Virus record (IMG/VR): IMGVR_UViG_3300032893_000138 | Span: 1 to 40,560 of that record | DNA from: a virus | Reading direction: 5' to 3' (one strand) | Length of the DNA: 40,560 nucleotides | Shown: positions 1 through 40,560 of the stretch, one piece after another | How the letters are laid out: the number at the start of each line of letters is the position of its first letter | Position numbering within the stretch: position 1 is the first letter of the stretch | Made by a program: the position numbers and the translations under genes | Notes under the pieces: generated by a model | Seen by the model: the letters and a program-made list of their open reading frames with translations, nothing else | Databases searched by the model: none | What the model was told of the DNA's origin: nothing

Positions 1-2
1 CA

Positions 3-272
3 AGCGGCGACAGCGGTGCAGCCACGGCAAGCGGCGAACGCGGTGCAGCCACGGCAAGCGGCTACAGCGGTGCAGCCACGGCAAGCGGCTACAGCGGTGC
101 AGCCACGGCAAGCGGCTACAGCGGTGCAGCCACGGCAAGCGGCTACAGCGGTGCAGCCACGGCAAGCGGCGACAGCGGTGCAGCCACGGCAAGCGGCGAC
201 AACGGTGCAGCCACGGCAAGCGGCGACAGCGGTGCAGCCACGGCAAGCGGCTACAACGGTGCAGCCACGGCA
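3..272 (+). repeat. 27-bp tandem repeat, 10 units
   Basis: Ten head-to-tail 27-bp units encode SGxxGAATA. Units vary almost only at codons 3 and 4 (GAC/TAC/GAA and AGC/AAC/CGC); the rest is identical at DNA level, which points to recent slippage or recombination. The array probably continues left of the window. It is coding and in frame, so unit gain or loss changes protein length by 9 residues without a frameshift. Confidence 0.95.
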
Positions 273-491
273 AGCGGCCGTCACTCGACCGCATCCGCGA
301 CAGGTTTTTATGGTCGGGCGCGCGGCATCGAAGGCGCTGCACTGTTCCTCATCTATCGCGACTCAGATGCAGATGGCGACGAATACGGCCGAATCCTTCA
401 CGCGAAAGCGATTATCGTCGGCCACGACGGCGTGAAGCCCGACACGTTCTATATGCTGAATCGCGACGGCGAGCTTGTCGAAGCCGCCTAA
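3..491 (+). CDS. Repeat protein with DUF7666-like C-terminus (5' partial)
   Basis: The frame is open from the window edge to TAA at 489-491, so the start lies to the left. The first ten units are a 9-residue repeat of consensus SG(D/Y/E)(S/N/R)GAATA. After it comes a globular tail of about 72 residues with the pattern GIEGAALFLIYRD, then a segment ending DGVKPDTFYMLNRDGELVE. From memory this tail resembles the DUF7666 family of phage and bacterial proteins, whose members often carry Gly/Ala/Ser repeats followed by a '(I/V)KPDTxY' ending. Function is unknown. Another frame is also open across the repeat, but only this frame gives a family-like tail and a stop next to the following gene. Confidence 0.75.
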   Translation, partial: SGDSGAATASGERGAATASGYSGAATASGYSGAATASGYSGAATASGYSGAATASGDSGAATASGDNGAATASGDSGAATASGYNGAATASGRHSTASATGFYGRARGIEGAALFLIYRDSDADGDEYGRILHAKAIIVGHDGVKPDTFYMLNRDGELVEAA

Positions 492-520
492 CCCTCCGCG
501 TTCGCGGACAGGAGATCCCC

Positions 521-646
521 ATGCAAGTCCACACCGTAATACGTCCGCATCAAGCCTGGGCGTGGATTTATTCGGAATATGCGTTGGTCGCCGGCAAGTG
601 GCGCTATCTCCGTACTGTCGATATGTCGCGTTGCACCTATCAGTGA
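521..646 (+). CDS. Small hypothetical protein (41 aa)
   Basis: ATG at 521 has a GGAG six bases upstream (511-514); the stop is TGA at 644-646. The product is rich in Trp, Tyr and Arg (for example HQAWAWIYSEYALVAGKW) and has no recognisable domain. It sits between the repeat protein and the small zinc protein, on the same strand, with short gaps. The SD and packing support it; function is unknown. Confidence 0.55.
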   Translation: MQVHTVIRPHQAWAWIYSEYALVAGKWRYLRTVDMSRCTYQ

Positions 647-657
647 GGAAACCATGA
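643..657 (+). repeat. 15-base SD/start cassette, copy 1
   Basis: The 15 bases GTGAGGAAACCATGA, holding the SD and start codon of the 64-aa gene, recur exactly at 845-859 in front of the next gene. This suggests that one gene start arose by duplication of the other or that a common translation-initiation cassette is reused. Confidence 0.9.
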
Positions 658-848
658 CCTCATCCCAACTCGACGCTTGGCGCCGCCGCCCGCTCGAAGT
701 GAAGGTATTCGACCGCTGCGACGAATGCAAGACGCTTCAGCCGGATGTCCGCGAGCGCATCAACTTTTGGCCCAACATCCGCGCAGTATGCTGCTCCAAC
801 TGCTTCAACCGGATGCTCGCCGAATTTAACGACCTCTCATATACGTGA
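654..848 (+). CDS. Small zinc-binding-type protein (64 aa)
   Basis: ATG 654 is preceded by GAGG at 645-648 and overlaps nothing. The product contains CDEC and, about 24 residues later, CSNC, a two-CxxC arrangement typical of small zinc ribbons. The same frame is open further upstream to 579, but the SD and the end of the previous gene favour 654. It may bind nucleic acid or act as a protein adaptor; this is inference from the cysteine pattern only. Confidence 0.65.
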   Translation: MTSSQLDAWRRRPLEVKVFDRCDECKTLQPDVRERINFWPNIRAVCCSNCFNRMLAEFNDLSYT

Positions 849-859
849 GGAAACCATGA
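845..859 (+). repeat. 15-base SD/start cassette, copy 2
   Basis: Exact second copy of the SD-plus-ATG cassette at 643-657, here leading the 43-aa membrane protein gene at 856. Confidence 0.9.
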
Positions 860-987
860 TCTGGATCGTAGGTGGTATCGCTCTGTGGGGCGACATGGCA
901 CTCGTCGCAATGGCCTTCAGCCACGGTGCCCATCGCAAGGAAAACCCGCGCGAGTTTCGGCGGATTCGATCACTGGAGGAAGTATGA
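856..987 (+). CDS. Small membrane protein (43 aa)
   Basis: ATG 856 follows GAGG at 847-850. Residues about 2-20 (MIWIVGGIALWGDMALVAM) form one hydrophobic segment, followed by a basic cytoplasmic-type tail (HRKENPREFRRIR). The stop overlaps the start of the next gene in an ATGA. Function is unknown; a single-pass membrane peptide is all the sequence supports. Confidence 0.6.
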   Translation: MIWIVGGIALWGDMALVAMAFSHGAHRKENPREFRRIRSLEEV

Positions 988-1295
988 AGATACCGGAAAT
1001 CGCCGATATAGACGTGGCCTTCGGCACCACGAAGGGGCTTCCCGCTTATGCATCCGTTCCCGACGAGTTCAAGCGCATGAACGGCACGAAGTGGAACAAG
1101 CTGTTCTCCGATTGGTTTTATGGCGGAATGAAATCGCTTCGCCTGGCTCCGAACGAGGGCGTCGACAAGGATGCCGCGCTGAAGCATATCCGCGCCCTGA
1201 TGAAATCGTGTAAGTCGAAGCACGAACACAAAGAGGCAGGCGTCGCCTATCTGATGAGCAAGTACTTCGCTGATGCGGAATGGGAGAAAAAGTGA
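984..1295 (+). CDS. Hypothetical protein (103 aa)
   Basis: ATG 984 has a strong GGAGGA at 975-980 and overlaps the previous stop by 4 bases. The product is soluble, Lys-rich, with two Trp in KWNKLFSDWF and a C-terminal basic helix region. I do not recognise a family. It is followed by the acyl carrier protein gene, whose GTG start overlaps this stop, so the two are probably translationally coupled. Confidence 0.7.
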   Translation: MKIPEIADIDVAFGTTKGLPAYASVPDEFKRMNGTKWNKLFSDWFYGGMKSLRLAPNEGVDKDAALKHIRALMKSCKSKHEHKEAGVAYLMSKYFADAEWEKK

Positions 1296-1546
1296 GCACA
1301 GCAATCCACCAAGGCTCCATCGAGGAGCGCATCAAAAAGTGCATCGGCGAGATCATGCAACGCCCGCCCGAGGACTTCAAAAACTCTGACCGACTCGACC
1401 ATGACATCGGCTGCGACTCCATCGATTTGCTCGAAATCGTAATGTCAGTTGAAGGCGAGTTCGACATCGAGATCAGCGATGAGGACGGCGAGAAGCTGCT
1501 GACGATCCAACAGGCTATCGACTACGTGACGGCGAAGGTTTCCTAA
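1292..1546 (+). CDS. Acyl carrier protein
   Basis: The 84-residue product has the size and layout of type II acyl carrier proteins. An N-terminal helix (IEERIKKCIGEIM) is followed by an acidic second half and the phosphopantetheine motif GCDSIDLLE, with Ser43 as attachment site (compare GADSLDTVE of bacterial AcpP). The C-terminus has the usual ISDEDGEKLLTIQQAIDYV pattern (helix III, then helix IV). In the family the holo-protein carries acyl groups as thioesters for fatty acid, lipid or secondary metabolite enzymes. GTG 1292 is chosen because GGAG at 1283-1286 precedes it and it forms a GTGA overlap with the previous stop; an in-frame ATG at 1280 would add four residues. No synthase or transferase gene is adjacent, so its partner is probably a host enzyme. 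Confidence 0.9.
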   Translation: MSTAIHQGSIEERIKKCIGEIMQRPPEDFKNSDRLDHDIGCDSIDLLEIVMSVEGEFDIEISDEDGEKLLTIQQAIDYVTAKVS

Positions 1547-1767
1547 GCCACGGCGGCTCCTGAGCATCTAGATGCCGGTCTGGTGCGAAACCAGTGACAG
1601 CCGGGAAAAGACCGAGAGTTGCGAGCCTCTTAATACGCTGACGGCGGGAAAGACCGCGCCCTGAGCGGTGGCGATTCTCCGTTGCGGACACGCGGCGGTA
1701 AATAGACCTGGACGGGTAGAGTCGCTAACACTGAGGACCATCCCTACACACAATTAAGGAGTGCTTC
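1547..1767 (+). other. Gene-free, hairpin-rich stretch; candidate structured RNA or leader
   Basis: No credible ORF lies here. Short hairpins follow one another on the + strand: CTGGT-GCGAA-ACCAG (1580-1594), AGAG/CTCT (1615-1630) and GCGG-GAAAGA-CCGC (1644-1657). The strings GCCGGGAAAAGACCG (from 1600) and GGCGGGAAAGACCG (from 1643) form an imperfect direct repeat. The next gene begins with its own strong SD (AAGGAG). It could be an untranslated leader with regulatory structure, a small RNA, or a deleted gene; no known RNA family was recognised. Confidence 0.35.
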
Positions 1768-1995
1768 ATGACCCCCTCAATCCGAATCTGCATCTACCTG
1801 ATGGATGACCCCGCTGACCACTTGCTCTCCGAGACAGAGCACGACCTCACCGTCTACGAAGACGCAGGCGGCCAGCTCAAGGCCTACGTGGACTACCACG
1901 GCGCGATCCTGCCCGTACCTGTGGAATCGGCGGCGCTGGAGGTGTGGCTTGCGAAGACGCGGGAAGAGGCTGTGCTGACGGCGGCGGGGGTGTGA
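1768..1995 (+). CDS. Hypothetical protein (75 aa)
   Basis: ATG 1768 has AAGGAG about ten bases upstream. The acidic product begins MTPSIRICIYLMDDPADHLL and contains VYEDAGGQLKAYVDYHG. No domain recognised. Its stop TGA overlaps the next ATG by one base, restarting the chain of coupled small genes after the gene-free stretch. Confidence 0.7.
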   Translation: MTPSIRICIYLMDDPADHLLSETEHDLTVYEDAGGQLKAYVDYHGAILPVPVESAALEVWLAKTREEAVLTAAGV

Positions 1996-2468
1996 TGAGC
2001 GAGACGACAAATTGGGCGCCGGAGCGCATCTATCTCCAGCGCGAGCAGGGCGAATTTGGCTCGCACACCTGGTGCGAGGATTCGGTCGGCGATGGCGATC
2101 TTATCGAAGAAGTCGCATATGTCCGGGCAGATGCCGCGCCAAAGTTGGCCGTCTGGTATGGGCCGATGCCAGAAAGCAACGGCAAGACGAACTGGACGGC
2201 CATCCTCCACAACGGCGACATCGCCACGGGCATCACGCTCGACCGCTCGGAATACCCTGATCGAGTGAGGTATGAGGCGGATCGTGCGCGCTGGCTAATT
2301 GGCGAGCTCGCTGAGGAACCATTCATTCTGGACTATGACGCCGACAAGCACAGCGGCTATGTGCCGCCTACGCCGAAGCCCCGCTTCCCTGAAACCTTCT
2401 GCTCGTCCTGCGGTAAATCGCTAGGTGCAGGGGACTCTGGTGTATCGCATTGCGGAGATCACGAATGA
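1995..2468 (+). CDS. Hypothetical protein with C-terminal Cys/His cluster (157 aa)
   Basis: ATG 1995 shares its A with the stop of the previous gene. The N-terminus (WAPERIYLQREQGEFGSHTW) is of a type common in phage accessory proteins. The C-terminus carries CSSCGK and HCGDH, a possible zinc site. Function is unknown. The downstream gene starts within the stop codon region. Confidence 0.75.
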   Translation: MSETTNWAPERIYLQREQGEFGSHTWCEDSVGDGDLIEEVAYVRADAAPKLAVWYGPMPESNGKTNWTAILHNGDIATGITLDRSEYPDRVRYEADRARWLIGELAEEPFILDYDADKHSGYVPPTPKPRFPETFCSSCGKSLGAGDSGVSHCGDHE

Positions 2469-2626
2469 TGAACGAATTTACCGCCGACGACATGAGATTC
2501 AAAAAGATCCACTCACTCCACGTGGGAGTTTGCATCGGTAGCGCTGCGGCGTTCCTGGTATTCGTGGCCCTTGAAGAGATACCCGGATTCCTTGACATGG
2601 TTTGGTCTGTATTGGGGGTGAAGTGA
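2465..2626 (+). CDS. Small membrane protein (53 aa)
   Basis: Two tandem ATG codons at 2465 and 2468 follow the previous gene with a 4-base overlap. Residues about 18-38 (LHVGVCIGSAAAFLVFVAL) form a transmembrane segment, with a polar N-terminus. It is the first of three small membrane proteins in this stretch (with 2626-2808 and 3038-3130). Function is unknown. Confidence 0.6.
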   Translation: MMNEFTADDMRFKKIHSLHVGVCIGSAAAFLVFVALEEIPGFLDMVWSVLGVK

Positions 2627-2808
2627 TGGACGACGACATTCTGGATTGCCGCCGCACGCCGAGAACGCTCAACGAAGCATTCGGCCCCGGCAGCAAACTT
2701 CATCTCGAAGAGGAAAGCAGCCTCAAGGGTTGGCTCTGGGCGATCTTCTACGGCGCGTGTATCGGAGCGGGATGGTATGCGCTTGTGGCGCTGAAGGCGG
2801 GAGCATGA
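2626..2808 (+). CDS. Small membrane protein (60 aa)
   Basis: ATG 2626 overlaps the previous TGA by one base; GGGGG at 2614-2618 can act as SD. The first 34 residues are polar, then LKGWLWAIFYGACIGAGWYALVA makes one membrane span near the C-terminus. It could be a tail-anchored protein. No family recognised. Confidence 0.65.
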   Translation: MDDDILDCRRTPRTLNEAFGPGSKLHLEEESSLKGWLWAIFYGACIGAGWYALVALKAGA

Positions 2809-3041
2809 GCTACGCCAGATGGAGCAATTCGAATTGGTACGCGTTCGATAACGTCAACGGCATGTTTTCGCTGTGGCACGTCGGTTTGGGCGATAACCCC
2901 AATTTGGCCTATGAAGACCTTCGCGATCACCGCGACGCGGGCACGCTTGATGTGCTGTTGCGCGCGACGTTCCCTGGCGTCGATGACGATGATGTCGCTG
3001 AGGCTATCAAGATCATCGGCCGGGCATTGGAGGAGCGATGA
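2805..3041 (+). CDS. Hypothetical protein (78 aa)
   Basis: ATG 2805 overlaps the previous stop by 4 bases and has GGGAG upstream. The product is Trp/Tyr-rich at its start (YARWSNSNWYAFDNVNG) and ends in an acidic stretch with VDDDDVAEAI. No domain recognised. Confidence 0.65.
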   Translation: MSYARWSNSNWYAFDNVNGMFSLWHVGLGDNPNLAYEDLRDHRDAGTLDVLLRATFPGVDDDDVAEAIKIIGRALEER

Positions 3042-3130
3042 ACTTCCTCGCCAAAATCTGGCTCGGCCTATTCATTTCCCTCGCCACCGTGATTAGCGCG
3101 ATGGCTTGGCACATATATGGAGTCAACTAA
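3038..3130 (+). CDS. Very small membrane peptide (30 aa)
   Basis: ATG 3038 has GGAGG at 3031-3035 region and overlaps the previous stop in ATGA form. The product is one hydrophobic helix (IWLGLFISLATVISAMAW) with short ends. The stop TAA directly abuts the next ATG at 3131. The SD, coupling and amphipathic-free hydrophobic core support it, but the size makes it uncertain. Confidence 0.55.
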   Translation: MNFLAKIWLGLFISLATVISAMAWHIYGVN

Positions 3131-4333
3131 ATGAGCACAGAACTCACCGTTGCACAGCGCGCTGCCGTAGCGCTGAAATCGGCCCAGCATGAGCAGGAAT
3201 TGAAAGCGCTCGCAACGAAGTACGCGGACATCACCGAGATCGTCAACGGCGCGGGCCGCGATCAAGCCCACGGTGCCATGATGGAACTGGCCAACCGGCG
3301 CGTCGCCATCACGAAGGCCGGGAAGGAGGCGCGCGATGATGCCAACGCGTTTTTGAAGGCGGTCATTGCTGAAGAGAAGCGCCTTGTTGGCCTCATAGAA
3401 CCCGAGGAAGGGCGCCTCCGCACCCTGCGCGACGCTTGGGATGCCGAGCGCGAACGCGAGAAGCAAGCCAAAGCCGCCGCCGAGAAAGCGCGAGTAGACG
3501 GTATCCGTCAGCGCATCGCCGAGATCCAAGCCATCCCGGCGATGCTGGTAGGCAAGCAATCGGAAACCATCGCCGCAGCGATTGAGAGCTTGGAGGTGGT
3601 CGAGATAACGCTCGAAGCATTCGCGGAGTTTGCCGGCGAAAGTCAGATGGTCAAGATCGCCGCCGTCGCCAAGCTGGGCGAGATGCTGTCGGCTCAAATC
3701 GCGCACGAGCAGGAGCAGGCCCGGTTGCAGGCAGAACGTGAGCAACTGGCCCGCGAACGCGCCGAGGCCACCGAACGAGAGCGCATCGCCGCAGCAGCGC
3801 GGGCAGAGGAAGAACGCAAGGCACGCGAGGCCCGGGAAGCGGAAGAGGCCCGTCTGCGCGCCGAACGCGAGAAGCATGAGGCTGAGTTGCGAGCGCAGCA
3901 AGAATCCCACGAACGCCTTATGGCAGAGCGCCAAGCCGAACTTGATCGCAAGCAGGCGGAGATTGATCGAAAGGAACGTGAGCAGCGCGAGCGCGAAGAG
4001 GCTGAATCGCGCGTTAAGCGCGAAGCGGAGGAGCAAGCAGCGCGCCAAGAGGCGGAGCGTATCGCAGCCGAGCAGGCAGCAATAGAGTACCAGCGCATCG
4101 CCGACGAACAAGTCGCAGCCGAAGCAGAGCGCCAGCGCACCGCCAAGATTCACGATCTGTTCCAACCGCAGGCCGAACGCGAGCTAGAGGAAATGGTGAC
4201 GATCACCAAGGCCGAATACGAACGCCTTTGCGAGCGCGATGAATGGTTGTCATGCCTTGAAGCGGCTGGCGTCGACAACTGGGAAGGGATGGAAGAAGCC
4301 ATTCGAATCCGACGAGAAGAGGAGGCAGCGTGA
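3131..4333 (+). CDS. Long coiled-coil protein of the recombination module (400 aa)
   Basis: Residues about 105-345 are almost entirely charged heptads rich in Glu, Arg, Ala and Gln (for example EREQLARERAEATERER), a long coiled coil interrupted near 130-200. The N-terminal 100 residues are helical and less repetitive; the C-terminus (about 350-400) has a small Trp/Cys-containing domain. Similar coiled-coil proteins lie directly upstream of RecT/exonuclease pairs in many proteobacterial phages, which is the arrangement here. Its biochemical role is not established; a DNA-end or recombinase accessory role is inference. The stop overlaps the HNH gene start. Confidence 0.8.
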   Translation: MSTELTVAQRAAVALKSAQHEQELKALATKYADITEIVNGAGRDQAHGAMMELANRRVAITKAGKEARDDANAFLKAVIAEEKRLVGLIEPEEGRLRTLRDAWDAEREREKQAKAAAEKARVDGIRQRIAEIQAIPAMLVGKQSETIAAAIESLEVVEITLEAFAEFAGESQMVKIAAVAKLGEMLSAQIAHEQEQARLQAEREQLARERAEATERERIAAAARAEEERKAREAREAEEARLRAEREKHEAELRAQQESHERLMAERQAELDRKQAEIDRKEREQREREEAESRVKREAEEQAARQEAERIAAEQAAIEYQRIADEQVAAEAERQRTAKIHDLFQPQAERELEEMVTITKAEYERLCERDEWLSCLEAAGVDNWEGMEEAIRIRREEEAA

Positions 4334-4848
4334 GTAACGCTTTGCAGGTAATCACTCAAGAGAGATTGAAAGAGTTGCTTTTCTATGATCCCGATACCGG
4401 CCTGTTCATGTGGCGTCGAGATCACTTTTGCGCCAAAGAGGGAATGGTTGCCGGAAGCAGAGCGGGAAAGCAATACATCCGAATCCGGGTAGACGGGAAA
4501 GGCTATTACGCACATAGGCTCGCCGTGCTCTATATGACCGGTGAGATGCCGCCGCGATCAATCGATGTCGACCATATCGACCTCAATGGCCAGAACAACC
4601 GCTGGCTGAATCTTCGTTGCGTGCCGCACGCTCTGAACTTGCAGAATCAGAGAGAAAAAGGCGCGAACCGGAAGAATCCTAGCAGTCGCCTCTTGGGTGT
4701 TTCATGGAAGAAGGAAAAGGGAAAATGGGTGGCCGTTATTACGGTTTCCGGTCGCCAGAAGCACCTAGGCTACTTTGACGATGAACATCTGGCCCATACC
4801 GCATATGTGACTGCTAAACGCAGTTTGCACAAAGGAAACACGCTATGA
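4330..4848 (+). CDS. HNH endonuclease with AP2-type DNA-binding domain
   Basis: The GTG start at 4330 overlaps the previous stop and follows AGGAG. The 172-residue product has an N-terminal region seen in phage HNH proteins (ELLFYDPDTGLFMWRR). The HNH core VDHIDLNGQNNRWLNLR has His82 and the conserved Asn residues, ending with NLQNQ near 103-107. A C-terminal AP2-like domain (about 119-168, GVSWKKEKGKWVAVI ... LGYFDDEHLAHTAY) follows. Such proteins are free-standing homing or nicking endonucleases. It sits between the coiled-coil gene and the RecT gene with 4-base overlaps on both sides, so it looks domesticated into the operon rather than a recent insertion. Confidence 0.9.
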   Translation: MSNALQVITQERLKELLFYDPDTGLFMWRRDHFCAKEGMVAGSRAGKQYIRIRVDGKGYYAHRLAVLYMTGEMPPRSIDVDHIDLNGQNNRWLNLRCVPHALNLQNQREKGANRKNPSSRLLGVSWKKEKGKWVAVITVSGRQKHLGYFDDEHLAHTAYVTAKRSLHKGNTL

Positions 4849-5639
4849 CTACGGCAATCGTACCGTTTCAGGAAATGGAGAGCATGGCCTCCTACATCGT
4901 CAAATCGCGCCTATTCGGGGCGAAGGACGAAGCCCAAGCCATGAGCCTGATGTTGCTAGCCCAAGCTGAGGGAATGCACCCTATGGCGGCCATTCAGGAT
5001 TTCGACATCGTTCAGGGGCGCCCGGCACGCAAAACGCATTCGATCCTTGCCCGATTCCAGTCGGCGGGCGGCACGGTCCAATGGGATGAGATCAGCGCTA
5101 GCCGTGCATGCGGAACGTTCTCCCACAAGCAGGGCGGATCGCTGAGGGTTGAATGGACCATCGAGCAGGCAAAGCGAGTTGGCCTGACTGGCAAGGACAA
5201 CTGGAAGAACTACCCGCAAGCCATGCTCCGCGCACGTTGTATCGCCGAGGGAGTGCGAGCCGTCTATCCCGGCGCTATCGGCGGCATGTTGTCGGTCGAG
5301 GAAGCGCAGGACGTGGTAGCAGCCCCGCCGCGCGACATGGGCGCAGCCAACGAGGTGACGCCCGCGATCGACCTTCGCAAGAAGTGGCTCGATGCCGTAG
5401 CGGCAGCAACGACGAAAGACGGCCTCCAGAAAGTCTGGAAAGACGGGCTGGCAGAGATCAAGCCGACCGGAAACATGGACGTCTATCATGCGATCAAGGC
5501 CGCCGTCGAGAGACGCAAGAGCGAACTGAATCAGCCGCCGCCCGATGTGATTGACGTGCAGGCGAAAGAGGTTGGCCGGGAACCCGGCTCTGATAACGAT
5601 TTTGTTTCGGCAATGGATGCCGCAGGAGACATGCAATGA
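4845..5639 (+). CDS. RecT-like single-strand annealing protein
   Basis: The 264-residue product has the features of the RecT-type recombinases: an N-terminal helical region with MSLMLLAQAEGMHPM, the core motif KTHSILARFQSAGG, and NWKNYPQAMLRARCIAEGVR followed by AVYPGAIGGMLSVEEAQD. A polar, variable C-terminal tail begins near residue 170. RecT proteins bind single-stranded DNA and anneal complementary strands in phage recombination, working with a 5'-3' exonuclease. The next gene encodes that exonuclease with a 4-base overlap, the standard two-component arrangement. The family call is from motif memory. Confidence 0.88.
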   Translation: MTTAIVPFQEMESMASYIVKSRLFGAKDEAQAMSLMLLAQAEGMHPMAAIQDFDIVQGRPARKTHSILARFQSAGGTVQWDEISASRACGTFSHKQGGSLRVEWTIEQAKRVGLTGKDNWKNYPQAMLRARCIAEGVRAVYPGAIGGMLSVEEAQDVVAAPPRDMGAANEVTPAIDLRKKWLDAVAAATTKDGLQKVWKDGLAEIKPTGNMDVYHAIKAAVERRKSELNQPPPDVIDVQAKEVGREPGSDNDFVSAMDAAGDMQ

Positions 5640-6271
5640 CAGTCTGGATTGAATGTGCCCAAGGCACGGACGAATGGAAAGCCGCCCGGTGCGGAGTCAT
5701 CACCGCGTCGAAGTTCAAGGACGCCTGCGACAAGCTCAAGAGCGGCAAGCCGTCTGCGAAGGCGAATACCTACGCCGCTCAGGTTGCAATGGAGCGCGTT
5801 ACCGGCAAGCCATCCGATGAACAGTTCGTGACGTGGCAGATGAAGCAGGGCACCGAGCGCGAGCCGATGGCGCGACTGGAGTACGAATCGCTGACCGGAA
5901 ATCTTGCGTCGGAATCAGGGATCGTCCTGACCGATGACCGGCTGTTCGGCTACTCGTCGGACGGGTACGTTGGCGACGACGGGATCATCGAAATCAAGAG
6001 CCTCGCTAGCGCCGAAAAGATCATCGAGATCTGGCGCAATCACAACCCCGAGGACTACATGCACCAGATTCAGGGTGGGCTCTGGATCACCGGCCGCAAG
6101 TGGGCCGATTTCATCATGTACGTGCCTGAGCTCGAGTCGGTCGGAAAGCAACTGTACTACCAACGAATCGAGCGCGATGAGTCGTTCATCGGGCAGCTTG
6201 AAGTTGACCTGATGCAGTTTGCGTCCACGGTCTCGGAACTCGAAGCGGTGCTGCGCCAGCAAGCCGCGTAA
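5636..6271 (+). CDS. YqaJ/lambda-type exonuclease
   Basis: The product (211 aa) starts with the ECAQGTDEWKAARCGVITAS pattern of the YqaJ viral recombinase family. It carries the PD-(D/E)xK-type site: Glu74/Glu76 in QGTEREPMAR, Asp109 in YSSDGYVG and EIK at 119-121, followed by the QIQGGLWITGRKWADF motif. The family degrades the 5' strand of duplex ends to give single strands for the annealing protein encoded just upstream. All catalytic positions are present and the length is normal, so it should be active. It ends the recombination module; an 81-base gap follows. Confidence 0.93.
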   Translation: MTVWIECAQGTDEWKAARCGVITASKFKDACDKLKSGKPSAKANTYAAQVAMERVTGKPSDEQFVTWQMKQGTEREPMARLEYESLTGNLASESGIVLTDDRLFGYSSDGYVGDDGIIEIKSLASAEKIIEIWRNHNPEDYMHQIQGGLWITGRKWADFIMYVPELESVGKQLYYQRIERDESFIGQLEVDLMQFASTVSELEAVLRQQAA

Positions 6272-6352
6272 CGATCACGCTCCACCCATAGCAGACCGCT
6301 AGGCGATTTCGCGGGTCCGGTCGTAAGTCTGTGGGTGGGGCGTCCTAAATCC

Positions 6353-6754
6353 ATGAGCCCAAAAATCAAGACATGCCGTTACTGCCAGCAGCCAGCAAAG
6401 CTCTTGCGGCTTGGCGACGACGGCTATCCCTACCAGCGTGATTACGGCCCGATGTACGTGTGCGCGCCGTGTAGCGCATGGGTAGGCTGCCACCCTGGCA
6501 CGACAAATCCGCTTGGCGGCTTGGCGAACGCCGAATTGCGCCAGTGGAAGATGAAAGCGCACGCTGCATTTGATCCACTCTGGCAGGCAAAGATTCGGCG
6601 CGATGGATGCTCGAAAGGCGTTGCGCGCAGGGCTGGCTATCGCTGGCTATCGGAACAGCTAGGCATACCACCCGAAAAGACGCACATAGGCTACATGAGC
6701 GTCGAAGAGTGCCAGCGGGTTGTCGAGATTTGTGAGGCCGTCAGAAACAAATAA
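6353..6754 (+). CDS. DUF3268-like zinc-finger protein (133 aa)
   Basis: The product has a zinc-ribbon arrangement: CRYCQQPA near the start, then MYVCAPCSAWVGCHPG, about 30 residues later. It ends in a helical domain with AGYRWLSEQLGI and EECQRVVEICEAV. This matches my memory of the DUF3268 'zinc-finger-containing domain' family of phage proteins of unknown function. ATG 6353 is the natural family start; an in-frame GTG at 6335 would add six residues and has no better SD. It lies directly after the recombination genes. Confidence 0.82.
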   Translation: MSPKIKTCRYCQQPAKLLRLGDDGYPYQRDYGPMYVCAPCSAWVGCHPGTTNPLGGLANAELRQWKMKAHAAFDPLWQAKIRRDGCSKGVARRAGYRWLSEQLGIPPEKTHIGYMSVEECQRVVEICEAVRNK

Positions 6755-6773
6755 CCCTTCAAATGAGGTGAGT

Positions 6774-7493
6774 GTGAGCGAATTCGCCATACCGCAAATC
6801 GTGCGCCATAAGGCGAGCGGAGACCTTCTGATTACCAGAGAGCGATATCAGGCCAACAAGTGGGGGCCGGCAGGCTATCGCTGCTCGCCTATCGCCAACA
6901 GCAATACGACGATGGGATATGTCGATGACGATCTTGAATTGCCGCCGCCGCGCAAACCCGGCGTATTCGATTATGACCTCGACATCGTGCCGAGGGCGCA
7001 GGGTGCGCTGGATTGGGAGCATGTAGAGCCCGCGCGTCTTGATCTGACTCTTTCGAATGTCACTGCCTGCGCTGGTTGGATTGCTTACCCGCACGTGGCA
7101 TGGGTAAAGAAGCCCGGAAGCAGTTACAAGGCACGGGCGCGTCTCTTTCTCAATACAAGCCAATCTGGCGGCTACACAGGGCAGGCGCATGCGTTGGTCT
7201 ACGAAAGTTCGGCGAATCGCTATCCACAGAACCTACGGGACGCAGTGGTAAACGCTGCCGTGAAAGCGACGCACAACCCGAAAGAGCCTGTAGGGAATCT
7301 AGCGGCAGCAGTGCTGGAAATGGAGGCTACTCCATACCACAAGCGCGAATGTGCATTGCCGTCCGCATGGCTGCTGTCAATCTGCAAGCACGAAGTTATC
7401 GATTCAAGCACCGCGGAAAGTCGCATGCGCGGCTGGCATCCAGCGCGTTGCTCGAAGTGCGGCATCAACCTGTCGATCGATTCGAGCGACTGA
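6774..7493 (+). CDS. Hypothetical protein (239 aa)
   Basis: GTG 6774 has GAGG at 6765-6768. The N-terminus (PQIVRHKASGDLLITRERY) looks like a small beta domain. The middle contains ARARLFLNTSQSGGYTGQAH and the C-terminus ends with WHPARCSKCGINL, possibly half of a zinc site. It is one of the larger unknowns in the left arm. I do not recognise the family. Confidence 0.7.
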   Translation: MSEFAIPQIVRHKASGDLLITRERYQANKWGPAGYRCSPIANSNTTMGYVDDDLELPPPRKPGVFDYDLDIVPRAQGALDWEHVEPARLDLTLSNVTACAGWIAYPHVAWVKKPGSSYKARARLFLNTSQSGGYTGQAHALVYESSANRYPQNLRDAVVNAAVKATHNPKEPVGNLAAAVLEMEATPYHKRECALPSAWLLSICKHEVIDSSTAESRMRGWHPARCSKCGINLSIDSSD

Positions 7494-7518
7494 ACACCAA
7501 CCATTGAGTGAGACGAGA

Positions 7519-7773
7519 ATGAGCGCAACGTACGACGCAGAAGCCGCCGAAGACACCCGGCAAATGAACATGATCCTCGCCAGCTTTCAGCGCGACGGGA
7601 TTGCAACGAAGACTGACGCGGAGAAGGTCTCCTATCTGTCTGCCGGATTGCTTGTCAGCTATCAACTGATCCGCAGCGTCGCTGGCGACGAATGGGTGAG
7701 GGGTTGGCTCGAAGCCGCGCTGCACGACGTGACAAATAACCCATGTGCGGTCGAAATCCGCAAACCTTCCTGA
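7519..7773 (+). CDS. Hypothetical protein (84 aa)
   Basis: ATG 7519 follows a weak GAG-rich SD (GAGACGAGA). The product is acidic and helical (EAAEDTRQMNMILASF, YLSAGLLVSYQLIRSV). Upstream in-frame codons are covered by the end of the previous gene. No domain recognised; a 14-base gap precedes the next start. Confidence 0.6.
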   Translation: MSATYDAEAAEDTRQMNMILASFQRDGIATKTDAEKVSYLSAGLLVSYQLIRSVAGDEWVRGWLEAALHDVTNNPCAVEIRKPS

Positions 7774-7787
7774 GGCGAGGACAGACC

Positions 7788-8867
7788 ATGATCACCGAAA
7801 AGAGCCGCGCTGATGCGCTGACCGAAGCAATCATGGAGCAGGCGCAGGTGTACGCATCCGCCTGGTCGCTCATCGGCGGCCCGTTCGACGACGGTAATGC
7901 GCTCGAAACGGCGGAGCAAGAAAAGGCCGAGCTGCGCAACCTCGTCGGCGAGACGATCGCGACGCTCGAACAACCACCGATGCCTGTCGAGCAGCACGAA
8001 GCAGCGCCGGCCGCCCCTCGCACTGAGATGGTGGGAGCGGTGCCGAACTGGCGCGAGCTTTCCCGTCGCCTGTACGTCGAGTTGTTCCACTGCGATCAGC
8101 AGATGTGCTCGACGTTCGACGAAGATGGCGAACCGTACTGGTTTCAAGGCGCGACCGTTCGCGATGTTCTCGCCGATGCGAAAGCAGCGCTCGAAAGCAC
8201 GCCTCCCGCAGATGCAGCGGCAGCGCCGCCCATCCATGAAGAACTGGAGGCGCACAAGCGAATGCTCGGCGAAGCGTGTCGCGACCTCGGCTTGATCCAC
8301 GAAGCGCTCGGCCTCGACCACGACGATGCGGGCGGCGCAGCACCGATCCTCGATGCCATTACGGAACTCAAGGCGCGCGCAGATGCAGCGGCAGCGCCGG
8401 CGCGATACTTCGTCTACGACAACGAATGCGGCTACGAGGTATTCGATACCGACGAGGAGCGCGCCAAGGCACATCAAGCGGCAATCGATGGATACCTCGA
8501 CGACGGCTGGTGCGGGGAAGTGACTAGCGTCGTGTCAGGCATTGTCACTCATCACACAGTCAAGACGGACGTGGAAACGAAACCGGCTCCATGCGTCAAC
8601 CACCCGGATCATGACGATGAGGATTGCGACGCATGCGCCGCATGGAACGAGTGGCCCAACCACGAGTTCGATGAAATATGCCGCTACGTGCCTGATCCGA
8701 TCCCCGCCCAACCCGCCACTCTGGCGCTGACGGATGAGCAGATCCTCGAAGCGTTCGCGAAGCGGCACATTCACGTCTACGGCGAGGATGGCGAAGTGCG
8801 GCCGATTGGCAATGCGGTAATTAAAGCCGCCCGCGCCCTTCTCAACGGAGCCAACCATGCCGAATAA
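7788..8867 (+). CDS. Mosaic hypothetical protein (359 aa) with Ala-rich linkers
   Basis: ATG 7788 has GAGG-type sequence at 7772-7781. Distinct segments are joined by Ala-rich linkers: an N-terminal helical part, a segment with NWRELSRRLYVELFHCDQQM, a short helical segment, and a domain beginning YFVYDNECGYEVFDTDEERA with DDGWCGEVTSVV. An acidic Cys/His-rich region (CVNHPDHDDEDCDACAAW) and a C-terminal segment with LTDEQILEAFAKRH follow. Linker ADAAAAP occurs twice, encoded by a 22-bp direct repeat. The YFVYD domain recurs in phage and plasmid proteins of unknown role. A mosaic scaffold assembled from short modules is the best description. Confidence 0.7.
   Translation: MITEKSRADALTEAIMEQAQVYASAWSLIGGPFDDGNALETAEQEKAELRNLVGETIATLEQPPMPVEQHEAAPAAPRTEMVGAVPNWRELSRRLYVELFHCDQQMCSTFDEDGEPYWFQGATVRDVLADAKAALESTPPADAAAAPPIHEELEAHKRMLGEACRDLGLIHEALGLDHDDAGGAAPILDAITELKARADAAAAPARYFVYDNECGYEVFDTDEERAKAHQAAIDGYLDDGWCGEVTSVVSGIVTHHTVKTDVETKPAPCVNHPDHDDEDCDACAAWNEWPNHEFDEICRYVPDPIPAQPATLALTDEQILEAFAKRHIHVYGEDGEVRPIGNAVIKAARALLNGANHAE
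8207..8228 (+). repeat. 22-bp direct repeat, copy 1
   Basis: CGCAGATGCAGCGGCAGCGCCG occurs here and at 8378-8399, 171 bp apart and in the same reading frame. Both copies encode the linker ADAAAAP inside the 359-aa mosaic protein. Confidence 0.9.
8378..8399 (+). repeat. 22-bp direct repeat, copy 2
   Basis: Exact second copy of the linker-coding repeat at 8207-8228; the segment between them encodes a 57-codon module that recombination could delete in frame. Confidence 0.9.
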
Positions 8868-9243
8868 CCTGAAAGCCAAACTCCGCCGCGTCATGGACCT
8901 TCTCGATACCGAACTGGGCGACTCTGACCCGATGGTCGAGGGCATGACGCAAGAGGAAATCGAGGAAGAATGCCCGGTGTTCGCGGCCATGCAGATCGTT
9001 GTCGCTCTCTGGCAAGAAGCGCCCGACGAAGAAGCCAAGTCGACGGACGCCGACAAGCTCGACGCCGAGCGGTATCGGTGGCTGCGGCAGCAGCACTGGA
9101 ACGAAGCAGACATGTTCGTGGTTGCTGGATCGAAATCTCAGGTTTACCTGGGCACCGACTGTCCAAGCTGCGACCGGCTCGACGCTGCCATCGACGCCGC
9201 CCGCGCCCACTCCACCAACCGGAGCGGAGGACAACATGCGTGA
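8857..9243 (+). CDS. Hypothetical protein (128 aa)
   Basis: ATG 8857 overlaps the end of the previous gene by 11 bases. The product has an acidic N-terminal half (TQEEIEEECPVFAAMQIVVA) and then the phage-typical motif DADKLDAERYRWLRQQHW, with a later CPSCDRLDAAIDAAR. The ERYRWLR motif is widespread in small phage proteins of unknown function. No enzymatic signature is visible. Confidence 0.72.
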   Translation: MPNNLKAKLRRVMDLLDTELGDSDPMVEGMTQEEIEEECPVFAAMQIVVALWQEAPDEEAKSTDADKLDAERYRWLRQQHWNEADMFVVAGSKSQVYLGTDCPSCDRLDAAIDAARAHSTNRSGGQHA

Positions 9244-9556
9244 CTGGATCATCGTGGGTGCCATCGTCGCCGTGTTCGCGTTCGGCGTGAAGAAGTGCAC
9301 CGATACGGAGTGGTATCAGGAGGGCGAGCGCCAGACGGCGGCGCAAGAAGCCGCCGAGCGCCAGCCGCACGTCATCCGCGAGGCGGATGGCTGCAAGGTG
9401 TACGCGTTCAAGGCCAACGATAGCCTGCACTACTTCACACGCTGCTCGAACAGCACCGTGGCGACCGAGCGCAACTGGCGCGAGCAGCAAGGGAAGCGCA
9501 CCGTGGACAAGCGAGAGACGATCACGACGGGCGATGGCGCGGGAGAGAGCCGATGA
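9236..9556 (+). CDS. Membrane-anchored hypothetical protein (106 aa)
   Basis: ATG 9236 has GGAGCGGAGG upstream and overlaps the previous stop by 8 bases. Residues 4-18 (WIIVGAIVAVFAFGV) form an N-terminal anchor, followed by a polar region with coiled-coil character and CKVYAFKANDSLHYFTRC. Two Cys in that region could form a disulfide if it is periplasmic. Function is unknown. Confidence 0.7.
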   Translation: MRDWIIVGAIVAVFAFGVKKCTDTEWYQEGERQTAAQEAAERQPHVIREADGCKVYAFKANDSLHYFTRCSNSTVATERNWREQQGKRTVDKRETITTGDGAGESR

Positions 9557-9807
9557 GCACGCGAACCCTCATCGAGATCAATCATGACCGGCCCGCGCCC
9601 AAACGCATCATGCGGCCGTGCGAATGGGGCCTTCTCGGAACCGTCCGTGATCTCGAAACGCAGATGGGCACCGTGGAGGCATACAACCGCCTCTGCGATG
9701 CCGCCCAGAGACTGAAGGCGAAGATCGACGCGGGTCAAGCAGAAGCGCAGGGTCGCATGTGGGCCACCGATCCGAAGTGGATCTACCCGGCAGGGGGCGA
9801 AGTATGA
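9553..9807 (+). CDS. Hypothetical protein (84 aa)
   Basis: ATG 9553 overlaps the previous stop in ATGA form, with GGGAGAG upstream. The product begins MSTRTLIEINHDRPAPK and continues with a helix (TVRDLETQMGTVEAYNRLC). No family recognised. It ends in an ATGA overlap with the next gene. Confidence 0.68.
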   Translation: MSTRTLIEINHDRPAPKRIMRPCEWGLLGTVRDLETQMGTVEAYNRLCDAAQRLKAKIDAGQAEAQGRMWATDPKWIYPAGGEV

Positions 9808-10058
9808 CCACGCGCGCCGAGTTTGAGAAGTGGTGCGACCTGACAGAACGCGACTCGACTGATCGGGACTTGTTCGCCGCATGGGAAGAATCGCGCACCG
9901 CAGCGCTGGAGGAAGCTATCACCATCCTCGAAACATACCAGGTAAGCGTCGGTAACAGCGCAGCCGGTGAGATCGCATGCGAAATGACAATGGCGAGCTT
10001 GCGCGAGATTCGGGACGAGATCCGCGCCCTCGCAAAGTCTGAAGGAGAGAAAACGTGA
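9804..10058 (+). CDS. Hypothetical protein (84 aa)
   Basis: ATG 9804 overlaps the previous stop. The N-terminus EFEKWCDLTERDSTDRDLFAAWEESR resembles a short motif that recurs in proteins of Burkholderia and pseudomonad phages, described here from memory. The rest is helical. Function is unknown. Confidence 0.68.
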   Translation: MTTRAEFEKWCDLTERDSTDRDLFAAWEESRTAALEEAITILETYQVSVGNSAAGEIACEMTMASLREIRDEIRALAKSEGEKT

Positions 10059-10465
10059 ATACTGCCGGAGAAATGATAAATCGACTGCGCGAAGATTATG
10101 ATTACCGAATCAAAATCACATCTGCGCCATATCGCGGTGCAGTTTCACGCCTACCGATCGAAGCCGCCGATCTGATCGAGCAGCAAGCCAGCCGCATTGC
10201 CGGGTTAGAGGCCTCCCGCATCGCCTACGCCAGCGAATTCCCGCTCGACGCCGAGGGATTGCCTGATGTGGGCAACATTCACGCGAACATTCGGGCGATG
10301 AAGACGCGGGCTGCGGAATTGGCAATTCATCTTGATTTGATGACGAAGGAATTCGTCCGCATGTACCCACTTTATTACTACGCCGAACCATGGGCGCATG
10401 ACCGAAACCAAGTGCTGAAGGCTGCACTGGCCGCTCTCAGCCAGAAGGAGGCGAATCATGAGTGA
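10055..10465 (+). CDS. Hypothetical protein (136 aa)
   Basis: GTG 10055 overlaps the previous stop and has GGAGAG upstream. The helical product contains AADLIEQQASRIAGLEASR, a short coiled-coil segment typical of phage accessory proteins, and a Tyr-rich segment near residue 110. No enzymatic motif is visible. Confidence 0.68.
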   Translation: MNTAGEMINRLREDYDYRIKITSAPYRGAVSRLPIEAADLIEQQASRIAGLEASRIAYASEFPLDAEGLPDVGNIHANIRAMKTRAAELAIHLDLMTKEFVRMYPLYYYAEPWAHDRNQVLKAALAALSQKEANHE

Positions 10466-10664
10466 TAAGCCAGTCTTGCATGCACGTCAGATCATTGAAT
10501 CCTTTGACGATATGATCCGAGGCATTCAGAAGCATTCCAATATTGATTTCGCCGCTTTGTTGGGGGCGTTGCACGAACTAACTAAGCGCTATGAGTATGA
10601 GCGCCGTCTTCTATGGATTGAAGAGAGCGAGAAGCGAGCCAAAGAGCAGAAGGAAGCGAAATGA
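10458..10664 (+). CDS. Hypothetical helical protein (68 aa)
   Basis: ATG 10458 overlaps the previous gene by 8 bases, with AGAAGGAGG upstream. The product is all-helical and strongly basic/acidic at its C-terminus (EESEKRAKEQKEAK). No family recognised. Confidence 0.65.
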   Translation: MSDKPVLHARQIIESFDDMIRGIQKHSNIDFAALLGALHELTKRYEYERRLLWIEESEKRAKEQKEAK

Positions 10665-10999
10665 TCAAAACTACCGGTGCCGAATGGAAGGCGTTCAATG
10701 CGGACAATGCCTATTGGGGCGAGTTTTACATGGAGGACGAGGTTATTACGGTCAATGGTGAGCCCGTCGACGAATACTCGTTTGATGTCGACACGCTCAA
10801 CGATGCCGACAAGGTGACTGTGGACGGCGGATGGGTCGCCGATCAGGCTGCCGACTCAGACAAGGAATACAACCTCAACACGTTCTTTCAGCGCTGGCGC
10901 AAGCAACAGACGACCGAGTTTCTGTCCGTCGAAGTGCCGAAGGAAAAGGCTGATGCCGTGCGTGCTGCCATCGTTGCGGCGGGAGGAAAGGTGAAATGA
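10661..10999 (+). CDS. Hypothetical protein (112 aa)
   Basis: ATG 10661 overlaps the previous stop in ATGA form. The acidic product has a beta-rich first half (EFYMEDEVITVNGEPVDEYS), a helix (TFFQRWRKQQ) and a C-terminal segment VEVPKEKADAVRAAIVAAGG. The last part resembles the end of a small alpha/beta fold. Function unknown. Confidence 0.68.
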   Translation: MIKTTGAEWKAFNADNAYWGEFYMEDEVITVNGEPVDEYSFDVDTLNDADKVTVDGGWVADQAADSDKEYNLNTFFQRWRKQQTTEFLSVEVPKEKADAVRAAIVAAGGKVK

Positions 11000-11226
11000 C
11001 CGACGCACAACTAGACGAGCTGGAGAGGCTGATTCGCACCAGCAAGCAACCGGCGCAACCCATTTCGGGCGCAACGGCTCTCGCCCTTATCGCAGAGGTG
11101 AGGGAGTTGCGGAGGGATGCAGAATCATGGCGCGCTCACATGCGCGAAGTCGAGCATGTGCGGGATCTCGAGTGCAGAGGGTTTGGGCGAGATGGCGCCT
11201 TGGCTCAGGGAAAGGAGGGCGCATGA
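10996..11226 (+). CDS. Hypothetical protein (76 aa)
   Basis: ATG 10996 overlaps the previous stop. The product contains the helical ISGATALALIAEVRELRRDA, a pattern common in short phage accessory proteins. The end is Gly-rich. No domain recognised. Confidence 0.65.
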   Translation: MTDAQLDELERLIRTSKQPAQPISGATALALIAEVRELRRDAESWRAHMREVEHVRDLECRGFGRDGALAQGKEGA

Positions 11227-11450
11227 CTGAATGGAAACCGATCAGCACGGCGCCGAAAGATGGCTCTGAAGTGCTTCTGTATATTGGCGCTCCATGGTCA
11301 AAAATCGAGAAGGCCCGATGGTATGCGCCATGGTCGAATTGGCAGTGCGGCGTCATTCCAAGCGATCCCGTCCGAGAAGAGTATTTCGGCATCGGAAGCT
11401 CGGTTCCGACGCACTGGATGCCGTTGCCTTCTCCGCCGGAGACGATATGA
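11223..11450 (+). CDS. DUF551 protein (75 aa)
   Basis: The product begins EWKPISTAPKDGSEVLLYI and ends THWMPLPSPP, the two signature ends of the DUF551 family, which is common in phages of Gram-negative hosts. Length is normal for the family. The molecular function of DUF551 is not known. Overlaps of 4 bases with both neighbours place it in the coupled operon. Confidence 0.88.
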   Translation: MTEWKPISTAPKDGSEVLLYIGAPWSKIEKARWYAPWSNWQCGVIPSDPVREEYFGIGSSVPTHWMPLPSPPETI

Positions 11451-11692
11451 TCCGCGCCCGATTCCAGGTCAACGAGGACGATCCTCGCCCGGTCAACTGG
11501 CCGATCAAACATCCGTATTGGGTAACCGGATATGGAGACGATCACGCAATCATCGTGGCGTATGCGGATGATCTTGGCGAGATCATGCGTAACTGGCCGG
11601 ATGCTCGTAAGTTCAGCTTTGTGTACGAGGCGACGGAATACACATTTACGGACCGGTTTGAGTGGCCGGAATGGTTTAAGGAGTTGCGATGA
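11447..11692 (+). CDS. Hypothetical protein (81 aa)
   Basis: ATG 11447 overlaps the DUF551 stop by 4 bases. The product begins IRARFQVNEDDPRPVNWPIK and continues with HAIIVAYADDLGEIMRNWP, then a Phe/Trp/Tyr-rich end (FEWPEWFKEL). Proteins with a PVxWP(I/V)KHPYW motif are seen in other phages. Function unknown. Confidence 0.7.
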   Translation: MIRARFQVNEDDPRPVNWPIKHPYWVTGYGDDHAIIVAYADDLGEIMRNWPDARKFSFVYEATEYTFTDRFEWPEWFKELR

Positions 11693-11826
11693 AAGACCTG
11701 GAAGAACTGAAGGCCGAACTACATTGGGCCATCGTCAATAACGAGGATCGCCCCCGCACAGAGGCAGCGCTTCTGTGGGCGATTGAGGTGATTGAAGAGT
11801 TGGAAGAGAAGGGAGAGGAAGCGTGA
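11689..11826 (+). CDS. Small acidic helical protein (45 aa)
   Basis: ATG 11689 has AAGGAG upstream (11679-11684) and 4-base overlaps with both neighbours. The product is a single Glu-rich helix pair (DLEELKAELHWAIV, WAIEVIEELEEKGEEA). The coupling and SD make it likely real despite its size. Confidence 0.62.
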   Translation: MKDLEELKAELHWAIVNNEDRPRTEAALLWAIEVIEELEEKGEEA

Positions 11827-12113
11827 GCGAGTCGAATCAGGTTGTTGATACAAAATTGCGCAACGGAATCAACGGGATCCCGCTTTATCGCGTCCGCTGC
11901 CCATATTGCTCGAAGGTCAATACATTCCAGTGGCAGGACGGGATCGAGATTTTCGGAGCACAAGCCAGCAAGGTGTTGACGTGCCACTCAGACTATAAGG
12001 AACACGATTGGGGTGCATGCACCGCCTACGGCGGATGCGGACGATCATATGCATTCTTTCCGAGCGTCGAGATCGCCGGGGAAACCAAGAAGATCGAAGG
12101 GGAGGAGGCGTGA
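11823..12113 (+). CDS. Zinc-finger-type hypothetical protein (96 aa)
   Basis: GTG 11823 has GGGAGAGGAAG upstream and overlaps the previous stop. The product contains CPYCSKVNTFQWQDG, then CHSDYKEHDWGAC and GGCGRSYAF. The CxxC plus later Cys/His residues suggest a zinc-stabilised fold of the kind seen in small phage nucleic-acid-associated proteins. Confidence 0.68.
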   Translation: MSESNQVVDTKLRNGINGIPLYRVRCPYCSKVNTFQWQDGIEIFGAQASKVLTCHSDYKEHDWGACTAYGGCGRSYAFFPSVEIAGETKKIEGEEA

Positions 12114-12313
12114 AAGCCCAATTCAAAGCCGAGAAACCATCCGATATCCAGATGACCATGACGCTCACGATGACGCTGGGCGAATGGAACGAGATCGCAG
12201 ATCACCTGACCGATACACGCCACTACCGGCCAGACGGGAAGTTGCTGGATGCGATCAGGACGATGGCGCGAAAGGCTGGCACCCACTTTGACGAGGTGGG
12301 CGAACTGCCGTGA
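12110..12313 (+). CDS. Hypothetical protein (67 aa)
   Basis: GTG 12110 follows GGAGGAG and overlaps the previous stop. The product has a beta strand (QMTMTLTMTLGEWNEIADHL) followed by a helix. The beginning 'MTLGEW..I.D.L' resembles short phage proteins of unknown role. Confidence 0.65.
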   Translation: MKAQFKAEKPSDIQMTMTLTMTLGEWNEIADHLTDTRHYRPDGKLLDAIRTMARKAGTHFDEVGELP

Positions 12314-12372
12314 TCGAAGCAGCCGCACGAATCTTAGAAATCACCAGGAAAGACTGGAGAATTTATCGATGA
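12310..12372 (+). CDS. Possible micro-ORF (20 aa) coupling to the PrtN-like gene
   Basis: GTG 12310 overlaps the previous stop; 20 codons follow and the stop overlaps the ATG of the next gene at 12369. The chain of 4-base overlaps continues through it, which could allow reinitiation at the activator gene. The peptide itself has no recognisable feature, and there is no independent proof of translation. Confidence 0.3.
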   Translation: MIEAAARILEITRKDWRIYR

Positions 12373-12632
12373 GCGATCTCGTTCGACAACTGGAGCCCCA
12401 GTTCAAGACTCCACTCTTGCCATTGGAGGTGGTGCGGACAAACTTCTTCCCGCATCTCTCTGCGGACTCGTTCAACCGGCGCGCAAGAGCAAACGATTTG
12501 GGCTTTCCGGTCATCAGCGCCGAGCGCTCGCAGAAGTCCGCGATGTTCGTCCACATTGACGATCTGGGCGCCTATCTGGAGGCCCGGTGCGCCGTCGCGA
12601 GACGGGAGCATGCCATGCTGGTCGGTGCTTAG
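12369..12632 (+). CDS. PrtN-like transcriptional activator
   Basis: The 87-residue product fits the pyocin activator PrtN family. PLLPLEVVRTNFFPHL is followed by a F-x-R-x-A-R stretch, then DLGFPVISAERSQKSAMFVH and IDDLGAYLEARC. Family members read as xxPLxxVxxDYFxHLxxxKFxRK ... LPxxxxExSQK ... VHxxDLAxYIxxR; the SQK signature is present. PrtN activates pyocin promoters in Pseudomonas aeruginosa, and related genes lie in many phages. As the last gene of the left operon it is a good candidate for the activator of the late, leftward operons. That role is inference. Confidence 0.82.
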   Translation: MSDLVRQLEPQFKTPLLPLEVVRTNFFPHLSADSFNRRARANDLGFPVISAERSQKSAMFVHIDDLGAYLEARCAVARREHAMLVGA

Positions 12633-12706
12633 GATTTACTTATTGACCGCCGAATCCCTTTACTGGCAGGGGTGTTTGGCCGAGTCATAATCGCCGCAAG
12701 CCGAGC

Positions 12707-12734
12707 GGCGAATCGATCGCCAGCGACAATTTTT
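12707..12734 (+). terminator. Possible rho-independent terminator of the left operon
   Basis: GGCGA-ATCGA-TCGCC forms a 5-bp stem, followed after eight bases by TTTTT at 12730-12734. The gap before the T run is long, so activity is uncertain. An alternative 6-bp stem CGCCGC/GCGGCG overlaps it. Confidence 0.35.
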
Positions 12735-12838
12735 CGAGCGAAGTGAAAGGATTTCGAGTGGAGGGGCGATGCTGGAGCGCAGCGCTAGGCCGGCATTGGG
12801 AGGGGTGCCCGACTCTGGTTTACAGAGCCGGGGTTGTA

Positions 12839-12890
12839 TTGCGGGTTTACCAGGCGGAATCTGTGCGCCCGCAAGGAATCGACCGTTTTT
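12839..12890 (+). terminator. Possible second terminator for rightward transcription
   Basis: A perfect 7-bp stem TTGCGGG (12839-12845) / CCCGCAA (12868-12874) is followed by TTTTT at 12886-12890. The 22-base loop and the 11-base gap before the T run make this a weak call. Confidence 0.3.
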
Positions 12891-12926
12891 AGCTGATTAT
12901 TGGTCGAAACCGTGCGGGCATGGGGT

Positions 12927-13745
12927 TTAGGCTGTGACACCAGCGAACTGCGCCAGCGCCGCCTTCGTCGTGGCATACCCGTCATCAATCAGTCTCTGAC
13001 GGATAGCGGTCGGCATGTTGCGATCCAGGCTGGATGCATACCCGGTCTGAACCCGAACGATGGTAGCGCCGTTCTTCGTGTCCAGCGCCACGTGCGAGTC
13101 TTCATTTGACGCCAGCAACAGATCGATGATCCGAGGCGCGAGCGTGGCGAGACCGTATGAGCCGGGTTTGAGCGCCGAATCATCCGACTCCAGATAGATG
13201 CCCACGCGCGGTGCGTAGTCGGCCGTCAGGACGCTGGCCGGCACATTGTTGCAGCACCCGCCATCCACCATCAGCGCATCGCCATATGCCACTGGCGCGA
13301 ACACGATAGGGATAGATGCCGAGGCCCGGGCCGCGAGCGCGATTGGTGCATCCGATGTCGTGGCGCGCGAGAACACGAATTCTTTCTCGGTCAGCAGATC
13401 CGAGGCGATCACCTTCAGATCGACCGACAGATCGGCGAACGTCTTGCCTTCCGTCTGCTTGGTGAGGAAGTCGAGCAGTGTCTCGCCTGAGCAGAAAGCC
13501 TGTTTCGAGATGAACGCCCACGGTGAGAACGACATCATGGGCGACCAGTCCATCGTCATGCACAACTGGCGAAGATCGGCCAATGACATGCCGGAAGCGT
13601 ACAGGCTCGCGACGATCGAACCACCGGAAGTCCCGGCGAGTTCAATTACCTCGTAGCCCGCATCCTCGATGGCCTGGAGCGCGCCCAAATGCGCACCCAG
13701 GCGAAAGCCCGATCCGCTCAGGGCGACGCGAATGGGCTTCTTCAT
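12927..13745 (-). CDS. Patatin-like phospholipase
   Basis: The 272-residue product has the three patatin signatures in order. An oxyanion-hole glycine motif reads SGSGFRLGAHLGAL (residues 10-23; the usual GGG is GSG here). The nucleophile elbow is GTSGG with Ser40, and the dyad Asp161 lies in MVDGGCCNNVP. Patatins hydrolyse acyl ester bonds of phospholipids with a Ser-Asp dyad. No signal peptide is seen, so the enzyme is cytoplasmic until lysis unless released otherwise. It is the last gene of the late operon, coupled (TAATG) to two lipoprotein genes and a holin-like gene. A role in membrane disruption at lysis or in lipid remodelling is inference. Confidence 0.9.
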   Translation of the reverse strand: MKKPIRVALSGSGFRLGAHLGALQAIEDAGYEVIELAGTSGGSIVASLYASGMSLADLRQLCMTMDWSPMMSFSPWAFISKQAFCSGETLLDFLTKQTEGKTFADLSVDLKVIASDLLTEKEFVFSRATTSDAPIALAARASASIPIVFAPVAYGDALMVDGGCCNNVPASVLTADYAPRVGIYLESDDSALKPGSYGLATLAPRIIDLLLASNEDSHVALDTKNGATIVRVQTGYASSLDRNMPTAIRQRLIDDGYATTKAALAQFAGVTA

Positions 13746-14230
13746 TACTGGCTCGCGGCAACGGGCGCGGATGCAGCAACGGCACCGGAGGCGGGCGCAG
13801 CCGCCTGAGCCGCAGCATACTGAGCCACCGCAGCATTAAGCGCCGTTTGCATGCTCAACACGCCAAGCATGATGAGCGTCTTGTCGTTTTGCGGCAGCGA
13901 CGATGCATTGACGAGTTTCAGCGATGCCGGAATGGCCGTGTTTGCGAAGTCCGTTACGCTCGTCACGCTGATCGACTGATGCAGCGCGCAGAACGTGTTC
14001 GTGTCGTTGTAGATCTGGTCGACGATCGCGGCCTGGTCTGCGGGCAAGCTTGCTTCGTCAGACTTCGCCGTGGTGAGCGTCGGCATGGCGACGTTGCAGG
14101 CGATACCGACTTGCGTGTGGACGGTCGCGAGAAGTTGGGCGGGGGATTGATTGGCGGCGGGATTCGACGCGCAACCGGCGAATACAACAGGCAGCAGAAG
14201 TCCTGCCGCGAGCAGCATGAGTTTCTTCAT
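13745..14230 (-). CDS. Lipoprotein (161 aa)
   Basis: A type II signal peptide is clear: MKKLMLLAAGLLLPVVFAGC with the lipobox ending at Cys20. The mature part is helical with two Cys (IACNVAM, TFCALHQS) and a C-terminal Ala/Ser-rich tail of about 30 residues. AGGAA precedes the start. It overlaps the patatin gene by one base. Its place in a lysis-type cluster suggests an outer-membrane role, but it lacks the short proline-rich form of classical outer-membrane spanins. Confidence 0.82.
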   Translation of the reverse strand: MKKLMLLAAGLLLPVVFAGCASNPAANQSPAQLLATVHTQVGIACNVAMPTLTTAKSDEASLPADQAAIVDQIYNDTNTFCALHQSISVTSVTDFANTAIPASLKLVNASSLPQNDKTLIMLGVLSMQTALNAAVAQYAAAQAAAPASGAVAASAPVAASQ

Positions 14231-14239
14231 GATGGATTC

Positions 14240-14569
14240 CTAGTGGAGGATCTTGGCCGCCGAGATGGCGGTATTGGAGATGGCCGCGGCGACATCAGAT
14301 GCAGCAGCCGCAGCAATGGCTTGGCCGCCGAAGGCCTGCACGTCGACCTGGTTGAGGGTGATCTGGTAATTGTCGCCAGTCTTCGTGAAGGATGCGTTGA
14401 CCGTGGCCGCTTGCTTGCCCGAATGAACCGTGAGAGTGCAGCAGCCAGTAACGGTGCCACTCGAATTCACGAGGGGCGAGACTTCATATACGTCGACGCC
14501 CGCATACCACGTCGATGCGCATCCGCCCAGCATCAGTGGCGCGAGGCAGAGCAGGGCGGCGCGAATCAT
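14240..14569 (-). CDS. Lipoprotein (109 aa)
   Basis: The start is at 14569 (MIRAALLCLAPLMLGGC), giving a signal peptide with lipobox LGGC and Cys17 as the lipidation site. The mature part is beta-rich (TVHSGKQAATVNASFTKTGD) and ends Ala/Ile-rich. Upstream codons of the same frame are not used because they overlap the holin-like gene. The start overlaps the stop of that gene by 4 bases. Function unknown. Confidence 0.78.
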   Translation of the reverse strand: MIRAALLCLAPLMLGGCASTWYAGVDVYEVSPLVNSSGTVTGCCTLTVHSGKQAATVNASFTKTGDNYQITLNQVDVQAFGGQAIAAAAASDVAAAISNTAISAAKILH

Positions 14570-14763
14570 TGCGCAGCCGGAACGCCGAACTTCTTGTCGA
14601 GGATCGCGTTGACCTTGTGGCCGACATAGACGAGGCCGGCGGCAAGGACCGGGAGGGCGGCTTCGGGGACTGGATGGCCGATGCCAGTGAAAAACCACTG
14701 TACCAGGGCCATGACCGAGCCCGAGGCGACGCTGATACCGCCGCTGACGATAGCGTTACTCAT
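14566..14763 (-). CDS. Holin-like small membrane protein (65 aa)
   Basis: ATG 14763 has a strong AAGGAG. Two hydrophobic segments, roughly residues 8-24 (ISVASGSVMALVQWFF) and 32-47 (PEAALPVLAAGLVYVGH), are joined by a short loop with Pro/Gly, and a basic C-terminus (NAILDKKFG) follows. This is the shape of a small class II-type holin. It lies next to two lipoprotein genes and a patatin, but about 5 kb from the endolysin. Confidence 0.65.
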   Translation of the reverse strand: MSNAIVSGGISVASGSVMALVQWFFTGIGHPVPEAALPVLAAGLVYVGHKVNAILDKKFGVPAAQ

Positions 14764-15329
14764 TTGTGCTCCTTGGTGGATATTTCGTCGGGCGTGAAGA
14801 TGAACCCCGCCTGACGCGGGTAGCATTGAAAAACAAACGTGGGCAGGCTTCTGTGGTGAATGCCATGCGTCGATGAGCGGTGAAACTTCTCCGACAGCGG
14901 CAGCATGTTCTGCGGGGAATCAACAAAGGTATCGGGTTTGGCCGGGTCAAACGAATACCAGTCAAAGCCTCGAGCCTCGGTGATCTTGCAGATCATCCAG
15001 ACTGCCGATTGCTCAGCCGGGAAAGTCTCGCCAGTGGGCTGATCGGTGATCGGATCGAGGACTGGAATCTCGGTGATTTCGCCCGTTGCGATGGCCTTCA
15101 CGGCGACCCAATCCACGGCAAGCATGTCCGCTTCTTCACAGAACACATGGTGATACTCGGGGTTTGGCTGTCCACTGATTGCGCAACGCAGACCGGCTTT
15201 GTGTCCCGCCGCCTTCGTGTGGCGGAAGGTTGCCGATTCCGTGCGCGGCGGATGGTCAGGGAAGTACTCGACCTCGGCGATTGTCTCGGTGACGATATGC
15301 TCGTGCGGAATAGCGGGTGCTTGAGTCAT
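14760..15329 (-). CDS. Hypothetical protein with Cys/His cluster (189 aa)
   Basis: The middle contains CAISGQPNPEYHHVFCEEAD, with Cys and paired His in an order reminiscent of HNH-type folds, and later KFHRSSTHGIHHRSLPTFV with more His. I cannot assign a nuclease with confidence because the conserved second half of an HNH motif is not evident. ATG 15329 follows directly after a terminator hairpin and has no good SD, so expression is uncertain. It overlaps the holin-like gene by 4 bases. Confidence 0.65.
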   Translation of the reverse strand: MTQAPAIPHEHIVTETIAEVEYFPDHPPRTESATFRHTKAAGHKAGLRCAISGQPNPEYHHVFCEEADMLAVDWVAVKAIATGEITEIPVLDPITDQPTGETFPAEQSAVWMICKITEARGFDWYSFDPAKPDTFVDSPQNMLPLSEKFHRSSTHGIHHRSLPTFVFQCYPRQAGFIFTPDEISTKEHK

Positions 15330-15341
15330 GGCAGAAAAGAA

Positions 15342-15361
15342 AAACCCGCCGAAGCGGGTTT
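15342..15361 (-). terminator. Rho-independent terminator, bidirectional form
   Basis: AAACCCGC-CGAA-GCGGGTTT, an 8-bp perfect stem with a tetraloop, with further A residues to its left giving a T run on the - strand. It follows the lectin-like gene in the leftward direction. Confidence 0.85.
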
Positions 15362-15383
15362 GTGGGGCTGGGGCGATTATGTG

Positions 15384-15401
15384 GGTGGGTTTGCGCCCAC
15401 C
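15384..15401 (-). terminator. Auxiliary hairpin between two terminators
   Basis: GGTGGG / CCCACC, a 6-bp stem with a 6-base loop, lies between the two stronger terminator hairpins. No T run; probably accessory. Confidence 0.35.
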
Positions 15402-15404
15402 ATG

Positions 15405-15426
15405 AAAAAGCCGCCCGAAGGCGGCT
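15405..15426 (-). terminator. Rho-independent terminator after the lectin-like gene
   Basis: AGCCGCC-CGAA-GGCGGCT forms a 7-bp perfect stem; five A residues on its left (15405-15409) give TTTTT downstream on the - strand. It lies 22 bases after the stop of the lectin-like gene. Confidence 0.88.
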
Positions 15427-15448
15427 GATATGCGGTTGGAGGATCGCG

Positions 15449-16246
15449 TCAGATTGTGACGCCGTACAGCGAAGACATAAGCGTCTTGAGCCAGGTGTAA
15501 ATCGTGGTGCGTTCGGTCGTGCTAAGGCGACGGTTGTAGGCCATGATGGCATTGATTCGAACGGGGGAACCGAAGCCGCCAGTACCTCCACCAACGGCAG
15601 ATCCAGCCCGGTAAGGTGAGCTCATGTCGATGGTGTTTGTATTATTCGTCGCGGTCCCAGACGTCCCGAGCGTCATGTTCTGGATCTGACGTACACCGTC
15701 CGAGGCAGAGATAGTCCCGATGAGGCAGTATGGCGTGGATCCATATCCGTTGGAGATACCCGAAGTGGACGCAATGAGCTCAACGGATGCTGACGGGGTG
15801 GCTGCCGTCACGTATGACCTGTCGTATCCAGGAACCATTATAGACGAAGTGTAGTTGTCGACATACAGACCTCTGGAAAACCCATTGAGACCAGATGTAG
15901 CCAAGGTGGTGCCGCCAAAGTTGGACAGGATGAATGACCGCCTGCCGGTCGTGTACGTCGGCACGTTAGCAATACCGATTAGTGTGAGCTCAACGCTGTC
16001 TTGTAACCCAGTCTGTAAATAGTCAGTCAGTGTACCCGGGAACGTAACACCAGTAGAGTCATATACCGGGGGCGTGACAGAAGTAACGATGCCGTTCGGT
16101 CCGCATCCGTTCCTGGCGTAGTTTTTCGCACACTGCGCCGCGCTCGTATTGAGGAACGAGAGAAGCTGCAGACCATTTGCAACAGGCGGCGTCACGTATT
16201 GAGCAGTCGCCGAGTAGTTTGCTGAGCTGTCTTGGATGACGATCAT
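15449..16246 (-). CDS. Lectin-like tail-associated protein (265 aa)
   Basis: ATG 16246 lies 7 bases after the fibre gene. The beta-rich product ends with the strand-plus-helix INAIMAYNRRLSTTERTTIY, typical of the end of concanavalin A-like (LamG/pentraxin) domains, where 'xxxYNRxLSxxE' precedes the last helix. Earlier beta strands and Gly/Thr/Ser-rich loops fit a jelly-roll fold. Two Cys (QCAKNYARNGCG) are near the N-terminus. Such domains bind carbohydrate on virion tips. It probably works with the upstream esterase-bearing fibre. Confidence 0.7.
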   Translation of the reverse strand: MIVIQDSSANYSATAQYVTPPVANGLQLLSFLNTSAAQCAKNYARNGCGPNGIVTSVTPPVYDSTGVTFPGTLTDYLQTGLQDSVELTLIGIANVPTYTTGRRSFILSNFGGTTLATSGLNGFSRGLYVDNYTSSIMVPGYDRSYVTAATPSASVELIASTSGISNGYGSTPYCLIGTISASDGVRQIQNMTLGTSGTATNNTNTIDMSSPYRAGSAVGGGTGGFGSPVRINAIMAYNRRLSTTERTTIYTWLKTLMSSLYGVTI

Positions 16247-16253
16247 TATCGCC

Positions 16254-18947
16254 TCACTGAATTTGAAGATTGAATGGCACGCACCAGTTCCAGAGTGGGT
16301 AGGGCGCATTGACGAGCGTCGTGATGTTGGAGGCGGTGTATTGGAACGTGGACTGGTAGATATAGTTATCGCCCGCGACCCACGTATCCGAGTCGCATAG
16401 ATTCCCACCAGCTTCAGTGCTATCGGCGTACCAGCAATAAGCCGTACCAATAGGGTTGCGGGCCAGCGTTAATTCCACGATCGTGTCGAACACGATGCGT
16501 TTCGAGAGGACGGGGATCAAGCCGAATGTGTCGCCCACGCGGAATCCGCCGTCCGCATCCGTTTCGGCGTTATAGCCGTTGTACCACGCCAGCCATTGCA
16601 GTGGCGGTTCCGGCACGAGGAAGTCGATAGCCACCACGCTGTCGCGCAGCGTAGCGCTTCGCGGGCTGAGCGGCTGCCAGCGGCGACGCAGCACCTGTGT
16701 GAGATACCAAACCTTCGCGTACTGCGCCGCAAGCCAACGGTTGCCATTGTTGTCCATGTGGATGCCTAGGTCAGTGACCGGATAACGCGGACCGACCACG
16801 AAAATCTCGTCCGGACGAGCGAGACCGAGATTCAACTGTGCCTGCGGCACCTGATTGACAGCTGCATATGCGGTCCCGGTTCCACTACCAGGCAAGTAGG
16901 ATCCGACCGACGTGCAGTACATCGGAGGGGCGAGCTTCTGGCCGCTGATAGCCATGAGGTCGCCAGTCGCATCGTTGTAATACTGGTTCAGGTTAGCCTG
17001 GTAAGTCGTGCTCGGCGTAACGTTGGAATCCGCTTCGCCTTGATCCCATTGCAATGCCATGACTTGATAAGCCGTCGAGCCGGCATTCGTTTTGGCCTGA
17101 GTCGCTGCACCTGTTACGCGTCCCCAGTAACTCGGGCTCGCTGACTTCAGCAAACCGGCAATAGAGAAGCCGCCGATCCCCACCGTCGTCCCGATCATGA
17201 TGCGCGAGGGGTCGGTCGTCACGCTGCTACGCATGTTGAGCAACCGCTTCGCGTTATTGGCGAAGCCCTCAACGATCGTTTCGCCCGTGTACGTAGAGCC
17301 TGGTGTGAAGCCCGCAACGTCTGCATCGGTATACACGGAAGTCGCACTCTTCGGCCATGCCGGCACGGCAACGAGCGGCGTGAAAGCGCCACTGCCGACT
17401 GGCGAGAAGGTGTACACGCCAGCCCCGCCCGACGTGCCAACACACAGGCCCATCATGACGTTGCCGTCGTAGTTCGTCCGTGAGATACCAGGCCATGCCT
17501 GATAGCCGCAGGAATTGCTCTGGCCGTTCGTCAGGATGTGGTTGTAGCCAGTCTGAACGAACGTCACCTTGTTGTTGTAATGCTCCTTCAGGCGATTGGC
17601 CGCCGCGACGTTATCCGCGTTGCGGGCGCGATAGAGCATGTCGTCCTGTGCACTCGATACCGGTGTGGCCGCCATCAGGACGCCATCTGGGCGCACATAT
17701 GACCCGAGCAATCCACCGACGAACCCGTAGCTCCCGATGAGTGACATCGGCAAGCCGCCCGCCGTCGACTTCGCATTCAACTGCCCGGCTGTGATGCCGT
17801 TCACCGAATCGACGCTGACGGCATCGTTATTACCCGTCCCGCTTGTCGAAAGGGTCGTCTTGCCGAGCGTCAGAGCCGGCGTATTCAGGCTACCATCCTT
17901 CAGGATTTCGGCGAGCTGGAAGCCATACTGATCGAGCACTGACCATGCTCGCTGATCGCCGTTCGCGGACAGATTCAGCAGATAAAGCATCGCATTGAGC
18001 GCCTGAATGGCCGCCTGCGTCGCAAGCGACACGCCTTGCGCCTGCGGCGTTCCAGCATTGTTCTTGTACAGGTCGATGCCGCCTGTCGTCGTGTTGACGA
18101 CCCAGTACATCGCGCTCGCCGCGACACCGGATGGGACGATCGTCGCGCCGGATGACGGATACGGCCCGAGTGCAGACTGGATCGATTGAACGAGGCTGGC
18201 TGAATTGGCGGCGGCTGTTGCGCTTCCCGAAGCACTGCCTGCGGCGCTATTGGCCTGCGCCGCCGACGTACCAGCGTTACTTTCGCTCGTGGCTGCGGCC
18301 TGCTGGCTTGCGCTGGCCTGCGACGCGCTGGAAGCCGCCGCGCCCGCACTCCCCGCTGCCTGACTCGCGGCGAGTGTGGCGTTCGCCGACGCCGTTTGCG
18401 CGGTCGTGTCGTAATCACCCCACGCCGTGCCGCTGTAGATGCGCAGCTTGCCTTCGGTGGTGTTGAAGTACTCCGCGCCAGCCAAGAGGGGATTGCCGTT
18501 GCCGTCAACGGTTGGGTCTGACGCCAACTCGCCGAGGTATACCGCTTTGAACTGCGACAAGGCAGCCTGCATCGCGGCGGCTGTGGTGGACGCGCTCGAT
18601 GCACTCGTGTCGGCATCGGCTGCACTCGCGGCGGCGGCATTCTGACTTGCAAGCGCCGCTGCTGCTTCGGTCGTCGCGGCTGAGGCGGCGCCGGTCGCAA
18701 TTCCAGCCTGAGTCGTTGCGATGCCCGCTTCGGTCGTCGCGGTATTTGCCGCGTTTGTCGCAATCCCTGCCTGGGTCGTCGCCGTGTTCGCAGCACTCGT
18801 TGCAATTCCGGCCTGCTCAGTGGAAGTTGCCGCGTTCGCCGCCGAATTCGTGACCGCCTGCGTGATCTGCTGATTAACGGCGGGACTTAGCGTACCGAGT
18901 TGGATAACCTGTGTTTGACCGTTGAGGGTAATCGTGAGCGCGCTCAT
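16254..18947 (-). CDS. Tail fibre with SGNH esterase domain (897 aa)
   Basis: The first 30 residues form a virion-attachment region. Residues about 36-130 and 183-255 are Ala/Thr/Ser-rich repeats (for example AGIATSAANTATTQ), likely trimeric fibre stalks. Between them lies a small beta domain (AVYLGELASDPTVDGNGNPL). The C-terminal half has the SGNH/sialate O-acetylesterase signature: TNGQSNS with Ser477, WDQGEAD at 634-640, and Asp726/His730 in VTDLGIHM. Family members remove acetyl groups from surface polysaccharides. This suggests deacetylation of capsule or O-antigen during adsorption. The stalk sequence may recombine, because it is repetitive. Confidence 0.88.
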   Translation of the reverse strand: MSALTITLNGQTQVIQLGTLSPAVNQQITQAVTNSAANAATSTEQAGIATSAANTATTQAGIATNAANTATTEAGIATTQAGIATGAASAATTEAAAALASQNAAAASAADADTSASSASTTAAAMQAALSQFKAVYLGELASDPTVDGNGNPLLAGAEYFNTTEGKLRIYSGTAWGDYDTTAQTASANATLAASQAAGSAGAAASSASQASASQQAAATSESNAGTSAAQANSAAGSASGSATAAANSASLVQSIQSALGPYPSSGATIVPSGVAASAMYWVVNTTTGGIDLYKNNAGTPQAQGVSLATQAAIQALNAMLYLLNLSANGDQRAWSVLDQYGFQLAEILKDGSLNTPALTLGKTTLSTSGTGNNDAVSVDSVNGITAGQLNAKSTAGGLPMSLIGSYGFVGGLLGSYVRPDGVLMAATPVSSAQDDMLYRARNADNVAAANRLKEHYNNKVTFVQTGYNHILTNGQSNSCGYQAWPGISRTNYDGNVMMGLCVGTSGGAGVYTFSPVGSGAFTPLVAVPAWPKSATSVYTDADVAGFTPGSTYTGETIVEGFANNAKRLLNMRSSVTTDPSRIMIGTTVGIGGFSIAGLLKSASPSYWGRVTGAATQAKTNAGSTAYQVMALQWDQGEADSNVTPSTTYQANLNQYYNDATGDLMAISGQKLAPPMYCTSVGSYLPGSGTGTAYAAVNQVPQAQLNLGLARPDEIFVVGPRYPVTDLGIHMDNNGNRWLAAQYAKVWYLTQVLRRRWQPLSPRSATLRDSVVAIDFLVPEPPLQWLAWYNGYNAETDADGGFRVGDTFGLIPVLSKRIVFDTIVELTLARNPIGTAYCWYADSTEAGGNLCDSDTWVAGDNYIYQSTFQYTASNITTLVNAPYPLWNWCVPFNLQIQ

Positions 18948-19363
18948 GCCGGAACCCTCGGTTCAAGATTTACGATGCCTTCGAGAAGACAGCCGGGAGT
19001 CCCGTCAGCCGCCACAAAGACGAGTTCATGTACGCCGAGTTTGAAGACTGGATACTGAGTCAGCAGGCCGGGGGCAGGGATGCCATACGAAGTCAGGGCC
19101 GCTGTATCGGTGCCTTCGATAATGATTTCGATGGTCCCTGCGGTGCCGCCGAGAATGATCCGGCTACCAGACGACGCCGTGCTATTGATCGAGAGCAGCG
19201 GAGCCATATTGACGCCCCGCGCGATGTTCATCGTCATTGACCAATTGGTGAAGTCCATTGGCTGACCGTTGTCGCCAGTCATGGTCATGACCGGATCGAA
19301 CTGCGAACCTTGCCGCAGAGTGAAATTCCACGGTCCAGCGCCGGATGTCGTCGTGAGTGCCAT
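18944..19363 (-). CDS. Baseplate/fibre-attachment-type protein (139 aa)
   Basis: The product begins with WNFTLRQGSQFDPVMTMTGD, continues with GQPMDFTNWSMTMNIARG and is beta-rich throughout. Short phage proteins that start with 'FxxRxGxDFxxxxxxxxxxG.P.DLTG' are found beside tail fibres and resemble baseplate upper-part proteins (BppU-type). It overlaps the start of the large fibre gene by 4 bases, so the two are coupled. A fibre-to-baseplate adaptor is a reasonable inference. Confidence 0.65.
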   Translation of the reverse strand: MALTTTSGAGPWNFTLRQGSQFDPVMTMTGDNGQPMDFTNWSMTMNIARGVNMAPLLSINSTASSGSRIILGGTAGTIEIIIEGTDTAALTSYGIPAPGLLTQYPVFKLGVHELVFVAADGTPGCLLEGIVNLEPRVPA

Positions 19364-19375
19364 GAGTGCGGACGT

Positions 19376-19399
19376 AAAAAAGCCCGCACACGGCGGGCT
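19376..19399 (-). terminator. Rho-independent terminator after the endolysin gene
   Basis: AGCCCGC-ACACG-GCGGGCT, a 7-bp perfect stem, with AAAAA on its left (T run on the - strand). It lies between the endolysin stop and the next gene start. Confidence 0.88.
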
Positions 19400-19433
19400 A
19401 GTGTTGGGTATCGGCTACAGAGATTTTTTGGGT

Positions 19434-19934
19434 TTATGCGCTATACGAATGAGCGAGCGCCCCGCCTGCTGCGGTGTAGTAGCCCTGGAGCGCCGCGATT
19501 GCGTTCGTGTGCTGTCCATATGGCGAGCCCGGGAGCGAGGCCCATATCCGCGAGCACAGCGCCACGGCATGCGCGAAATTGCCAGCGTCAATATCCGGTA
19601 GGGCATTGCACTCGCGGATCTGCTGGAGCGCGATCTTGTCCTGCGAGAGCGGGCTGAAGTCGCGCAGGTTGAGCATCTTCTGGTAGCTCACCCAGTAGCG
19701 GTACAAGAGCTGGTATCTGCCAGCGGCTGTGCTATTGAGCGCGCGATTCAGAATGTTTGGGTGCGTGGCATAGCTCGAGAACGTCAGCGGATGCGAGGGC
19801 GTAGAGCCTACGAGCACATTATAGCCATTGGCCGTAGCCGCCAGGAGATCGGGGCCGATTTCGGATCCGGCGATGACGTCGAGGAAAGCAACGCGGTTCG
19901 CGCCGCCGGCTTGGGCTGCGGTGATGATTGGCAT
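19434..19934 (-). CDS. Endolysin (lambda gpR-type lytic transglycosylase)
   Basis: The 166-residue product matches the lambda R pattern. FLDVIAGSEIG contains Glu25, equivalent to the catalytic Glu of gpR; NGYNVLVGS, STAAGRYQLLYRYWVSYQK, SPLSQDKIALQQIREC and CSRIWASLPGSPYGQ follow in order. These enzymes cleave the MurNAc-GlcNAc bond of peptidoglycan to give 1,6-anhydro products. There is no signal peptide, so it depends on a holin. ATG 19934 has GGAGGGGG upstream. The membrane protein gene directly upstream is the likely partner. Confidence 0.94.
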   Translation of the reverse strand: MPIITAAQAGGANRVAFLDVIAGSEIGPDLLAATANGYNVLVGSTPSHPLTFSSYATHPNILNRALNSTAAGRYQLLYRYWVSYQKMLNLRDFSPLSQDKIALQQIRECNALPDIDAGNFAHAVALCSRIWASLPGSPYGQHTNAIAALQGYYTAAGGALAHSYSA

Positions 19935-19957
19935 AGTCCCCCTCCAGAAACACGAAT

Positions 19958-20251
19958 TCAGGTATGCGACCCGGGCACCTTCCCGTGCGAGATCGCGTAG
20001 AGGAAGGAGGCCAAAGCGATGAATGGACCGAACCAGACGGCGAGTTTTCTGAGCACGCGGCCAGTCGTGATGAAGAAACCGGCGCCCGTTCGGGCGATCT
20101 TCAGCAGCTCCACGAGTTCCTTCGTGTTTTCCTCGACTCGCAATGTCGCTTCCGTATTGGCCGCCAACTCGGTTCGCCAATCGCCCGATTGCTGTTCGAT
20201 CGTGCTCATGCGTTGCTCCAGCGCCTCAATGCGCTCGTGGTCGTGGTTCAA
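19958..20251 (-). CDS. Holin-like coiled-coil membrane protein (97 aa)
   Basis: From a TTG start at 20251 the product has a coiled-coil region (ERIEALEQRMSTIEQQSGDW, residues 6-55) and then one C-terminal membrane segment (KLAVWFGPFIALASFLYAI, about 69-87). The layout resembles XhlA-type lysis proteins. An ATG at 20209 (83-aa form) has a better SD (GGAG, six bases upstream), so both forms could be made, as in dual-start holins. It lies directly upstream of the endolysin, with 23 bases between. Confidence 0.7.
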   Translation of the reverse strand: MNHDHERIEALEQRMSTIEQQSGDWRTELAANTEATLRVEENTKELVELLKIARTGAGFFITTGRVLRKLAVWFGPFIALASFLYAISHGKVPGSHT

Positions 20252-20270
20252 AATTCGGCCCCGGAAAAGA

Positions 20271-20292
20271 AAAAAGCCACCCGGAGATGGCT
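20271..20292 (-). terminator. Rho-independent terminator upstream of the lysis pair
   Basis: On the - strand AGCCATC-TCCG-GGTGGCT (7 bp with one G-T pair) is followed by TTTTT. It separates the fibre operon from the lysis genes. Confidence 0.88.
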
Positions 20293-20410
20293 TGCACGGT
20301 ACATAGATTCAATCAGCTAATCAAATCGGACGAAACAAAGCTCTTTCTGATGATCTCGCGTGACGAAATGGATGTCGTCGACAGTTTCGAGGCGGTTGCG
20401 TCGAAAATAT
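20293..20410. other. Short intergenic stretch with possible + strand coding
   Basis: Between the terminator and the 62-aa gene there is no convincing - strand gene. On the + strand, a frame from 20287 to 20481 encodes a protein-like stretch containing SDETKLFLMISRDEMDVVDS and KIFKKKWAQVV. It has no proper SD and overlaps the 62-aa gene; see the findings. Confidence 0.4.
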
Positions 20411-20599
20411 TTAAGAAGAAGTGGGCGCAGGTAGTCCGGACGTCGCCCCACCTTGGGCGTCATAGAACGTTGACCATCTAGCATCGCTGCTCTCAACCGT
20501 TGCGAGATTCGGGTAAATCGATGCGTTTTGTGGGCTGGCGAAATATGTGACGATGGTCGACTCGGTTGAATCGCTGAATTGGACGATGATCGTTCCCAT
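20411..20599 (-). CDS. Small tail-associated protein (62 aa)
   Basis: The product begins GTIIVQFSDSTESTIVTYFA, continues PQNASIYPNLATVESSDARW and ends in a polar tail. Short proteins with 'xxVQFxDxxExxIxxxFxxPQD...YPNxxxVExxDxRW' are common right after tail fibre genes in proteobacterial phages. Their function is unknown; a role as fibre chaperone has been proposed for positionally similar genes, and this is only an analogy here. Confidence 0.75.
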   Translation of the reverse strand: MGTIIVQFSDSTESTIVTYFASPQNASIYPNLATVESSDARWSTFYDAQGGATSGLPAPTSS

Positions 20600-20602
20600 G
20601 GC

Positions 20603-22012
20603 TTAGAAAGTGTATCGATCAATGGATACATAGGCGGAAGTGAACGTGCCAGCCGTCACGGTAGCCAACCAATAAATAGTTTGCGCCGTTTCAATCAGCA
20701 GTTCCTTGAATGGTGTGACGTAGCTGTAACTGTTTGCAGAACCGTTACTAACAGCCAATTGCTGATACCCGAGTCCAGTAGCATCCGAGGCAACGTTACA
20801 GGTGAGATTGTTCGCGCTAGCACCTGTACACGACAGCCACCCTCCTACGGAGAGCGCATTTTTCGGGACAATGCTGGAAATCGATACCGACGTGAAGCTC
20901 GGGACCTGGGATGAGGACGAAACTGCTGTAGCACGCTGCAGATTGACAAGTCGATCGCGCTGCAAACCCTGAACAAACTGACTACTAGAGTTCGTTGGCC
21001 AAACACTCACCAGCGCGCTCGCCGTATACCCACTCGGCATATTCGCGCCGCCATACACATTCGGCGCAATCGCACTCGTCGCATTCGTCGCCAGCAGCGC
21101 AGCCGTCCCCGTCGTCGGATTGTAGATCGCATACAGCGCGACGAAACCCGATACCGGAGCCGACCCAGTATCCATCCCCCCCGCGCCAGTCGTCGCGAGG
21201 TTGATGGTTTTGCTGAAGCTGGGGAGGCAATAGCGCAGGCCACCGAGCGCCGTCTCGACGACGATCTCATCTGCGGTGAGCGTGGCCGATGCGCTGGCCG
21301 TCGTGACGCTCATCACCAGATTGCGCACAGAGCCGACTACGCCCGCGACCTGCCCCAACTGCACCGCATGCTGGCTTGCAGTGGCGGGGGCGATTTGGAG
21401 GGCGCCAGCGCCGGCCGCCAGAACATAGACGGACGAAGTCGAATTCCACGTAACGGTATAGAACCCGTTCGCTACGATTTCGCCACCCTGAAGCGCGGAA
21501 CCTGCTTTGCCGTAGATCGGGTACGAAGTCCCGCCATTTACGGTCAGCGTTGACGCGCCGGTATTGGTATTCGCTGCCTTGAACGAAATCGGAGCACCAG
21601 ATACTGGCGTCGAAAGGGAAGTCGGATTGAGCGTTACGATATGGCTGTTAGCCGTGCCGGTATCCGCGGCATAGTTGTACAGGTTCTGCTGGATCTGCTG
21701 CTCTTGCGTGAGATTCGTCATCGCGCCGGCAGTCGGCAGATTGGCCGCGGTATCTCCAGCGCTATACGCCGCAGCGACTGTGCTTTCCTGGCCTCGCTGG
21801 ATCGTGCAGACATCGCCAGACCGGGCCGTGCAGTAGACGATTTCTCCCGGAATGCCAGTTGAGGCCGGGATGAACGTCATCCGGAAAAATTGCCCCGTAG
21901 TCGGGTTGGGGAAAAGAGACCCCGAACCCGGAGACAGAGTGACGGTCAGCGAGGTATTGCTGATTGCACCACCAAGCGTAGTCTGTGCGTTATTGGCAAA
22001 CAGCTCGATCAT
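20603..22012 (-). CDS. Tail fibre protein (469 aa)
   Basis: The N-terminus (MIELFANNAQTTLGGAISNT) and the baseplate-attachment pattern GEIVYCTARSGDVCTIQRGQ are typical of phage tail fibre proteins. Next comes an IQQNLYNYAADTGTANSHIV segment and beta-rich repeats (NTNTGASTLTVNGGTSYPIY). The C-terminal 200 residues are variable and probably receptor-binding. The stop lies 3 bases from the small fibre-associated gene. This is a second, esterase-less fibre beside the SGNH fibre, so the virion may use two adsorption proteins. Confidence 0.85.
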   Translation of the reverse strand: MIELFANNAQTTLGGAISNTSLTVTLSPGSGSLFPNPTTGQFFRMTFIPASTGIPGEIVYCTARSGDVCTIQRGQESTVAAAYSAGDTAANLPTAGAMTNLTQEQQIQQNLYNYAADTGTANSHIVTLNPTSLSTPVSGAPISFKAANTNTGASTLTVNGGTSYPIYGKAGSALQGGEIVANGFYTVTWNSTSSVYVLAAGAGALQIAPATASQHAVQLGQVAGVVGSVRNLVMSVTTASASATLTADEIVVETALGGLRYCLPSFSKTINLATTGAGGMDTGSAPVSGFVALYAIYNPTTGTAALLATNATSAIAPNVYGGANMPSGYTASALVSVWPTNSSSQFVQGLQRDRLVNLQRATAVSSSSQVPSFTSVSISSIVPKNALSVGGWLSCTGASANNLTCNVASDATGLGYQQLAVSNGSANSYSYVTPFKELLIETAQTIYWLATVTAGTFTSAYVSIDRYTF

Positions 22013-22203
22013 TTTTTGTCCTTAAGGGCGTTTTTCATGCCTTCGGCGTCGCCGCGGCGCACGGCATCCAGATAGGCATCAATGCGCGAATCGCCTTCTG
22101 TCATTTCCTTGCCAACTGATTTAGGAATGCCGAGCTTGCTTTTTCCTTCGGCAGCCGCGTACATGGCCCTGCGTTGGGCCTCGCTTGTCCACTTGTGGGG
22201 CAT
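22009..22203 (-). CDS. Small conserved phage protein (64 aa)
   Basis: The product starts HKWTSEAQRRAMYAAAEGKS, then LGIPKSVGKEM, and ends in Lys-rich helices. Proteins with the '(K/H)WxSxAQRRAMYAAAxGxSxxGIPxxVGxE' motif are frequent in phages, often near head or tail genes; no function is known. It overlaps the start of the fibre gene by 4 bases. Confidence 0.75.
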   Translation of the reverse strand: MPHKWTSEAQRRAMYAAAEGKSKLGIPKSVGKEMTEGDSRIDAYLDAVRRGDAEGMKNALKDKK

Positions 22204-22205
22204 GG

Positions 22206-22940
22206 TTAAACCGTGACGACGTAGGTGTATTGGAAGGGCAGTTGAACCGCGCCTGAATTGATGGCCGATTGAAGAACCGGAGCCAGTGCGAATGCGGACA
22301 ATTGCATCGAGGTCGATGGCGAAAAATCTAGCGGCGTGGTGTTGTATGCGACTGTGTTATATGCCCCGCCACCGAATGTCCTGATATTGCTCAGGATGTT
22401 GATGTTGACCTGATCGGGTGATCCGAAGGTGACGCTGATCTGGTATGTTTGGTTGACGCCGGGATCAGTCCCGTTATCACCATTCAGGAATCGCATGATC
22501 CGACGCTTTAGCCATCGGACATTAAATATTCGGCCGTCGCCTTTATACAGATTCCACGTCAGGATTCGCTTGAAAATGTCATCCGTCGTGGCATAGAAGG
22601 TCGTCGGGCCAATGACATCTAGCCCGTTGTATTCGATCGTGTTATACGCCGATGTGTTGTACGCGCCGAGATACTTCGTCAGGCCGGATGGCAGAACTGG
22701 CCGGGTTTGACCGTAAATCCCTTGCGCTACCCAATCAAGCAATGATCCCGTAATCAACGATCCCGTATAAACCGGGAGATTGAGTTGATTGAACGTATTG
22801 ACATACGTCTGGGTGATCGTGTTGTAGCTGCTGACGAATGCCTGAAGGTCGGAATCGTCGTTGTACTGCCAGTACAGATAAGACGGAATCGTTCCTTGCA
22901 CCGTCCCCTGTACGTCATACGGCGGAACAGGATTCGACAT
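22206..22940 (-). CDS. Baseplate/tail protein (DUF2612-like, 244 aa)
   Basis: The product contains YLYWQYNDDSDLQAFVSSYN and LPVYTGSLITGSLLDWVAQG, followed by a region with IFKRILTWNLYKGDG and WLKRRIMRFLNG. This fits my memory of a DUF2612-type protein that lies between baseplate J and tail fibres, in the slot of P2 gpI-like proteins. In such phages it forms part of the baseplate wedge that carries fibres. The role is inferred from position and pattern. Confidence 0.78.
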   Translation of the reverse strand: MSNPVPPYDVQGTVQGTIPSYLYWQYNDDSDLQAFVSSYNTITQTYVNTFNQLNLPVYTGSLITGSLLDWVAQGIYGQTRPVLPSGLTKYLGAYNTSAYNTIEYNGLDVIGPTTFYATTDDIFKRILTWNLYKGDGRIFNVRWLKRRIMRFLNGDNGTDPGVNQTYQISVTFGSPDQVNINILSNIRTFGGGAYNTVAYNTTPLDFSPSTSMQLSAFALAPVLQSAINSGAVQLPFQYTYVVTV

Positions 22941-22941
22941 G

Positions 22942-24369
22942 TTAGGCCTGGACTATGCTGATATTTGCGGCAGTGGTATACCAATAACTCTCTGGATCAC
23001 CAGATATCACCGATGTCCCCGCATCTGGCAATGTCGAAATGCCATTTACCGTCACGGCGAAGGTGAGCGTCGTCAATTGCTGCGATGGCAGAATCGAGGA
23101 AATCGCTTCCTGGAATACCAGTTGAACCTCTAGCAGGTTGAGCGGCTGCCCCACCACCAGATTGTTGATGTAGTCAACAATGGCCGGTTGTCCCGCCTGG
23201 GAAATCGCCGCAGAGGAAATGTAGTTCGTGGCGAACGTATTCCATGTCACAACCATTCCGACCGTCTGCTGAGGCGGATTAACATACGTGATCTGGTACG
23301 TGTCCGGATAGTCCAGAATGCTCACGCTCACGTTACGCAGATTCGGCGTGACAACCCCGCCGCTCGTGTAGGTCGAATATCCAGTCGTATCCACTCCGAT
23401 GCTGAAAGTTGTCTCAGTCAGGACCGTGATCGTGTAGCTATTCCCGTTGACCTGGGTCATGCCAACTACGTCATTGATCTGGATGACCTGCCCTGTCGAA
23501 AATCCGTGATTTAGATCGGTCGTCACGACACCCGGGTTTGCCTTGGTGATATTCGTGATCCCGAGAACCGACCCCGTAAGGTTGGAAATGTCGAACAGGC
23601 TCGTAAAGATCGCGTTGGCAACTTGATACGGATCGCCGCCACCGCAGATGATTTCCCACTGGTTCGACTGTTGACGCACAGAGACAAGCCGCGGCGAGAC
23701 GCCAGAGACTTGCTGAAGAGCGGTGCGCAGTGCGGTCGGCATGCCCTGAGAGACAGCCAGGCCGGCCTGAAGCACGCGGGCCTGATAGGCCTCGACAGTC
23801 TCAACGCCAGTCCCCGGAACGCCAGTCTCAGGATTGGTGACGGTCAGAGTCACGCCGCTGGGGACTGAAGTCACTAGTTGAGTGACGGAATTTGCCGGGA
23901 CCGCCCACGAGCCCGTCAGCTGCGCGAGGCAGTACACCGTGCCAGATTGCCCGCCAGTGCCGATGATCGCGGTATCCTGGACTGCATATTGGTAAGTCCC
24001 GTCCGATACCAGAAAACCTTGGGCGATCACAAATCCCGGACTTCCCGAGAAAATCACGTCAACGCTTGTGTTGAACCCTTCGCCTTGCGTGATGCCATAC
24101 ATCGCGCCGAGTTGACCCATGATGAATGGGTTTGCGCTGTTCGGAGAGATGCTGTTGACGAGTTCGACCAGCGCCGAATCACAAAGGGCAATCGCGCCGA
24201 CATCGGTACTCGAGATGTCTTCAATGAGGGAGCCGGGGAGATTGGCCGTATATCCCGGATTCGTCGCCGCGACATTGGCGATGAGTGCCGCGAGAATGGT
24301 TGCGGGGCTGGTCGGCTGCAATCCCGCCGACGTCATGACGAGCGGGACAGTGGAAGAAGATGTGCTCAT
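22942..24369 (-). CDS. Baseplate J-like protein with inserted beta module (475 aa)
   Basis: The N-terminal half has the baseplate J (P2 gpJ / T4 gp6-like) features: GSLIEDISSTDVGAIALCDS, LGAMYGITQGEG and TGVETVEAYQARVLQAGLAV. J proteins form the wedge ring of contractile baseplates. Residues about 271-342 hold an extra module (ITNITKANPGVV ... LNHGFSTGQVIQIND ... NGNSYTI ... TFSIGVDTTGY). From memory it is like the FCCH/'E1-FCCH' type repeats annotated in phage tail proteins. The frame resumes with VSVSILDYPDTYQI, the normal J C-terminal part. The module is therefore inserted in the middle of the fold. Confidence 0.88.
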   Translation of the reverse strand: MSTSSSTVPLVMTSAGLQPTSPATILAALIANVAATNPGYTANLPGSLIEDISSTDVGAIALCDSALVELVNSISPNSANPFIMGQLGAMYGITQGEGFNTSVDVIFSGSPGFVIAQGFLVSDGTYQYAVQDTAIIGTGGQSGTVYCLAQLTGSWAVPANSVTQLVTSVPSGVTLTVTNPETGVPGTGVETVEAYQARVLQAGLAVSQGMPTALRTALQQVSGVSPRLVSVRQQSNQWEIICGGGDPYQVANAIFTSLFDISNLTGSVLGITNITKANPGVVTTDLNHGFSTGQVIQINDVVGMTQVNGNSYTITVLTETTFSIGVDTTGYSTYTSGGVVTPNLRNVSVSILDYPDTYQITYVNPPQQTVGMVVTWNTFATNYISSAAISQAGQPAIVDYINNLVVGQPLNLLEVQLVFQEAISSILPSQQLTTLTFAVTVNGISTLPDAGTSVISGDPESYWYTTAANISIVQA

Positions 24370-24380
24370 CGGGCGTTTGG

Positions 24381-24398
24381 AAAGCCCGCGGGGGCTTT
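24381..24398 (-). terminator. Possible weak terminator or processing hairpin
   Basis: AAAGCCC-GCGG-GGGCTTT, a 7-bp stem with few T residues after it on the - strand, between the gp25-like gene and the J-like gene. It may tune rather than stop transcription. Confidence 0.4.
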
Positions 24399-24399
24399 A

Positions 24400-24744
24400 T
24401 CAGGTGGCTACAGTTGCCTGAAACTGCGTGCCATTGAAGAAGATGACGTTGACCAGATACGTCGGCGTGGTCGATGGTTGTTTCGAGATAATCAGCGACG
24501 CGAAATAGGGCGAGAATTGCTGCTGTATCGCGTTGACGTAGTAGTCGGGGAATACCTGCTGAACAACAGACTGGATCGCCGGAATGCCGCATTGGGCATA
24601 AAACGGCGACTCTCCGAGGACTAGCTTGAGATTCTGGATAAGGGTCGTCAGATAGACGTATTCGTTATTTCCACTCGAATCTGTGTCTACCTCCTGCCAG
24701 GTGTAACTGCCATCGGAGGCAAACACGCGCCCGAAAGTTCGCAT
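24400..24744 (-). CDS. Baseplate wedge protein, gp25/gpW-like (114 aa)
   Basis: The small product contains TLIQNLKLVLGESPFYAQCG and QQVFPDYYVNAIQQQFSPYF. Size and position, between the spike and J, match the gp25/W-type wedge protein that starts sheath assembly in contractile phages. No other candidate for that role is seen in the cluster. The family call rests on memory and position. Confidence 0.7.
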   Translation of the reverse strand: MRTFGRVFASDGSYTWQEVDTDSSGNNEYVYLTTLIQNLKLVLGESPFYAQCGIPAIQSVVQQVFPDYYVNAIQQQFSPYFASLIISKQPSTTPTYLVNVIFFNGTQFQATVAT

Positions 24745-24756
24745 TGGATTTTCCGT

Positions 24757-25479
24757 TTAAACAGGTGGCCCGCTATCTCCGCTGCCCGTCTGGACTCCGC
24801 TATGGACGTGGGTATGAACGGAAGTTCCGTTGGCCGTAACATCGTGGACGACCGTCACCGGGCCTTGCAGGGTTGCCGGGTATCCGCTGCCGCTCGTGCC
24901 TTGCGTGAGTTGCCCATTCAATTCGATGTTGGATGCATTGACGACAAAGTTTGTCGTGGTCGCGGTAATCGTTCCATTGACGATGTCAAACGAACTGGAG
25001 CCAACTACGCAGTTAATCCCCGATGGCGTGAGCGTCACCACTGCGCCCGAATTCGTGTCTCGGAGGACTACACCGTTCGGCCCATAGATCGTGACTGCAT
25101 TGGGATCGACCGCTGTCCATGTCGCATTACCGATCGGCATGAAAAACAGCGCCGCCAGGTTGGCCGGCTGAGACAGATCTGCCAGCCCGCCACCTTGACC
25201 GCTCGTATAGCCAAGCCTTGCATCGGCCGGAATCACGATCCCGAGATCGCCCGGCTGGATTGGATAACGGATATAGACCGGCCCGAACAGGGGGATCGTG
25301 ATTTGCGGCAGGGTGTAGGTCGATTGCAGGTCAAACGCGACCGTAATCATTGCCCCTTGCGCCGAAATTACATGGCAGGGGAGGGCCTTCCCATCAAGCT
25401 GGATCGCATCGAGGATCTTCGTCTGCGTCGCATTGGAAAGCGAACGGTAGAGAGGGTTCTTTAGGCTATTATCGCTCAC
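24757..25479 (-). CDS. Baseplate puncturing spike (Gp138-like, 240 aa)
   Basis: The N-terminal part contains PCHVISAQGAMITVAFDLQS and IYIRYPIQPGDLGIVIP-like sequence, as in the Gp138 OB-fold domain. The middle is a beta-helix-type stretch, and the C-terminus ends with HTHVHSGVQTGSGDSGPPV. The H-x-H-x-H at residues 222-226 is the metal-binding tip motif of membrane-piercing spikes (gpV, gp138). It sits at the centre of the baseplate and pierces the outer membrane on contraction. It is transcribed divergently from the small + strand cassette. Confidence 0.9.
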   Translation of the reverse strand: MSDNSLKNPLYRSLSNATQTKILDAIQLDGKALPCHVISAQGAMITVAFDLQSTYTLPQITIPLFGPVYIRYPIQPGDLGIVIPADARLGYTSGQGGGLADLSQPANLAALFFMPIGNATWTAVDPNAVTIYGPNGVVLRDTNSGAVVTLTPSGINCVVGSSSFDIVNGTITATTTNFVVNASNIELNGQLTQGTSGSGYPATLQGPVTVVHDVTANGTSVHTHVHSGVQTGSGDSGPPV

Positions 25480-25535
25480 GTTTCCATCGCGACATTAAAT
25501 CACGTCGCCCCCTATTGGTGTGTATATTCATACCC
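25480..25535 (+). promoter_or_regulatory. Divergent intergenic region with palindromes, promoter/operator for the + cassette
   Basis: The 56 bases between the spike gene and the ribbon-helix-helix gene hold GCGAC-N10-GTCGC (25489-25508) and GTAT-N4-ATAC (25522-25533). The latter overlaps a TATATT that could serve as a -10 box; no good -35 is seen. Ribbon-helix-helix repressors bind short palindromes and often autoregulate, so these are candidate operators. Confidence 0.4.
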
Positions 25536-25676
25536 ATGAAACGAACGAACATTTTTCTACCCCAGCCCTTGATTGACCGCCTAAAGGCTCTTGGCAAGGC
25601 ACTTGATGTGCCCATGGCAGAGTTGATTCGTCGGGCAATCGAGGAGTTTCTCAAAAGAAATGAAGGAAAATCATGA
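25536..25676 (+). CDS. Ribbon-helix-helix (CopG/Arc-type) DNA-binding protein (46 aa)
   Basis: KRTNIFLPQPLIDRLKALGK forms the beta strand and first helix of a ribbon-helix-helix protein, and VPMAELIRRAIEEFLKRNE the second. The length is right for a minimal dimeric repressor. It is on the strand opposite to all surrounding tail genes. Its stop overlaps the start of the membrane protein gene by 4 bases, so the two form one transcription unit. It probably regulates its own cassette. Confidence 0.85.
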   Translation: MKRTNIFLPQPLIDRLKALGKALDVPMAELIRRAIEEFLKRNEGKS

Positions 25677-25858
25677 CCATCGCCATCCTGTTTGCTCTCT
25701 ACATGATCCCGACTTTCATTGCGGCCTTGCGTGGGCACAATGACGAGCATGCAATCACCGCGCTCAATATTTTTCTTGGCTGGACGTTTCTGGGCTGGAT
25801 CGCCGCACTTGTATGGTCGCTAACCGGGAATATCCGCACGGATTGCGTCAAGGGCTGA
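25673..25858 (+). CDS. Superinfection-immunity-like membrane protein (61 aa)
   Basis: Two membrane segments (about residues 3-19 and 30-50) flank ALRGHNDEHAITALNIFLGW. The 'YxxPTxIAxxRGHxxxxxIxxLNxxLGWTxxGWxxALVWx' pattern fits the superinfection immunity (Imm_superinfect) family as I recall it. The best-known member, T4 Imm, blocks entry of DNA from superinfecting phages. It overlaps the convergent 163-aa gene by 11 bases. Placement inside the tail cluster, on the opposite strand, is typical of a moron. Confidence 0.85.
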   Translation: MTIAILFALYMIPTFIAALRGHNDEHAITALNIFLGWTFLGWIAALVWSLTGNIRTDCVKG

Positions 25859-26339
25859 CTTCAAACTGATTGTTCTCAACTCGCCAGACCAACGTGCTCG
25901 TCGTGAAATATCCCTGCAACAGATTGATGTTGTAAGCGATGCTTCCCGTTGTCGACGATGCACTCGGCTGAGTGGAAATCGGATAGCTCAGTTGCGTGTT
26001 ATTCAGGACGCGGCATTGATAGGTGCCGTTGTAATCAGTCGGAGACGCATTGCTGACCGTCAAAACGACAACCGATCCGACTTTGAACGTATGCGGATCA
26101 GAAGTCGTGACCGTAGCAATGCCATTCGCGTAGGTGGCCGATGACAGGTTGAGCGCATTGGGGCTACCCGTCATCGGCAGGGACACAATCAGCACTCCCG
26201 CCAGGGAGTACACGTTGATGTAATACCGCGCGCCGAACAATGACCAGGTGACGACGACGTTATATGTATTCCCGTCAAGTTGGCACTGGAACTGGAAATT
26301 GGATGTCGCCGAGGGGGCGAAGGTGACATAGGTTGTCAT
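25848..26339 (-). CDS. Tail/baseplate protein with inserted beta module (163 aa)
   Basis: The ends form a small beta domain (FQFQCQLDGNTYNVVVTWSL ... YINVYSLAGVLIVSLPMTGS, then LLQGYFTTSTLVWRVENNQF) of the type found between hub and spike genes. Residues about 64-133 are an insertion: SSATYANGIATVTTSDPHTF, then VGSVVVLTVSNASP and TDYNGTYQCRVLNN. This resembles the module in the J protein, the sheath and a head protein. It ends convergently with the immunity gene. Confidence 0.7.
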   Translation of the reverse strand: MTTYVTFAPSATSNFQFQCQLDGNTYNVVVTWSLFGARYYINVYSLAGVLIVSLPMTGSPNALNLSSATYANGIATVTTSDPHTFKVGSVVVLTVSNASPTDYNGTYQCRVLNNTQLSYPISTQPSASSTTGSIAYNINLLQGYFTTSTLVWRVENNQFEVSP

Positions 26340-27094
26340 CAGATCCCCGAGGAAATTCCGCCTAGCGCGCCGGATTGAATGCCTGATGCGACTGAACCGG
26401 ACAGGCTGGATAGACTAGGGATGGCTGTGCCGCTCGCACTAGCCAAGTTCGCGCCGGTAGTAGAAGCCAATCCGGACCATGCCGGCTGACCGGAAACCGG
26501 CAGTTGACCGCCGATCTTGTTCATCAGTGAGTTATAGACCTGAGTTGCTGAGCTGACCGTGATCAGGGGCTGGATAAAATCGAATTGCCACGCCGTCTGT
26601 ACCTGTTTTGATTCTCCGCTTGAGACGTCGCGGACACTGGTCAAGAGGCAATTGGTGAAGATCTGGCTGGGCGTCGCAATCGTGTATGTCCCGCCGCTTG
26701 CGTTGTGCGTCTCAAGCGCAATCTGAAGCGCCGTGAACGTCGCGAGCTTGGCGGTGTATCCGCCATCCTGATTGACCGGACAAACGGCCAGCATCGAGAT
26801 CGTCAGCGGTTGAGCGATGATCGCGTTCGATGCCGTTGCCTGATTTGCGAATGGGTAACTGCCTACCTGATTCTGGATCAGGGTCGTCCCCGGAAGCGGC
26901 TTCCAGTGAAACAGGAAATCATCGAGGTCTAGATTGACGGTCCCACTCAGCAAGCCCTCAGTGAAATTCGCCGCCTGCGTCAGCGCCACGATTGGCAGCA
27001 TCTGATACGGGATAAGAGAGGCGATCCCATTCACCAAGATAATCGGCGATATCTCATACGAGAGCCGGAATACCTCTCTCCCAAGCGTGCTCAT
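26339..27094 (-). CDS. Baseplate/tail protein (251 aa)
   Basis: The N-terminal 190 residues are mixed alpha/beta with a polar start (REVFRLSYEISPIILVNGIA). The last 60 residues are Ser/Gly/Ala-rich (ASGTAIPSLSSLSGSVASGI). Its start lies 8 bases after the hub gene and its stop overlaps the next start by one base. Position between the hub and the spike indicates a baseplate component. No family recognised with certainty. Confidence 0.7.
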   Translation of the reverse strand: MSTLGREVFRLSYEISPIILVNGIASLIPYQMLPIVALTQAANFTEGLLSGTVNLDLDDFLFHWKPLPGTTLIQNQVGSYPFANQATASNAIIAQPLTISMLAVCPVNQDGGYTAKLATFTALQIALETHNASGGTYTIATPSQIFTNCLLTSVRDVSSGESKQVQTAWQFDFIQPLITVSSATQVYNSLMNKIGGQLPVSGQPAWSGLASTTGANLASASGTAIPSLSSLSGSVASGIQSGALGGISSGI

Positions 27095-27102
27095 TTAGGC
27101 CC

Positions 27103-28317
27103 TCAATTCGGCAGATAAAATTTGTAGCTGTTATTGCCCGAGTAGAGAACAGGCATGCTCGATACGACCGTTGCGTTAGGCAGTTGATACCCAAGATCCA
27201 GCGTAGTGATCCACGACGCGTGCGATGGGTTGCGGAAATTCCCGATGTGCCTTATGGCGGTTACGAAGAATGTCCCGCTGAAGATCGAACCACTCTTCGC
27301 GGTCGAATACTGGTTCCCCGGCTGCGCGTTGAAGTATTGCGAGGCTGACCCCGACTGGGTAATGCCCGGTCCGGGAGGCAGCTTTACATAGTCCCCAACA
27401 CTGATATCCGCCCGCATCACGCAAGACACCTGCACCTGGAAGGGTTGCGAGAATGTCGGTTGCCCGATCAGGTCAAGAAAGTTGATCTGCTTCGGGCTGG
27501 TCTGCGTTGTCCCATCCGAAATCGTGATGACATTGTTCTGGAGGGTCAGAGAAACGCCCGGATATGCTTGGGGGTTTGGGGCATACCCGCCGATGATCTT
27601 TTGACTCAGCGCGTTGATGTACTGCGCGAACTGTGCGGGCGTTGCGAAGTACCCTACCTCAGGCGCGCCATTCCACACGAGATTAGGGCTGACAGCGCCC
27701 TGTATCTGGTATTTGGGGAATGCCGTGCTCAACGTGTTGGCGACGGCCTCCGTGAAGCTCTGGTTAGCCTTCCATAGCCACGTCAGGTTAGCCGGATTCT
27801 GGTTCGTTGACGGCAGTGGCGTGGTAGACGTGGAAGACGGGTTCCCCGAAGTCTGATTCGACGTCGGAGAACTCCCGCCAAAGAACACGTACATGTCCAG
27901 CGTCATGTCCGTGCCGATCCAGTTCCCGAAGGACTGGAGGATCTGCCCGCTGGCAAGAAGGCCGGATTGCTGGGGATTGGCGAGCGGAAGACCCTTCGCC
28001 ATGCCGCCATATATCGCTACATTCATTCCCTGAAGATCGTTGGCCTGCCCAATCTCAGCCAGAGAGATTCCCCAGATGCGAAGATAGGCCCCCGGCACCG
28101 GCTCATGCAGAAACGTCACCGGGAGGTCAATCTCGATGTTCTGCGCGGCCGGGTTGGTAGATCCGGCAACCGATACCGTGCCGCCTTGGTTCAGGCTGGT
28201 GTAGGTGCTCAGGAGAGGACTGGCAGCGACTCGAGAGAATCCCGGCTTCCCGTTATAGTTCGGCACAAATACATCGCCGGTCGCCGGGTCCGATACGACA
28301 ATCCTGTAAAACCGCAT
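27103..28317 (-). CDS. Baseplate hub-type protein (404 aa)
   Basis: The product lies directly after the tape measure and has an N-terminal beta domain (RFYRIVVSDPATGDVFVPNY). An Asn/Ser/Thr/Pro-rich linker follows near residues 150-178, and then a region with FTEAVANTLSTAFP and AQFAQYINALSQKI. The ADISVGDYVKLPPG and TFFVTAIRHIGNFRNP segments are like the beta domain of hub proteins (gpD/gp27-type). The role is inferred from position, size and domain pattern. Confidence 0.75.
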   Translation of the reverse strand: MRFYRIVVSDPATGDVFVPNYNGKPGFSRVAASPLLSTYTSLNQGGTVSVAGSTNPAAQNIEIDLPVTFLHEPVPGAYLRIWGISLAEIGQANDLQGMNVAIYGGMAKGLPLANPQQSGLLASGQILQSFGNWIGTDMTLDMYVFFGGSSPTSNQTSGNPSSTSTTPLPSTNQNPANLTWLWKANQSFTEAVANTLSTAFPKYQIQGAVSPNLVWNGAPEVGYFATPAQFAQYINALSQKIIGGYAPNPQAYPGVSLTLQNNVITISDGTTQTSPKQINFLDLIGQPTFSQPFQVQVSCVMRADISVGDYVKLPPGPGITQSGSASQYFNAQPGNQYSTAKSGSIFSGTFFVTAIRHIGNFRNPSHASWITTLDLGYQLPNATVVSSMPVLYSGNNSYKFYLPN

Positions 28318-28326
28318 GCCGATCCT

Positions 28327-30030
28327 TTATTGCGCCAATGCCCCCGCCGTTACGTTGGTCGAGCTACCGGCCGGCGCGGTCACGGTAACATTGAGATTCA
28401 CGCCGAGGTTCTGTGCCTTGTTGAGGTAGTTCTTTGTCTCGGTAGGCAGGAAGTTGCGCCACTTCTCTCCGTGGGCCGCGATATCCTTATCCAGATTGCC
28501 TTGCCCCCAGTTGTAAGCGGCAAGGGTCTTGGCGATATCGCCTTGATACTTCTTCTTCAGTTCGCCCAGAAGTTGAGCCGCAACAGGCGCGGACTTTTGC
28601 TCGTCAAGAAGATCCTGCTGACTCAGCCCATATTGCTTCCCGACTGCGGGCATGATCTGGAATGCGCCAGATGCTCCTACGGGGGAGACGGCCTTTGGAT
28701 TTCCATGGCTTTCGATGCGCTCAACGACGCCGAGTAGTCCGGACGGAAGATCGCGCTGTTTTTCGAGGGCGGACCACTTTTGTAAAGAATCATTCTGGGC
28801 CGCCTCGCGTTGTTTTCCGGGGGCAGAAGCCTTGGGGGCTGGAGTAGGCTGCGCCCCCGCTAATGGCTTATTGAGTTCTTTCCATGCGGCAGACCAATTG
28901 CCATGCCAGACATCCTTTGCTACCTCGACCAGCCCATGCCCAACTTGCGCCTGATTTTGGGCGGCCGGCTTTTCTGTCTTCGCCAGCCATCCCAATGCAT
29001 GGAATAGCTCCTTGAACCCGCCAGCCACGCCTTCAAGATCAGCCTTAAATTCCGGATCTTTGAATGTTGTCAGTAAAGTATCGGATATGGCTAAGGCCAG
29101 ATCCTTAAGTTCCGGAGCCAAGGGAACCAGAGCCGCCATGAACGAGTTTTCAAGTTCGTCCTTCGCAGTTTCCAGTTCCAAGGCAAAATCCGTGGCAGCA
29201 TCAGCGGCTTTCTGATTGATCTCAAGTCGTTTTTCTGCGTCTTCTTCTTTTTTGGCAAATCCAGCATAGTCGGTCTGACTATATGTTCCAGCCGTTCTTA
29301 GCGTGTTAATGTCGGCAATATTTGTAAGACCCATTGCATTGGCATAAAGGCCGCCGCGCTCTTTATACAATGCACCAGCATTTTGCAGAAATTGTACGGC
29401 TAGATCTGTAGTGCCCTTGGATTGAATCTCTTGGGGCGTAATGCCCGCCGCCTGAAGGAAGCGCCATTGCGTAGGATCTGCCTTCGCAGCGGCGATTCTT
29501 GACAACAATTCGGATCCACCCAATCCGGCAGTTCCATAAACATCATTAAACGCCTGTTCTTGGCCTGGTTTAAGGCCAAGAGATCTGGATCTGCGATTTA
29601 TATCGGCTAAGCCGAACATGGATGCCGTCGTCAGAGCCGCGCCGCCAACCAGCGCCCCAACTCCAGCCGTCAGGGCAATCCCGCCAAACGCTCTCGCATT
29701 GATCCCGAGTCGCGCCAGAGTGGACATGCCCTTGGAGGACTTCTCGATCTCCTTGCGGATTTCCGTCCACGACTTGCTGGCAGACAGGCCGATCTTGCCG
29801 AAGTGCGTCAATGCTCCGGTGAACTTCCCGCCCACCATCACATCGGTGATATCGACAACAGACTCGTGGATGGATTCAAGCGAGGGCTGGACCTCCTCGA
29901 TCTTCTCCCCGACTTCGGTCCACTGCTGAGGTTGTTTCTTTACCGAATCCTGAAATTCATCGTACTTCTTCTGGAAGGCGTCGAATTGCGCGGAATCGAC
30001 CTCAACCTGAATTACGCTGCGGGCTGTCAT
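28327..30030 (-). CDS. Tape measure protein with C-terminal lytic transglycosylase domain (567 aa)
   Basis: The first 110 residues are helical, with EVDSAQFDAFQKKYDEF. One hydrophobic segment lies at about 113-140 (ARAFGGIALTAGVGALVGGA), followed by long helices to 345 and a Pro/Ala linker (388-405). A soluble transglycosylase domain is at 428-525: GLLGVVERIESHGNPKAVSP with Glu440, VGASGAFQIMPAVGKQYG, and KTLAAYNWGQGNL. Tape measure proteins set tail length, and the domain opens peptidoglycan during DNA entry. At 567 aa the predicted tail is short. The GIY-YIG gene overlaps its start by 29 bases. Confidence 0.9.
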   Translation of the reverse strand: MTARSVIQVEVDSAQFDAFQKKYDEFQDSVKKQPQQWTEVGEKIEEVQPSLESIHESVVDITDVMVGGKFTGALTHFGKIGLSASKSWTEIRKEIEKSSKGMSTLARLGINARAFGGIALTAGVGALVGGAALTTASMFGLADINRRSRSLGLKPGQEQAFNDVYGTAGLGGSELLSRIAAAKADPTQWRFLQAAGITPQEIQSKGTTDLAVQFLQNAGALYKERGGLYANAMGLTNIADINTLRTAGTYSQTDYAGFAKKEEDAEKRLEINQKAADAATDFALELETAKDELENSFMAALVPLAPELKDLALAISDTLLTTFKDPEFKADLEGVAGGFKELFHALGWLAKTEKPAAQNQAQVGHGLVEVAKDVWHGNWSAAWKELNKPLAGAQPTPAPKASAPGKQREAAQNDSLQKWSALEKQRDLPSGLLGVVERIESHGNPKAVSPVGASGAFQIMPAVGKQYGLSQQDLLDEQKSAPVAAQLLGELKKKYQGDIAKTLAAYNWGQGNLDKDIAAHGEKWRNFLPTETKNYLNKAQNLGVNLNVTVTAPAGSSTNVTAGALAQ

Positions 30031-30742
30031 AGTATTCCCATCTATATCCGTAACAGCTCTTGCGCTTCCCTTGGCAAACTACGCATATGCTGGCTTCGGT
30101 AGCTTTTGAAAAACCAAGGTCTCTCAGCCATCTAACCGCATCTCCAGTAATTGGAAAAACTATTTTTGTATCTAAACATACAACTGATCTAGATTTGTTA
30201 TTTTCCAATCCTCGACGCTTGGTGGCCAAAACTTTCATTTTAACTTCAGGGCGAGCGTGAGCATCAGCCATGGCTTTAGAAGTATTTTTCTTGTACTCAG
30301 AATCAGACCATCTATTGCTTGTATGCGCGGAAAGTTTTTTCTTGACCAAAGGGCTGGATAGGGCCGCCCTAATAGCCTCCTTTCGACGCCGCTGCACCAC
30401 CTCATCAGAATAGATGCTTGCTAGATGACTAATCCGTTTTGATTTTTCTGATGGATCGGAAAGAAAGGCTTTAAGCGATTCCGATCTTTTCATGTTGCTT
30501 TCTGGGGATGGAGTATATCCAGACATCCCCTCTCCGCCATCCGTCATGTTTGTAAGAGGTGTGCCCATATCGCGAAAGCATTTGATCAGAAAGATCTCAT
30601 GCTGATGCGCTTCATCCTCGGAGTCCCAATACGCGCATATCGTTACCGCGAACCCATGCTTGCTATTGACGCGTCTCCAATAAATATTTCTTCCCTGAAG
30701 CGACCACGCCCTATCCCTTCTTCCCTTTCCGACATAGAACAC
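30002..30742 (-). CDS. GIY-YIG homing endonuclease, N-terminus affected by an in-frame amber codon
   Basis: From a GTG at 30742 the 246-residue product begins VFYVGKGRRDRAW, the YIG half of the catalytic domain; GEGMSGYTPSPESNMKRSES starts a region with NUMOD3-like repeats. AVRWLRDLGFSKATEASICV plus YGYRWEYY form a C-terminal IENR1/NUMOD-type helix-turn-helix. The GIY half (CGKFYTYIHLTDDL) is encoded in the same frame just upstream, but an in-frame TAG at 30821-30823 separates it from an ATG at 30853 that has a GGAG. Either a degenerate start or suppression is used, or the gene is inactive. It lies between the chaperone and the tape measure genes. Confidence 0.75.
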   Translation of the reverse strand: MFYVGKGRRDRAWSLQGRNIYWRRVNSKHGFAVTICAYWDSEDEAHQHEIFLIKCFRDMGTPLTNMTDGGEGMSGYTPSPESNMKRSESLKAFLSDPSEKSKRISHLASIYSDEVVQRRRKEAIRAALSSPLVKKKLSAHTSNRWSDSEYKKNTSKAMADAHARPEVKMKVLATKRRGLENNKSRSVVCLDTKIVFPITGDAVRWLRDLGFSKATEASICVVCQGKRKSCYGYRWEYYDSPQRNSG

Positions 30743-30820
30743 CCGACCAGGCTTGCCAGCAAGATCGTCGGTCAGGTGGATGTACGTGTAGAACTTGCCG
30801 CAACGTCGGGCATAAGAGCG

Positions 30821-30823
30821 CTA
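30821..30823 (-). other. In-frame amber codon in the GIY-YIG reading frame
   Basis: Reading from ATG 30853, ten codons (MAICDSTTSG) are followed by TAG. The same frame then runs through the GIY motif into the endonuclease without another stop. No ATG, GTG or TTG lies between TAG and the YIG half. Confidence 0.9.
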
Positions 30824-30887
30824 GCCGGACGTGGTACTATCGCAAATAGCCATGCCGTCAACTCCGTGTAAGTTGATTGTTTGGTTA

Positions 30888-30921
30888 GAGCCGCACTGGT
30901 GTTGGCGCACCTTTGCGGCTC
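30888..30921. other. Strong stem-loop between chaperone and GIY-YIG genes
   Basis: GAGCCGCA (30888-30895) pairs perfectly with TGCGGCTC (30914-30921); inside, GGTG (30898-30901) pairs with CACC (30908-30911) after a 2x2 internal loop. A short T-rich stretch lies to its right on the + strand. It may end or process the late message before the endonuclease gene, or terminate + strand transcription. Confidence 0.7.
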
Positions 30922-30963
30922 GCTTATTTTGTCAGAAGGTTACGAGAAATCTTTTGGCTGCCA

Positions 30964-31649
30964 TTAGAAGAAACCTCGTGTTTTATGCAGGGCCTGTATC
31001 AAATACCGATCGCGGAATTGCGAGGCTTCCTTGAAGTCGAATTCGTATTGCTCGAAGAATGGCTCAAATCCCTCTTCGGAAATCCAAGTCAGTGTGGAAT
31101 GGACGATAGAGTCGCCTTCTCGCCAGTATTCTCTTCGGGCGTCGATGTCGGCAAGGATTCGACGAATGCCATAAGCGTGAGCGATGAAGTTGCCCCGCCC
31201 CAGAATCGCGTCGCGCTCGTCAGGATTGCTGCCAGCTCGTTCTTCCTGTGCATGGCAGAGGCCAGCGTAAAAAAAACCAACGCGTTTTCGACCTCCGAAA
31301 CTTCGTCCTCATCGAGCAACTTCTGACGAAGCGCATCGTAGTAGGGGATCGTTTCCCAGCCTTTCTCGCCCGTCATCACGACGTTCGAAAGGCGCCGGAT
31401 TTCGTTCATCAGGCCGTTTTCAACGCCATCCTGACCTTCCCACACACCATCCTCTTCCGCTACCTTGCGCAGCATCATCGCAGCCACGCGGGGGCCAGTC
31501 ATTGATCCAAGGCCCGCAGCGTAAATCCGCGTGAATGCCTTCGAAATGGGGAGGAAGTACTTCTCAAATACATGCCGACTGATTGGCATGGAGTGAACCC
31601 ATCCGCGCTCGATGGGCATCACTAACTTCAGATTGCGGTCAATTTTCAT
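30964..31649 (-). CDS. Tail assembly chaperone, long form by -1 frameshift (228 aa)
   Basis: The coding path is 31649-31269 in frame 0, then 31269-30964 in the -1 frame. The slip occurs on T TTT TTT. The 101-residue extension begins YAGLCHAQEERAGSNPDERD, continues with ILGRGNFIAHAYGIRRILAD and ends ALHKTRGFF. It has a normal protein composition and no stop for 101 codons, whereas the frame-0 end after the slip is short. Gp G/GT-type long forms interact with the tape measure protein in many phages; location just before the tape measure gene matches. The GIY-YIG gene lies between the two. Confidence 0.88.
31089..31649 (-). CDS. Tail assembly chaperone, short form (186 aa)
   Basis: The frame-0 product begins KIDRNLKLVMPIERGWVHSM and is helical, with GPRVAAMMLRKVAEEDGVW and EIRRLSNVVMTGEKGWE. 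It lies between the tail tube and the tape measure genes, the standard chaperone slot. The last 59 codons downstream of the slippery site are shared in DNA but not in frame with the long form. The short form should be the more abundant product, as in other phages. Confidence 0.85.
   Translation of the reverse strand: MKIDRNLKLVMPIERGWVHSMPISRHVFEKYFLPISKAFTRIYAAGLGSMTGPRVAAMMLRKVAEEDGVWEGQDGVENGLMNEIRRLSNVVMTGEKGWETIPYYDALRQKLLDEDEVSEVENALVFFTLASAMHRKNELAAILTSATRFWGGATSSLTLMAFVESLPTSTPEENTGEKATLSSIPH
31269..31277 (-). other. Slippery site for -1 frameshifting
   Basis: On the - strand the 9 bases read GTTTTTTTT, with frame-0 codons GTT TTT TTT. A one-base backward slip on T TTT TTT keeps full pairing and leads into the open -1 frame (TAC GCT GGC). 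The site is at codons 125-127 of 186. Confidence 0.88.
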
Positions 31650-31674
31650 ACTGCATCCCTGTTATTCGCTCTAA

Positions 31675-32121
31675 TTAAGTGAGCGACCACATGGCGTTAT
31701 TAACAATATAGTAGCCACGAATTACAACCATGAAGCTCGCGTTCTCCCCAGCGAAATCAAGCTCTCTCACGCTTTCAATCGCGCAGTTGATCATCTGATA
31801 GGTGGGGAGCGCAGATGTATCGGGAATCACCGTGATATTGCCGATGACCGAGTTGTTCTCCATCTGCGCCTTGTAGAGCGCGGCGAGGCCATTCGTTTTC
31901 AGCAGGTCAATCGTGACACTCGCCATTTGGTACGGCTCAGGCGATGTCACCGTTCCCGTCATGGACGGGATCATGGTCGTCGTCTCGCCATCCAGGGAAA
32001 GCTTGATGCCCGCCTTCCCAAGATACGGGCTCGTGACGTTCAGGGTCGAGAAAGAGGGGACAACGACGCTCCCCCTCAGCCGGTTCAGCGTGCCTTGCGC
32101 AATGAGCGGATTAGTTGCCAT
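31675..32121 (-). CDS. Tail tube protein (148 aa)
   Basis: The product is a small beta-rich protein (TLNRLRGSVVVPSFSTLNVT, GTVTSPEPYQMASVTIDLLK, VIGNITVIPDT, ELDFAGENASFMVVIRGYYI) that lies directly after the sheath gene and before the chaperone. That is the tube-protein slot in contractile phages. The fold pattern with a long loop between the first strands fits tube proteins. 11 bases separate it from the sheath gene. Confidence 0.85.
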   Translation of the reverse strand: MATNPLIAQGTLNRLRGSVVVPSFSTLNVTSPYLGKAGIKLSLDGETTTMIPSMTGTVTSPEPYQMASVTIDLLKTNGLAALYKAQMENNSVIGNITVIPDTSALPTYQMINCAIESVRELDFAGENASFMVVIRGYYIVNNAMWSLT

Positions 32122-32132
32122 GTGTCATCCCG

Positions 32133-33500
32133 TTATGCGAAGGTCGTTGCGTTGAGGTTGAAGATGATCTGCGTGAAGCCGAACTGCGGCGTATAGACGG
32201 CTGCGAGGCCCGCATATTTGCCGATCGCGTAATCGCTCGGGTTTTGCGCGACATAGGTAGCGAATGGGACTGCGTTGATCACCACTTGGCCCTGGTACAC
32301 GCCATTCGAAACGTTCTGCGCGAAGACTGTGGGGTCAAGCTGGGTCTGGACAAGCTGGCCCAATGCAAGGCCGTACGAGATGGCGTTTTGCAGCGTCTGT
32401 CCACCGGTAGCCTGAAGGCGGTTCACGCCGTCCTGGTTGTAGTAGAGCGGATTGATGCTGGTGTTCGAACCGTTGATGACCGTGTTCGAAATGTTCAAAT
32501 CGAGATTGATCTGAACCCAGTCCACCGAATACCAATAGTTCCAGGGGTTGCCATCCGGCGTCACGCCCCATTCAAGGATCGTGTTGCTGATGCCGCCTTC
32601 TGCGCCCGTCGTGACGAAGTTGACGTTGGCCGTCTTGAACGTCGATAGTTGCGTCCCGGTCCAGCTACCCGCAGTAACGCCGACCAGATACGTGAAGCAA
32701 AGCGGGGGCACCTTGTTGGCCGAGCCCGGATTCGCGTTCAGCGTCGCCCAGAACATCGCCGCCATCGAGAATTCCGTCGAAGGCGCGTTCGTTGCCTGAA
32801 TCAGCATCGGCGCGCACTTGTCGAGATTCGTGATGTTGCTGTAGGTTGAAAGCGTAACGGTCGTAAAGAAATACGTCTTCGCCGTAGTCGAGTTGTAGTT
32901 CTGGAGGAACGCCGGGTAAGTCGCATCCGCATCCCAGCCATAAGGCACGAGATACGAATAGAACTTATTGGGATTGGCCGTGATGAACGTCCCAAGCGCG
33001 GCAATGCCATGCGTCGAATCGGTCGGGCCGAGTTCGAGCACATACACCGACAATTGCCCAGCCTGCGCGTAGAACGTGGTGTTCATCGCGTTCAAGACTG
33101 CGGCATTCGCCACAACCACGGTGCCCGGAACCGTCTCCGAACCCGGATTGCTCGCGAGCGGATAGGTGAACTGAGTCGTGCTGGTGATGGTCGCGGCAAA
33201 CGTGCCGTTATATCCGCTGGGAGTTGCCCCAGCAATCGTCACTTCGATCGTCTGACCGACCGGATAGCCGTGGCCACCGCTAACCGTGGCCGTGACAACA
33301 CTGGCCAGCCAGGTAAGCGACGTGATGGCTTCGGGAGCCGTCAGGATTGCACTCAGCGACGACTTTTGCGTGAGCAGGCTGTACGTTCCAGCCGCGAGCG
33401 TCGTACCGCCCTGCGAGATGAATGCGCCGGTACGCTGCAGGGTAGACGGGGCCGGCGCGACGGTCTGAGATACTTGAACCGTAACTATGTTATTCGCCAT
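32133..33500 (-). CDS. Tail sheath protein with inserted beta module (455 aa)
   Basis: The N-terminal region begins VSQTVAPAPSTLQRTGAFIS with the typical sheath start. The C-terminal half contains LDLNISNTVINGSN, VNRLQATGGQTLQNAISYGL and YQGQVVINAVPFATYVAQNP, like Bcep-type sheath domains as I remember them. Residues about 59-130 are an extra module (ITSLTWLASVVTATVSGGHG, then TIEVTIAGATPSGYNGTFAA). The sheath contracts to drive the tube through the host envelope. It is followed by the tube gene. Confidence 0.9.
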   Translation of the reverse strand: MANNIVTVQVSQTVAPAPSTLQRTGAFISQGGTTLAAGTYSLLTQKSSLSAILTAPEAITSLTWLASVVTATVSGGHGYPVGQTIEVTIAGATPSGYNGTFAATITSTTQFTYPLASNPGSETVPGTVVVANAAVLNAMNTTFYAQAGQLSVYVLELGPTDSTHGIAALGTFITANPNKFYSYLVPYGWDADATYPAFLQNYNSTTAKTYFFTTVTLSTYSNITNLDKCAPMLIQATNAPSTEFSMAAMFWATLNANPGSANKVPPLCFTYLVGVTAGSWTGTQLSTFKTANVNFVTTGAEGGISNTILEWGVTPDGNPWNYWYSVDWVQINLDLNISNTVINGSNTSINPLYYNQDGVNRLQATGGQTLQNAISYGLALGQLVQTQLDPTVFAQNVSNGVYQGQVVINAVPFATYVAQNPSDYAIGKYAGLAAVYTPQFGFTQIIFNLNATTFA

Positions 33501-33520
33501 TTGGGCGGCCTCTCAGATTA

Positions 33521-33889
33521 TTAAACGAATGCGACCGAAACCGTGCCGCCCGTACCCGGGTCCACGACGATGCCGGTCGAGCAGGGCCAGTCGAGGGTGA
33601 TCACCGTTCCAACCACCGAAGTCGTGGGGCCGGCATAAATCAGGTTTGCCGCAGCGGCACCACCAGTGGTGGCGACGTCATACGCCTTGACAGCAGTGGA
33701 CGAGGCGACGTTGACGATGATCTTCACCAGACGACCGGGCGTCGCCTTGATGGCGGTAATCGCCGACACGTTGTACGTCGGGGTTTTGCCGGTCGCGACA
33801 TATTGATCGCCGAAAGCATCGACGCGCGTCGGCGCATAGTAGTTAGACGGGTTCAGCGCTACCGAGGCAGCAATCGGACCTTGGGGCAT
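33521..33889 (-). CDS. Virion structural protein (122 aa)
   Basis: The beta-rich product (TPGRLVKIIVNVASSTAVKA, TSVVGTVITLDWPCSTGIVV) lies between a terminator and the sheath gene. ATG 33889 has GGAG. Small proteins of this kind in the same slot are virion components of unknown precise role (minor tail or head decoration). No family recognised. Confidence 0.65.
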   Translation of the reverse strand: MPQGPIAASVALNPSNYYAPTRVDAFGDQYVATGKTPTYNVSAITAIKATPGRLVKIIVNVASSTAVKAYDVATTGGAAAANLIYAGPTTSVVGTVITLDWPCSTGIVVDPGTGGTVSVAFV

Positions 33890-33908
33890 TTATGGACTCC
33901 ACAAAATG

Positions 33909-33931
33909 AAAAAGCCCGCTCAATGGCGGGC
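33909..33931 (-). terminator. Rho-independent terminator upstream of the sheath operon
   Basis: GCCCGC-TCAATG-GCGGGC, a 6-bp perfect stem, with five A residues on its left giving a T run on the - strand. It lies 26 bases after the stop of the connector gene. Confidence 0.85.
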
Positions 33932-33956
33932 GTGATGACGTCGCGAGACTCTTGCG

Positions 33957-34877
33957 CTACGTGGCTAGCTTGTTGAAGTAATACGTTGTCAGGACAGTTT
34001 CAATCAGTTGTCGCGCAACGTCATTCATTCGCGTCTGATAGTACGAGACCTTGAAATCCATGGTCTTCTTCATGGCAAGCGTCGTCAGGTCCACCTGCGT
34101 CCGCTTGGCATCCTTGACGATCGGCATGTTTTGCAGGCCAATCGTGTTGTCGTTCATCAGGATGTAGTTGAAAACATAATCCTGAAAATCCAGCGCCTGC
34201 TGATTGTTCAGCCCGTATATCGTGAGCCGCACACGATCTGAAGCAAGCTGCGTGTGATTCGAGTTGTAATCCAGAAACGGGGCCGATCCGATCGCCTCTG
34301 TGTCGTCATCCCCAATGTGGATGGTTGCGTAAGGGGGCGCGAGATTATCCGGCACAACAAAGGACGGATACATCGGCATGTACTTGTTCAGTGTCAGCCA
34401 CACTGGCAGGCTGTTCGAAACAATCGGCTCAGTCGGAAGATCCGACATGTTGTCGATCAACTGCGACTGCATCACCGAATAGACCGCATGGCCCGAATAG
34501 TGGTACAGATTCGCCTGTTGATAGAAGTTGTCCCGCTTCCTGAAGGAGAATTGCAGACCTTCGAACTCCCCGATGTACAGCGTGTCGGGGCTCGTCTGGT
34601 TGAAGATATCTATCTCGGACAGGGCCGTGAACGTGACGTGATCAACATCAATCGTCGCGTCTTCGTTCTGCTCGCGGTCAATCGCAAAATGGATCGAGCC
34701 TTGGACCGTCTGCGTTTGGCCTGTGTTTATGTAAAAGATATAGCCATCGAGCGGCAGGACCGTCCGCTGATAGACCGTGAACACAACCGTCTGGTTTTGC
34801 GAGAGGGTGTTTAGACCGGCCGCCAGCGTATCTTGTAGCTGCGATTGCGAGTTAAGCGACTCGGCGATTGATGGCAT
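33957..34877 (-). CDS. Neck/connector-region protein (306 aa)
   Basis: The product begins PSIAESLNSQSQLQDTLAAG and contains VQGSIHFAIDREQNEDATID and EFEGLQFSFRKRDN. It is mixed alpha/beta, without a clear known motif, and lies in the head-tail joining region together with the 196-, 165- and 171-aa genes. A tail completion or connector role is inferred from position only. It overlaps the upstream gene by one base. Confidence 0.65.
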   Translation of the reverse strand: MPSIAESLNSQSQLQDTLAAGLNTLSQNQTVVFTVYQRTVLPLDGYIFYINTGQTQTVQGSIHFAIDREQNEDATIDVDHVTFTALSEIDIFNQTSPDTLYIGEFEGLQFSFRKRDNFYQQANLYHYSGHAVYSVMQSQLIDNMSDLPTEPIVSNSLPVWLTLNKYMPMYPSFVVPDNLAPPYATIHIGDDDTEAIGSAPFLDYNSNHTQLASDRVRLTIYGLNNQQALDFQDYVFNYILMNDNTIGLQNMPIVKDAKRTQVDLTTLAMKKTMDFKVSYYQTRMNDVARQLIETVLTTYYFNKLAT

Positions 34878-35467
34878 CAGTCCACCCAGGCTTTAAAGCT
34901 TTGAACAAAAAGGGACGTGTCGACAAACGACGGGCGCCGAGGATTGCCCTTGGCGTAGGGGCGCTTCAGACGGTGGTTGACCCCATCCAATGCGGCCTGA
35001 GTCGGAACGCCAAGGATGCCCATCTGCTCGACTTCCTGAGTCAGGATGAAATCCTTGAACATCGCTTCAATCTTGCTTTCGCCGCCTGCAAACGGATTGC
35101 CAGGAGGCGGTGCGCCCATCATCATGCTTTCAAGCGATCCGGCAAGCGCGTCTTCAAGGTTCGCCGCGATCTTGTCCAGCTTCGCATCGGCGAAGGTCTG
35201 CATGATGTGGTACTTGTCTTCAAGCCATTCCGCAACATCGCCGGTCGTTTGCTCGCCGCTCTTTACCTTTGGCTTGACCGGCTTGTTGAGCTTTCCCTTT
35301 TTGGCTTGGGGGACTTTTGTTTCTGATGGGGCATTGGCGTATGGCTGGTCAACGACCCCAAGGTGAAGAATGATTTTGCCGGGACGTGATCTAGCGGCAA
35401 CCAGAGTAGGGGGCGAATGACTGCCGCCGCCTACCGCCGAGGATGTGTCAAATTCCTTTGCCGCCAT
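34877..35467 (-). CDS. Neck-region hypothetical protein (196 aa)
   Basis: The N-terminal third is polar and Pro/Lys-rich (APSETKVPQAKKGKLNKPVK), probably disordered. The rest is helical with KIAANLEDALAGSLESMMMG and ends RPSFVDTSLFVQSFKAWVD. The pattern '(T/S)LFVQSFKAWVD' at the end of a neck gene is like tail-completion-type proteins, but this is uncertain. Position suggests head-tail joining. Confidence 0.62.
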   Translation of the reverse strand: MAAKEFDTSSAVGGGSHSPPTLVAARSRPGKIILHLGVVDQPYANAPSETKVPQAKKGKLNKPVKPKVKSGEQTTGDVAEWLEDKYHIMQTFADAKLDKIAANLEDALAGSLESMMMGAPPPGNPFAGGESKIEAMFKDFILTQEVEQMGILGVPTQAALDGVNHRLKRPYAKGNPRRPSFVDTSLFVQSFKAWVD

Positions 35468-35476
35468 GATTTAACC

Positions 35477-35974
35477 TCAGCTTAGGCCCCAGATATTTCC
35501 GAGTTCCTGCTGCGCTGCCATCCAGGCCCGCCCATACGGGTCTTTTAATTGGCCCAGGTTCGCCATGGTCAGCCCATTCAGGAACTCCGGCACGTTCAGC
35601 GATTCGGACGAGCTCACGTCTGCGGACGACGCCACCGTGCCGCCCACGAACCCGGTGATTTTCCATTGCTGGCGCAGCGTTGCGAAATACGTCTGCCCGA
35701 TCTGATCAGGGCACCAGTTAATCAGGAATGATGTCCCGAGGCAGTACACCGCGAAGCAGTAATAGTCTTGCCCCACGGCATACAGAACCTGCAGCGTCAT
35801 TTCCTCTGCATAGCTCAGCGCCCAGGGGATATAGGCGCTATTCGATGGCAATGCAGATGAGGGAATCCCCGCCACCGTGGAAAGGAAGGTATAGAAGTCC
35901 GTGACATTCGGCTGCGTTGTCGTTTGCCACGGAGCCAGTCCGCCTGCATTCGGAAGTGGGGGGAAGTAGCCCAT
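35477..35974 (-). CDS. Head-tail connector-region protein (165 aa)
   Basis: The product is Trp/Tyr-rich and helical (IPWALSYAEEMTLQVLYAVG, YYCFAVYCLGTSFLINWCPD) and ends with LGQLKDPYGRAWMAAQQELG. Its size and neighbours point to a neck or tail-terminator component. No family recognised with certainty. Confidence 0.65.
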   Translation of the reverse strand: MGYFPPLPNAGGLAPWQTTTQPNVTDFYTFLSTVAGIPSSALPSNSAYIPWALSYAEEMTLQVLYAVGQDYYCFAVYCLGTSFLINWCPDQIGQTYFATLRQQWKITGFVGGTVASSADVSSSESLNVPEFLNGLTMANLGQLKDPYGRAWMAAQQELGNIWGLS

Positions 35975-35976
35975 GT

Positions 35977-36492
35977 TTAATTACGGCGAGGACGGCCGCG
36001 GCCGCGAGTAGGTTGGTTCGGATTGCTGTTGTCGATCTCGATCCGTTCGGCGACTTCGACATCTACGCCCGGCCGCTTCTGCTCCACGATGTCCATCTCA
36101 AGCGATACGACTTCTGAGCCGGACTCTTGCGCGATTTCGGACATCTTGATGCTCGTCGCCGCTGCCGCTTCTTTGCGACGCTCGAGCGCCTGCTCATTGA
36201 GCCAGTCTTCGTTGCGCTCGAAATTCGACATCAGGCGATCAACCGGAATGGGCTTGTCGAACTGATAGCACTGGCCGATGAACGCTTGCGTACGATCGAT
36301 CTCGCTCACGGGGATCAGACCATACATGCGATGCTGCTCGACGATGTGCTCATGATCCATGCGCGTGCCCTGCGGATAGACATTCTCTTGTCCGCCCGGG
36401 CGAATCTTCACTTGGAAGGGGGCCTTGTTGCCAGCGACCCAATAATGAAGCTCGAACGTTTGTTTTGTGCAGTTCGCTACATAAAGTGCCAT
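35977..36492 (-). CDS. Virion-region hypothetical protein (171 aa)
   Basis: ATG 36492 has AGGGAAC upstream; in-frame codons before it are not used. The first half is beta-rich (ALYVANCTKQTFELHYWVAG, APFQVKIRPGGQENV). The middle has a coiled-coil segment (NEDWLNEQALERRKEAAAAT), and the end is basic (RGRGRPRRN), suggesting nucleic acid or charge contacts. It begins the neck operon after the HNH gene. Function unknown. Confidence 0.7.
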   Translation of the reverse strand: MALYVANCTKQTFELHYWVAGNKAPFQVKIRPGGQENVYPQGTRMDHEHIVEQHRMYGLIPVSEIDRTQAFIGQCYQFDKPIPVDRLMSNFERNEDWLNEQALERRKEAAAATSIKMSEIAQESGSEVVSLEMDIVEQKRPGVDVEVAERIEIDNSNPNQPTRGRGRPRRN

Positions 36493-36556
36493 GATGTTCC
36501 CTGTTGATCTTCCCTGTTTGAGATGCCGTGGAAACGTGACAGGGGGCACGCTTGTC

Positions 36557-36568
36557 GGTTGCGCAACC
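36557..36568. repeat. 12-bp perfect palindrome
   Basis: GGTTGCGCAACC in the leader of the neck operon, between the HNH gene terminator and the 171-aa gene. It may be a protein-binding site or part of a promoter region. Confidence 0.6.
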
Positions 36569-36580
36569 TATCCACGGCAA

Positions 36581-36604
36581 AAGAAAAGGCCGCACTTGGC
36601 GGGC
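36581..36604 (-). terminator. Probable terminator after the HNH gene
   Basis: On the - strand GCCCGC-caagt-GCGGC forms a 5-bp stem with one bulge, followed by CTTTTCTTTT. It comes 22 bases after the HNH stop codon. Confidence 0.65.
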
Positions 36605-36626
36605 TTTGTTTTGCATGAAACGAATT

Positions 36627-37496
36627 CTATTCGCAGAGCGCTTCTATTTCTAACCTTGCAGTATGAACAACAAGGGGCTCTTGCTTGAATTTGGGAGGCC
36701 AGTGACATGCCTTTCCGATGCGTCTCAACCATTCGACTGGGTCGATATCGCTTTTCGTGACATTGCAGGTTATGCAGAGCCACTGTAGATTCGATACATC
36801 GTTGCTCCCGCCAGAAGCTAGGGGTTGCCAGTGGTCAAGATGTTTTCTGACAGTCCTGAGATCGACCTCACAGTTCGCGCAGCAATAGTTCTGCGCCTTC
36901 AGCAATGCGCCAATCTCTTCCGGAGTATGGCTTCCCGGAGCTCTAAACAACCTAGCTCTACGTCTATGAATCTGTGCAGAGACAATCTCGGGGTTCCGGT
37001 ATCGATACTCCCTCAAGTAGCCGGGATTTGCTGCGGCATATGCCCGTTGCTGCTCTGCGCGACGCTCTCGATTCTTGGCCCGCCATTCCGCGCCCTGTTG
37101 AAGCAGGAGATCCCGCTTTTCGGCGCGCCTTATCTTATCTTGGGCAGCTTTTTTGTCTTTGTTTCTTCGGTACGTTTCGGCGTCTCGCGCCTTACAAGAT
37201 TCCAAATTTTCTTGTCGATACCGAGCGGCGTATTCCGAACGGTATTCGACGTTTTCATTCCGCCATTTGGCTACCGCGGCTTTGACTTTTTCTGGATTCT
37301 TTGCCCTGTACTGGGCGGATATTTGCCTAAATTTTTCAGCATTCTCTTGATATTTTATTTTTTTCTTAGCGAGAACACATTTTTTACAAGAGGACTGCAC
37401 TCCGCTCTTTTTCTTTGCATCTTTATGAAAAGACGAAAGTGGCAGGCAATTCTTGCATGATGAGCAAATCTTTGTCATTTCTTCCATGATCGGCAT
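36627..37496 (-). CDS. Free-standing HNH endonuclease with zinc ribbon and coiled coil (289 aa)
   Basis: Domains in order: a zinc ribbon with Cys11/Cys14 and Cys37/Cys40 (CSSC, CKKC), a long basic coiled-coil region from about 45 to 185, and the HNH core. The core has Cys206/Cys209 and LDHWQPLASGGSNDVSNLQW, with His222 and Asn236, and Cys241/Cys244 (CITC). It interrupts the block between capsid and neck genes. ATG 37496 lies inside a long hairpin; ATG 37478 (six residues shorter) has GGAAGAA and may be the real start. Homing nucleases of this kind spread by cutting related phage genomes. Confidence 0.88.
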   Translation of the reverse strand: MPIMEEMTKICSSCKNCLPLSSFHKDAKKKSGVQSSCKKCVLAKKKIKYQENAEKFRQISAQYRAKNPEKVKAAVAKWRNENVEYRSEYAARYRQENLESCKARDAETYRRNKDKKAAQDKIRRAEKRDLLLQQGAEWRAKNRERRAEQQRAYAAANPGYLREYRYRNPEIVSAQIHRRRARLFRAPGSHTPEEIGALLKAQNYCCANCEVDLRTVRKHLDHWQPLASGGSNDVSNLQWLCITCNVTKSDIDPVEWLRRIGKACHWPPKFKQEPLVVHTARLEIEALCE

Positions 37497-37535
37497 AAGA
37501 TGATGAGGAGCACTGGACTCCCATCATCTTATGCC
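37492..37535 (-). promoter_or_regulatory. Long hairpin over the start of the HNH gene
   Basis: A 14-bp perfect inverted repeat GGCATAAGATGATG (37492-37505) / CATCATCTTATGCC (37522-37535) continues, after one bulged A, into GGAG/CTCC with a 7-base loop. The ATG at 37494-37496 lies in the stem. There is no T run after it. It can hide the first start codon in messages read from the capsid promoter, as described for several T4 homing endonuclease genes. Confidence 0.85.
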
Positions 37536-37544
37536 ATCGTGGAA

Positions 37545-37573
37545 AACTCCGCAAGAGATTTTACCCCTTGCGG
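37545..37573 (-). terminator. Rho-independent terminator after the capsid gene
   Basis: On the - strand CCGCAAG-GGGTAAAATCT-CTTGCGG, a 7-bp perfect stem, is followed by AGTTTTCC. It starts 6 bases after the capsid stop. Confidence 0.75.
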
Positions 37574-37579
37574 CCATGC

Positions 37580-38599
37580 TTAATATCCAGCACTCACAAT
37601 GGTAAGTGCTTCAGGCCTTACGCCCCAGCCAGAGGTTGAGCGCAGTTCGGAAACAACGTCAACGGCACCGCCAGCGAGAGGGCTGACGATTTCTCGGGGC
37701 GCTGCGAGGTCCACATATTGAAGGGCGCAAGCATTCAGCCCGGGCGTGAGTTTCGCAAATTCATTCGTGTTGATCCGCGCGCCGGACGGCTTTTTGACTT
37801 CCGGCATATTGACCAGAATGACGTCGGTACCGCCCGCACCCTTTCCAATCAATGTATCGTCGCACGCCCAAACAATCTCGTCCTGGTTCCACTCGAGCAC
37901 GTCATCCACGAGGCCGCGGACCGACTTCGAACCAGCGCCTTCGCGTTGGAACTGCGTGAGCTGGACGATGCCTTGGTAGCTGATCAGGCTGAGAATGCGC
38001 TGGGTCGTCGTGATCGAGAACTTGCCCGGCAGACCCATTTGATTCGTGCGGGTCTTGATCGCCGAGATCTGCGACAGCAGAAAGAATGCGAGTGCGCCGT
38101 TGTCGTACGTGCTGATCGTCGTGTTGCCATTCGGATCGGCCGGCAGGTTCAGTGCCGTTGCGCCTTGCGTGTTCAGCAGGCCTTCGCCGTTCGTCGGACG
38201 AGCGCCGTACAGCAGCAGGTTACGCATCTGCTGGAAGATGCCCTGACGCATTGCGAGGCGCTGCGCTTCGACCAGCGACGTGCCCGTACGACCGAATGCA
38301 GCCTGGTCGTGATGGTCGTATTCGGCACGCGAGCGGAGCAGATACGTCGGCGTGCTGAATTCGCTGTACGCGATGCCGCAGCTCGGGAGCTGGTTCACCG
38401 CGAACTGGCCTTCCTGAACCTGCGTACGAACGTCGAGGCGCTTCACGTACACAGCGAGGTCACCCTCACCGAGGCGGACTTGCGGATCGCCCTGATACAG
38501 CGCTTCGAACGCGCCCGATGCTTGCTGGTACGGAAGCAGTACTTCCGGGACCAGGTAGTGCGGGCTGACCCGAATGGGGGCTTGAATTACGTTAGACAT
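37580..38599 (-). CDS. Major capsid protein (DUF2184-like, 339 aa)
   Basis: The product contains VYVKRLDVRTQVQEGQFAVN, RRSEYDHHDQAAFGRTG-like sequence (residues near 92-107), AQRLAMRQGIFQQMRNLLLY and GLLNTQGATALNLPA, and then KFSITTTQRILSLISYQGIV. This is the pattern of DUF2184 proteins, encapsulin-type HK97-fold major capsid proteins of phages. Length is normal. It follows the protease/scaffold and a head protein, the usual order, and is closed by its own terminator, in keeping with high expression. Confidence 0.9.
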   Translation of the reverse strand: MSNVIQAPIRVSPHYLVPEVLLPYQQASGAFEALYQGDPQVRLGEGDLAVYVKRLDVRTQVQEGQFAVNQLPSCGIAYSEFSTPTYLLRSRAEYDHHDQAAFGRTGTSLVEAQRLAMRQGIFQQMRNLLLYGARPTNGEGLLNTQGATALNLPADPNGNTTISTYDNGALAFFLLSQISAIKTRTNQMGLPGKFSITTTQRILSLISYQGIVQLTQFQREGAGSKSVRGLVDDVLEWNQDEIVWACDDTLIGKGAGGTDVILVNMPEVKKPSGARINTNEFAKLTPGLNACALQYVDLAAPREIVSPLAGGAVDVVSELRSTSGWGVRPEALTIVSAGY

Positions 38600-38612
38600 T
38601 CTTTAGTCCCCT

Positions 38613-39494
38613 TTAGAGAAGGATGATTGCAGCCGAACCAGTACGGTTCCACGACGCCGCGCCAGTGGTCGGGTTGTACGAAACGATCATGCTGTTGCCG
38701 ACGTTCGTTTGCAGAACCTTGACGTTCAGCGCGCCCGTGCCGTAGTTCAGGACGATCGTGCCGCTCTGAGCGCCGGCCGAGAACGTGCCCGACGTGCCCG
38801 CGATCTGGAAGCTGAAGTGCTGGTTATCAGTGAAGGCGGTAACCGTCTGGTTGCCGTTGATGAGGCTGGCACCCGTGCCGGTCACGCCCGAGATGTTAAT
38901 GAAATCGCCCACGCCAGCAACCGGCGAGGCCGAGGCCATCACAACCGCGAACGTCCACACGCCGCTTGCGTACGAAGCGGTCAGCGACGTCACCGAGTAC
39001 GTGGCCGTCGATGCGTCGTACGGTTGCAGAACCTGGTTGTTGAAGTCCCACGAGACTTGCTGCGTGATGAGACCGCCATCGAGCGAAACAAGCGACGGGT
39101 CCATGGCAACCGCGATGCGGGCACCAGAGCCGATGCGATAGAACGGGATCGAGTCGCCGGTATAGCCAGCGGTCGGAACCGGGCTGGACGGCGAGCCTAC
39201 CCAGCTATACGCCTGATCGAAGACCGAGAAGCCGGTGAGGTTCGATTGCGCGGTAGCAGCGACAATCGCACCGCCGAGGGCTACGTCGGCAGTCGCTGCG
39301 GCGATGTTTTCCGAAATCGCCATGCCACCCCAGATGGGGCCGGTTGCAGCCGACGAGAGATTGCCGATGGCGAGGTTGAAGCGAGCGTTCGGCGAGTCGT
39401 AAGCCTGGCCTTGAATGAGGCCTTGGCTTTGAATCGAGAACGAGCCCGCGCCGTTGGTCGTGCCGTACGGGTAGAAAGGAGTGTTGATGGCCAT
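38613..39494 (-). CDS. Head structural protein with inserted beta module (293 aa)
   Basis: The product lies between the protease/scaffold and the capsid gene, in the decoration or minor head protein slot. The N-terminal part (INTPFYPYGTTNGAGSFSIQ) and the end (VLQTNVGNSMIVSYNPTTGA) are typical of proteins in this slot. Residues about 167-248 are a module with SVTSLTASYASGVWTFAVVM, GVGDFINISGVTGTG, INGNQTVTAFTDNQHFSFQI and SGTIVL. The same module type occurs in the sheath, J and a small baseplate protein. Confidence 0.75.
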   Translation of the reverse strand: MAINTPFYPYGTTNGAGSFSIQSQGLIQGQAYDSPNARFNLAIGNLSSAATGPIWGGMAISENIAAATADVALGGAIVAATAQSNLTGFSVFDQAYSWVGSPSSPVPTAGYTGDSIPFYRIGSGARIAVAMDPSLVSLDGGLITQQVSWDFNNQVLQPYDASTATYSVTSLTASYASGVWTFAVVMASASPVAGVGDFINISGVTGTGASLINGNQTVTAFTDNQHFSFQIAGTSGTFSAGAQSGTIVLNYGTGALNVKVLQTNVGNSMIVSYNPTTGAASWNRTGSAAIILL

Positions 39495-39502
39495 GATTTA
39501 CC

Positions 39503-40471
39503 TTATTGCTTGCCAACGTTGGTGTTGATCCGGCCAAAGACGCGCGGCGGACGGAAGTCATCCATCCATCCACCGATCTCGCCGACGAATTCCGTCACCA
39601 TGTGGCCGCTATCCATGCGGCGGGTGATCGGGCGCAGACGGATACCTTCGGGCAGGGCGGCAGGGCTGCGTGCGGCCGTCATGGCGTCAGCGTAGATACC
39701 CTTCTCGGCGATCTCGAAGACGGCCTTGTCCATACCGCGCAGCGGAACTTCTTTCCACTGATCGCTGTGCTTTTGCAGACCGCGGGCGAGACGCGTGCGA
39801 TAGGCCAGAAGGCTTTCGCCATTCAGGGGACGCGGAGCCGAATCGCCGAATGCCGAATAGACCGCATCAGCCTTAGCCTGTGCATCAGCCATGGCGTGAT
39901 AGTCCGCATCCGACAGCTCCTTCGGCAGGCGACGCTCGAGCGCGGCAATCATGCTGCGGATATCGGATGAATCGGCGGCGGCCTTCTTGAGGGCTGCGGC
40001 TTCGACTTCCTTCTCTTTGGCCTTGTCTTTCATTTCTTCGTCTTCGTCATCGTCTTTGCGACCGCGCTTCTTGTCAGCGGCAGTCATCAAGGGATCGGCC
40101 GGCGCGTTGTCGTCGTCGTCCTTGCGGGCGTCGTCGTCATCGTCCTTCTTGCCGAAGTCCGACTTGTCATCGTCGTCCTTCTTGGCGTCTTTCTTCGAGC
40201 CTTTGCGAGCCGTCAGCTTGGCGTCGTCATCGTCATCGTCGTCAGCCTTGGGGATCGGCATCTCTTCGTTCGACTTCGCGTCATACTCGCTATCCTTGCG
40301 AACATCGTCATCGTCGTCCTTACGCGCGCTGTCATCGTCGTCGTCTTTCTTGCAGTGTTCGACGTTGACTTCTTCCAGCGCATCCATGCGCTTCGTCAGG
40401 CCCTGGATGGCAAGCAGGATGGTATCCAGCTTGTCCGAGGCCGCATCAGCGCGCGTTTCCTTTTCAGACAT
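39503..40471 (-). CDS. Possible separate scaffold protein from an internal start (322 aa)
   Basis: ATG 40471, inside the larger frame, is preceded by AAGGAG with nine bases of spacing. Translation from it gives a 322-residue acidic protein without the protease part. Lambda C/Nu3 and similar phage genes make scaffold from such internal starts. The SD is seen; separate production is inference. Confidence 0.65.
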   Translation of the reverse strand: MSEKETRADAASDKLDTILLAIQGLTKRMDALEEVNVEHCKKDDDDDSARKDDDDDVRKDSEYDAKSNEEMPIPKADDDDDDDAKLTARKGSKKDAKKDDDDKSDFGKKDDDDDARKDDDDNAPADPLMTAADKKRGRKDDDEDEEMKDKAKEKEVEAAALKKAAADSSDIRSMIAALERRLPKELSDADYHAMADAQAKADAVYSAFGDSAPRPLNGESLLAYRTRLARGLQKHSDQWKEVPLRGMDKAVFEIAEKGIYADAMTAARSPAALPEGIRLRPITRRMDSGHMVTEFVGEIGGWMDDFRPPRVFGRINTNVGKQ

Positions 40472-40560
40472 ATCAAAAGCTCCTTCGTTATCAGAAATGA
40501 CGCCGTGCGGTGGCCCGCCTTTGTCCCAAACACCTTGCTCGCATATCGCGATGTGATCCA
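39503..40560 (-). CDS. Prohead protease/scaffold fusion (DUF2213-like), 5' end off the window
   Basis: The frame is open to the right edge. The residues before Met 40471 read DHIAICEQGVWDKGGPPHGV, which resembles the C-terminal end of DUF2213-type prohead proteases ('HxAxxxxGRxGxxxxI'). After that comes a highly charged region with five or more KDDDDD-type blocks (roughly residues 42-150 counted from 40471). A helical scaffold-like part (ADSSDIRSMIAALERRLPKE) and a C-terminal region with GMDKAVFEIAEKGIYADAMT follow. The order protease, acidic scaffold, then capsid fits head assembly modules. Confidence 0.78.
   Translation of the reverse strand, partial: DHIAICEQGVWDKGGPPHGVISDNEGAFDMSEKETRADAASDKLDTILLAIQGLTKRMDALEEVNVEHCKKDDDDDSARKDDDDDVRKDSEYDAKSNEEMPIPKADDDDDDDAKLTARKGSKKDAKKDDDDKSDFGKKDDDDDARKDDDDNAPADPLMTAADKKRGRKDDDEDEEMKDKAKEKEVEAAALKKAAADSSDIRSMIAALERRLPKELSDADYHAMADAQAKADAVYSAFGDSAPRPLNGESLLAYRTRLARGLQKHSDQWKEVPLRGMDKAVFEIAEKGIYADAMTAARSPAALPEGIRLRPITRRMDSGHMVTEFVGEIGGWMDDFRPPRVFGRINTNVGKQ

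Follow-up and report, generated by a model that had tools for sequence, protein, structure and literature searches.

The presence of an acyl carrier protein (ACP) gene among the recombination genes of a myovirus raises the question of where this gene came from and whether a phage ACP has to carry acyl groups in order to function. The window analysed here spans a whole IMG/VR record, 40,560 bases in length. Its ACP frame comprises 84 codons from a GTG start at 1292 to a TAA stop at 1544–1546, with an ATG at 1280 as a possible longer start. A GGGAG motif is located 5 bases before the GTG, which shares bases with the stop codon of the ORF before it (GTGA), so that translation of both genes is probably coupled. 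The protein covers the complete Pfam profile PF00550 (positions 1–67 of 67; E 2.2e-10, 41.1 bits at a cut-off of 20.8) and matches PHROG 5934, 'acyl carrier protein', with residues 5–83 on profile positions 10–88 of 93 (E 7.4e-17). Its sequence match in the PDB is AcpP of E. coli (E 6e-19). The AlphaFold model (pLDDT 89) displays a four-helix fold with helices at residues 10–22, 43–57, 63–68, and 72–83, and the closest PDB folds are AcpP structures (TM 0.84–0.90). Ser43, the predicted phosphopantetheine site (codon TCC 1418–1420, motif GCDSID), opens helix II in this model. The protein is acidic, with a pI of 4.3 and a charge of about -12. Pfam, PHROG 5934, the AlphaFold model, and the PDB all agree, in no case at chance level, with the initial annotation of a full-length phage ACP with an intact phosphopantetheine Ser, and by sequence and model the gene product looks like a functional type II ACP.

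On the minus strand, matches to tail sheath, baseplate, hub, and tail-fibre proteins extend from about 16 kb to 40 kb, while the plus strand near the ACP gene harbors recombination genes encoding a Gp5.9-type domain, RecT, and YqaJ (Table 1). As the ACP gene is co-linear with those for RecT and YqaJ, it was assigned to an early operon. Annotated phage genomes yielded no close DNA match to the first 25 kb of the window. The window capsid is about 76% identical to those of prophages of Paraburkholderia dilworthii, Caballeronia glathei, and P. phenoliruptrix and 77% identical to that of IMG record 2918843722_000002 (G002). Since these capsid relatives are Paraburkholderia and Caballeronia prophages, we infer that the host belongs to the Burkholderiaceae.

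Table 1. Features of the window in the surroundings of the ACP gene, and the patatin-like gene.
Feature	Position	Strand	Evidence or remark
DUF7685-like small protein, conserved cassette marker	654..848	+	weak Pfam match, below cut-off
Mini-protein of about 43 aa, single-TM-like	856..987	+	read from sequence
Upstream ORF, 103 aa, PHROG 36680 (unknown function)	984..1295	+	E 1.4e-20
Acyl carrier protein (ACP), 84 aa	1292..1546	+	PF00550, PHROG 5934, AlphaFold, PDB
Untranslated gap with structured-RNA helix	1547..1767	+	directly downstream of ACP
PHROG 21091 early-region protein, C-terminal T7 Gp5.9-like RecBCD-inhibitor domain, synteny anchor	3131..4333	+	
RecT-family annealing protein	4845..5639	+	Pfam
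YqaJ-family recombination nuclease, synteny anchor	5636..6271	+	
Patatin-like phospholipase	12927..13745	-	PF01734, E 3e-30; weak PADLOC phospholipase-effector match

The early operon was initially described as lacking any partner enzyme for the ACP. This is correct for the neighborhood but does not extend to the phage as a whole, which encodes a patatin-like phospholipase. No other lipid-active enzyme was recognised in the window; the patatin gene is not adjacent to that of the ACP, is read from the opposite strand, and was not found among the relatives compared. As neither its position nor these relatives provided support, the patatin was rejected as a partner of the ACP. Close to the presumed lysis region, it lies next to a lipoprotein-like ORF. 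Further observations on the window concern a PrtN-like pyocin activator protein (12249–12632, plus strand; PF11112, E 1.8e-17), a match to the int-alpA RNA family RF02996 inside the structural-gene region (36512–36578, minus strand; 50 bits, cut-off 35.8), and tandem 54-base repeats at positions 1–435. The counterpart of the repeat region in G002 is a 310-aa ORF with GAATASG-type repeats, the frame of which differs from that of the longest ORF called in the window. The coiled-coil-type PHROG 21091 protein contains the Gp5.9 domain as PF25708 (E 1.6e-18) and looks like a fusion, because its orthologue in G002 is devoid of this domain.

Three of the four capsid relatives in which the early region was examined (capsid identity of at least 74%) possess an ACP gene, namely G002, G064 (carried by P. 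dilworthii WSM3556), and G065 (carried by C. glathei DSM 50014). The fourth, G051, with a capsid identity of 74%, is a close relative without ACP, and the other contigs found via the anchor protein gave no ACP match. In the window, G002, and G064, the order is the same: the DUF7685-like gene, a TM mini-protein of about 40 aa, ACP, an untranslated gap, the PHROG 21091 protein, a recombinase, and YqaJ, with one further short ORF between ACP and the gap in G002. In G065, mini-protein, ACP, and gap are arranged as in the window and the recombination module differs. By position, counterparts of the mini-protein occur directly upstream of ACP in all three relatives and also in relatives without ACP, whereas the PHROG 36680 ORF, which in the window separates mini-protein and ACP, was not seen at that place in any of the three. 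The ACPs of the three prophages are 35–46% identical to that of the window, and the proteins surrounding ACP at its constant position are strongly diverged.

The window ACP has its fold, DSL-type motif, helix-II residues, and acidity in common with the housekeeping AcpP of Burkholderiaceae. However, it is only 44% identical to this AcpP, which is nearly invariant in the family, and its neighbors are phage early-region genes rather than a fab cluster. Phage ACP copies are about 34–51% alike. In a tree based on 84 columns, the ACPs of the window, G002, G064, G044, and G046 grouped together and apart from host AcpP with a support of 92/86, which is not decisive. An AU test on the same 84 columns, which hold little signal, rejected neither a single clade of host AcpPs (p 0.41) nor a six-phage clade (p 0.42). 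A recent capture from the host followed by loss in close relatives, as considered in the initial annotation, is largely contradicted by the identity to AcpP, the tree, and the same location in three relatives, although the absence of ACP from G051 agrees with the latter part. In view of the conserved position in divergent relatives and the tree, recent host capture was rejected as a simple story.

In a sample of 200 Burkholderiaceae genomes, a strong ACP match, typically one AcpP, occurred in 193, and nine had more than one. Among the extra copies with surroundings that were read, two reside in prophage-type regions (G064 and G183), and that of G202 is located inside a host biosynthetic cluster. 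The G183 prophage copy, which at 61% is nearer to host AcpP, may have been captured more recently. The 2.3-Mb genome G122 harbors a second AcpP-like gene (82 aa; L170:5838-6556) beside a terminase-like fragment, perhaps left by a prophage remnant. Copies also occur in phages with unrelated capsids (none of 11 records matched, some of these being fragments), and the gene therefore appears to move between phages. Within close prophage pairs, the dN/dS of ACP was about 0.2–0.4, based on few substitutions and leaving out pairs with L228 and L257, which were misaligned by one or two codons. Taken together, the comparison of sequences indicates that the ACP gene is an old, maintained, and patchy accessory gene of a Burkholderiaceae temperate phage lineage. 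The Acinetobacter phage MD-2021a was discarded as the source of the closest phage ACP, as its contig is host chromosome (yceD-rpmF-fabD-fabG-acpP); two records, CAKLQH020000007.1, in which the host genes were read, and CAKLQF020000011.1, with the same acpP match, produce this false assignment.

The phosphopantetheine Ser was kept in 79 of 80 ACP loci from viral contigs read by eye, a number that is not an unbiased frequency since the scan patterns, which favor D[SD][LI]D or an E-D-E-F stretch, are not neutral. L220 and L227 display DSL by eye. The exception, L228, is a related prophage from an isolate-genome record with Arg instead of Ser in an otherwise conserved frame. In addition, the orthologue in G268 has an intact frame with LRFDDLDIVEITM, that is, Asp in place of Ser; the codon is GAT as opposed to TCC in the window, so a single read error is unlikely. 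Independently, the Ser is missing in the Ackermannviridae, where the 'acyl carrier protein' reads GGD(D/E)LD without Ser in all eight copies read (L181 and L193–L199, from BPS6, SFP10, Det7, Dickeya, PWKp5, KN2-1, ChubbyThor, and YEP3). Given Asp or Glu in all eight, the annotation as a 'carrier' is probably wrong, and phage ACPs with Asp, Glu, or Arg for Ser cannot carry acyl groups. Mass spectrometry detected one protein of this type in a Vi01-like phage (PMC10892097). The literature covered, which was incomplete, yielded no mention of a missing Ser in phage ACPs. The Ackermannviridae proteins (Det7, SFP10, 0507-KN2-1) share with the window ACP the phage-borne ACP fold and the helix-II motif E..VM..EEEF, but the window protein differs in possessing the Ser and no acidic substitute. 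G268, L228, and the Ackermannviridae together indicate that acyl carriage is not needed throughout this kind of gene and weaken the notion that the Ser is strictly conserved and carriage hence essential.

The ACP-like gene is core in the Ackermannviridae, with most of the query covered in 269 records, and phage ACPs are already catalogued in PHROGs 5934 and 4154 and known from roseophages; the view that ACPs are uncommon in phages is thus only partly right. PHROG 5934, categorised as moron, auxiliary metabolic gene and host takeover, comprises phage-borne ACPs and is matched over nearly the whole window protein, but the Burkholderiaceae early-region lineage has its own synteny and clade. Prophages of Rhodobacteraceae also carry acpP, three of eight with fabG-acpP-fabF as in the host, and in Celeribacter marinus prophage 2 acpP is the only auxiliary metabolic gene reported (PMC8224337); in contrast to the former arrangement, the window phage has no fab gene. 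ACPs are encoded by Erythrobacter phage vB_EliS-R6L and Vibrio phage R16F (PMC5463345, PMC10152775), and for R6L the function was stated to remain unclear (PMC5463345). Stand-alone ACPs also occur in these two phages, cyanophage P-HM1, GAP32, and Xanthomonas phage phiXF1, which are other, mostly larger phages with sequences distant from the window ACP. What the window gene adds is that, within a Burkholderiaceae lineage, its early-region position is constant and Ser loss provides a natural contrast.

The window, G064, and G065 each have an untranslated gap following ACP. Eight elements (window 1547-1767; L147:15237-15415; L105:5028-5300; L146:11688-11890; L098:8253-8405; L103:858-1030; L104:5203-5400; L185:270-500) have a helix of 14 positions in common (CCCUGA...UGAGGG), with arms at 1659-1672 and 1724-1737 in the window. 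Across 13 tested pairs, 94% of the cells pair, and both-side changes occurred in 24 cells compared to 7.6 in shuffles, a score to which selection contributes as the arms were picked by eye. The covariation signal was lost when the partner was slid by one column. The weakest copy is that of the window, in which 10 of 13 pairs form and the fold is only weakly better than shuffles (z -1.2). In the general architecture, a CCGGG hairpin, which is conserved, precedes a long helix that is closed by CCCUGA/UGAGGG, shows strong covariation, and contains a variable insert. Several modules sometimes occur in tandem (L105, L104, L115), in L115 with T-arm-like GGTTCGAATCC hairpins. Rfam gave no match for three of the eight elements, the window copy among them. 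Judged from these alignments, the early regions of Burkholderiaceae-type phages contain an undescribed structured non-coding RNA element or elements. Over 115 bases, the G064 gap and one in G051 share 96.5% identity; as the RNA thus also occurs without ACP, it is not part of an ACP mechanism as far as shown.

With regard to function, we tentatively favor, as a serious but far from assured possibility, that phage ACP is present in surplus, probably after modification by AcpS of the host, and competes with the AcpP of the host for common partners, thereby throttling host lipid synthesis during takeover. The phage ACP would be made early after infection or induction and probably be converted to holo-ACP by host AcpS. 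The surplus would then occupy the readers of the AcpP helix-II surface, i.e. fatty-acid enzymes, PlsB, and possibly SpoT, and host phospholipid synthesis or stress signalling would be throttled or uncoupled. The phosphopantetheine arm would be useful yet not essential, and the rare orthologues with Asp or Arg would be accounted for in this way. Competition with AcpP is the simplest account because it fits both Ser-bearing and Ser-less versions. The window ACP retains D35, S36, D38, E41, V43, M44, E47, F50, I54, D56, E57, E60, and A68 (E. coli AcpP numbering), the residues by which AcpP meets AcpS and its partners, and has Gly in place of E48; such retention is expected of any functional ACP and fits acyl carriage as well as competition. 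Few proteins are as abundant as host AcpP, so that the phage copy could compete only if strongly expressed. Mutations at M44, V43, F50, I54, and A68 weaken binding to SpoT or fatty-acid enzymes (PMC3340395). An excess of apo- or holo-ACP inhibits fatty-acid synthesis and growth of E. coli, apo-ACP being the stronger inhibitor of PlsB (review PMC3896788); this effect is known from E. coli overexpression, not from infected Burkholderiaceae. In the close relative G051, the ACP gene is dispensable.

Alternatively, host enzymes could load a dedicated phage acyl carrier, the holo form of which would deliver a specific acyl chain to a host acyltransferase (for lipid A, phospholipid, or acyl-homoserine lactone) or to an unrecognised phage enzyme, and the envelope or signalling would be remodelled. 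The Ser and the AcpS-contact residues are retained, the fold equals that of AcpP bound to LpxD, FabD, and FabZ, the phage does encode a patatin-like phospholipase, and the near-universal Ser in phage copies argues that in most members carriage matters and not mere binding. We nevertheless consider a dedicated carrier unlikely: in a set of 65 non-redundant phage ACP loci, no lipid enzyme, be it a ketosynthase, acyltransferase, or PPTase, was recognised among the neighbor clusters common to several loci (judged by eye) and the recurring neighbors were recombination proteins and SSB, the patatin is distant and confined to the window among the relatives compared, and Ser-less orthologues exist. 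These orthologues (G268 and L228) and the eight Ackermannviridae copies, which must act without phosphopantetheine, would be accommodated if the protein were an AcpP mimic that, with or without the prosthetic group, docks on one host protein (SpoT, SecA, IscS, an SMC-type complex, or a defence factor). Burkholderia uses an SMC system other than MukB. For MukB of E. coli, apo- and holo-AcpP are equally effective stimulators (PMC8602292), but SpoT was reported not to bind apo-ACP (PMC3896788). Because the Ser is present in the window protein and, with few exceptions, in the other phage copies, and because the Ackermannviridae proteins are distant and may serve a different purpose, binding alone appears quite improbable. 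Still less probable, in our estimation, is the wider idea that phages have repeatedly turned ACPs into acyl-independent AcpP mimics docking on AcpP partners to control the host, the window ACP being a Ser-bearing member of a family with at least one Ser loss (G268) in parallel to the Ackermannviridae.

The lowest probability is assigned to a neutral or weakly useful moron that was acquired long ago and hitch-hikes in a variable early-region slot. Its patchy presence (absence from G051, no match in the other anchor-protein contigs), the variable small genes around it, and the unrelated capsids would be in accordance with this. However, frames that are intact at 35–50% identity, conservation of the motif and contact residues, the same position in four phages, and the dN/dS in close pairs render it very unlikely. 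A role in defence or anti-defence was dismissed, as the ACP had no PADLOC match and the literature covered yielded no paper that brings together ACP, AcpP, phage, and anti-phage defence systems.

Stand-alone phage ACPs have been annotated for years without a tested function. The lineage described here is tractable, as it comprises culturable Paraburkholderia and Caballeronia lysogens, a constant position of the gene, Ser-bearing and Ser-less versions, and relatives with and without it. The question of whether a phage ACP needs acyl carriage is therefore directly testable in these phages.
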